Shown: positions 1 through 34,766 of the stretch, piece after piece
Layout of the letters: each line of letters begins with the position of its first letter
Position numbering within the stretch: the first letter of the stretch is position 1
Assembly: GCA_029821755.1 (NCBI GenBank)
Contig: JALGSV010000036.1
Span: forward strand, 1-34,766
From: Candidatus Zipacnadum vermilionense
GTDB taxonomy: Bacteria; Armatimonadota; Zipacnadia; Zipacnadales; Zipacnadaceae
Direction of reading: 5' to 3'
DNA: 34,766 nt
The notes under the pieces: generated by a model
The model's input: the letters and a program-made list of their open reading frames with translations, nothing else
What the model was told of the DNA's origin: nothing
Databases searched by the model: none
Position numbers and translations under genes: made by a program

Positions 1-250
1 GCTCGGGCGAGGGGACCGAAGCAGGCCCGGCAGGCTATGCTGACGGCTCCGGGCAGACGAGGCGTCCCGGCCGCGAGGGGCCCAGAGCACGGCGTCTTGC
101 ACTGTGGGCAGCGCGGCGACTGCCGCCGAACCTCACGCCCTACCCCCTCTCCCTCGCTGCGCTCGGGCGAGGGGACCGAGGCAGGCCCGGCAGGCTATGC
201 TGACGGCTCCGGGCAGATGAGGCGTCCCGGCCGCGAGCGGGCCCAGAGCA
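1..250. repeat. ~160-bp tandem repeat, left window end
   Basis: About one and a half copies of a GC-rich unit with a 160-base period (GCTCGGGCGAGGGG begins at 1 and again at 161). The second copy loses similarity near 250. Each unit contains a hairpin, CCCTCGC at 151-157 pairing with GCGAGGG at 167-173, next to a pyrimidine-rich CCTACCCCCTCTCC stretch. Related copies lie at 34443-34766, and bases 1-114 are identical to the last 114 bases of the window. An open frame can be drawn across the repeat, but its composition and lack of recognisable motifs argue against coding. Confidence 0.9.
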
Positions 251-255
251 GCTCC

Positions 256-277
256 GCACCGGAGAGACGTCGGTGCC
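256..277. repeat. Short palindrome GCACCG-N9-CGGTGC, copy 1
   Basis: GCACCG (256-261) and CGGTGC (271-276) form a six-base stem around a nine-base loop GAGAGACGT. A second copy of the same plan, with loop CCGAGACGC, is at 7949-7971, so this looks like a small dispersed element rather than a chance hairpin. It sits just downstream of the stop codon of the minus-strand flippase gene and could serve as its transcript end, although no T tract follows. Confidence 0.5.
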
Positions 278-324
278 ACCGGGAGGGAAGGCCGGATAGC
301 CCCGAGCCGTACGGAATTATTGGG

Positions 325-1893
325 CTACCCCTGCGGGTGACCGCGGAGGCGGTTCCAGATGATCTGGGCAGCTTGCTTGTCGCTAGGTTCTACGCCCAGG
401 AGGGCACTAAGGCCCGCGTAGACAGCTAGGGAGATTGCGGCCAGGCCGAGCAGGGCCGGGAACAGGTAGCCCAGGCCCTCCTTGCCCGTGAGGCCCAGGA
501 GGCTAGTTAGGCCCCAGGCTACCGCGGTGGCGACTAGGCCCGCCAGGACCGACTTGAGCATGGGAAGGCTCATGGGATTGACTCGCAGGACCCTGTGGAC
601 CAGGGCCAGGCGGCCGAGATTGGCGATAGTGACCGCGGTGGCCAGCCCCACCGCGGCACCGGTCACGCCATAGATAGGGGTGAGCCACGAGACCAGACCG
701 ATCAGCAAGGCGACGCTGAGCAGGTTGGTCACGAAGGCGAGCCACTGGTAGCCGGTCATCACCAGGGCCATGCCGACCGAGCCAGTGGCGACGTTAACCA
801 GTACGCCTACCGAGGCGATGCGGAGAGCCCAGGCGCCGGCGACGAAGTCCTTGCCGAGTAGGCCCATGACCGGGCCGGCCATGCCGACCAGCAAAGCGCT
901 GAGCGGAAGAGAGATAAGCAGGCAGAGGCGAGTGAAGGTCTTGAGTAGGAGATTGAGTTCCTGGCGCTTGCCCTGGTGGTGCAGGCGGGAGATGACCGGG
1001 GCGGTGATCTGGTTGAGGGCGACCAGGGACATGGCGCCGAGCAGGGAAAGACGGGCGGCGGCAGCATAGACACCGATCTCGGCGGCAGGCAGAAGGCGAC
1101 CGACGACCAGCACGTCGGCCTGGGCCAGACCCATGGCGGCCAGGTCGGTGAGGAAGAGCGGGAGGGAGGTGGACCAGAGCAGCAGGTGGTTGTAGACGCC
1201 GCGGGTGCGGCGTAGCGCCGGGAAGTAGCGGTAGAGATAGTAGAAGGCCAGGATCAGCCCGCCCAGGCCGGAAATGGTGTAGGCCCAGCCGACGGCAACG
1301 GCCGTCTGCCAGCGGAGAATGAAGAGGGCACCCAGGATTAGAAAGGAGACCGGGACGACAACATCGCGGACCGCCACGCGGGGCCGCGCACTGCCGATGG
1401 CCAGCACGGAGGAAACGGCGATAATCACCAGGCAGGTGGGAGGCACCCACCAGACAAAGGCGCGCAGGGGCGCGGCGAACTCGGGGTGGCGGAAAAGGCC
1501 GGCGATCCAGGGCGCCAGGAGCGTGACCAAGATAGCCAGGGAGACCGAGGAGAGGATGGTCCAGAGCAGGCTGCCGTAGATGTCGCCCTTGACCTTCTCC
1601 CTCTCCCCCGCCGCGGCGTGGATGGCGACGAAGCGGGAGGTGACGATATTGAAGCCGCCCTTGCCCAGCACCGACAGGAGTATGACACAGGAGATGGCCC
1701 ACTGGATGATGCCGAACTGCTCGCGGGAAGCCAGATGCGCCAGTAGAAACATGGTGAGCGCGGCGAGGCCCTCGCGGGTGAGGGCGCCGACGAGGCCAAG
1801 GCTGGCGCCGCGGGCGAGAATGTGGACGTCGCGAGTGGTAGGGGTAGGCTCGACAGCGGCGAGGTCTTCGGTTGTCTCGTCTTCGATGGCCAT
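325..1893 (-). CDS. Polysaccharide flippase, MOP superfamily (Wzx-like)
   Basis: An integral inner-membrane protein of about 522 residues with roughly 12-14 hydrophobic segments across nearly its whole length. The hydrophobicity pattern and sequence style fit the MATE/MOP-type polysaccharide transporters (Wzx, RfbX, MurJ-like), which flip undecaprenyl-linked repeat units across the inner membrane. It carries an acidic N-terminal tail of about 25 residues before the first membrane segment. I place the start at the ATG at 1893; a TTG nine bases upstream (1902) is in frame, and neither has a clear ribosome binding site. The polymerase, co-polymerase and export genes that would complete a Wzx/Wzy pathway are elsewhere in the window (9650-14397 and 30087-33029). 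The family call is firm, the substrate is unknown. Confidence 0.88.
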   Translation of the reverse strand: MAIEDETTEDLAAVEPTPTTRDVHILARGASLGLVGALTREGLAALTMFLLAHLASREQFGIIQWAISCVILLSVLGKGGFNIVTSRFVAIHAAAGEREKVKGDIYGSLLWTILSSVSLAILVTLLAPWIAGLFRHPEFAAPLRAFVWWVPPTCLVIIAVSSVLAIGSARPRVAVRDVVVPVSFLILGALFILRWQTAVAVGWAYTISGLGGLILAFYYLYRYFPALRRTRGVYNHLLLWSTSLPLFLTDLAAMGLAQADVLVVGRLLPAAEIGVYAAAARLSLLGAMSLVALNQITAPVISRLHHQGKRQELNLLLKTFTRLCLLISLPLSALLVGMAGPVMGLLGKDFVAGAWALRIASVGVLVNVATGSVGMALVMTGYQWLAFVTNLLSVALLIGLVSWLTPIYGVTGAAVGLATAVTIANLGRLALVHRVLRVNPMSLPMLKSVLAGLVATAVAWGLTSLLGLTGKEGLGYLFPALLGLAAISLAVYAGLSALLGVEPSDKQAAQIIWNRLRGHPQG

Positions 1894-2050
1894 GGGGGAC
1901 AAGAAGAGGTTCGCGGTGGGGAGAGGAAGAACCTGCTCTACCCGCCGTGTATTCCGCGCGGCGACCCTCCCTAAGAGGATGGGTAGGAAGAGGGGAAATC
2001 GAAGCCCAAGGTGCGGCCCCGGAGGAGACGAAGAGAGCCGGACGTTGAGA

Positions 2051-2083
2051 TGCCTAACGGTAAAACAGTCAGACGGTTAGGCA
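2051..2083. terminator. Hairpin at the 3' end of the 2077-2442 gene
   Basis: TGCCTAACGGT (2051-2061) pairs with ACGGTTAGGCA (2073-2083), giving an 11-bp stem with one mismatch. The right arm overlaps the stop codon of the minus-strand gene ending at 2077. There is no T tract after the stem on the minus strand, so intrinsic termination is only possible. The arms contain the octamer CTAACGGT, which recurs at 5729-5757, 6101 and 6234, so this may be a repeated binding or structural motif instead. Confidence 0.45.
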
Positions 2084-2442
2084 GCTCGCCGTTTCTCGTC
2101 GAAGGAGAGGACGGGCCGGGCAGCGAGGCGTTGCCGGGCAGTGTGTAGCTCCTGGTCGCGGGCGGGGTGGATCTGGAGGGTGGCGCGTAGGCGGTCTACC
2201 ATATCCCCGGGGGCCTCGCCGCGGTCTACTAGTCGCGTGGCGAAGGTTTTGATGTGGGCCCAGACTATCGCCTGAAGGCTGTGCAGCCGATCAACTTGCG
2301 CCTGATCTCCCGCTCGTGCTGCGAATAACTGTTGCTCCCGGATCTGCGCGAGCATGCCCACGGCTTCCCAGAGATCGCGCGGTTCCCGGAAGGCCAGTCT
2401 TTTCAAGAGGTGCGTCTTAGCAAGCATCGTAGGCGAAACCAC
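2077..2442 (-). CDS. Small helical hypothetical protein
   Basis: I do not recognise this protein. I choose the GTG at 2442 because GGGAG lies about eight bases upstream; the ATG at 2427 is the other credible start. The open frame continues to 2685, but that extension is proline- and arginine-rich low-complexity sequence and looks noncoding. The predicted protein of about 121 residues is mostly helical and charged (for example LWEAVGMLAQIREQQLFAA), with no signal peptide or membrane segment. It lies about 200 bases downstream of the LuxR-type regulator on the same strand and may be cotranscribed with it. It could be a small regulatory partner, but nothing in the sequence shows that. Confidence 0.5.
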   Translation of the reverse strand: MVSPTMLAKTHLLKRLAFREPRDLWEAVGMLAQIREQQLFAARAGDQAQVDRLHSLQAIVWAHIKTFATRLVDRGEAPGDMVDRLRATLQIHPARDQELHTARQRLAARPVLSFDEKRRAA

Positions 2443-2642
2443 TCCCTGTTCTCCCTGCAGATGCACCGGGACCGGTGGCGTCCGGACGCCGACCCGGGGG
2501 TCCGGGCCGGCGTTGGCGTCTGTCGAGCGAGGGGTATATCGGCAGAAGGCGAGGGGGAGTTTAGGGGGGAGGAGGGATGCGGACGGGCGGGGGCCGGCAG
2601 CTTGCGCGCGGCTCATGCTCACATGCGGTCTCTCCGGGGACG

Positions 2643-3323
2643 CTAGTGGCGGGCTTCGAGTAGGTCCGTGCCCTCGGGCCAGCACAGGTAGAGTAGCTCG
2701 CGGGTGAGGGCAGCGGCGTTGGAGACGTCGAGCTTGCCCATCAGGTTGGAGCGGTGCTTCTCTACCGTGCGCTGGCTGATGAAGAGGCGCGCAGCGATCT
2801 CGGCGCTACTGTAGCCATCGGCGACCAGAAGGCCGATCTCGCGCTCTCGGGCGGAGACGCGGCCGGGAGGTGGCGTCGGGAGAGCGACGGGTTGGAGGTG
2901 ATGGTCCAAGAGGGCGGACCTCTTCCCCACCGGGACCTGCGCTTGTATCTGGCTGACCGCGCGACGGAGAAGCCGGCGTAGGTCCGCGGGGCTGGTGTGC
3001 TCTAAGGGGGCGGTTACGTCGGCGCGGCGGCAATGACGCTCGCATCCCCCGGGAGCGAGGCAGACCACCGTGGAGGGCCGGGGGCCCCGGCGCCAAGTGG
3101 CCAGCTTGAGGCACAACGCGGCCCGAGGACAGGCCGGTGCCGCGACGATCACCTCTAGCCGGCTCTGACGCGGGGTTTCTGTAAGTGCCTCTTCCTGCCA
3201 GGGCCGGAGAGTCACCTCAATCCCCGGTAGCCCGATGAGACTGGACCGGATGCCCCACATGACTATTGGCATGTCGGACACGATGAGCACCCTGGTTCCC
3301 AACTCCTTGGTGGATATAGCCAA
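2643..3323 (-). CDS. LuxR/NarL-type regulator with degenerate receiver domain
   Basis: A predicted cytoplasmic transcription factor of 226 residues. The start is the TTG at 3323, preceded at eight bases by a strong AGGAGGGAGG ribosome binding site; the open frame upstream is not credible as protein. Residues 10-125 follow the NarL receiver layout (RVLIVSDMPIVMWGIRSSL), but the phosphoacceptor aspartate is replaced: the beta-3 segment reads EVIVAAP, with alanine at about residue 61. The conserved lysine near residue 105 is also absent. Residues about 155-215 are a canonical LuxR helix-turn-helix (SAREREIGLLVADGY, then ISQRTVEKHRSNLMGKL). It should therefore bind DNA without classical aspartyl phosphorylation. 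It is divergent from the PEP carboxykinase-family gene, an obvious candidate target. The family call is secure; loss of phosphorylation is inference from missing residues. Confidence 0.85.
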   Translation of the reverse strand: MAISTKELGTRVLIVSDMPIVMWGIRSSLIGLPGIEVTLRPWQEEALTETPRQSRLEVIVAAPACPRAALCLKLATWRRGPRPSTVVCLAPGGCERHCRRADVTAPLEHTSPADLRRLLRRAVSQIQAQVPVGKRSALLDHHLQPVALPTPPPGRVSAREREIGLLVADGYSSAEIAARLFISQRTVEKHRSNLMGKLDVSNAAALTRELLYLCWPEGTDLLEARH

Positions 3324-3373
3324 AGCAGGCGCCTCCCTCCTAGATGTTACGCCCCAACAGCAACTGCGTATAA

Positions 3374-3402
3374 ATACTACACGATTTTGCCATATATAGC
3401 AA
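3374..3402 (-). promoter_or_regulatory. Sigma-70-type promoter for the LuxR-type regulator
   Basis: On the minus strand, TTGCTA (3402-3397) and TAGTAT (3379-3374) are separated by 17 bases, with four of six matches each to the -35 and -10 consensus. They lie in a conspicuously AT-rich patch about 50 bases upstream of the TTG start and its strong ribosome binding site. Confidence 0.5.
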
Positions 3403-3860
3403 GATTCCATTCTCACTTTTGTGACGCCTCTGCGAACAGAAGAGGCCATTCGAGCAAGTAGAGAACACCCGTGGCGGCGAGGCGTCTCTGTGGTTGGGAG
3501 GGAAAAGCGATGAGGGTGCCTCTCCCCTATCGCGGCGGAGATGCCACCAGGGAGACGGTTACCGCTGGTGGGGCCCGGGGGAGGCGGTGGTGGACGGCCG
3601 GGGACACCGCTCTGGAGAGGGGGGCAACTATAACGGCAGGGCTCATGGCGGGGAGGGCGGGCTGGAGGTCCGCCCCGCGCGGAGGATGCGACGGCCGAGC
3701 CTGTCTCGCGCCTTGCCTTTCGTGTGAGAATCCGGTAGTATGGCGGCATCCGAGAAAGAGTATACTCAACATGCCTACCTGAAGCCCGGCGATGGAACGG
3801 AGCCGAGCGCGGTTCCGGTTGGCTCCACCGCGGCCAGAGGCCAAGACGCGAGGTCGTATC
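3403..3860. other. Divergent intergenic region, regulator / PEPCK-family gene
   Basis: About 460 bases without a convincing gene. Open frames on both strands here are low in recognisable features. The right part has a possible plus-strand promoter (3713-3741) and a perfect ten-base palindrome GAGTATACTC at 3758-3767, which also offers a TATACT -10-like hexamer. The middle is GC-rich with no feature I can name. Confidence 0.5.
3713..3741 (+). promoter_or_regulatory. Possible promoter for the PEPCK-family gene
   Basis: TTGCCT (3713-3718) and TAGTAT (3736-3741) lie 17 bases apart, each matching four of six consensus bases. The spacing is ideal and the position, about 120 bases before the chosen ATG, is reasonable. 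The palindrome GAGTATACTC just downstream (3758-3767) could be an operator. Confidence 0.35.
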
Positions 3861-5642
3861 ATGCCCATAACCACCAGCCAGATCACCATTGAGAGCTTCC
3901 TGAGCCTCTTCGATAACATGGTCGAGAGCAAGCAAGCGGCGGGGATTGAGGCCATTCAGAACAATCCCCCCGATCTGCTGGAACGAGCCAAATCATACGG
4001 GGTGCAGTACAAGAACGGCTCGTGGGGCTGGAGCAGCAATATCTGGAGTCGGAGCGCGGCCAATACGGAGGTCGTCGACAGCGATCATGAATTGAAGCCG
4101 GAGCACCAACTGTTGATGCTGCGGGTGCTGGAGCAGATGATGACGCGGCCCATGATCCAGGTGGACGCGAACATGGGCTCGCCGGGCTCGCCCGTGGAAA
4201 TGCGGGGCCGGATGTACTGCGACCCGCAGTTCGCGGACATCGCCTACCGCTGGCAGCAGCTCAATTTTCCCGGCGATCCCAACGCGGAGCCGGATGCGCG
4301 GTTGTTCTTTATCCCGCATTATCTCGAGAATCCGGACATGCCGGGCAAGCCGGGCAAGATGTTGCGGGTGCTGCGTTTCCCTCACCACGGGTATACCATT
4401 TGCGTGGGCTCGTCATACCAGGGCGAGGTCAAGAAGGCTTTCCTGTCCCACTGGATCTACCACTGCTTCCAGCGCGGGGGCACCGGGGAGCATGCCTCGC
4501 TGCGGGAGTTCACCCTGGAGCGCGTGGATGGGCGCAAGAAGCGCATTACCATGGGAGCGTGGGGACTGACGGGGAGTGGGAAATCAACCCACGGGCTATA
4601 TATCTTCAACCGCACCATCACGGAGCCGTACTACAAGGAGACCTTCGGGCTGGACCTGGGGTCGTACGTGACCGACCAGGCCATCAAGAACGACGACATC
4701 ACCTCCTGGTTCCCGGACCGAGTGTACAGCCCGGAGCGGGGGGCGTGGACTAAGACGGAGGACGTCAACGAGTCGCAGGTGGCTATCTACCGGGCGGCGA
4801 TGAGTCCGCGGGCGCTGCACGAGAACACAGAGTGGGACGAGGAAGGGAATGTGTCCTTTGCGGGGCATCGCTTCCAGTACCATGCGGCGTATAACGCCAA
4901 CGCGCGGACGGTGATGCAACTGGAGGATACGGGGTATTTCGACGGGAGCGTGGACTCCACGCAGCCCCCGAATGTAGCGGTGTTCATCAGCCCGGGCTAC
5001 CTGTGCGACTATGCGTGGCTGAAGATCACCGACCCGATGTTCGCGGCGAAGGTGCTGGCGGACGGGCGGACGGTGGGGCATCCGGCGGACTCCAAGGAGG
5101 GCGTGGGTGAGACGAAGTACGTCAGCCGCTACTGCTCCCCCTTCACCATGGGCGTGGGCAACGCCGAGCATGTGCACCGGTTCCTGGAATTCCTGCTCAG
5201 GCGGCACGAGACTGATGACTCTATCGCGGTGTACCAGATCAACACCACCGGGAAGGTCGGGGCCAAGTACGAGTGGACCACGACGACCATCGCCGGCGAG
5301 GAGCACCAGATCCCGCGCGTAGTGCTGAAGGAGAAGCACGGGCGGAAGCGGCCCGTGGGCGGAGCCGCTCCCACTATCGAGGAGACGGAGTTGTTCTTGA
5401 TCCAGGCGATGCGCGGCGCGGTGAAGTATGAGCCGCACCCAATCTGGGGCGACAAGGTGCTGGCGCCGGTGGAGGTCGAGGGCTTGTCCAAGCAGCGGTT
5501 GGCGGAGCTTAACCCGTTCACCTACCGGAGCTACGAGGAGATGGAGGCGCTACTGCAGGCCCAGATTCTGCTGAGCAAGTCCATGCTGGCGCGGCAGTGC
5601 GCCGGGGTGTCGCGAGAGATCTATTACGCGATGGACTTCTGA
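3861..5642 (+). CDS. ATP-type phosphoenolpyruvate carboxykinase family protein (divergent)
   Basis: PEP carboxykinase (ATP) converts oxaloacetate and ATP to PEP, CO2 and ADP in gluconeogenesis. This 593-residue protein retains the family's active-site landmarks in order. They are YQGEVKKAF with the lysine pair at 191-192, a histidine at 211 (GEHAS), the kinase P-loop GLTGSGKST at 235-243, the metal-binding NDDITSW with aspartates at 278-279, TKTEDVNES after it, and an arginine at 349 (NARTVMQL). YQINTTGKVG follows near the C-terminal third. It is longer than typical bacterial PckA (~530-540 residues), and the N-terminal PEP/oxaloacetate loop is only weakly recognisable (SRSAANT, about 63-69). 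I start at the ATG at 3861; an in-frame ATG at 3792 adds a basic, unlikely 23-residue tail. A strong terminator follows. The homology is clear to me; true PEPCK activity is inferred and another phosphotransfer reaction is possible. Confidence 0.78.
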   Translation: MPITTSQITIESFLSLFDNMVESKQAAGIEAIQNNPPDLLERAKSYGVQYKNGSWGWSSNIWSRSAANTEVVDSDHELKPEHQLLMLRVLEQMMTRPMIQVDANMGSPGSPVEMRGRMYCDPQFADIAYRWQQLNFPGDPNAEPDARLFFIPHYLENPDMPGKPGKMLRVLRFPHHGYTICVGSSYQGEVKKAFLSHWIYHCFQRGGTGEHASLREFTLERVDGRKKRITMGAWGLTGSGKSTHGLYIFNRTITEPYYKETFGLDLGSYVTDQAIKNDDITSWFPDRVYSPERGAWTKTEDVNESQVAIYRAAMSPRALHENTEWDEEGNVSFAGHRFQYHAAYNANARTVMQLEDTGYFDGSVDSTQPPNVAVFISPGYLCDYAWLKITDPMFAAKVLADGRTVGHPADSKEGVGETKYVSRYCSPFTMGVGNAEHVHRFLEFLLRRHETDDSIAVYQINTTGKVGAKYEWTTTTIAGEEHQIPRVVLKEKHGRKRPVGGAAPTIEETELFLIQAMRGAVKYEPHPIWGDKVLAPVEVEGLSKQRLAELNPFTYRSYEEMEALLQAQILLSKSMLARQCAGVSREIYYAMDF

Positions 5643-5676
5643 GGCGGCCTTTCCCCTATTCCCAGCCCGATATACC

Positions 5677-5710
5677 GCGGCGGCGCTAGTAAGCGCCGCC
5701 GCTTTCGTTT
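5677..5710 (+). terminator. Rho-independent terminator after the PEPCK-family gene
   Basis: A perfect 11-bp stem, GCGGCGGCGCT (5677-5687) and AGCGCCGCCGC (5692-5702), with an AGTA loop, followed by TTTCGTTT. It lies 35 bases after the stop codon. Confidence 0.9.
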
Positions 5711-5728
5711 GCGCCGCTGGGCCTTTTG

Positions 5729-5757
5729 ACCGTTAGCCCGTAGCGCGGTCTAACGGT
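5729..5757. repeat. Inverted pair of ACCGTTAG octamers
   Basis: ACCGTTAG (5729-5736) and its complement CTAACGGT (5750-5757) are separated by 13 bases. The same octamer occurs in a hairpin at 2051-2083, inside the gene at 6101, and just upstream of the minus-strand gene at 6234-6241. It could be a hairpin or a dyad binding site; its location between convergent genes favours a transcript-end structure. Confidence 0.45.
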
Positions 5758-5809
5758 TCTCCTCTTGCGCCGCTGTCCGCCTCACCTCTCCCCCACCTCG
5801 TCCCGTCCC

Positions 5810-6217
5810 TTACTCTGCCGGAGGCATAGTGAGATCGATCCGCGGGTTATCGCCGCCGGTCCACTGCACCATGCCGCCTAGCTTTTCCGCGAGCTTCCGG
5901 ATAGGTAGCAACAGCCGGCGCTCACGCAGAATCCCCTCGCCCGCTTTCACCTGCACGCACCAGGTGCCCCGGCAGACAACGGCCATCTGTCGGTCTTCGT
6001 GCCACTCCACCTGCGCGCCGATGGCCTCGGCGACCGCGCGGAGGGGCCCGTAGCTTACTCCTTGCTCGACGACCACCCCCGGCTGGGATATGACGCGCGT
6101 ACCGTTAGCGTAAAGGTCAACACCTCCCGCGGCGCCGGCGGCGACGAGGAGCACCAGCAAGAGTGCTGTGGCTACTAGGGTCCGTTTGGTCCAACTGCTT
6201 CGCATTACTGCCTTCAT
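5810..6217 (-). CDS. Secreted protein with copper-amine-oxidase N-terminal-like (stalk) domain
   Basis: A 135-residue protein with an N-terminal signal sequence: basic MKAVMRSSWTKR, then a hydrophobic stretch LVATALLLVLLVAAGAAG. The rest matches the layout of copper amine oxidase N-terminal-like domains, also called stalk domains, common in secreted and cell-surface proteins. These show VDLYANGTRV, then GVSYGPLRAVAEAIGAQVEW, and a second half RRLLLPIRKLAEKLGGMVQW. It is essentially one such domain with no enzyme attached. The ATG at 6217 has a good GAGGAG seven bases upstream. It is divergent from the parA operon. The domain assignment is good; its role is unknown, most likely extracellular binding or structure. 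Confidence 0.82.
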   Translation of the reverse strand: MKAVMRSSWTKRTLVATALLLVLLVAAGAAGGVDLYANGTRVISQPGVVVEQGVSYGPLRAVAEAIGAQVEWHEDRQMAVVCRGTWCVQVKAGEGILRERRLLLPIRKLAEKLGGMVQWTGGDNPRIDLTMPPAE

Positions 6218-6319
6218 CCCGTTTCTCCTCTCTACCGTTAGGCCTTCTCGCCGCGCTACCGCTGCGCGGCATTAGCGACGCAGCCTCGCAGAGGCTGCAC
6301 GGTTGCGCAGTTACAACCC

Positions 6320-6360
6320 TTCACATTGCAGTGGCCGTCTGATATACTCCCCGCAGACGG
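6320..6360 (+). promoter_or_regulatory. Promoter with overlapping inverted-repeat operator for the par-like operon
   Basis: TTCACA (6320-6325) and TATACT (6343-6348) are exactly 17 bases apart, each matching five of six sigma-70 consensus bases. An inverted repeat, CCGTCTG (6335-6341) and CAGACGG (6354-6360), brackets the -10 and probable transcription start. This is the expected position for an autorepressor. The ribbon-helix-helix candidate encoded at 7241-7600, or ParA itself, would be the natural ligand, as in plasmid-type partition operons. The ATG at 6379 has GAGG eight bases upstream. Confidence 0.72.
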
Positions 6361-6378
6361 TCCGCTGAGGTAACTGCC

Positions 6379-7146
6379 ATGGCTCGCATCATTGCCGTCA
6401 TCAACCACAAGGGCGGAGTCGGCAAGACCACCACCGCAGTGAACTTGGCTGCGGCCCTGGTCCTGGCCGGCAAGCGCGTGGCGCTGCTGGACCTGGATCC
6501 CCGCGCCGATCTTACCTCGTACTTGGGCCTCGTCCCTGCGTCCGGAGAGGACACGATCTACGAATCCCTGTTCGGGCAGGGGCGGCCGCTGCAGGAGCTG
6601 CTGCGGGCCACGGAGCCGCCGGGGTTGTTTGCCGTACCGGGTTCCACCGATCTCGTAGGGGCGGAGCTCTTGTTGATGCAAGCTCCTGCCGCTCGGCGGT
6701 TCAGCGGTCCGACCGCTCGACTGCGCAACCTCCAGGAGGACTTTGACTTCCTATTGCTGGACTCGCCCCCCGGGCTGCAGATGTTGTCACTGTGCGCGCT
6801 GAGCGCAGCACGCGAAGTAATCATCCCCCAGCAGTGTTCGTTCCTCGCGCTCCACGGCCTGCGGCAGATAACCGAGAACATCAAGCGCATGCGGCAGGTC
6901 AACTCCGATCTGCGGCTCTCCGGTATTCTTCTGACGATGCAGGACCGGCGAACCGTTCACAATCGCCAGGTAATCGAAATGGTGCGGCAGGCCTTTGGCC
7001 AGGTGGTGTTCCGCACCGTGATTCCTCTGAGCGTGCGCTATCAGGAGGCCGCAGCCGCGGGGCAGCCGATTTGTGTGTATGCGCCGCGCGCTCCGCAGAC
7101 CGAAGCCTACGCGGCCGTCGCCAAGGAACTGCTCAAGAGAAAATGA
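6379..7146 (+). CDS. ParA/Soj-family partition ATPase
   Basis: A 255-residue P-loop ATPase of the ParA/MinD group, cytoplasmic and nucleoid-associated in known members, which positions DNA or other cargo by ATP-driven gradients. It has the deviant Walker A KGGVGKTT at 11-18 with the signature first lysine, LLDLDPRAD at 37-44 where the family usually has LDPQGN, and Walker B FLLLDSPPG around 124-132. The C-terminal part (VIPLSVRYQEAAAAGQPI) is typical of Soj-like proteins. There is no N-terminal helix-turn-helix extension, so it is of the short chromosomal/type Ib length. It is followed by a ribbon-helix-helix candidate rather than a ParB. No parS-like sequences were recognised. It could serve DNA partition or a cargo such as a polysaccharide machine. 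Confidence 0.92.
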   Translation: MARIIAVINHKGGVGKTTTAVNLAAALVLAGKRVALLDLDPRADLTSYLGLVPASGEDTIYESLFGQGRPLQELLRATEPPGLFAVPGSTDLVGAELLLMQAPAARRFSGPTARLRNLQEDFDFLLLDSPPGLQMLSLCALSAAREVIIPQQCSFLALHGLRQITENIKRMRQVNSDLRLSGILLTMQDRRTVHNRQVIEMVRQAFGQVVFRTVIPLSVRYQEAAAAGQPICVYAPRAPQTEAYAAVAKELLKRK

Positions 7147-7240
7147 GGAGGCGTGGGGGAGAGGAGCATTCCTGCCGTCAAACCGTGGAGATGTTTGACC
7201 GTCCACCCGTCGGGCGGTAATAGCGCCGAGGAGGCCGATG

Positions 7241-7600
7241 ATGTCGAGGAAACCGAAATTGCCCGCAGCTGCTGACTTCTTCGCGGCGCCGGAGGCCCCG
7301 GCGGGTGCCGACTCCGAGGCGAGCACGGCGGCGGCGGCTGCCCCGCGCGGCGCGGCACGGTCGCGAACCGCGGTGCATCCGGAACTGCTGCGGCCGCTGA
7401 CCGTCCCCGAGGGGCCGACCGAGAAGGTGACCTTCTACCTGCATCCGTTGCTGCTCAAGCGGCTGGAGCTGTATAAGGCGCAACTGCTGGTCGAGCATAA
7501 CCTGAAGCTGACGCGCTCGCAGATCCTCGATTTCTGGCTCGAGGAGGGCCTGCGGCACGTGGAGTCGCTGACAGAGGGTTTGCTGGCGCGGGCGGAGTGA
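7241..7600 (+). CDS. Ribbon-helix-helix-like protein, ParA partner candidate
   Basis: A 119-residue protein with an alanine- and proline-rich, probably disordered N-terminal half (to about residue 55). Its C-terminal half fits a ribbon-helix-helix fold: strand EKVTFYLHP, helix LLLKRLELYKAQLLVEHN, helix TRSQILDFWLEEGLRHV. Disordered N-terminus plus RHH is a layout known in small partition adaptors (ParG/Omega type), which bind the centromere, stimulate ParA and repress their own operon. The second ATG (7241) is chosen because GAGGAGG lies six bases upstream of it, against three for the ATG at 7238. It is 94 bases after parA, and a terminator follows at 7627. The fold call is by eye and moderate; the partner role rests on context. 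Confidence 0.68.
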   Translation: MSRKPKLPAAADFFAAPEAPAGADSEASTAAAAAPRGAARSRTAVHPELLRPLTVPEGPTEKVTFYLHPLLLKRLELYKAQLLVEHNLKLTRSQILDFWLEEGLRHVESLTEGLLARAE

Positions 7601-7626
7601 AGTCAGGGGCACGCAGGTCGCTAGGG

Positions 7627-7665
7627 CCGCCGCCGTCCCTCGCCCCACGGTGGCGGTTTTGGTTT
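7627..7665 (+). terminator. Rho-independent terminator of the par-like operon
   Basis: CCGCCGCCGT (7627-7636) pairs with ACGGTGGCGG (7647-7656), with one G-T wobble, and is followed by TTTTGGTTT. It lies 27 bases after the stop codon at 7600. Confidence 0.8.
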
Positions 7666-7948
7666 GAGGGAACAGGGGATGCCGCACAACCGTAGGGCGG
7701 TCCGGCGGTCGCACGGCGACCCGGTCTGGAGGCCTATCGGGTGGGCCGGGCGGTTGTGGCGGTCCATGGTTTGGCAACCGGCGGGGCTTGGTCGTGAGGT
7801 TTTCTTCTCCCGGTGGACTGGGCCGGGTGATGGCGGGCGCGGCGGAGAGACTGCTCGGGAGAGGGGTGCCCCTGGGGCGGCATCGTCGTTAACCCCGGGG
7901 AAGGCCGAGCAGGCTTCCGTACTCGAAGGGGTCCGACGCCCCCTGCCT

Positions 7949-7971
7949 GGCACCGCCGAGACGCCGGTGCC
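7949..7971. repeat. Short palindrome GGCACCG-N9-CGGTGCC, copy 2
   Basis: A perfect seven-base stem with loop CCGAGACGC. It shares arms, loop length and the GAGACG core with the palindrome at 256-277. Confidence 0.5.
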
Positions 7972-7987
7972 GCCGCTGCCGCCGATA

Positions 7988-8008
7988 GGGCGGGCGGGAA
8001 GCCCGCCC
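7988..8008. repeat. GGGCGGGC palindrome
   Basis: GGGCGGGC (7988-7995), loop GGGAA, GCCCGCCC (8001-8008). It closely resembles the palindrome at 29122-29143 and lies just downstream of the minus-strand PfkB gene, as expected for a dispersed element or a terminator-like hairpin without a T tract. Confidence 0.6.
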
Positions 8009-8033
8009 CAGGCGGAAGGAGACTGGCGTGGCG

Positions 8034-9017
8034 TCAGTCCCCAGTAGGCCGATTAGTGGGCTCTTCCATAAAGGCGACAACCTGGGCGCGGGTGGCAGGA
8101 CAGGCGGCCGGGGGTTGGCTTACCTTTAGCGCAGCGCAGGCGGCGGCGAAGTGGGCGGCCTCGAGAGGTGGGCGGTTCTCGAGATACGCCGCTACGTAGC
8201 CGGCGTGGAAACTGTCGCCGGCACCCACATCGTATTGGACCTGGACCGCACGCGCGGCGAAAGGCCAGCGATCGTGGCCTTGTTGCACCCACCCGCCGCG
8301 GTCGCCAGCGGTGACTACGAGAATGGTGGAGCTAAGGTGGGCGGGATGATCTCCAAAGATCAGCTGGTGTTCCTCCTCGTTCATCAGAGCTACATCGGCG
8401 AAGGAGATGGCTTGGCGCTGGACGGCCGCGATCTCGGGGAGGGAGAGGTCCCAGCTCTGAGGCCGATAGTTGACAGCATAGATCACCGCAGTGCCCGCGT
8501 CGCGGCACCAGCCAGCGGCCTGGAAGGCGACCTCGCGAACCCCCGGGCGGCGAACGACGGCCTCAGTGAAATCGAAGAGGCGGGCGCGGGCCAGGGCGGG
8601 ACGATCCAAGGAAGCGGGGGAGAGGGCTCCCAGGGGATCGCAGAGGCCGGGGAAGCGGTAGAAGGTGAACTGCTTGCCGCCGCATAGATCGGCCCAGGCG
8701 AAGGAGACTGGCGTAAACTGCCCGGGGGTGGCGAGAGTTGCCTCCATGTCGATCCCGGCTTGCTCTAGCTGGCGCCGAAGCCACTCGCCCAGCTCATCAT
8801 CCCCCACGCGAGCGAGAAGACCTACGTGGGGACCAAGGGCCGCGAGAGCCAGGGCGAAGTTAGCCGCGGCCCCTGAAGCGGTGGGGATGAGGCGGTTCAT
8901 ATTGACCAAGGAGGCACCGGCCTCGTCCGGAACCAACTCCACAAAGAGGGAGCCCATGACGAGGACGTCGAGGGCCCCGGTGGGCTTAGAGGGCGGGGAG
9001 GGGTGGGGGTTCTTCAT
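8034..9017 (-). CDS. PfkB/ribokinase-family carbohydrate kinase
   Basis: A 327-residue kinase expected to phosphorylate a sugar or sugar acid with ATP in the cytoplasm. The PfkB signature is clear: the C-terminal GAGDSFHAGYVAAYL at 265-279, with the catalytic base aspartate at about 268, and an N-terminal substrate region VLVMGSLFVELVP followed by SGAAANFALALAALG. LLARVGDDELG follows as in the ribokinase and 2-keto-3-deoxygluconate kinase branches. The ATG at 9017 begins a short proline-rich leader; the open frame upstream to 9092 is unlikely to be translated. There is no clear ribosome binding site, so the start is uncertain by a few codons. The gene is transcribed away from the exopolysaccharide block and shares its regulatory region (9018-9649). 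The substrate cannot be told from sequence. Confidence 0.88.
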   Translation of the reverse strand: MKNPHPSPPSKPTGALDVLVMGSLFVELVPDEAGASLVNMNRLIPTASGAAANFALALAALGPHVGLLARVGDDELGEWLRRQLEQAGIDMEATLATPGQFTPVSFAWADLCGGKQFTFYRFPGLCDPLGALSPASLDRPALARARLFDFTEAVVRRPGVREVAFQAAGWCRDAGTAVIYAVNYRPQSWDLSLPEIAAVQRQAISFADVALMNEEEHQLIFGDHPAHLSSTILVVTAGDRGGWVQQGHDRWPFAARAVQVQYDVGAGDSFHAGYVAAYLENRPPLEAAHFAAACAALKVSQPPAACPATRAQVVAFMEEPTNRPTGD

Positions 9018-9116
9018 ATGAGTTTGGTTGATTACGGTGCGGTTGGGCGGATGCGTGTTACGCCGAGGAGAGAGAATTGAGGAGCGTGACACGGCCGCAT
9101 AACAATACCGCCCTAC

Positions 9117-9235
9117 GACTTAAGTGGCTTACGGTGATTCGACCCGTGACTTAACAGAATATAGACCTCTGACCTAGGCGCCGCAGGCCTTTGCAGACCT
9201 TTGACTTAAGCTATTGTAGACCTCTGACTTCAATT
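9117..9235. repeat. Five spaced direct repeats of a GACTTAA-type motif
   Basis: Degenerate copies start at 9117 (GACTTAAG), 9148 (GACTTAAC), 9171 (GACCTAGG), 9203 (GACTTAAG) and 9226 (GACTTCAA). Three of them are preceded by AGACCTCT or AGACCTTT. The intervals are 31, 23, 32 and 23 bases, an alternating long-short pattern. The array sits in an AT-richer patch between the divergent PfkB gene and the exopolysaccharide block, and looks like a multi-site binding region for a regulator. Confidence 0.7.
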
Positions 9236-9649
9236 GTCCACGCCGAGACCTCGTGTTTGCTGGAGTATTCCGAGTTGTATTCTTGTCTTGAGAGGGAACA
9301 TGCTACAACAAGAAACGAGAGACTGTACGGCCAGCTTGTTGCTATTTGAGGATAAAAAAAGAGTGAGGACACCATTCGCTTTCGGTAAAGATATCCCTAC
9401 TTGGGCGAAGACGACAAGGGGAAGATTCGCGTCCTAGTATTTGCTGAGAGCAGGCAAATGGGGCAGGCGATTCGTTGTACCAACGCGAATAAGCTCGCAA
9501 TAAGCGCCAGTTACTACCGACAAGAAATATGGTAGAATATGGCGATTTACCGTCTTGTGGTTTACGAAAATGATCACAAGCCGATGCCTGTTGAGAAGGA
9601 CTTCCCAACGCCGAGCTAGTAACCAGCGGCGGCAGCCGACTACAGCGAT
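9236..9649. other. AT-richer region upstream of the exopolysaccharide block
   Basis: About 410 bases visibly lower in GC than the flanks. Short open frames occur on both strands (for example 9234-9437, +) but lack a ribosome binding site, a recognisable domain or convincing codon use, so I do not call them genes. A possible plus-strand promoter is TTACTA (9511-9516), 16 bases, TAGAAT (9533-9538), which would give a leader of about 105 bases before the Wzz-like gene. Confidence 0.45.
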
Positions 9650-11125
9650 ATGTACGATTTCAACTTTGCAGACATGTTAATCATAGGCAAGAGGCACTGG
9701 AAGGTCCTGGCCATCTCAGCACTTCTGGGGCTGGTAACGGCCGGCTTCATCACTACTTTTGTCATCCCTCGGCAGTGGACCGCAAAGACTACTATTGTAC
9801 TGGGCAACCAGACGACCTCATCAGAGAATCTATCCGCGATGCTCCCGGGTCTCGTCGGCGGAGCAGTCCCCAACTTCGGAGGCACCCGGGGGCCCACCAC
9901 GGATTTGTACGAACTGCTATTGCGCAGTTGGGATATGCGATGCCAGATTGTGGACAACTGCGGATTGCAGAAGGTCTTCAACAAGAGGAAGAAACCGAAC
10001 GCAATTGAGGCGCTGGGTAAGGCAGCGAAGGTCGACACCAATCCTCCGGCAAGCGTGATTCTCTCCCTGAGTTTGCCAGGATCACCCCGAGGGCTTTTTC
10101 CCTCCAACGACAGCGACATGGCGATCCGTCAGTTAACCGTGACTTGCATTGACAAGTACATGGAGCTGTTGCAAGCGCAGCTCGATGACTTGCGGATCAG
10201 CTCTTCGAAGTCACAACGCGTATTCCTGGAGGGACAGATTCCCCAAGCACAAGCCAAGCTCTACAAGGCCCAGGAGGCGCTGGCGGACTGGCAGACGCAA
10301 GAGCGCCTTCCCTCACCGGCGAAGGTGGGAGACTTGCTGGCCGACCAACTGGTACAAGTGCAAAAGGATCTGACGGCTGCGGAGATTGAGGCGCAGGGAC
10401 AAAGGGAGGCGACGGCAAAGGCGCGGCAACTCCTCCAAGAGCAGAAGGAAATGGTTCCCTCCGCACAGACAAAGGCACAGAACCCGCAGATTGCTGCACT
10501 GCACAAGACGTTGGCGGAGGTGGAGCAGCAACTAGCGGAACAGCAGGTGTTCTACCACAAGACCAGAGAGCATCCGGACGTACAAAGGCTGCTGGTGCAG
10601 AAGAAAGAACTGCTGGTACAAGTAGCCGCGGCGCACAAGAACCAAATGCTGCCGGCGTCGGCCTCAATAGCGCGCAATGCGGCGTACGATGCCATGAGGG
10701 GACAGCTGCTACTGGCGCAGGTAGCACAGGCGGCAGCGAGTTCTCGCGCTCAGGGACTGCGGATAGTGTTGGAGGAGGGAAAAAGGAAAGTCGCGGACCT
10801 GGCCGGAGCAGGCACCGAATACGCGCGGCTGTATGCGAATGTGCGGATGTCCGAGGCGGTCTACGAAACGGTGGTCAAACAATACGAGGCGGCGCGGCTA
10901 AGCGAAAAAGCGGAAGAACCAATCTTCTTTGTGGTCGATCCGCCGCTCGTGCCGCACAAGAAGTCGGCACCGTCGACTATGGTCTCGGTGATCGCAGGGA
11001 TGCTGATAGGGTTGCTGGTGGGGTGGGGGTTGGCTTGTAGTAGAGAGAGGCGAGGAGGCCCCGTCCGCAGTCCCCTCCCTGCGCACGAGGTACGCGAGGA
11101 GGGGAGCCGCAGCAAAGATGAATAG
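9650..11125 (+). CDS. Wzz/GumC-like polysaccharide co-polymerase (chain-length determinant)
   Basis: A 491-residue inner-membrane protein with the Wzz arrangement: transmembrane segment near the N-terminus (about 17-38, WKVLAISALLGLVTAGFITT), a large periplasmic region, and a second transmembrane segment near the C-terminus (about 442-462). The periplasmic region starts with the usual VIPRQWTAKTTIVL and contains long coiled-coil helices (about 165-360, rich in Q, A, E and K). DPPLVPHKKSAPS precedes the last membrane helix, as is typical. There is no C-terminal tyrosine-kinase domain, and no separate kinase gene is visible. Such proteins set polymer length with Wzy and couple to the export channel. 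The last ~28 residues are encoded by a dispersed palindrome (11071-11105). It is the first gene of the block and has no clear ribosome binding site. Confidence 0.88.
   Translation: MYDFNFADMLIIGKRHWKVLAISALLGLVTAGFITTFVIPRQWTAKTTIVLGNQTTSSENLSAMLPGLVGGAVPNFGGTRGPTTDLYELLLRSWDMRCQIVDNCGLQKVFNKRKKPNAIEALGKAAKVDTNPPASVILSLSLPGSPRGLFPSNDSDMAIRQLTVTCIDKYMELLQAQLDDLRISSSKSQRVFLEGQIPQAQAKLYKAQEALADWQTQERLPSPAKVGDLLADQLVQVQKDLTAAEIEAQGQREATAKARQLLQEQKEMVPSAQTKAQNPQIAALHKTLAEVEQQLAEQQVFYHKTREHPDVQRLLVQKKELLVQVAAAHKNQMLPASASIARNAAYDAMRGQLLLAQVAQAAASSRAQGLRIVLEEGKRKVADLAGAGTEYARLYANVRMSEAVYETVVKQYEAARLSEKAEEPIFFVVDPPLVPHKKSAPSTMVSVIAGMLIGLLVGWGLACSRERRGGPVRSPLPAHEVREEGSRSKDE
11071..11105. repeat. Dispersed C-rich/G-rich palindrome inside the Wzz-like gene's 3' end
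   Basis: TCCCCTCC (11071-11078) and GGAGGGGA (11098-11105) flank TGCGCACGAGGTACGCGA. It belongs to the same loose family as 19564-19602, 28249-28297, 34318-34368 and the hairpin in the terminal repeats. It is translated as the basic tail of the Wzz-like protein. Confidence 0.6.
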
Positions 11126-11215
11126 AACTCCTGGGACCCACCGAGGCCGGTAGCCTAGCAGCAGACGCGCCAGGCGCAGCCAGTCCCTCCGAGCGGAAGG
11201 AAACACCCCCTAGCA

Positions 11216-12844
11216 ATGAAACCCGTGCGTGTGTTGTTTGTGGGTTGGGATGGCGCGGAGCCTGCGCTCGTGGAGCCGTGGGTTCGCGAGGGGCGACTGC
11301 CGGTACTGGGAGGGTTGATAGCGCGGGGAGCGATGGGGAGAGTGGCCAGTACCGTGCCCGCGGTTACCCCGCCGGCGTGGACCAGCATCGTTACCGGTCT
11401 CGACCCCGGACGCCACGGGATTTACTCGTTTACCAGCCCCTCCGCGGACGCCTACACCGAACACTTCGTCACCGCGGCGGATAGGCAGGCGCCTTCCGTG
11501 TGGCACTATCTGAGCGCAGCGGGGCGGCGGGTAGGGGTGTTCAACCTCTCGCTGTCGTATCCGCCCGAGTCAGTGCCAGGTTTCTTCTTCGCCGGGTTCG
11601 ATTGCCCGGTGCTCGGCCCCCACATTGCCTATCCCGAAGGAGCCTTTACTGTGGCGATGGAAGGGGTGTCGGGGTATGTGCACGAGGCGCTAGCGGAGGT
11701 GCGGGGCGAGGCAGCAGCGCGGCAAGTGATCCGACAAGCGCAGCAGCAGCGAGAGATGCTGGGGAATCTGATGCGCCAGTACCCAGTGGAGGTGCTAGCC
11801 GTCAACTGCAACGGGCCGGATCACATCCACCACTATGCCTGGCCGCGGGGGCAAAGCGCCGAGGAGCTGGCCAGGTCGCACGGGTCGCTGGTGGAGGAGG
11901 TCTACCGGGAGCTGGATGCGCTGCTGGGGGAGATGCTGGAGGCATATGCCGACGAAAACACGCAGGTGGTACTGATCTCGGATCACGGCGGCGGAGTGAT
12001 GCGCGGGCAGGTGAGCCTGGCGCGGGCGCTGGAGGAGGGGGGATTCTTGGTGCGGGAGGAGACGAGTCGGCGAGGGGATAGGGGAGGGGTCAGGGGGTTG
12101 GCGCACCGCTGGCTGCCGCGGCAGGTGAAGGCGTGGATCTGGTCGCGGAAGGGGTTGGAGTTCCGACGAGAGATGGCGGGGCGGCGCCAGGCGGCACTGA
12201 CGGAGGGAGTGGATTGGAGCCGCACGCGAGCCTTCCCGTGGGGGTCGTCAGGATTCGTCCAGGTCAACGTGAAGGGACGCCAGCCGGAAGGCTGCGTCGC
12301 GCCGGAGGACCGGGACCGCATCCTGCAAGAGGTGGAAGCATACCTGCGCGAGCTACAAGACCCGAGGACAGGGGCGGCGGTGCTGGACAGGATGGAGCGA
12401 GGAGAAGCACTGTACCAGGAGCCGCGGGTAGGGTATGCGCCGGACTTGGTGGTGGAGGACACGGAATACGCGGTGCTGCCGCATTGGGACCAGCGCAGGG
12501 CGGTAGGGAATATTGGGGAGGCGGGCGAACGGTACAAGGGGATTACCGCCAACCACCGACCGGACGGGGTACTGGTTACGAGTGGGCCGGCAGTGCAGGC
12601 GGGGGTGGGCGTTCCGGGGCTCATGATGGCTGACCTGGCGCCGGCGCTACTGTACCTGGCGGGAGTAGCGATTCCGGAGGGCCTGGACGGGCGGATCGCG
12701 CAAGAGCTGTGGAATACGGGAGCGGCGCCGGAGGGCCAGACGGCGGGACAGACAATGTCGGCTCCGACGACCGCGACTACTCCCTACAACGAGCAGGAGC
12801 GGGCCGCGGTAGAGGCGCGCCTCCGGGACTTGGGCTATATGTGA
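11216..12844 (+). CDS. Alkaline-phosphatase-superfamily phosphodiesterase/phosphatase
   Basis: A 542-residue predicted hydrolase of the type I phosphodiesterase / nucleotide pyrophosphatase group. Family metal-binding and nucleophile landmarks are present: FVGWDGA with the aspartate at 12, TPPAWTSIVTGLDPGRHGIY at 51-70 carrying the Thr/Ser nucleophile, GPDHIHHYAW at 200-209, LISDHGGG at 253-260 and GITANHRPDGVL near 450. No signal peptide or membrane segment is seen, so action is probably cytoplasmic or at the membrane face. A stretch at about 283-296 (RRGDRGG) is encoded by G-rich DNA like the dispersed repeats. The stop codon overlaps the start of the polymerase gene (TGATG), implying translational coupling. 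Such genes occur in envelope polysaccharide loci; transfer or removal of phosphate-containing substituents is plausible but unproven. Confidence 0.85.
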   Translation: MKPVRVLFVGWDGAEPALVEPWVREGRLPVLGGLIARGAMGRVASTVPAVTPPAWTSIVTGLDPGRHGIYSFTSPSADAYTEHFVTAADRQAPSVWHYLSAAGRRVGVFNLSLSYPPESVPGFFFAGFDCPVLGPHIAYPEGAFTVAMEGVSGYVHEALAEVRGEAAARQVIRQAQQQREMLGNLMRQYPVEVLAVNCNGPDHIHHYAWPRGQSAEELARSHGSLVEEVYRELDALLGEMLEAYADENTQVVLISDHGGGVMRGQVSLARALEEGGFLVREETSRRGDRGGVRGLAHRWLPRQVKAWIWSRKGLEFRREMAGRRQAALTEGVDWSRTRAFPWGSSGFVQVNVKGRQPEGCVAPEDRDRILQEVEAYLRELQDPRTGAAVLDRMERGEALYQEPRVGYAPDLVVEDTEYAVLPHWDQRRAVGNIGEAGERYKGITANHRPDGVLVTSGPAVQAGVGVPGLMMADLAPALLYLAGVAIPEGLDGRIAQELWNTGAAPEGQTAGQTMSAPTTATTPYNEQERAAVEARLRDLGYM

Positions 12845-14397
12845 TGCCGGAATCCTCCTCCAGCCTGACGGCCTCTGGGGGCGCCCCAAATAAGGACGCC
12901 GGCCTGCGCGCGAACCTGGCCCCGATCGTAGTCTTGCCGGTGGCGGTAGCCATGGTGCTGGCGTTTGTGGTGGGCGGGCCGCAAGCCGCCAGGTTGGTGC
13001 TGGCCGGCGCGGGGTTCATGGGGCTGATGCTGTGCCTGGTGTTCAGACCCTACTGGTATGTGTGGCTGCTGTTCCCCGCGCTGCTGTCGTGGTCCTATGC
13101 CGCCTATGTCATAGGCCGGCTGGGGCCGAGCTGGCTGGATACCTATTCCCCCTGGAATCTCCGCGCCGGTCCCATGCCCCTCGCCGATATCCTGATCCTG
13201 CTGGCGCCGCTGCGGGTGGTGCTGGATGCGCGCTTCACGCGTTGGCGGGAGTGGCATCCGATGGACCGGGCAGTGGGCGTGTTCCTGCTGGCGTACGTGC
13301 CGGCGATCTTCATCGGGATGCTGCACCGAGACGCAACCCAGACCTGGACGCTGTGGTTTTTCAGCATCCGGGGCCCGATCCTGATCGCGGCGATGTACCT
13401 GGCGGCCTCGAGGCTGATCCCAACTGACCATCCGAGCGGGCCCCGGGGGTTTCTGCTGGCGCCACTGGTGGGATTGGGCGGGGCAGTGTTGGGAGCGGCC
13501 TACCGGTTCTTTGTGTTGCACCAGATCCAGGACCGAGCAGGCACGCCGGTGCTACTGATCAGCGAAGCGAACATGCTCCCGACCATGGCCACGCTGGGAG
13601 TGGCGTACCTGGCGACCGGGAGACGGTCGGGGTGGGGGCGAGCGCTGGCGGCGGTGGGGATCGCCTTGGCCATGGGACTGCTGCTGATAAGCACGCGCCG
13701 GAGCGTGATGCTGATCGCGGCCTCGTCGTTCGTGGTGCTACTGTTCTTCTTGCCTCGGCGGTATCTAAGGCGAGCAATGGGCGTCCTGGGGACGATGCTG
13801 GTCATAACGATTATCGTGGGAGCGACGCTCATCCAGGTCAGCGGGCCGATCGGGAAGATGTGGCTCAACTTTATGTCGGGCGGAGGCGGGTTCGCGCAGA
13901 TACAAGGGGTTAGCGATCGGCAGCAAGAGATAGACAATGTGGCCGCCAATCTGGACAAGTACGGCGGGTGGGTATTCGGGCAGGGGCTGGGCCGGCGGTG
14001 GGAGCGGCTCTTGCCGCAGCGGAACCTACACTTTGGCGCCGGGTTCGGGGAGGACAAGGGGCACGTGTGGCTCTTCCCACTGCATGTCTTTTTCCTGCCC
14101 AATCTGCTGCAGCAAGGGATATTCGGGCTGGCGCTGATGGCGGTCGCGTTGTTGATGATTCTGAAGACGACGTACCAGCTAGCGCGGCAGCCGGTGGAGG
14201 ATGGGGAAGAGGAGCTGCTTAACCGGGCCCTGCTGGCGGGAGTGCTGGCGGGGTTTATGGTGTCGATCCTGTACTACTTTGCCTACCCCAACGCGGGTTT
14301 GTTCTCGGGGGCGCTGCTGGCGGCGATGGATGCGTTGGTGCGGCAAAGGTGTGCGGCGGGCGGAACTGAGGCGAGGGAGCAGGTGTCTGCTTCGTAA
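12844..14397 (+). CDS. O-antigen polymerase/ligase-like membrane protein (Wzy/WaaL family)
   Basis: A 517-residue protein with about a dozen hydrophobic helices, beginning LAPIVVLPVAVAMVLAFVVGG after a short polar N-terminus. A longer hydrophilic loop around residues 340-410 (HFGAGFGEDKGHVW region) precedes PLHVFFLPNLLQQGIFGLALMA, the organisation seen in the O-antigen ligase/Wzy_C family. Those enzymes join lipid-linked repeat units in the periplasm (Wzy) or attach glycan to an acceptor (WaaL). The ATG at 12844 overlaps the preceding stop codon; an open frame further upstream belongs to the overlap and is not used. Position between Wzz-like and glycosyltransferase genes favours polymerase over ligase. 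Family confidence is good; polymerase versus ligase is inference. Confidence 0.82.
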   Translation: MPESSSSLTASGGAPNKDAGLRANLAPIVVLPVAVAMVLAFVVGGPQAARLVLAGAGFMGLMLCLVFRPYWYVWLLFPALLSWSYAAYVIGRLGPSWLDTYSPWNLRAGPMPLADILILLAPLRVVLDARFTRWREWHPMDRAVGVFLLAYVPAIFIGMLHRDATQTWTLWFFSIRGPILIAAMYLAASRLIPTDHPSGPRGFLLAPLVGLGGAVLGAAYRFFVLHQIQDRAGTPVLLISEANMLPTMATLGVAYLATGRRSGWGRALAAVGIALAMGLLLISTRRSVMLIAASSFVVLLFFLPRRYLRRAMGVLGTMLVITIIVGATLIQVSGPIGKMWLNFMSGGGGFAQIQGVSDRQQEIDNVAANLDKYGGWVFGQGLGRRWERLLPQRNLHFGAGFGEDKGHVWLFPLHVFFLPNLLQQGIFGLALMAVALLMILKTTYQLARQPVEDGEEELLNRALLAGVLAGFMVSILYYFAYPNAGLFSGALLAAMDALVRQRCAAGGTEAREQVSAS

Positions 14398-14420
14398 GGC
14401 GCAGACCCGGATCGCGCCTT
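14396..14420 (+). terminator. Hairpin at the end of the polymerase gene
   Basis: AAGGCGC (14396-14402) and GCGCCTT (14414-14420) form a perfect seven-base stem with an 11-base loop, overlapping the stop codon. There is no T tract, so this is at best a weak or processing structure within the operon. Confidence 0.3.
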
Positions 14421-14519
14421 GTGGGTTAGCGGCAATCAAGACGGGCACGGCACAAACGCGGGGCCCACAAGAGCATGGCGGCCTCGGCTGACCCGCCGGT
14501 TCCCCTAAGAGGACAGGAG

Positions 14520-17177
14520 ATGGATGTGGTGCGAGCCAGCTGGTTGGTATCATTGGCTCTGGTGAGTCTACTGTGTACGTCGCTGTCGTGTGCCCCGGCC
14601 ACAGAACCCCTTTCTTATAGCCAGACCGCCTTCCGCCTGGAGGCGCGCCCGGACCTTTCTCTGGTCGCCAACCCCGCGACGCGCACGGCGGCGGAGACGG
14701 CCTTCGCTCAGGCGGGCGTACAAGCCCGCTGGATTCGCGTTACCACCAATCGCGGCGCCCCGCTATTCGCCAACCCCTATCTGCCCTGCACCGATCCCGG
14801 GGCCGCGACCAATGAAGCGGCCCTGAAGGCGTGGGTGGAGGAGATCCATGGCCAGGGAATGGCGGCGGTTGCCTGGATCAACTCCCGGGTCAGCGAGTCA
14901 GGGGCGGGGGCGCATCCGGATTGGCGGCTGGTCTTCATCGGTGGAGAGCGGGCCGGCCAAACGCCGCGAGGAGCCCTGTGCCCAATCAGCGGTTGGGGCG
15001 ACGCTCTGATTGGGTTCTGCAATTACGCCCTCGAGCAGCTGGACCTGGACGGCCTATACCTGGACGGGGCCTTCTGGACGCCCATCTTGGAGCGGCCGCG
15101 CCCCCTGGCTTGCCGGTGCGCGGCCTGCCGGGCCCGCTTCCGCGCGGATACCGGGCAAGAGATACCGACTGAGATTGACTGGGAGAACCCGGTCTTCCGG
15201 CGCTGGGTGGCCTGGCGGTACCAGGTATACTCCGGTTTCTACGCCCGACTGGCGCAGGAAGTCCACGCCGCCCATCCCAACGCGGTCGTGCTGGTGAACA
15301 ATTACCACCGGCCAGAGCACGGCTGGCGCACAGGGATGCCACTCGACCTGTTCCCGGCGGAGTACCTGTACGCGGCGGAGGGGCACACCCCCCGGCTGGC
15401 AGGTATGGTCGCACGGCTGGGGCGCGCTTACGGGCGGGCGCAGGTAGAGACCTGGGCGCCCTTCCGGGTTGAGGCGGACCCCGCCGGCAGTGCCGAGCTG
15501 CTGGCGCAGATCGCGGCGTATAGCTATGTGGCCGGCGGGGTGCCCTCATACGGGACCATGGGTGGGTGGGCGGCGCCGCAATATGCCGCCGCCGCGGCGC
15601 TGGTGTCGCCGATGCTACATGCGCTGCGGCCATATCTGGGAACGCAGTCGGCGCCGTACGCGGCCTTGCACGTCTCCCAGCAGACGGAGACCTTCCACTT
15701 TGGCCGGGCGCAGCCGGACAGCAACTTCGCGCCCTTCTGGACCTCACTGCAGGTGTGGAACGAGGGTCTAGAAGAGGCGCACGTCCCCACCGACTTCCTC
15801 TTCGACGGCGATCTGACGGCGGTCAAGCTGGCCGACTACAAGGTGCTGCTGCTCCCGCTCTCCTTCGCCCTGAGTCCGGCCCAGGCGCAGACCATCGCCG
15901 AATACGCCCAGGGCGGGGGTACGGTGTTCCTAGGAGTGGCGGCCGGGCAGCTCGACGCGGAGGGGGAGCGGACGGCGGAGAACTCGCTGGGGGAAACCTT
16001 CGGCTTCAGCTTTACCACGACGCCGGGCCCCGAGGGCAGGGACGTGGCGGAGGTGCGACTGGAGGCGGCAGGACAGCCGCCACTGCCGGTCGAGGGAATG
16101 TACTCGTCCCTGAAGCTGACGGGCGACGAGTGGCACCCGCTGTTCACCGATCACACGACAGGGCGGCCGTTGGTGGCGGAGCGCGCCTGGGGAACCGGGC
16201 AGGTGCTGGTGGCGGCAATTGACCCGGCCTCGGTGCTGGCGCCCCAGGCGGAGTTCGACAGCCAGACGGCGGTGGTGGCCGCGGAGAACACCGCTGCGGA
16301 GGGGCGCTGGTCGCTCAAGTTCGTAGACGGAGCCGTCAGCTCCCGCCCGGGCATGCCCTCGCTGACTGCCTCCCTACCCACCACAGACACCGCCACGGCG
16401 CAGGGAGGGGAGGTACATCTGGACGTGCGATTGGAGACCGGGGCGGATGTGCTGATCCGTTTCCGCTCGGCGCGGGATATCAATCGCGGGATGTCGGTGC
16501 GGCTGGGGGGAATACGGGGGCGACTAATGGCGGGAGGACGAATGCTGGCGCCGGTGCCGTATGGCCGGTGGCTGCACCTGGATATGAGCTATAGCTTCGC
16601 GCGGGACGGGCAGCCGGCCGGGTATAGCCTGGTGCTGACCGGACCCGATGGCTACCGTCAGGAAGACGGGGGCGTCGAGCCGCGCGATTCTCACCACGAA
16701 CGCACTGACTACCTGGAGATACTCAGCCCCACCACCAACGTCGGGGCTTTCCAGATCAACAGTCTGCGCGTCGTGCAGATCAATCTGGATGGCTCCAAGC
16801 AGACGGTGGTGGACGAGGGCTTTGAGGACGGGGGGGCGACGGTGCTGGGGCGGACGGCGCTGGTGCGGCGAATTGCGGAGCGGCTCCAGGAGATAGCGCC
16901 GCCGCCGGTGCAAGTGGTCGCGCCAGAGTATGTGTATGCAGGGATCTACCAGGGCGCCGCCGGCTGTCTGCTGGTGCACCTGCAGAACACCCACGGACAG
17001 CTCCGGGACTGGCAAGCGGCTACCGGCCCGGCGGTCAAGCTGGAGTGCACCTTCCCGGTGCAGGCGGCCAAGCTGGCCCTTAGTGGACAGGCTCTGACCG
17101 TCCACGCGCGCGAGGGCGGCGCAAATATCGAGGTGCCGGCGATAGGACTGTACCAAGTGGTGGAGATACAGTGGTAA
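14520..17177 (+). CDS. Putative secreted glycoside hydrolase with beta-galactosidase-trimerisation-like domain
   Basis: An 885-residue protein starting at the ATG at 14520 (AGAGGA six bases upstream), with a signal sequence ending in SLSC. This could be a lipoprotein site, although the lipobox is imperfect. Residues ~45-360 look like an (alpha/beta)8 hydrolase of the hypothetical glycosyl hydrolase 6 / alpha-amylase-like kind. LDLDGLYLDGAFW, with aspartates near 177 and 182, is followed by a cysteine cluster CRCAACRARF (~198-207) and VLVNNYHRPE. Residues ~380-490 resemble a beta-galactosidase trimerisation (class I glutamine-amidotransferase-like) domain (YKVLLLPLSFALSPAQAQTI, then YAQGGGTVFLG). 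The rest is beta-rich, probably carbohydrate-binding. Its place in the block suggests it trims or remodels the polymer being made. The hydrolase class is likely, the substrate unknown. Confidence 0.7.
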   Translation: MDVVRASWLVSLALVSLLCTSLSCAPATEPLSYSQTAFRLEARPDLSLVANPATRTAAETAFAQAGVQARWIRVTTNRGAPLFANPYLPCTDPGAATNEAALKAWVEEIHGQGMAAVAWINSRVSESGAGAHPDWRLVFIGGERAGQTPRGALCPISGWGDALIGFCNYALEQLDLDGLYLDGAFWTPILERPRPLACRCAACRARFRADTGQEIPTEIDWENPVFRRWVAWRYQVYSGFYARLAQEVHAAHPNAVVLVNNYHRPEHGWRTGMPLDLFPAEYLYAAEGHTPRLAGMVARLGRAYGRAQVETWAPFRVEADPAGSAELLAQIAAYSYVAGGVPSYGTMGGWAAPQYAAAAALVSPMLHALRPYLGTQSAPYAALHVSQQTETFHFGRAQPDSNFAPFWTSLQVWNEGLEEAHVPTDFLFDGDLTAVKLADYKVLLLPLSFALSPAQAQTIAEYAQGGGTVFLGVAAGQLDAEGERTAENSLGETFGFSFTTTPGPEGRDVAEVRLEAAGQPPLPVEGMYSSLKLTGDEWHPLFTDHTTGRPLVAERAWGTGQVLVAAIDPASVLAPQAEFDSQTAVVAAENTAAEGRWSLKFVDGAVSSRPGMPSLTASLPTTDTATAQGGEVHLDVRLETGADVLIRFRSARDINRGMSVRLGGIRGRLMAGGRMLAPVPYGRWLHLDMSYSFARDGQPAGYSLVLTGPDGYRQEDGGVEPRDSHHERTDYLEILSPTTNVGAFQINSLRVVQINLDGSKQTVVDEGFEDGGATVLGRTALVRRIAERLQEIAPPPVQVVAPEYVYAGIYQGAAGCLLVHLQNTHGQLRDWQAATGPAVKLECTFPVQAAKLALSGQALTVHAREGGANIEVPAIGLYQVVEIQW

Positions 17178-17231
17178 GGCCCCCTTCCGCGCCTTCCCAC
17201 ATCCGGCACAATCCGGTATCATGGTGCCGGT

Positions 17232-18350
17232 ATGAAGATCGCCTTCCTCTGCGGTCCCACCGCCAGTATGATCCGCCCCTCCTACCTGGGGCGGGAATTG
17301 GCCCAGCGCGGGCACGAGGTCCACGTCATCGTGCCGCCCAGCCCGAAGCAGCCGGAGTTCTTCGGCCTGGAGCAGTACCCGGTGAGTATCGACATCTGCC
17401 CGCCCCGCGGCCGGGCGTTGACCGAGGTGACGGCCCGCCTGCGCGCGCTAGACCCCGACGTGGTGCACTGCGTGGAGACCGGCCGCCGCACCGTCCCTAG
17501 CACACTGTGGTATACCCCGCGCTCGCGGGCCGTGAGCATCATCGACATGCCGGATCGCATGTCCGGCTGGGACCGCCTGCGCAGCAAGTTCACGCTGGCC
17601 TTCGAGTACTGGGCGCTATGGCGGGCCGACGCCGTGGCCGTGGCCAGCGAGGAGTTGCTCGGCTATTACCAGTGCCGCGCCCACCGTGCGCGGCTGTACT
17701 ACCTCCCCTTCGCGGTGGACCTGGACTTCTTCCAGCGCCACCAGGCCCGCGCCGCCTCGGTCCGCGCCCGGTACGGCGACCTACGGCTTCTGACCTACCT
17801 GGGCTATCTCATCCCCCAATACAGTCCGCTGGAGAGTCTGGAGATGGCGCGGGCGCTGGCTCGTCGCCGCCGGGACTTTCGCCTGCTGTACGTCGGCCGT
17901 GGCCCCTACCTGCCCGAGCTGCAGGCGCAGGCCGAGGCCTGGGGGATCAGTGACCTGGTGGACTTTATCGGCTATGTCGAGGAGGACGACCTCCCCGGGT
18001 ACCTGGCCGCCTCCGACGTGCTGCTCTGCCCCCTGGAGGACAACGCGGCCAACCGCTGGCGTTGCCCCAACAAGGTCTTCTGGTACCTGGCCGCGAGCCG
18101 GCCGATTGTGGCGACGAAGATGGGGGAGGTCTACCGGGCGATTGAGGACGAGGGGCTGTACTACGAGTACGGCAACGCGGAGGACTTCGCCGACCAGGTA
18201 GAGACAGCGCTGGCCAGCCAGGCCCCGCTGCCCTCACCCGAGCGCGCCGCCGCTCACTCCTGGCCCGCCGTAGCCGACCGCTACGAGCAGATGCTGGCCG
18301 AGCTAACGGAAGGACAACAGGCGGCGCGGAAGGAAGCAACCCGCCAGTAG
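17232..18350 (+). CDS. Glycosyltransferase, GT4-like (GT-B fold)
   Basis: A 372-residue cytoplasmic glycosyltransferase with GT-B layout. The N-terminal acceptor half begins MKIAFLCGPTASMIRPSYLG and RELAQRGHEVHVIVPP. The C-terminal nucleotide-sugar half has LLTYLGYLIPQYSPLESLEMA, LLYVGRGPYLPEL, VDFIGYVEEDDLPGYLAASD and CPNKVFWYLAASRPIVAT. The usual GT4 E-x7-E motif is weak here; CPNKVFWYLAA occupies that site, as in several surface-sugar transferases. It transfers a sugar onto a growing lipid-linked unit, donor unknown. No Shine-Dalgarno site precedes the ATG; a TATCAT hexamer lies about ten bases upstream of it, so a very short leader is conceivable. Confidence 0.88.
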   Translation: MKIAFLCGPTASMIRPSYLGRELAQRGHEVHVIVPPSPKQPEFFGLEQYPVSIDICPPRGRALTEVTARLRALDPDVVHCVETGRRTVPSTLWYTPRSRAVSIIDMPDRMSGWDRLRSKFTLAFEYWALWRADAVAVASEELLGYYQCRAHRARLYYLPFAVDLDFFQRHQARAASVRARYGDLRLLTYLGYLIPQYSPLESLEMARALARRRRDFRLLYVGRGPYLPELQAQAEAWGISDLVDFIGYVEEDDLPGYLAASDVLLCPLEDNAANRWRCPNKVFWYLAASRPIVATKMGEVYRAIEDEGLYYEYGNAEDFADQVETALASQAPLPSPERAAAHSWPAVADRYEQMLAELTEGQQAARKEATRQ

Positions 18351-18428
18351 CGCCGCACGAGCCACCCTTGCTGTTAGACAGTCCTGCGGTCTTGCAGTTG
18401 GGCCGCAATGCTGGCCACTCCTAACCCT

Positions 18429-19658
18429 ATGCGCATCGGCCTCAATCTCCTACCCTGGCTTCCCGGCCGGCGAGGGGGACTGGAAACTTACGACCGCAGT
18501 CTCCTGCGCGCCTTGCTGGAGCTGGATACCGACGACACTTTCGTGCTCTTCCTGAGCCGGGAGGCCGTCGGCGCGCTGGGCTTGCAGTCCTCCCGGCTGG
18601 AGGAATGGGGTTGCCCCATCTACAGCCGCTACCGGCCGCTGCGCGCCCTGTGGGAGCAGACCCGCTTCGCTCCCTGGGTGGCCCGCTCCGGGGTGGAGGT
18701 GCTCTTCTGCCCCCACAGCCTCCTGCCCACCCGCTGCCCGGTGCCCATGGTGCAGCTCGTCCACGACTTGCAGGTCTTCGACCTCCCCGAGAACTTCTCG
18801 CGCCTCAAGCGCGCCTACCTCTACCGGCGCCTGCCCGACAGCGCGCGGCGCGCGGCGCGGATCATCGCGATTTCCGAATTCACTTGTCAGAGTGTCGTCC
18901 GCAACCTGCGCGCCCCAGCCGAGAAGACCTCCGTCATCCTGGAGGCCGCCTCCCCCGACTTCACGCCGCGGAGTGGGGAAGAGGTGGCCGCCCTGCGCGG
19001 GCGCTTCGGCCTGCAGCAACCGTACCTGCTCTGCCTGTCCACCTCCCACAAGCACAAACACCTCGACCGCCTGGTCCGCGCCTTCGACGCGCTCAAAGAC
19101 ACGCGGGAGGGACCGGAGCAACTGGTCCTGGCCGGCTTGCCGGGGACCGGCGAAACCGAGTTCCGCGCGGCGCTCGAGCAAGCCCGCCATCGCGAGGACA
19201 TATTCCACCTGGGACGCCTGCCCTATGAGGAACTATCGCCCCTGTATGCGGGCGCCCTGGGGTTGGTCTTCCCTTCCTGCTACGAGGGCTTCGGCCTACC
19301 GGTGGTGGAGGCCATGGCCTGCGGCTGTCCGGTAGCCTGCAGTGACGCCGGCTCTCTCCCCGAGGCGGCCGGCGGTGCGGCGCTACTTTTCGACTGCCAC
19401 TCCGACCAGGCGGTAACCGCGGTCATGCGCAGCCTGCTGGAGGAGCCGGCCCTGCGCGAGGGCCTGCGCGTCCGCGGCCTGGAGCGCGTCAAATCGCTGA
19501 CCTGGCTGGAGACCGCCCGCCAGACTCTGGAGGTCCTCCACCAGGCCGCCCGCCCCTCCCACACCCCCTCTCCTGCCAAGCGCGTCGGCGCGCAGAGAGG
19601 GGCCGGGGGTGAGGCTCCGCGTCCGGTCTCCAGACCGGTGTCGGGGGCCTCCCGGTGA
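18429..19658 (+). CDS. Glycosyltransferase family 4
   Basis: A 409-residue GT-B glycosyltransferase. The start is taken at MRIGLNLLPWLPGRRGGLETY, a typical GT4 N-terminus; an ATG seven codons upstream (18408) is also possible. VQLVHDLQVFDLPENFS and IIAISEFTCQSVVRNL match the mannosyl/fucosyl-type GT4 acceptor half. LCLSTSHKHKHLDRLVRAF, then FPSCYEGFGLPVVEAMACGC with the E-x7-E pair, and PVACSDAGSLPEAAGGAALLF give a strong donor domain. The last ~33 residues are encoded by a dispersed palindrome and have no counterpart in the family. It ends eight bases before the fucose gene, so the two are surely cotranscribed, making GDP-fucose or GDP-mannose a plausible donor by inference. Confidence 0.92.
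   Translation: MRIGLNLLPWLPGRRGGLETYDRSLLRALLELDTDDTFVLFLSREAVGALGLQSSRLEEWGCPIYSRYRPLRALWEQTRFAPWVARSGVEVLFCPHSLLPTRCPVPMVQLVHDLQVFDLPENFSRLKRAYLYRRLPDSARRAARIIAISEFTCQSVVRNLRAPAEKTSVILEAASPDFTPRSGEEVAALRGRFGLQQPYLLCLSTSHKHKHLDRLVRAFDALKDTREGPEQLVLAGLPGTGETEFRAALEQARHREDIFHLGRLPYEELSPLYAGALGLVFPSCYEGFGLPVVEAMACGCPVACSDAGSLPEAAGGAALLFDCHSDQAVTAVMRSLLEEPALREGLRVRGLERVKSLTWLETARQTLEVLHQAARPSHTPSPAKRVGAQRGAGGEAPRPVSRPVSGASR
19564..19638. repeat. Dispersed palindromes at the 3' end of the GT4 gene
   Basis: CCCCTCTC (19565-19572) and GAGAGGGG (19595-19602) enclose CTGCCAAGCGCGTCGGCGCGCA and are followed by GGGGGTGAG. The same plan occurs at 34318-34368 and, inverted, at 28249-28297. Directly after it lies CCGGTCTCCAGACCGG (19623-19638), a perfect palindrome with a two-base centre. 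Both are read through as the C-terminal tail of the glycosyltransferase. Confidence 0.7.
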
Positions 19659-19665
19659 TCCGTCC

Positions 19666-22600
19666 ATGACGACCAACCTCCCCGGCATAATCCGCGCTAA
19701 CCGCGACCGTTTCGTCCGCCAGATCTACGGCGACGCTGCCGCCGGGTGGGACTACGTGGTCCTGACCGCTTCCCACGAGCGCCAGGCCGCCGCTTATCGC
19801 CGGGAGATCGAACGCTATCTGCACGCCGGCTGGCTGCCCTCGGGAGCGGAGTACCTCGTCATCCCCGACCCCGAGGGGCGTCATCTGGGCAGCGGGGGCG
19901 CCGCGGCGTACGCTCTGCGCGCCGTGGCTGAGCACTGGACTGCCTCCCCCGGCGCGGCCTTCCCGCGCGTGCTCCTGGTCAACTCCGGTGGCGACAGTAA
20001 GCGCATCCCCCACTGCGCCACCTTCGGCAAGGCCTTCGCCGGGCTGCCCTTCCCGCTTTTCCCCGGCGGTCCGCGCTCCACGGCTTTCACCGAACTGCTG
20101 GTTTCCGTCTGCGGCCTGCCGGAGTGCGTCGGTCCCGGCGTGGTCATCCTCTCCGGCGATGTGCTGCTGGGCTTCGACCCGGCCGGTTTCATCCCCGGCT
20201 CCGGCGTCACCGGTCTGGCCTGCCTGACCTCCTGGAAACTGGCAGCGCGGCATGGGGTTTATGTCTGCTCGCCGGAGGGCGGCCCGGTGCAAGGCTTTCT
20301 CCAGAAGCCCACCCAAGCGCAGATGCGCGAGGCTGGCGCACTGCTCGGCGAGAACGCCTTCCTCGATACCGGCTTGCTGGCTTTCGACGCCGAAGCCGCC
20401 CGCCGCTTGGCCTCGTTAGCCGGGGTGGATTGGCAGTCCGACGGTGTCACCTTCACCCCCGGCGTGCTGGACCAGGAAGGCGCTGAGCAGGCGCAGATTG
20501 ACCTGTATACGGAGGTCTGCCTCACCCTCGCCGGCCGCCCGCCCCAGGTCGTCCGCGACCAGGTCGTCTGCGGCCAGGACACGGCCTCCCTCCCGCCCGG
20601 TCCCCGCCGCGTGCAGGAGCAGGCGATCGCCGCTGTGCAGGGTCTGGGCTTTTCGGTAGTCGCTCCCCGTCCCGTCTCCTTCGTCCATCTCGGCACCACC
20701 CGCGAGTGGCTGACCTTCTGCACCGGCCAGGACTCCAGCGCGGGGCTCTACGCCCCCGATCGACCCTCGATCTCCGACCAGGAAAGCCTTGTCGGCCGGC
20801 TTACTGCCAGCGCTCCCGCTGCCGTCGAGTACTGCCGACTGCCCTGGCTGGAGGTGGGGGAGGGGTCGGTAGTCAGCGGTGTGGAGGGGGATGACGGCCT
20901 GGCCGTGCCGGCCGATACGGTGCTTTGCTTGGTGCCCCTGGTCCCCGAGGTTGCCGAGGAAGAGGCCTGGGTGGCGCAGATCTACGGCGTAGATGACAAC
21001 CCCAAGGCGCTCTTCTCCGAGAGAAAGGCCACCTTCCTCGGCCTGCCCCTGGCCGACTGGCTGGAGCAGCGCGCCCTCTGCCCCGACGACCTCTGGCCGG
21101 ACATCCCGTCTGCGTCCCGCTGCCTATGGAACGCGCGGTTCTTCGTCTCCGGAGGCCAGCGAGAGACGCTCGGGTGGGCCCACTGGCTGCTCAGCCCGGG
21201 CAGTGCTGAGGAAACCCGCGAGTGGCTGACCTGCCCCCGCCTGTCCTTCGAGGACAGCCTGCAGCGCTCCGACCCTGAGGCCACCCAGCGCTACCGCGCG
21301 CGCCTGTCTGGGCAGCGCGTGGGGCAGCGCCTGGTGAGCACGATCCAGGGTGAGGAGCCTGCCACGCCGCTCTTCGCCTCCCTGGGCAGCGCCGGGGAGA
21401 TTGCCGAGGCCGCTGGGGCGCTGCTGCGCCACCTGGAGGCCGAGAGTGATCCCTTCCGCCGCGCCCGCGCCTACCAGGTTCTCTCCGACCTGCTGGGCGA
21501 CCCCCGCCTGCAGCGCGTGCTGACCACCGAGAGCGGTCCGCCCGGGGGAGAGGTAACCGCCGCGGTGCGGGAGCTGCTCTTTCGCTTTACCCGCCGCCGC
21601 TTCGCCACGCCCTTCGTCGCCGCCCGCTGGTTGGAGGACGAGGCCTTCGCCGAGGTAAGCGCTGCGGTGGCCGCCGGGGTGCCCAGCCTCGAGGCGACCT
21701 GCGTGGCCGACCTGATCCCCGGCGCAGCGGCGACGGTTAGGGCCCCCGCCCGGGTAGACTTCGGCGGTGGCTGGTCCGACACCCCGCCCTTTAGCCTCGA
21801 GTGGGGTGGCGCGGTGCTCAATGCCGGGATCACCCTTGACGGCGCCCGCCCTATCCTGGCCCGTAGCGAGGTCCTCGCCGAGCCGGTAATCGAGTTAGTC
21901 TCCACCGACGCCGGCATGAAACAGACCATTGTCGAGGCCACCGACCTGATGACCTACGGCCCTGGCGATCCCCTGGCCCTGCACAAGGCCGCGATAATCA
22001 TGTCCGGCCTGGCTGGCCCCGGGCCGGGCGGCGACCTGCCCGCCTTCCTGCGGGACTGCGGCGGCGGTCTGCGCTTGGAGACGAGAATTGACCTCCCCCA
22101 GGGCTCCGGTCTCGGCACCAGCTCCATCGCCGCCACTGCCCTGCTGCGCTGCCTGGACCTGCTCCAGGACCGCCCCTTCGCCCTGGAGGACCTTAGCGGC
22201 CGTGTCCTCTACCTGGAGCAGATGATCACCACCGGTGGCGGCTGGCAGGACCAACTCGGAGGCATGGTCCCCGGCCTCAAGCTCCTGGAGACGGACCCCG
22301 GCCAGGCTCAGCTCCCCCGCGTCTCCTCGGTTGCCCTCTCGCCCACCACTGCCGAGGAGCTTCGCCGCCGTCTCCTGATCTGCTTCGTGGGCGAGCGCCG
22401 CGTGGCCAAGAACATCCTGCACCAAATAGTGCGCCGCTACCTCGCCCGCGCCCCGGAGGTCGTCCGCGTCCTCCACGAAATCAAGGTCATCGCCCGCGAG
22501 ATGAAGGCGGCCCTGGAGGCCGGCGACCTCGACGAATTCGGCGCCCTCATGGCCCGCCACTGGCGCTTGAACAAGATAATGGACCGCCAGACGACCACCG

Positions 22601-22818
22601 CGCACGTAGAGAGCCTCTTCGCCGCCATGGGTGATCTTGCGGCGGGCGCCAAGCTGGTAGGCGCTGGCGCTGGCGGCTTCATGGAAACAGTGGCGAGAGA
22701 CGAAGGAGCCGCCGAGCGGATAAGAGAACGGCTAACCCCGCTCCTGAAGGCCCGCGACGGCCGCTTCTATGAGGTAGAGATTGACGAGGAAGGCCTGGTG
22801 GGGGAGAGGTCGGTCTGA
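19666..22818 (+). CDS. fkp: Bifunctional L-fucokinase / GDP-L-fucose pyrophosphorylase (FKP-like)
   Basis: A 1050-residue fusion that salvages free L-fucose to GDP-L-fucose in two steps, as in Bacteroides Fkp and plant FKGP. The N-terminal half carries the nucleotidyltransferase-like fucokinase/pyrophosphorylase family motifs: LGSGGAAAYAL (about 74-84), NSGGDSKRIP (106-115), VVILSGDVLLGF and TGLLAFDAEA. The C-terminal GHMP kinase domain has PARVDFGGGWSDTPP (about 694-708), the ATP-binding GSGLGTSSIAA (813-823) and GAGAGGFMETV (about 1000). The ATG at 19666 starts eight bases after the preceding stop. Length matches the family (~950-1080). It implies fucose in the polymer of this locus, with fucose taken from outside or recycled. 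The kinase and transferase could act on a related 6-deoxy or heptose sugar, but FKP is the best fit. Confidence 0.9.
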   Translation: MTTNLPGIIRANRDRFVRQIYGDAAAGWDYVVLTASHERQAAAYRREIERYLHAGWLPSGAEYLVIPDPEGRHLGSGGAAAYALRAVAEHWTASPGAAFPRVLLVNSGGDSKRIPHCATFGKAFAGLPFPLFPGGPRSTAFTELLVSVCGLPECVGPGVVILSGDVLLGFDPAGFIPGSGVTGLACLTSWKLAARHGVYVCSPEGGPVQGFLQKPTQAQMREAGALLGENAFLDTGLLAFDAEAARRLASLAGVDWQSDGVTFTPGVLDQEGAEQAQIDLYTEVCLTLAGRPPQVVRDQVVCGQDTASLPPGPRRVQEQAIAAVQGLGFSVVAPRPVSFVHLGTTREWLTFCTGQDSSAGLYAPDRPSISDQESLVGRLTASAPAAVEYCRLPWLEVGEGSVVSGVEGDDGLAVPADTVLCLVPLVPEVAEEEAWVAQIYGVDDNPKALFSERKATFLGLPLADWLEQRALCPDDLWPDIPSASRCLWNARFFVSGGQRETLGWAHWLLSPGSAEETREWLTCPRLSFEDSLQRSDPEATQRYRARLSGQRVGQRLVSTIQGEEPATPLFASLGSAGEIAEAAGALLRHLEAESDPFRRARAYQVLSDLLGDPRLQRVLTTESGPPGGEVTAAVRELLFRFTRRRFATPFVAARWLEDEAFAEVSAAVAAGVPSLEATCVADLIPGAAATVRAPARVDFGGGWSDTPPFSLEWGGAVLNAGITLDGARPILARSEVLAEPVIELVSTDAGMKQTIVEATDLMTYGPGDPLALHKAAIIMSGLAGPGPGGDLPAFLRDCGGGLRLETRIDLPQGSGLGTSSIAATALLRCLDLLQDRPFALEDLSGRVLYLEQMITTGGGWQDQLGGMVPGLKLLETDPGQAQLPRVSSVALSPTTAEELRRRLLICFVGERRVAKNILHQIVRRYLARAPEVVRVLHEIKVIAREMKAALEAGDLDEFGALMARHWRLNKIMDRQTTTAHVESLFAAMGDLAAGAKLVGAGAGGFMETVARDEGAAERIRERLTPLLKARDGRFYEVEIDEEGLVGERSV

Positions 22819-22898
22819 AGGAGGGGCCGCATCGAGTGGGGGCGCGCTGTTTGCGCGAAAAACGTGCCTGTCCCTTGTGCCTCCCCCGCGCCTCACTC

Positions 22899-22927
22899 TT
22901 GACGCCGGCCACCTCTCCGGCGACAAT
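22899..22927 (+). promoter_or_regulatory. Promoter upstream of the antitoxin-like ORF and UroD-family gene
   Basis: TTGACG (22899-22904) and GACAAT (22922-22927) are 17 bases apart, with five and four consensus matches. A CGCGC-TGTTT-GCGCG hairpin at 22843-22857, after the fucose gene, may separate the two transcription units. The predicted transcript would begin about 12 bases before the ATG at 22946. Confidence 0.55.
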
Positions 22928-22945
22928 GCCTCTCCGGTGCTTACC

Positions 22946-23068
22946 ATGCCCACCCACCTCCCCACAACCGAAGCCAAACGCCGCTTCTCCGCCCTGCTCC
23001 GCGAGGTGGGGGAGAGGGGGGAGCATTTCATCCTCACCCACCATGGCCGCCCGGTATCCCTCACATGA
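22946..23068 (+). pseudogene. Truncated Phd/YefM-type antitoxin ORF
   Basis: A 40-residue ORF whose sequence follows the N-terminal DNA-binding part of Phd/YefM antitoxins: TTEAKRRFSALLREV, then HFILTHHGRPVSL, corresponding to the family's EAK..L..LL..V and ITRHGRPVA motifs. Full antitoxins are about 75-90 residues; here the toxin-binding tail is missing, and no toxin gene follows. The stop codon overlaps the ATG of the UroD-family gene (ATGA at 23065-23068). It may therefore be a remnant, or a short leader ORF coupling translation. It lies just after a decent promoter. The G-rich stretch at 23006-23021 resembles a motif repeated elsewhere in the window (7153, 22799, 27797). Confidence 0.6.
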
Positions 23069-24066
23069 ACCCCCAATACCACCTCGCCTTCTGTAACGTC
23101 ACTTACACCGAGTACGCCGGCGTCACCTACCGCGACTACTACGGCTCCCCAGCGGTGATGCTGGAGACTCAACTAGCCGCCCGGGATTACGCCGAGCGGC
23201 AGTGGGGCGTCGGCGGCTTCATCAACCCCATGGTCGACAGCCCCGGCTGCGCTGTCTCCTCCTACCTCGGCATGTCCGTCATCGAGCCCGCTGACACCGA
23301 CGAACTGGTCTACCTCGACAGCTCTCGCCCCGTCCTGCGCACTCTCGCCGACGTCGACTGTCTCGTCCCGGGCGACCCTCGCACCTCCGGCCTCCTGGCC
23401 CGCCGCTTCGAGGCGTGGCAGTACTACCGGGCCCACGGGTACCAGGTCGGCTTCGGGGGCGGAGGCGGCGAGAGCATGACCCTCGCCGGCGAGCTTAGCT
23501 CCGGTGCCGCCCTCGGCTGGCTGGCCGAGGACCCCGCCGGCGGCCACCACCTGCTGGACAAGATGGTCGAGGTCGAAGAAACCCTCTCCGCCTTCAGCGC
23601 CTCTCTGGTCGGCGAGGAGTACCGCGGCCTCTCTTACGTCGGCGATGACTTCGCCGGCCTGATGTCCCCCGCCATGTACCGGGAGTTCATGGTCCCGGCC
23701 TACCAGCGCCTGTACGCCGGGAACGAGCGCCGCTTCTTGCACAGTGAGCTGCTCCGCGCTGAACACCTGCGCATTTCCCGCGACGAGGTCGGCATCACCG
23801 AATTCCACGGCGCCGGCTGCAAGCTCCTGACGTTGCCGGAGATGTACGATATAATGGGGCACCGCTTCTGGACGCAGCTTACCCCGCAGGAGATGCTGGA
23901 GCTGACGCCCGCCCAGATCAGCGACCGGGTCAGCGAGTTGGTCCAATGCGGCGCCGGCTGGCTCCAGCTCTACCCCAGCCGCGGCACTCCCGAGGCCAAC
24001 ATGGAGGCCGCTATCACTGCCGCCCGGCGCGAATGCACCGGCGGCCCCAGCTGGGAGAATCCGTAG
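23065..24066 (+). CDS. Uroporphyrinogen decarboxylase (URO-D) family protein
   Basis: A 333-residue (alpha/beta)8-type protein of the URO-D superfamily, which includes HemE and corrinoid-linked methyltransferases (MtaA/CmuA). The recognisable part is YVGDDFAGLMSPAMYREFMVPAYQRLY (about 191-217), the family's D-D-x-G...S-P-x-x-(F/Y)-x-x-F-x-x-P block. A C-terminal GAGWLQLYPSRGTPEANMEAAI region follows, as in methyltransferase-like and catabolic paralogues. The arginine-rich N-terminal motif of true HemE is absent, and the protein is not in a haem operon, so haem synthesis is unlikely. Numerous such paralogues of unknown function lie near sugar-degradation genes in environmental bacteria. The start ATG at 23065 overlaps the stop of the antitoxin-like ORF. 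Confidence 0.8.
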   Translation: MNPQYHLAFCNVTYTEYAGVTYRDYYGSPAVMLETQLAARDYAERQWGVGGFINPMVDSPGCAVSSYLGMSVIEPADTDELVYLDSSRPVLRTLADVDCLVPGDPRTSGLLARRFEAWQYYRAHGYQVGFGGGGGESMTLAGELSSGAALGWLAEDPAGGHHLLDKMVEVEETLSAFSASLVGEEYRGLSYVGDDFAGLMSPAMYREFMVPAYQRLYAGNERRFLHSELLRAEHLRISRDEVGITEFHGAGCKLLTLPEMYDIMGHRFWTQLTPQEMLELTPAQISDRVSELVQCGAGWLQLYPSRGTPEANMEAAITAARRECTGGPSWENP

Positions 24067-24130
24067 CCATCCCTCAAACCTCCCCGCAGTTTTACCCGTC
24101 CAATGTAATGAAGAACCCTCCACGGAACAC

Positions 24131-24159
24131 TTGACTTTCCGCTCCAACCGGGGCACAAT
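24131..24159 (+). promoter_or_regulatory. Promoter of the 2Fe-2S / two-component operon
   Basis: TTGACT (24131-24136), 17 bases, CACAAT (24154-24159). The -35 matches five and the -10 four of six consensus bases. A further TTGACA lies at 24165-24170. Transcription from here would give an untranslated leader of about 125 bases containing the hairpin at 24208-24256. Confidence 0.5.
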
Positions 24160-24207
24160 AAACGTTGACAACATCCACAACTCGTTCCATACGGGTCATG
24201 ACTCTTT

Positions 24208-24256
24208 AGGGCCTTTAGCTCGCGCAGAGCGCGCTTGCTGGATGGCCCTCTTTTTT
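24208..24256 (+). terminator. Attenuator-like hairpin with T6 in the operon leader
   Basis: AGGGCC (24208-24213) pairs with GGCCCT (24244-24249), with GC-rich complementary inner segments (CGCGC / GCGCG around 24220-24235), and is followed by CTTTTTT (24250-24256). This intrinsic-terminator layout stands 35 bases before the start of the first gene and after the probable promoter. It is therefore either the end of the UroD transcript or an attenuator for the signalling operon. Confidence 0.6.
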
Positions 24257-24290
24257 GGGTATGGAAGTTGCGTTCGGGAGAGATCGCATC

Positions 24291-24560
24291 GTGGTCGATA
24301 TCAGTCTGATCGTTGGCAACCTTCCTATCAGCGTGCCGGCCGGCGCGACTATCATGGAAGCCACCGAGCAAGCCGATATCCGCGTCCCTCTCCTTTGCCA
24401 CCACCCCTCCCTCGGCATTCAAAGTTCCTGCCGTGTCCGCCTTGTTGAGGTCGAGGGCGCGCGCGACCTCGACGCCTCCTGCCGCTACCCCGCGGCTGAG
24501 GGCATGGTCGTCCACGCCGCCATCGCCCCGGGCCTGGTCCGCTCCCCCGCCGTTCAGTAG
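24291..24560 (+). CDS. NuoG-type 2Fe-2S ferredoxin-domain protein lacking one cysteine ligand
   Basis: An 89-residue protein with the fold seen at the N-terminus of NuoG, formate dehydrogenase and Fe-hydrogenases. GNLPISVPAGATIMEA is followed by a cysteine region with residues at 36, 47 and 64 and RLVEVEGARDLDASC. The family pattern is C-x10-C-x2-C-x13-C; here the third position is arginine 50 (CGC at 24438-24440), one transition away from a cysteine codon. Cluster binding is therefore doubtful or uses another ligand. I start at the GTG at 24291, which has GGGAG about ten bases upstream; an ATG at 24255 is in frame but would lie within the hairpin's T run. It is nine bases before a sensor kinase, suggesting a redox-linked or formerly redox-linked sensory role. 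Confidence 0.78.
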   Translation: MVDISLIVGNLPISVPAGATIMEATEQADIRVPLLCHHPSLGIQSSCRVRLVEVEGARDLDASCRYPAAEGMVVHAAIAPGLVRSPAVQ

Positions 24561-24569
24561 ACGCTCAAT

Positions 24570-26543
24570 ATGGATGCTCCCCTTCGCACCAAGCTACTCA
24601 TCGCCTTCGTCGCCGTGGCCTTCCTCGGTGGTCTCCTCACTACTGTGGCCGGCACCGTGCTGATCAACCGCCTGGTGGTCAGCGAGGCCCAGCGGCGCAT
24701 GGAACTGGGCCTCAAAACCGCCCGCGCCACTCTCGATCAGGAGGTCGCCAACGGCTTGCGCGTGACCGGGGTGCTCGCGTCCTGGTCGGCCCAGGGCGGC
24801 GGCGACCCCATCGACGGCCTCACCAAGTCCTTCCTGGAGCGCCTCCGTGTGGACAACTCCCTCGACCTGCTCCAGATCGTCGATAGCAACGGCACTGTCG
24901 CGCTCACCTCTCGCGGCCAAGCCACCGGCCGCCAGGCGGATAGCCCTCTGGTCCAGGCCGCTCTCCGGCAGGGCAGCGCCGGATCCGGGCTCCGTTTAGT
25001 ACCGATCAGGGAACTGGCCATTGAGAGTCCGCAACTCGCCGCTAAAGCCAACATCGAGATTCGCGAGACCGCTCGCGCCAAGGCCATCCCGGTCGAGCCG
25101 CTGCGCGACGCCATGATCATCGAGACCGTCTCACCCATCATTCAGCCCCCCGGCAAGATCATCGGCGTGGTCCGCTCCGGCGTAGTCCTCAACCAGGACT
25201 ACTCCCTGGTCGACCTCATCCGCGAGGACATTTTCACCACCACCACCTACCAGGGACGCAACCTAGGCACAGTCACCATCTTCCAGCGCGATGTGCGCGT
25301 CGCCACTAACGTCACCGATGAGCGCGGCGAGCGCGCCATCGGCACCCGCGTTTCCGCGGAGGTCTACGATCGCGTCCTGGGCGAGGGCAAGGTCTGGATC
25401 GGCCCCGCCCTGGTAGTCAATAACTGGTACATTTCGGCCTACGAGCCCCTGCGCGATATCGATAACCAAACCATCGGCATCCTCTATGTTGGCGTCCTCA
25501 AGCAGCGTTACGACGACATGCGCAGCCAGGCCCTGGCTATCTTCCTGCTCATCGCTGTCATCGCTATGGCCCTGGCCGTTAGCGTCGCCTACTTCCTGGC
25601 CTGGCGCCTGGCGCGCCCCCTTACCAGCCTGACCCGCGCCGCCGAGGCTATCGCCCGCGGCGACCTGCAATACCATCTAGCCGAGCCTCGAAGCGCCGCC
25701 CGCGACGAAACCAAAGCCCTCCTGGTCACCTTCAACCGCATGATGGCGGCCCTTCGCGAGCGCGACGAGCAACTCCGCCGCTCCTACGATCGCCTACAGG
25801 CCACCACTCAGGAGCTGCACCGCTGGAACCAGAACTACCTGGAGACGCTCGAGTTCATCACTCACGAGTTGAAGAACCAAGTCGCCGCCATGAAGCTCAA
25901 CGTCCTGGCTGTCCGCGACGGCTACGTCGGTGCCGTCACGCCCGACCAGCACGAGGCCCTGGAGGACATCGCCTCTACCCTGCGCCGCACCGAGGAGATG
26001 ATCCTCAACTACCTGAACCTGTCGCGCATTGAGAAGGGTGAGCTGGAGGTCCGCGCCCGCCCGGTGCAGATCGAGCGCGACGTCCTGGACACGGTGCTCC
26101 GCGAGGTCCATGGTCGCTTGGACGATGACCAGATCACCGTCGAGGTCAACCTCCCGGAGGACCTCATCGCCCAGGCCGACCCTTCCTTGCTACAGATTGT
26201 CTTCGCCAACCTGGTCGGTAACGCGGCCAAGTACGGCCGCCCCGGAGGACGCCTCCGTATCTTCGGCGAACTTGGCCAAGATCGGGTCGAGGTCCATGTC
26301 TGGAACGATGGCCCCGGCGTGCCCCAGGAGGAGAGCGAGATGCTCTTCCAGCGCTTCTCGCGCCTCTCCAGCGGTGAGGTCAAAGAACGCGGTACTGGCC
26401 TGGGCCTATTCATAGCCCGTGAGATAGTCCGCCGGCACGGCGGCGAACTGCGTGTGGAAAGCGAATACCCGCAGTGGATCGATTTCGTCATCACCCTCCC
26501 CCGCGCCGACGTAGTCAGCGAGGGAGTGAATCTGATCGGATAG
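24570..26543 (+). CDS. Sensor histidine kinase: Cache-HAMP-HisKA-HATPase
   Basis: A 657-residue membrane kinase. Transmembrane segment 1 is at about 9-32. The extracytoplasmic region, about 35-315, resembles the Cache_3-Cache_2 fusion domain (GTRVSAEVYDRVLGEGKVWIG followed by NNWYISAYEPLRD and TIGILYVGV). Transmembrane segment 2 is at 321-344 and HAMP at 345-400. The phosphoacceptor region has histidine 432 in ITHELKNQVAAMKLN; the usual proline after the H-box (HELRxP) is missing. The ATPase domain has FANLVGNAAKYG (N551), WNDGPGVP (D580), LFQRFSRL and GTGLGLFIAREIV (608-620). It likely senses a small ligand such as an organic acid outside the membrane and passes phosphate to a regulator, perhaps the REC domain encoded next. 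It lies nine bases after the ferredoxin-like gene, without a clear ribosome binding site. Confidence 0.93.
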   Translation: MDAPLRTKLLIAFVAVAFLGGLLTTVAGTVLINRLVVSEAQRRMELGLKTARATLDQEVANGLRVTGVLASWSAQGGGDPIDGLTKSFLERLRVDNSLDLLQIVDSNGTVALTSRGQATGRQADSPLVQAALRQGSAGSGLRLVPIRELAIESPQLAAKANIEIRETARAKAIPVEPLRDAMIIETVSPIIQPPGKIIGVVRSGVVLNQDYSLVDLIREDIFTTTTYQGRNLGTVTIFQRDVRVATNVTDERGERAIGTRVSAEVYDRVLGEGKVWIGPALVVNNWYISAYEPLRDIDNQTIGILYVGVLKQRYDDMRSQALAIFLLIAVIAMALAVSVAYFLAWRLARPLTSLTRAAEAIARGDLQYHLAEPRSAARDETKALLVTFNRMMAALRERDEQLRRSYDRLQATTQELHRWNQNYLETLEFITHELKNQVAAMKLNVLAVRDGYVGAVTPDQHEALEDIASTLRRTEEMILNYLNLSRIEKGELEVRARPVQIERDVLDTVLREVHGRLDDDQITVEVNLPEDLIAQADPSLLQIVFANLVGNAAKYGRPGGRLRIFGELGQDRVEVHVWNDGPGVPQEESEMLFQRFSRLSSGEVKERGTGLGLFIAREIVRRHGGELRVESEYPQWIDFVITLPRADVVSEGVNLIG

Positions 26544-26560
26544 GAGAAAAACCTCACCCC

Positions 26561-28072
26561 TTGGCTCCCTCCCTGCCCGACAAAATCCTCATCATCGACG
26601 ACGAGATCGGCATCCGCCAGGGCTGCCGGCGCGTCCTGGGCGCTGAGGGCTACGAGGTGCTCCTCGCCGAGACCGCTGAGCGGGGCCTGGAGGTTCTGGC
26701 CGCCAACCTCGACGTCTCCCTCACCCTCGTCGACCTGAAGATGCCCGGTATGGGTGGCCTTGAGTACCTCCCCCGCGCTGCCGAGATCACCTCCGAGATG
26801 GCCTCCGTGGTCATCACCGCTTACGCCACCATCGAGACCGCGGTCGAGGCCACCAAACGCGGGGCCTACGACTTCATGGTTAAGCCTTTCGCGCCCGACG
26901 ATCTCCTCCGCATCACTCACAAGGCCCTCCAGCACGTCCGCTTGATCAAGGAACGCAACCGCCTCCAGGCCGAGCAGGAGCGCCGCCTCCTCGAGTTGGC
27001 CACGGAGCAGAGCCGTCTGCGCGTCATCATCAACGCCATGGCCGAGGGCGTCCTGGTCGCCAATGCCGAGGGTTCTCTGGTCCTGTGGAACCCCGCCGCC
27101 TTGCGCGTCCTCCCCCGCTGTGACCCGGGCATGGAAGTCTGCTCGCTGGAGCGTGTCATCGAGCCTCCGGCCCTACTGGAGTTGATGACCCAGGCCGCCG
27201 CCGAGCGCCAGCGCCTCACCCGCGAGATCAACCTCACCCATCTCTTGGCGCCTACCTGGGTCCTCGCCGACGTCGCCCCGGTTGTCGAGGAAGACTCCAG
27301 CGCCCTGCTCGGCACCGTCACCCTCCTACGCGACATCACCGAGCTCAAGCGCGTCGAGCAGATCAAGGCCCAATTCGTCAACATGGTCGCCCACGAACTG
27401 CGCTCCCCCCTGGCCGCCATCGATGGCTACCTCGCGCTCATGCAGGCCGGCATTGTCGAGGACCCCACCAAGCAGGCGGAGATGGTCGTCCGCTCCCGCG
27501 TACGCCTCAAGGCCCTGCTCGACCTCGTCGGCGACCTGCTCAACGTAGCCCGCATGGAGGCCGGCACCGTCCAGCGTGAGATCGTCCCCCAGAACCTGGC
27601 GGAGGTGCTCGCCGAGGTCGTCGAGATCATGACCCCGCTGGCGGCGGAACGCAGCTTGACCTTCCAGGTCGAGGTCCCCCCCGACCTCTCCCCGGTAGAG
27701 GCCGACAAAGAGGAGCTAATCTGCCTCTTCAACAACTTGGTCAGCAACGCCCTCAAGTACAACCGGGAGGGCGGGAAGGTAAGTATAGTGGGGGAGAGGG
27801 AGGAGCCGTACGTCAAACTGGCGATCGCCGACACCGGCATAGGCATCAGCGAGGAGAGCCAGCGCCATCTGTTCGTCGAGTTCTTCCGCGAGAAGCGCTC
27901 CGAAAACCGCTACGTAACCGGCACCGGCCTAGGCCTAAGCATAGTCAAGCGCATCCTCGACTTTTACCACGGCCACCTCCAGGTAGAGAGCACCTTGGGC
28001 GAGGGTACCACCTTCACCCTTTGGCTCCCCTGCCAGTACCAATCCACGCCCGCGCCCCCGGCCCCTCGGTAG
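26561..28072 (+). CDS. REC-PAS-histidine kinase (response-regulator/kinase hybrid)
   Basis: A soluble signalling protein of about 503 residues. An N-terminal receiver (about 8-125) has KILIIDDE, phosphoacceptor D58 (LVDLKMPGMGG), TAYA and lysine 108 (MVKPF). A coiled linker is followed by a PAS-like region (about 150-260, VIINAMAEGVLVANAEG, ending TVTLLRDITELKR). HisKA has histidine 279 (FVNMVAHELRSPLAAI). The ATPase domain has NNLVSNALKYN (N396), IADTGIGIS (D424) and GTGLGLSIVKRIL. The start is uncertain: the only in-frame candidate after the previous stop is TTG at 26561, with GGAG 14 bases upstream. It probably receives phosphate from the upstream Cache kinase and relays it onward; no DNA-binding output is encoded next to it. 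Confidence 0.9.
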   Translation: MAPSLPDKILIIDDEIGIRQGCRRVLGAEGYEVLLAETAERGLEVLAANLDVSLTLVDLKMPGMGGLEYLPRAAEITSEMASVVITAYATIETAVEATKRGAYDFMVKPFAPDDLLRITHKALQHVRLIKERNRLQAEQERRLLELATEQSRLRVIINAMAEGVLVANAEGSLVLWNPAALRVLPRCDPGMEVCSLERVIEPPALLELMTQAAAERQRLTREINLTHLLAPTWVLADVAPVVEEDSSALLGTVTLLRDITELKRVEQIKAQFVNMVAHELRSPLAAIDGYLALMQAGIVEDPTKQAEMVVRSRVRLKALLDLVGDLLNVARMEAGTVQREIVPQNLAEVLAEVVEIMTPLAAERSLTFQVEVPPDLSPVEADKEELICLFNNLVSNALKYNREGGKVSIVGEREEPYVKLAIADTGIGISEESQRHLFVEFFREKRSENRYVTGTGLGLSIVKRILDFYHGHLQVESTLGEGTTFTLWLPCQYQSTPAPPAPR

Positions 28073-28248
28073 GTGCGCGCCTCCCCTCGCCGCCGCCATC
28101 GAGCCCTAGGAGCCGCTGCTGAGTACTTGTCCTGGTGTCTCCTCTGCCCGCCTTCCTCCCGAGCTTGGCGGGGGGGGCAGAGGCAACCGCCTGCCCCCTC
28201 CCGTCTGAACCCGTTTCCCCTCTCCGAACCCCCTTTCTTCACGACACA

Positions 28249-28297
28249 CTCTCTCCTGCCCAGCGCACGGAACGTGCGCAAGAGGGAGGCAGGGGGC
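28249..28297. repeat. Dispersed palindrome before the 28299 gene
   Basis: The core is GCGCACG-GAA-CGTGCGC (28263-28279), a perfect seven-base stem, flanked by CTCTCCTGCC on the left and AGAGGGAGGCAGGGGG on the right. It is an inverted-orientation copy of the element at 34318-34368: CACGGAACGTGCGC here is the exact complement of 34336-34349. It ends immediately before the chosen ATG and could influence transcription or translation of that gene. Confidence 0.72.
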
Positions 28298-28298
28298 G

Positions 28299-29104
28299 AT
28301 GCCTTCCCCGCCGAATAACGCCACCGTGATCCCCATGATCCTACCGCTCCGCCTCGCCTTCACCCAACCCCAACCCCAACCCGCACCCGATGTCACCCTC
28401 ACCTGGCCCGGCCACGACACCCCTTCTCTCCGCCTGCTCACCCCCGAATGGATCACGGCCACGGACGCAGACCTCCAGCGCCTTGCCCAGGACGTCGCCC
28501 CCTGGACAGGCCCCTTCCACTGCCTGCCCGGTGATTGGCAACCGGCTGACGACAGCTCCTGGGCCGGCACGCACCGCCGCGACGGGGTGCTTACCTTCCG
28601 CGTGACCCTCCAGCCCGGCCCTTCCTATGTGGACCTGCGCCTCGAGGTCACCAACCTCAGCGCTAGCCCGTTAGAGGACCTCCGCGCCGACTTCTGCCTC
28701 GGTGTCAACGCCGGTGGCGGTGGCTGGGCCAACCGCGCTTTTCTCCCCAACAGCCACCTCGACCGCGTCGAGGACGGCCGCTATTGGCACGACCGCGTCG
28801 CTCCCCCCGGCGCCTGGATCCGCCCGTCGGGCCCGTGGGTCCAGCTGGCGGAGGGCGCCCACGCCACCCTGCCGCTGCAAAGCGCCCTGCTGGCCATGGA
28901 GAACCAGGCCCACACCTCCTGGGCCTATCTGATGTTTGATAACCCTTCGCTCCCCCCCGGAACCACGACGCCAACGCCTGTCTGCACCTGCGCCCATTGC
29001 TCCACCCTTCCCTGGCCTCCCAGGCTACCGCCACTCTCCGCGGCCGCGTGGGCCTGGAGGACCTCTGGCGCCTCTACCACCAGCTAGTCACCTCCACCGC
29101 CTAA
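28299..29104 (+). pseudogene. Beta-rich hypothetical protein, frameshifted near its 3' end
   Basis: I do not recognise the family. The protein (about 268 residues if repaired) is beta-rich and aromatic, for example GVLTFRVTLQPGPSYVDLRL and SWAYLMFDNPSL. It resembles a carbohydrate-active beta-sandwich, without clear catalytic residues or signal peptide. As written, the frame runs to 29087 but turns into proline/threonine/cysteine-rich sequence after the C7 run at 28952-28958. Adding one C restores a natural-looking frame, RNHDANACLHLRPLL and then GRVGLEDLWRLYHQLV, ending with TAA at 29102-29104. Either a real one-base deletion, a slippage site or a sequencing error explains this. The start could also be the ATG at 28335. 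Confidence 0.62.
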
Positions 29105-29121
29105 CCTCACCTTGCCGCGTG

Positions 29122-29143
29122 GGGCGGGCTTTCTAGCCCGCCC
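29122..29143. repeat. GGGCGGGCT palindrome
   Basis: GGGCGGGCT (29122-29130), loop TTCT, AGCCCGCCC (29135-29143): a perfect nine-base stem 18 bases after the repaired stop codon of the preceding gene. It is similar to 7988-8008. It may act as a transcript 3' end, but no T tract follows. Confidence 0.65.
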
Positions 29144-29258
29144 TTCCCAGCGGACTACCGTTGGCCTAGGCCCCCGGGCGGGTGTCTATCCCCGCCGTCC
29201 ACCGGCACCTCCCGCAACACCACCTTCCCGACCAGTCCTCCCCGCCGCTCTCGGTAGG

Positions 29259-29276
29259 GGCGGCATTTATGCCGCC
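29259..29276. repeat. GGCGGCAT palindrome
   Basis: GGCGGCATTTATGCCGCC, an eight-base perfect stem with a two-base centre, in noncoding DNA 115 bases after the related palindrome at 29122-29143. Confidence 0.6.
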
Positions 29277-30086
29277 GCCCGGACGCCATCCCCACGCCGC
29301 TTCAGCGAGGCCAGTTGGCTGGTACCGCTGGTCCCTCGCCTCCGGCACCGCCCCCCAGGCCGGCGCCCCTCACCTCAACCAAGCGCTCCTAGTGATACTG
29401 CTTTCCAGAGCGGTGTCCGCTCGCCGTGGCCCGTTTGCACCTCGCCTCACGCTGCTTCTCTGGACAACCGCCTCGCCCTCGCATCCCGGCTGCCGAGACG
29501 AATATCTGCTACTGCCTTTTACATAACCTATCTTATACGCATCGCCAACTCCAGCACTCCAGCTCCGCCGCCATCATCTACCTCTCCCCCTAATTGGTAC
29601 GCAAACTCATGTTCTAGTAAAGGTCAGCAACATAAACGAACATACTTGCCACAGTTTGTGCTCAAACCGGTTCCTTTTGCCCACCCGCCGGGTATAATCC
29701 CCTCACAGCCGCACTCCGGCGGCCGCAGCCTAATTTCACCGGCACGCACACTTGCGCTGCCCCTACCGTCGCCACTAACGCCGGCGCCTCTCTCTTCCGG
29801 GCTCCCGAGGCAGCTGGCCCAGACCGCACCGGTACCGCCCAGGCGGGGCCTTGCCTCGCCGGTCGCTCCTCGCAAGGAGCGCCCCCCTTACTCTGTGGGC
29901 CTTGCGCCCTGGCTGACCCTTCGCCACCTGGCGTCCGCTCAGCTACCTCTCGTCGCCAGTTGTTTCAGCCCCCCTCCGTGGCGAGAGCCAGGGGCTGCGT
30001 GTCCACCCGCACCGACGCCGCCGTTCCTACCCGGTGCGTACGCGTGTTCTTTGACAACTCAGGCCGACCTCTCCCCCACCGTCTTC

Positions 30087-33029
30087 CTAGAAGAAGGCCC
30101 GGAAGGTCAGGGCGAGGCTGCCCAGGGCGGCCAGGATGCGCTCCCATCCGCTCTGGACTCGTGCCGTCTGGATGATGTAGTGCGTCGGGACGATGATGAT
30201 ATCGCCCGGCTGTACCGCCTCCTTCGAGCGCACCGGTATCGTCTGCCCGTTCAAGCGGATGACGATCGTCTGCCGCAGGATCGCGTCCTTGGCCAGCCCA
30301 CCGGCCTGGTCTATCGCACGCTGGACCGTCAGGCCTCGCTCGTAGCGTATTGGTCCCTGGTTGCGCACCGCCCCGGCGACCATGACCAGGCTGGGCGTGG
30401 TGGGGATGTACACGACATCGCCGTCGTGCAGGATGATGTCCCCCTCCTTGCCCTCCGTGGCTTGTATCCGCTTCCAGTCTACCGGAATGGCCCGGGCGAA
30501 GGTGCCTGCGGCCAGCTCCCGCGGCGGGACGACTATCGTCACCGCGTTCTGGGTGCTGAAGGCCTGGGCCAGGCCCAGGGTCACCTGCTCCACCGGCGTC
30601 GGCGCAGGCGCCGGGACCGGCGTGGGCGCCGCGACAGGGGTGATACCCTCCGCGGGTACTGTCGCGCCGGGAGCGATCGGAGTCGGGGTCAGCGTAGCGG
30701 CTGCCGCCGCGGAGGAGGAGGCCGGCACCACGGGAGAAACCGGCGCCGTCGTTGCACCGACCGCCTCCGGCGGAACCACCGGCGCCGCGGGCCTGGGACT
30801 GGGTACCGCGGGAGCGGCAGCGCCGGAAATGACCGGACCACCGGCCGCGGGCCGAGTGGCAGTCTCCAGCTTCAGCTCCCGCTGCGTCTCGTCTAGGCCG
30901 CGGATCACATGCTGGTACTGTTCGCGTTGGGGGTCGATGAGCATATCGTCGACCTGGCGGTAGACGAGTATGCCCGGACCGTACGCGCTGTTCAGCAGGC
31001 CTCCGGCGCGCTGCACTAGGTCCCAGACGCTCTCGGGATGGGCGGTCGGGTGCAGCAAGGCGTAGGGGCCGGGATTCTCGATCTGGCCCAGCACCTGCAC
31101 CGCCGCCGGCGCTTGCACAAATTCGGTCGCGCCCATGACCGCTACAAAATCGTCGTCGCGCAAGGCTGGATCGGGAGTTACCTGCGGCAGACTGGCGCCT
31201 ACGGTGAACGTGACGGTCTCGGTCTCGGAATTGTCGGTGTAGCGGCCGTGGGTGATCTTGACCAGGCCGTTAGCGCCGGGTAGCACTCCACCGGCGGTGG
31301 CCAGCAGGTCGCTAACCTTCATGTTCTCGTACCGAGGATACTCGCCGGGCTTGTTGACCTGGCCGTCGATCATGACCAGCGGCGCCGCTCCCACCTCCTC
31401 CTGCGCGGCCACTAGAAGCTGGTCGCGAGGGCGCAGGGCAAGATTGTGGGCGGCCTCGCCGGCCAGGGCCTTCTCGAGATTGACGGCCAGCACCTCGCGG
31501 GTCATGTCCGGGCGTACCCGCAGCAGTTGGGCGCGGCCGACCAGGGCGCCGGGGATGAGCCCCCCGGCCTTAAGCAGCGCGTCTCGGACGGTCATGCCGG
31601 GATTGTAGTCTACCGCGCCCGGGAGCCGTACTTGTCCCTTCACTATGACCTGGATCTCTCCCTCAATCTCCGTGCGGTCGTAGATGATGACCTGGTCGCG
31701 GGTCTGCAGGGGTAGGTCGTAACCGGCCTCGCCCTGCAGGGCCAGCAGGGGGCTGATCGCCAGGTCCTCGTATTGCGCGGTCTTGGGGTTCAGGCGGCGC
31801 AAGGTGGCCCATTGCCCGTAGGCCGCCGGCGTGAGTCCCTCAGCCTGGAGCAAGAGCGCGCCGACGGTGAGGCCGGGGCGGAGCTGGTAGGTGCCCGGGC
31901 GGTAGACGGGACCGTCCAGCGTGATCGCGTTGGCCACCAAGTCGGTGACTTCCTCGGCCACCACCCGGTCGCCATCCTGCAGGAGAAAGGCCGTGGCCAC
32001 ACCGGGCTGTGCCAGGTCCACGTCTTGCGTCTGATAGTTCTGATTGCCCGCGAAACGGCGCACCTGCACCCGCGGGGCGTAGGCGCGGGGCAAGAGGCCC
32101 CCGGCCATGGCCAGCACCTGGGTCAGGCTTTGCGCGCCTTTAAGCTCATACTCGGCCGGGCGCTTCACCGCCCCGGCCACACCCACTCGCGATCCTACTA
32201 GCGGTACGAAGAGGGTGTCGCCGGGTTGCAGGGGGATGTCGGCCACGCGTTGGCCCTGGAGTAGGTAGTCATACAGGTCTACGATCTGCGGGGGCTGGTC
32301 GGCGCGAGTGAGGCGCAGGCTGCGTAGGCTGCCGGTCTCGGTGGGGCCACCGGCGGCGAAGAGGGCGGTGAAGATGGTGGCGTTGCCGGGGAGGGAGTAC
32401 TTGCCGGGCTGGGCCACCTCGCCGATAACAAAGACATCTACCGTGCGCATCTGGGCGACGTTGACCTCGAGGGTGAAATCCTGGTACAGGCGAGTGTACC
32501 GCTGCTGGAGAAGCGTGCGCGCGGCGGCGAGACTCAAGCCCTGCACCCTGATCTGCCCCGCGTTGTCCAGGGAGATGTCCCCCTCATTACTTACCGGCAC
32601 TTCTCCGCTGATTTGCAGGAGGTTGCCGGTCCACAGGCGCACGAGGAGTACGTCGGCGGGGCCCAGTACGTAGGCGGGTGAGACAGGCGCGGCCTGAGCC
32701 GGCTGGGCCTCCGTGCGGGCGCGCCTAAAGAGACTCCGGCCGAAGATGGGAAGAGTCATCGTGAAAGGATCGGGCGCCGGCGCGACGACGGGCGGAGCTT
32801 CGAGAGTGGTTTCCGGCGCGGGCGGCACGATGACGGTTACCGGGGAGGGCGGAGCGGCCGGAGCAGCGGGCGCGGCGGGGGCCACCAGAGGCGCGCCCGC
32901 GGTCGGAGGAGCGGGAGGCGCCGGGGTGGTTGTGGTCTGGCTCCAGGCCGACCCCGCCAGAAGGAGCGCGAGGAGAGCGAGAAATAGGAGGGTGTGGCGC
33001 CAGGGAGGGGCTGCCGTGAGTAGTTTCAT
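30087..33029 (-). CDS. Polysaccharide export protein with seven SLBB-type repeats (Wza-like)
   Basis: A 980-residue exported protein: signal peptide about 1-30 (LLFLALLALLLAGSAWSQ), then a proline/alanine-rich spacer to about 115. A Poly_export (Wza) domain follows at about 118-195 (YVLGPADVLLVRLW). SLBB-type repeats begin near 198, 282, 367, 459, 550, 643 and 881, most with the G-x-(V/I)-x-x-P-G core (e.g. GEVAQPGKY, GQVNKPGEY). A long alanine/proline/threonine linker (about 725-815) separates the sixth and seventh. The last 30 residues (GWERILAALGSLALTFRAFF) form an amphipathic or membrane helix, in the position of Wza's outer-membrane helix. The ATG at 33029 has GGGAG six bases upstream. 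Wza itself is ~380 residues, so this is an expanded form, probably spanning a deep periplasm and forming the export channel for the polymer built at 9650-22818. Confidence 0.9.
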   Translation of the reverse strand: MKLLTAAPPWRHTLLFLALLALLLAGSAWSQTTTTPAPPAPPTAGAPLVAPAAPAAPAAPPSPVTVIVPPAPETTLEAPPVVAPAPDPFTMTLPIFGRSLFRRARTEAQPAQAAPVSPAYVLGPADVLLVRLWTGNLLQISGEVPVSNEGDISLDNAGQIRVQGLSLAAARTLLQQRYTRLYQDFTLEVNVAQMRTVDVFVIGEVAQPGKYSLPGNATIFTALFAAGGPTETGSLRSLRLTRADQPPQIVDLYDYLLQGQRVADIPLQPGDTLFVPLVGSRVGVAGAVKRPAEYELKGAQSLTQVLAMAGGLLPRAYAPRVQVRRFAGNQNYQTQDVDLAQPGVATAFLLQDGDRVVAEEVTDLVANAITLDGPVYRPGTYQLRPGLTVGALLLQAEGLTPAAYGQWATLRRLNPKTAQYEDLAISPLLALQGEAGYDLPLQTRDQVIIYDRTEIEGEIQVIVKGQVRLPGAVDYNPGMTVRDALLKAGGLIPGALVGRAQLLRVRPDMTREVLAVNLEKALAGEAAHNLALRPRDQLLVAAQEEVGAAPLVMIDGQVNKPGEYPRYENMKVSDLLATAGGVLPGANGLVKITHGRYTDNSETETVTFTVGASLPQVTPDPALRDDDFVAVMGATEFVQAPAAVQVLGQIENPGPYALLHPTAHPESVWDLVQRAGGLLNSAYGPGILVYRQVDDMLIDPQREQYQHVIRGLDETQRELKLETATRPAAGGPVISGAAAPAVPSPRPAAPVVPPEAVGATTAPVSPVVPASSSAAAAATLTPTPIAPGATVPAEGITPVAAPTPVPAPAPTPVEQVTLGLAQAFSTQNAVTIVVPPRELAAGTFARAIPVDWKRIQATEGKEGDIILHDGDVVYIPTTPSLVMVAGAVRNQGPIRYERGLTVQRAIDQAGGLAKDAILRQTIVIRLNGQTIPVRSKEAVQPGDIIIVPTHYIIQTARVQSGWERILAALGSLALTFRAFF

Positions 33030-33079
33030 AGGGGTCTCCCACCTTTGCCGGCAAATGGAACAGGCGTGGAATCGGGATA

Positions 33080-33108
33080 ATGATAGCAGGAAAGCGCCGG
33101 AGGAACAA
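33080..33108 (-). promoter_or_regulatory. Promoter of the SLBB export gene
   Basis: On the minus strand, TTGTTC (33108-33103), 17 bases, TATCAT (33085-33080). The -10 matches five of six bases, the -35 three. It lies about 50 bases before the ATG at 33029. Confidence 0.45.
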
Positions 33109-33249
33109 CGGAGAGGCCTGGCGGAGGGGCCAGCCTCTTGACCTGCGGCGCTGGGACGGTGGCTTGCCAACACGCGGGGGCCAGCCTCCTGGGCGCGCAC
33201 AAAGCGCGCGCTCACTCGACACGGCCCCTCCGGGATATGCGATCCCTCC

Positions 33250-34305
33250 CTAGAACGACGGCGCGCGGGAGGGGAGCACGTGCTGCAGGTAGCGGTCGCA
33301 GGCGAAGCGGTCGGTCATGCCGGCTACGTAGTCGCAGACGCAGCGGGCCCGCTCCCGGCTGGTCTCCGGCGCCGCCAGGCCCAGGTCGGAGAAGTTCTCG
33401 TCCGAATCCATGTAGCTCTCGAAGAGGGTGCCGACGATGCTCTTCGCCTTGGCTGTCTCCTGGCGCATCCAGTCGGCCTGGTAGACGTTCTCCACCAGGA
33501 AGCTTTTTAGCGCGTCGGTGGCCTCCAGGACCTCCGCGCCCATCTGCAGCCGCGGGGAATCCTGGCTGTGGGCGATCAGGTCTTCCACCATCCGCCCCAC
33601 GCGGGTACTGTGCCTTTCCCCCACGACCTCCAGCACCTCCCGTGGAATCTGGTCGGGGGTGAGCAGCCCGGCGCGGAGACTGTCGTCCAGGTCGTGATTG
33701 ACGTAGGCCAGACGGTCGGCTACGCGCACCACCATCGCCTCCAGGGAGTGCGGCTGAGCAGTAGTCAGGTCGTCGGCAAGGTCGGCCATGGATTTGCTGT
33801 GACCCACAATCCCGGCGCGGGTCTCGTGGGTCAGGTTCAGTCCCCGGCCGTCGCGCTCCAGGAAGTCCACCACGCGTAGGGAGTGCTCGTGATGGGCGAA
33901 GTGGGCCTCCGGATCGTAATGGCGGTAGACCCGGTCCAGGGCGTCCTCCCCGGCGTGGCCGAAGGGGGTATGGCCGACGTCATGCCCGAGGGCAATGGCC
34001 TCGACCAGATCCTCGTTGAGGCGGAGGGCCTTAGCGACGGTGCGGGCGATCTGCGAGACCTCCAGCGTGTGGGAGAGGCGGGTGCGGAAGTGGTCCTGGG
34101 TGGTGGCGATGAAGACCTGGGTCTTGTGGGCCAGGCGGCGGAAGGCCTGGCACAGGTGGATGATCCGATCGCGATCGCGCTGGAAGGCGGTGCGGACCGG
34201 GTCGTCCTCCTCTGGCCGCGGTCGGCCCGTCGAGGCGGCGCTGAGGACGGCGCGGGGGCTCAGGTAAGCGCGCTCGTGCTCTTCGATTTGTTCGCGTACG
34301 GTCAT
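33250..34305 (-). CDS. HD-domain deoxyguanosinetriphosphate triphosphohydrolase-like protein
   Basis: A 351-residue cytoplasmic enzyme that removes triphosphate from dNTPs, producing a deoxynucleoside. The N-terminal RRLAHKTQVF and TRLSHTLEVSQIARTVA (histidine about 79) and the HD motif LGHDVGHTPFGHAGE (HD at 108-109) are diagnostic of the dGTPase family. So is the following AHHEHSLRVVDFLE. Later ADRLAYVNHDLDD supplies the last metal ligand. Its length fits the shorter type 2-like dGTPases (~330-400) rather than E. coli Dgt (505). The ATG at 34305 is chosen; the open frame upstream runs through a dispersed palindrome and is not credible. It is not functionally tied to the neighbouring export gene; it contributes to dNTP balance and, in some bacteria, phage defence. 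Confidence 0.92.
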   Translation of the reverse strand: MTVREQIEEHERAYLSPRAVLSAASTGRPRPEEDDPVRTAFQRDRDRIIHLCQAFRRLAHKTQVFIATTQDHFRTRLSHTLEVSQIARTVAKALRLNEDLVEAIALGHDVGHTPFGHAGEDALDRVYRHYDPEAHFAHHEHSLRVVDFLERDGRGLNLTHETRAGIVGHSKSMADLADDLTTAQPHSLEAMVVRVADRLAYVNHDLDDSLRAGLLTPDQIPREVLEVVGERHSTRVGRMVEDLIAHSQDSPRLQMGAEVLEATDALKSFLVENVYQADWMRQETAKAKSIVGTLFESYMDSDENFSDLGLAAPETSRERARCVCDYVAGMTDRFACDRYLQHVLPSRAPSF

Positions 34306-34317
34306 GGGCAGAGTCTC

Positions 34318-34368
34318 ACCCCCTGCCCCCTCTCTGCGCACGTTCCGTGTGGTGGGCAGGAGAGGGGG
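34318..34368. repeat. Dispersed C-rich/G-rich palindrome before the dGTPase-like gene
   Basis: CCCCCTCTC (34326-34334) and GAGAGGGGG (34360-34368) are perfect nine-base arms, with an inner GCACG-TTC-CGTGT near-stem. It lies just upstream of the minus-strand ATG at 34305, in its 5' leader. It is the inverted counterpart of 28249-28297. Confidence 0.75.
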
Positions 34369-34442
34369 ATGGGAAATCGGTTCTCGGACATGGAGCATGG
34401 GTTGGGAAGTACGCTTACTTAGTCTCGCGTGCTGGCGTGTAA

Positions 34443-34766
34443 AGCGGCGACTGCCGCCAGACCTCACCCCCTACCCCCTCTCCCTCGCTGCGCTCGGGCG
34501 AGGGGGCCGAGGCAGACCCGGCAGGCTATGCTGACGGCTCCGGGCAGACGAAGCGTTCCGGCCGCGAGGGGGCCCAGAGCACGGAGTATTGCACTGTGGG
34601 CAGTGCAGTGGCTGTCGCCGAACCTCACGCCCTACCCCCTCTCCCTCGCTGCGCTCGGGCGAGGGGACCGAAGCAGGCCCGGCAGGCTATGCTGACGGCT
34701 CCGGGCAGACGAGGCGTCCCGGCCGCGAGGGGCCCAGAGCACGGCGTCTTGCACTGTGGGCAGCGC
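34443..34766. repeat. ~160-bp tandem repeat, right window end
   Basis: Two copies, with GCTCGGGCGAGG beginning at 34492 and 34653, a period of 161. Each has the CCCTCGC / GCGAGGG hairpin (34482-34504 and 34643-34665). The two copies differ from each other at several positions. The last 114 bases are identical to bases 1-114, so the array may continue across the window ends into the copies at 1-250. Confidence 0.92.

Follow-up and report, generated by a model that had tools for sequence, protein, structure and literature searches.

An ORF with an incomplete 2Fe-2S ligand set before two sensor kinases of Candidatus Zipacnadum vermilionense is probably a decaying remnant of an [FeFe] hydrogenase gene

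The closest described counterpart of the gene analysed here is HydA of the NADH-dependent [FeFe] hydrogenases (NF040763, group A6; HydABC/Hnd type), a protein of about 590 residues that carries 4Fe-4S domains and an H-cluster domain in addition to its N-terminal Fer2_4 domain. [FeFe] hydrogenase gene clusters such as the BfuABC/HydABC clusters of Hydrogenedentota have been described as subject to transfer, gains and losses (PMC11406978), and in what that paper says of these clusters no N-terminal HydA stub before retained kinases is described. We found no paper on hydrogenase stubs preceding retained kinases, nor one on cysteine-to-arginine ligand changes in NuoG-type domains. A second point of comparison is provided by the gene remnants left after partial operon deletion. 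The ORF described below resembles them in its truncation at one end, its accelerated divergence, its loss of invariant residues and the absence of its partners, but differs from them in that its frame is still open and a role as a leader may remain.

The ORF lies in a stretch of 34,766 nucleotides (the window) and encodes 89 aa (24291-24560, on the forward strand like the promoter, leader hairpin and two kinase genes given below). It starts with a GTG directly preceded by a ribosome-binding-like GGGAGA, and its residues 1-76 are homologous to the N-terminal 2Fe-2S domain of HydA. It scored 48.6 bits against Pfam Fer2_4 (cut-off 22.8; E 8.7e-13), its top NCBIfam model was the N-terminus of the group A6 (NADH-dependent) [FeFe] hydrogenases (E 2.1e-18, residues 5-76), and its PDB matches were NuoG/NDUFS1 and HydA chains, with E values down to 6e-13. 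Since these matches are significant, the ORF is a genuine homologue and not a chance motif. The preliminary description, which had proposed a NuoG-type 2Fe-2S domain, was therefore right about the domain type, and the reading frame confirmed the ligand spacing that it gave: with C36 (24396-24398), C47 (24429-24431) and C64 (24480-24482) the ORF has the pattern C-x10-C-x2-R-x13-C, so the NuoG-type set C-x10-C-x2-C-x13-C is incomplete. The third of the four cluster-cysteine positions, codon 50, is indeed CGC (24438-24440) and encodes arginine, while a cysteine stands opposite R50 in all the aligned homologues retrieved (43/43). Judged from this sequence, the product is not expected to hold a normal [2Fe-2S] cluster, and its reading as a cluster-bearing sensor protein is unlikely. 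Homology is not recognisable in residues 77-89. Comparison of these residues by eye with the nuoE end and the region before the first kinase in relatives revealed no recognisable match, and they had the lowest confidence in an AlphaFold prediction of the ORF, a poor model (pLDDT 60) made from a three-row alignment.

The best matches of the ORF were residues 1-76 of HydA proteins of about 590 residues (47-56% identity, mostly 49-56%; E 1e-25 to 1e-19), and the two other Fer2 proteins of the same genome were merely 40% and 37% identical to it. A tree built from 44 Fer2 domains grouped the ORF with the kinase-linked hydA genes in one clade (support 82/91), a position obtained from 84 columns and with a long branch. 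The nearest relatives of the ORF are the N-termini of kinase-linked HydA proteins, and its place is syntenic with theirs. Compared with HydA, it has the same Fer2_4 domain, the same ligand spacing and the same place before the first kinase, but it comprises just the first ~76 of ~590 residues, has an arginine instead of a cysteine as third ligand and, since it ends at 89 aa, lacks the accessory 4Fe-4S domains and the H-cluster domain with its cysteine motifs. What had been taken for a free-standing domain matches the front of a longer protein, the remainder of which is gone. Searches of first 61 and then 291 phylum genomes gave no other free-standing copy of the domain, the short frames inspected sitting at contig ends, and a single sequence scan of genome contigs returned just Fer2 domains at 37% identity from two deltaproteobacterial genomes. 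A free-standing family beside kinases was also considered and was rejected, as the 291 phylum genomes contain no further member.

The kinase-linked HydAs that we read (L005, L008, L010, L011, L012, L013, L019, L020) have unusual H-cluster motifs, TSCCPTW / MCCTCKK / MGCPGGC. Several sister HydAs (compare L006, L009, L014-L017) and a second HydA of the window genome, on contig C62, have TSCCPGW / MPCTAKK / MACPGGC. From their sequences, the kinase-linked HydAs may form, within the [FeFe] hydrogenases, a subgroup that has sensor kinases of its own.

Nine base pairs past the stop codon of the ORF begins HK1 (24570-26543), an intact sensor histidine kinase with the architecture sCache_3_3-HAMP-HisKA-HATPase_c (assigned by Pfam, orthologues and a tree). 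It is followed by HK2 (26474-28072), an intact response regulator-PAS-histidine kinase (Pfam and orthologues). The mechanically assigned start of the HK2 ORF overlaps the end of HK1, and the gene probably begins near 26543. A search with HK1 identified orthologues in 15 further genomes (48-76% identity); the HK2 orthologues are 55-74% identical and the order is conserved in relatives. A related hydA co-occurs with HK1 in 8 of these 15 genomes, in 7 of them on one contig (G025, G019, G045, G020, G043, G021 and G026). In these seven, the HK1 orthologue is preceded at a short distance by hydA and followed further downstream, wherever the sequence extends far enough, by HK2; in the eighth, G044, the N-terminus of hydA is on another contig, and its C-terminal part is followed without a break by nuoE and HK1. 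HK1 is shortened in G021 and G026, where the Cache sensor part is missing.

The DNA around the HK1 orthologues revealed the operon order hydA-nuoE-HK1-RR-nuoF-HK2, with a HydA of 590 aa, a NuoE-like protein of 178 aa, a response regulator (RR) of ~133 aa and a NuoF-like protein of ~632 aa. Here hydA encodes the catalytic subunit of an NADH-linked, probably electron-bifurcating [FeFe] hydrogenase, and some of the loci run on into sequence whose translation, by eye, resembles a HydE or HydG maturase. Thus, the kinases that had been proposed to form a redox-sensing module with a free-standing ferredoxin domain have their orthologues in a hydrogenase operon of related genera. HK1-HK2 pairs without a hydrogenase are found in G042, G020 (contig C386) and G017, and probably also in G022, whose contig begins inside HK1. 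The loci seen without an adjoining hydrogenase are L057, L058, L063 and L064, the last of which begins inside HK1. The pair therefore appears to occur both with and without a hydrogenase, and linkage to the enzyme is not necessarily the ancestral condition in all lineages.

Homology of the ORF to HydA ends at residue ~76. Neither the window genome as assembled nor the other two genus members yielded the remaining ~515 HydA residues or the nuoE and nuoF of the kinase-linked operon. In these three genomes (G000, the window genome, G001 and G002), the closest matches to HydA beyond residue 79, NuoE and NuoF belong to other hydrogenase-type operons (34-62%), in the window genome to a separate complete operon on contig C62 (HydA 49%, NuoE 39%, NuoF 60%). 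This second trimeric hydrogenase operon (nuoE-like, nuoF-like and hydA genes; 7767-13283 of L081, G000:C62:45000-60129) has downstream a gene for an iron-sulphur protein resembling part of HydA. In the window, HK1 and HK2 also lack the small response regulator between them. As in the window, the HK1 and HK2 of G001 have neither the response regulator nor nuoF between them, the contig ending inside HK1. In G002, HK1 has no HK2 beside it and no Fer2 domain or hydrogenase upstream, which argues that the genus is losing the kinase-linked hydrogenase operon. Note that the DNA directly before HK1 in G002 (L052:1-1204) holds CRISPR-like repeats (GTTTCAATCCACGCCCCCGCGCGGGGGGCGAC) in a short array, along with a direct repeat of 219 bp.

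In the Fer2 tree the ORF has an end branch of 0.84, against a median of 0.14. Because the whole lineage may evolve fast, its distances were scaled by those of HK1. The Fer2/HK1 distance ratio was 0.97-1.35 (mean 1.14) for pairs that include the window and 0.38-1.01 (mean 0.64, sd 0.15) among the genomes with an intact hydA; these pairs share genomes and are not independent, so no P value is attached. Moreover, 16 of 77 residues of the ORF are unseen in 24 members of the clade, each of which has 1-10 such residues versus the rest. As this leaves 15 unseen residues besides R50, the C50R change does not resemble a lone base error. Two of the 17 invariant columns are broken (G45S and C50R) and 15 are kept, a count indistinguishable from a random placement of the 16 changes (P 0.25). 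The frame contains no stops and no frameshifts, and its codon preference is near normal (0.37, versus 0.46 ± 0.09 for equal-sized pieces of HK1); in simulation, a modest number of mutations free of constraint still allowed an open frame and coding-like codon use. With the frame open, codon preference near normal and 15 of the invariant positions remaining, the decay is not extreme. By these comparisons, constraint on the protein is relaxed relative to the intact copies, though not necessarily lost altogether. Of the three options in the preliminary description (an unusual cluster, a cluster-free interaction domain or a very recent inactivation), the evidence favours inactivation; that it was very recent is not supported, the accelerated divergence running along the whole ORF. 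Neither an unusual cluster nor a dedicated redox-sensing module drew support from the comparisons.

A predicted promoter (TTGACT-17-CACAAT, 24131-24159; a consensus match) lies 160 bp before the ORF and is the sole sigma-70-like site within 23900-24700, with none between the ORF and HK1. It is followed by a leader hairpin (24209-24248, -24 kcal/mol) and six T (24251-24256), terminator- or attenuator-like in form. Four relatives have comparable TTGACA-type promoters 150-195 bp (in one case 318 bp) before hydA, and in most of the relatives' hydA leaders a strong hairpin lies 5' of the start codon; since the leaders align poorly, the comparison with the window is positional. The leader of the ORF as a whole folds no better than shuffled sequences (z -1.4), and no Rfam family was found in it. 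An operon-head promoter and leader that now express two kinases would fit this arrangement. Several hydA leaders of relatives contain TTTCACAA or a full TTGTGA-N6-TCACAA element, which resembles a Rex operator. Such elements and strong hairpins precede hydA in L054, L055, L056, L059, L065, L066, L068 and L070, and three are full palindromes; in the window, a Rex-type operator was sought and none was found near the ORF. Upstream of the ORF, the window carries a URO-D family gene (23065-24066; a distant uroporphyrinogen decarboxylase or methyltransferase relative), itself preceded by a Phd/YefM antitoxin-like N-terminus (22781-23068) that scores below the Pfam cut-off.

Our results suggest that what survives of hydA here is its 5' end (~76 codons), the ORF being a truncated and decaying remnant before the retained kinases, a reading to which we give a probability of about 0.78. 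A deletion would have joined hydA codon ~76 to sequence just before HK1, and the other structural genes of the operon would have been lost while the promoter, the leader, HK1 and HK2 were retained. With the hydrogenase gone, constraint would have relaxed and C50R would have been tolerated; since the ORF is most likely the front end of a hydA whose other parts were deleted, the loss of the cysteine is an ordinary sign of decay. The stub would persist because both kinases are still expressed from the old operon's promoter and leader, and its frame, which ends 9 bp ahead of the ATG of HK1, may be kept open only for translational coupling into HK1.

This last point can be taken further, as a refinement of the hydA-remnant explanation and not as an exclusive alternative to it: the function of the leader alone could be kept, translation of the stub being coupled to HK1 or keeping the leader RNA open, whatever the sequence of the peptide. 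The promoter-like site and hairpin before the stub, the lack of such a site between it and HK1, the position of its stop codon and the combination of a relaxed protein sequence with an intact frame are all consistent with this. However, if neutral mutations have been few, chance alone would leave the frame unbroken (P 0.76 against stops for 20 mutations), and we propose the refinement tentatively.

Co-option of the stub under selection, as a small cluster-free or arginine-ligated protein that interacts with HK1 or HK2, is unlikely. Arginine is known as a [2Fe-2S] ligand in biotin synthase, and the open frame 9 bp before HK1, the Fer2_4 score well over the Pfam cut-off, the 15 of 17 invariant positions kept and the coding-like codon use would all suit such a protein. 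Against it, the stub has no orthologue in the phylum genomes searched and none before HK1 in G002, its divergence is accelerated, and the clade-invariant G45 next to the cluster loop has been lost too. That a former hydrogenase domain is now a free-standing kinase partner, holding a [2Fe-2S] cluster by three cysteines and an arginine or holding none, seems to us very improbable. Finally, although the draft genome consists of 115 contigs, an assembly artefact or consensus error, by which the deletion or the CGC codon would be absent from the organism, is very unlikely given that the junction lies within a contig, HK1 and HK2 of G001 likewise lack the response regulator and nuoF between them, the missing hydrogenase parts were found nowhere in three members of the genus, and the divergence is spread over the entire stub.

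The hydA-remnant reading serves mainly as a correction: the stub of a gene is the best explanation for what had the look of a redox-sensing module, exotic cluster included. In related genera, HK1 and HK2 are part of an [FeFe] hydrogenase operon, which suggests what their original regulatory target was; here, they outlast the enzyme.
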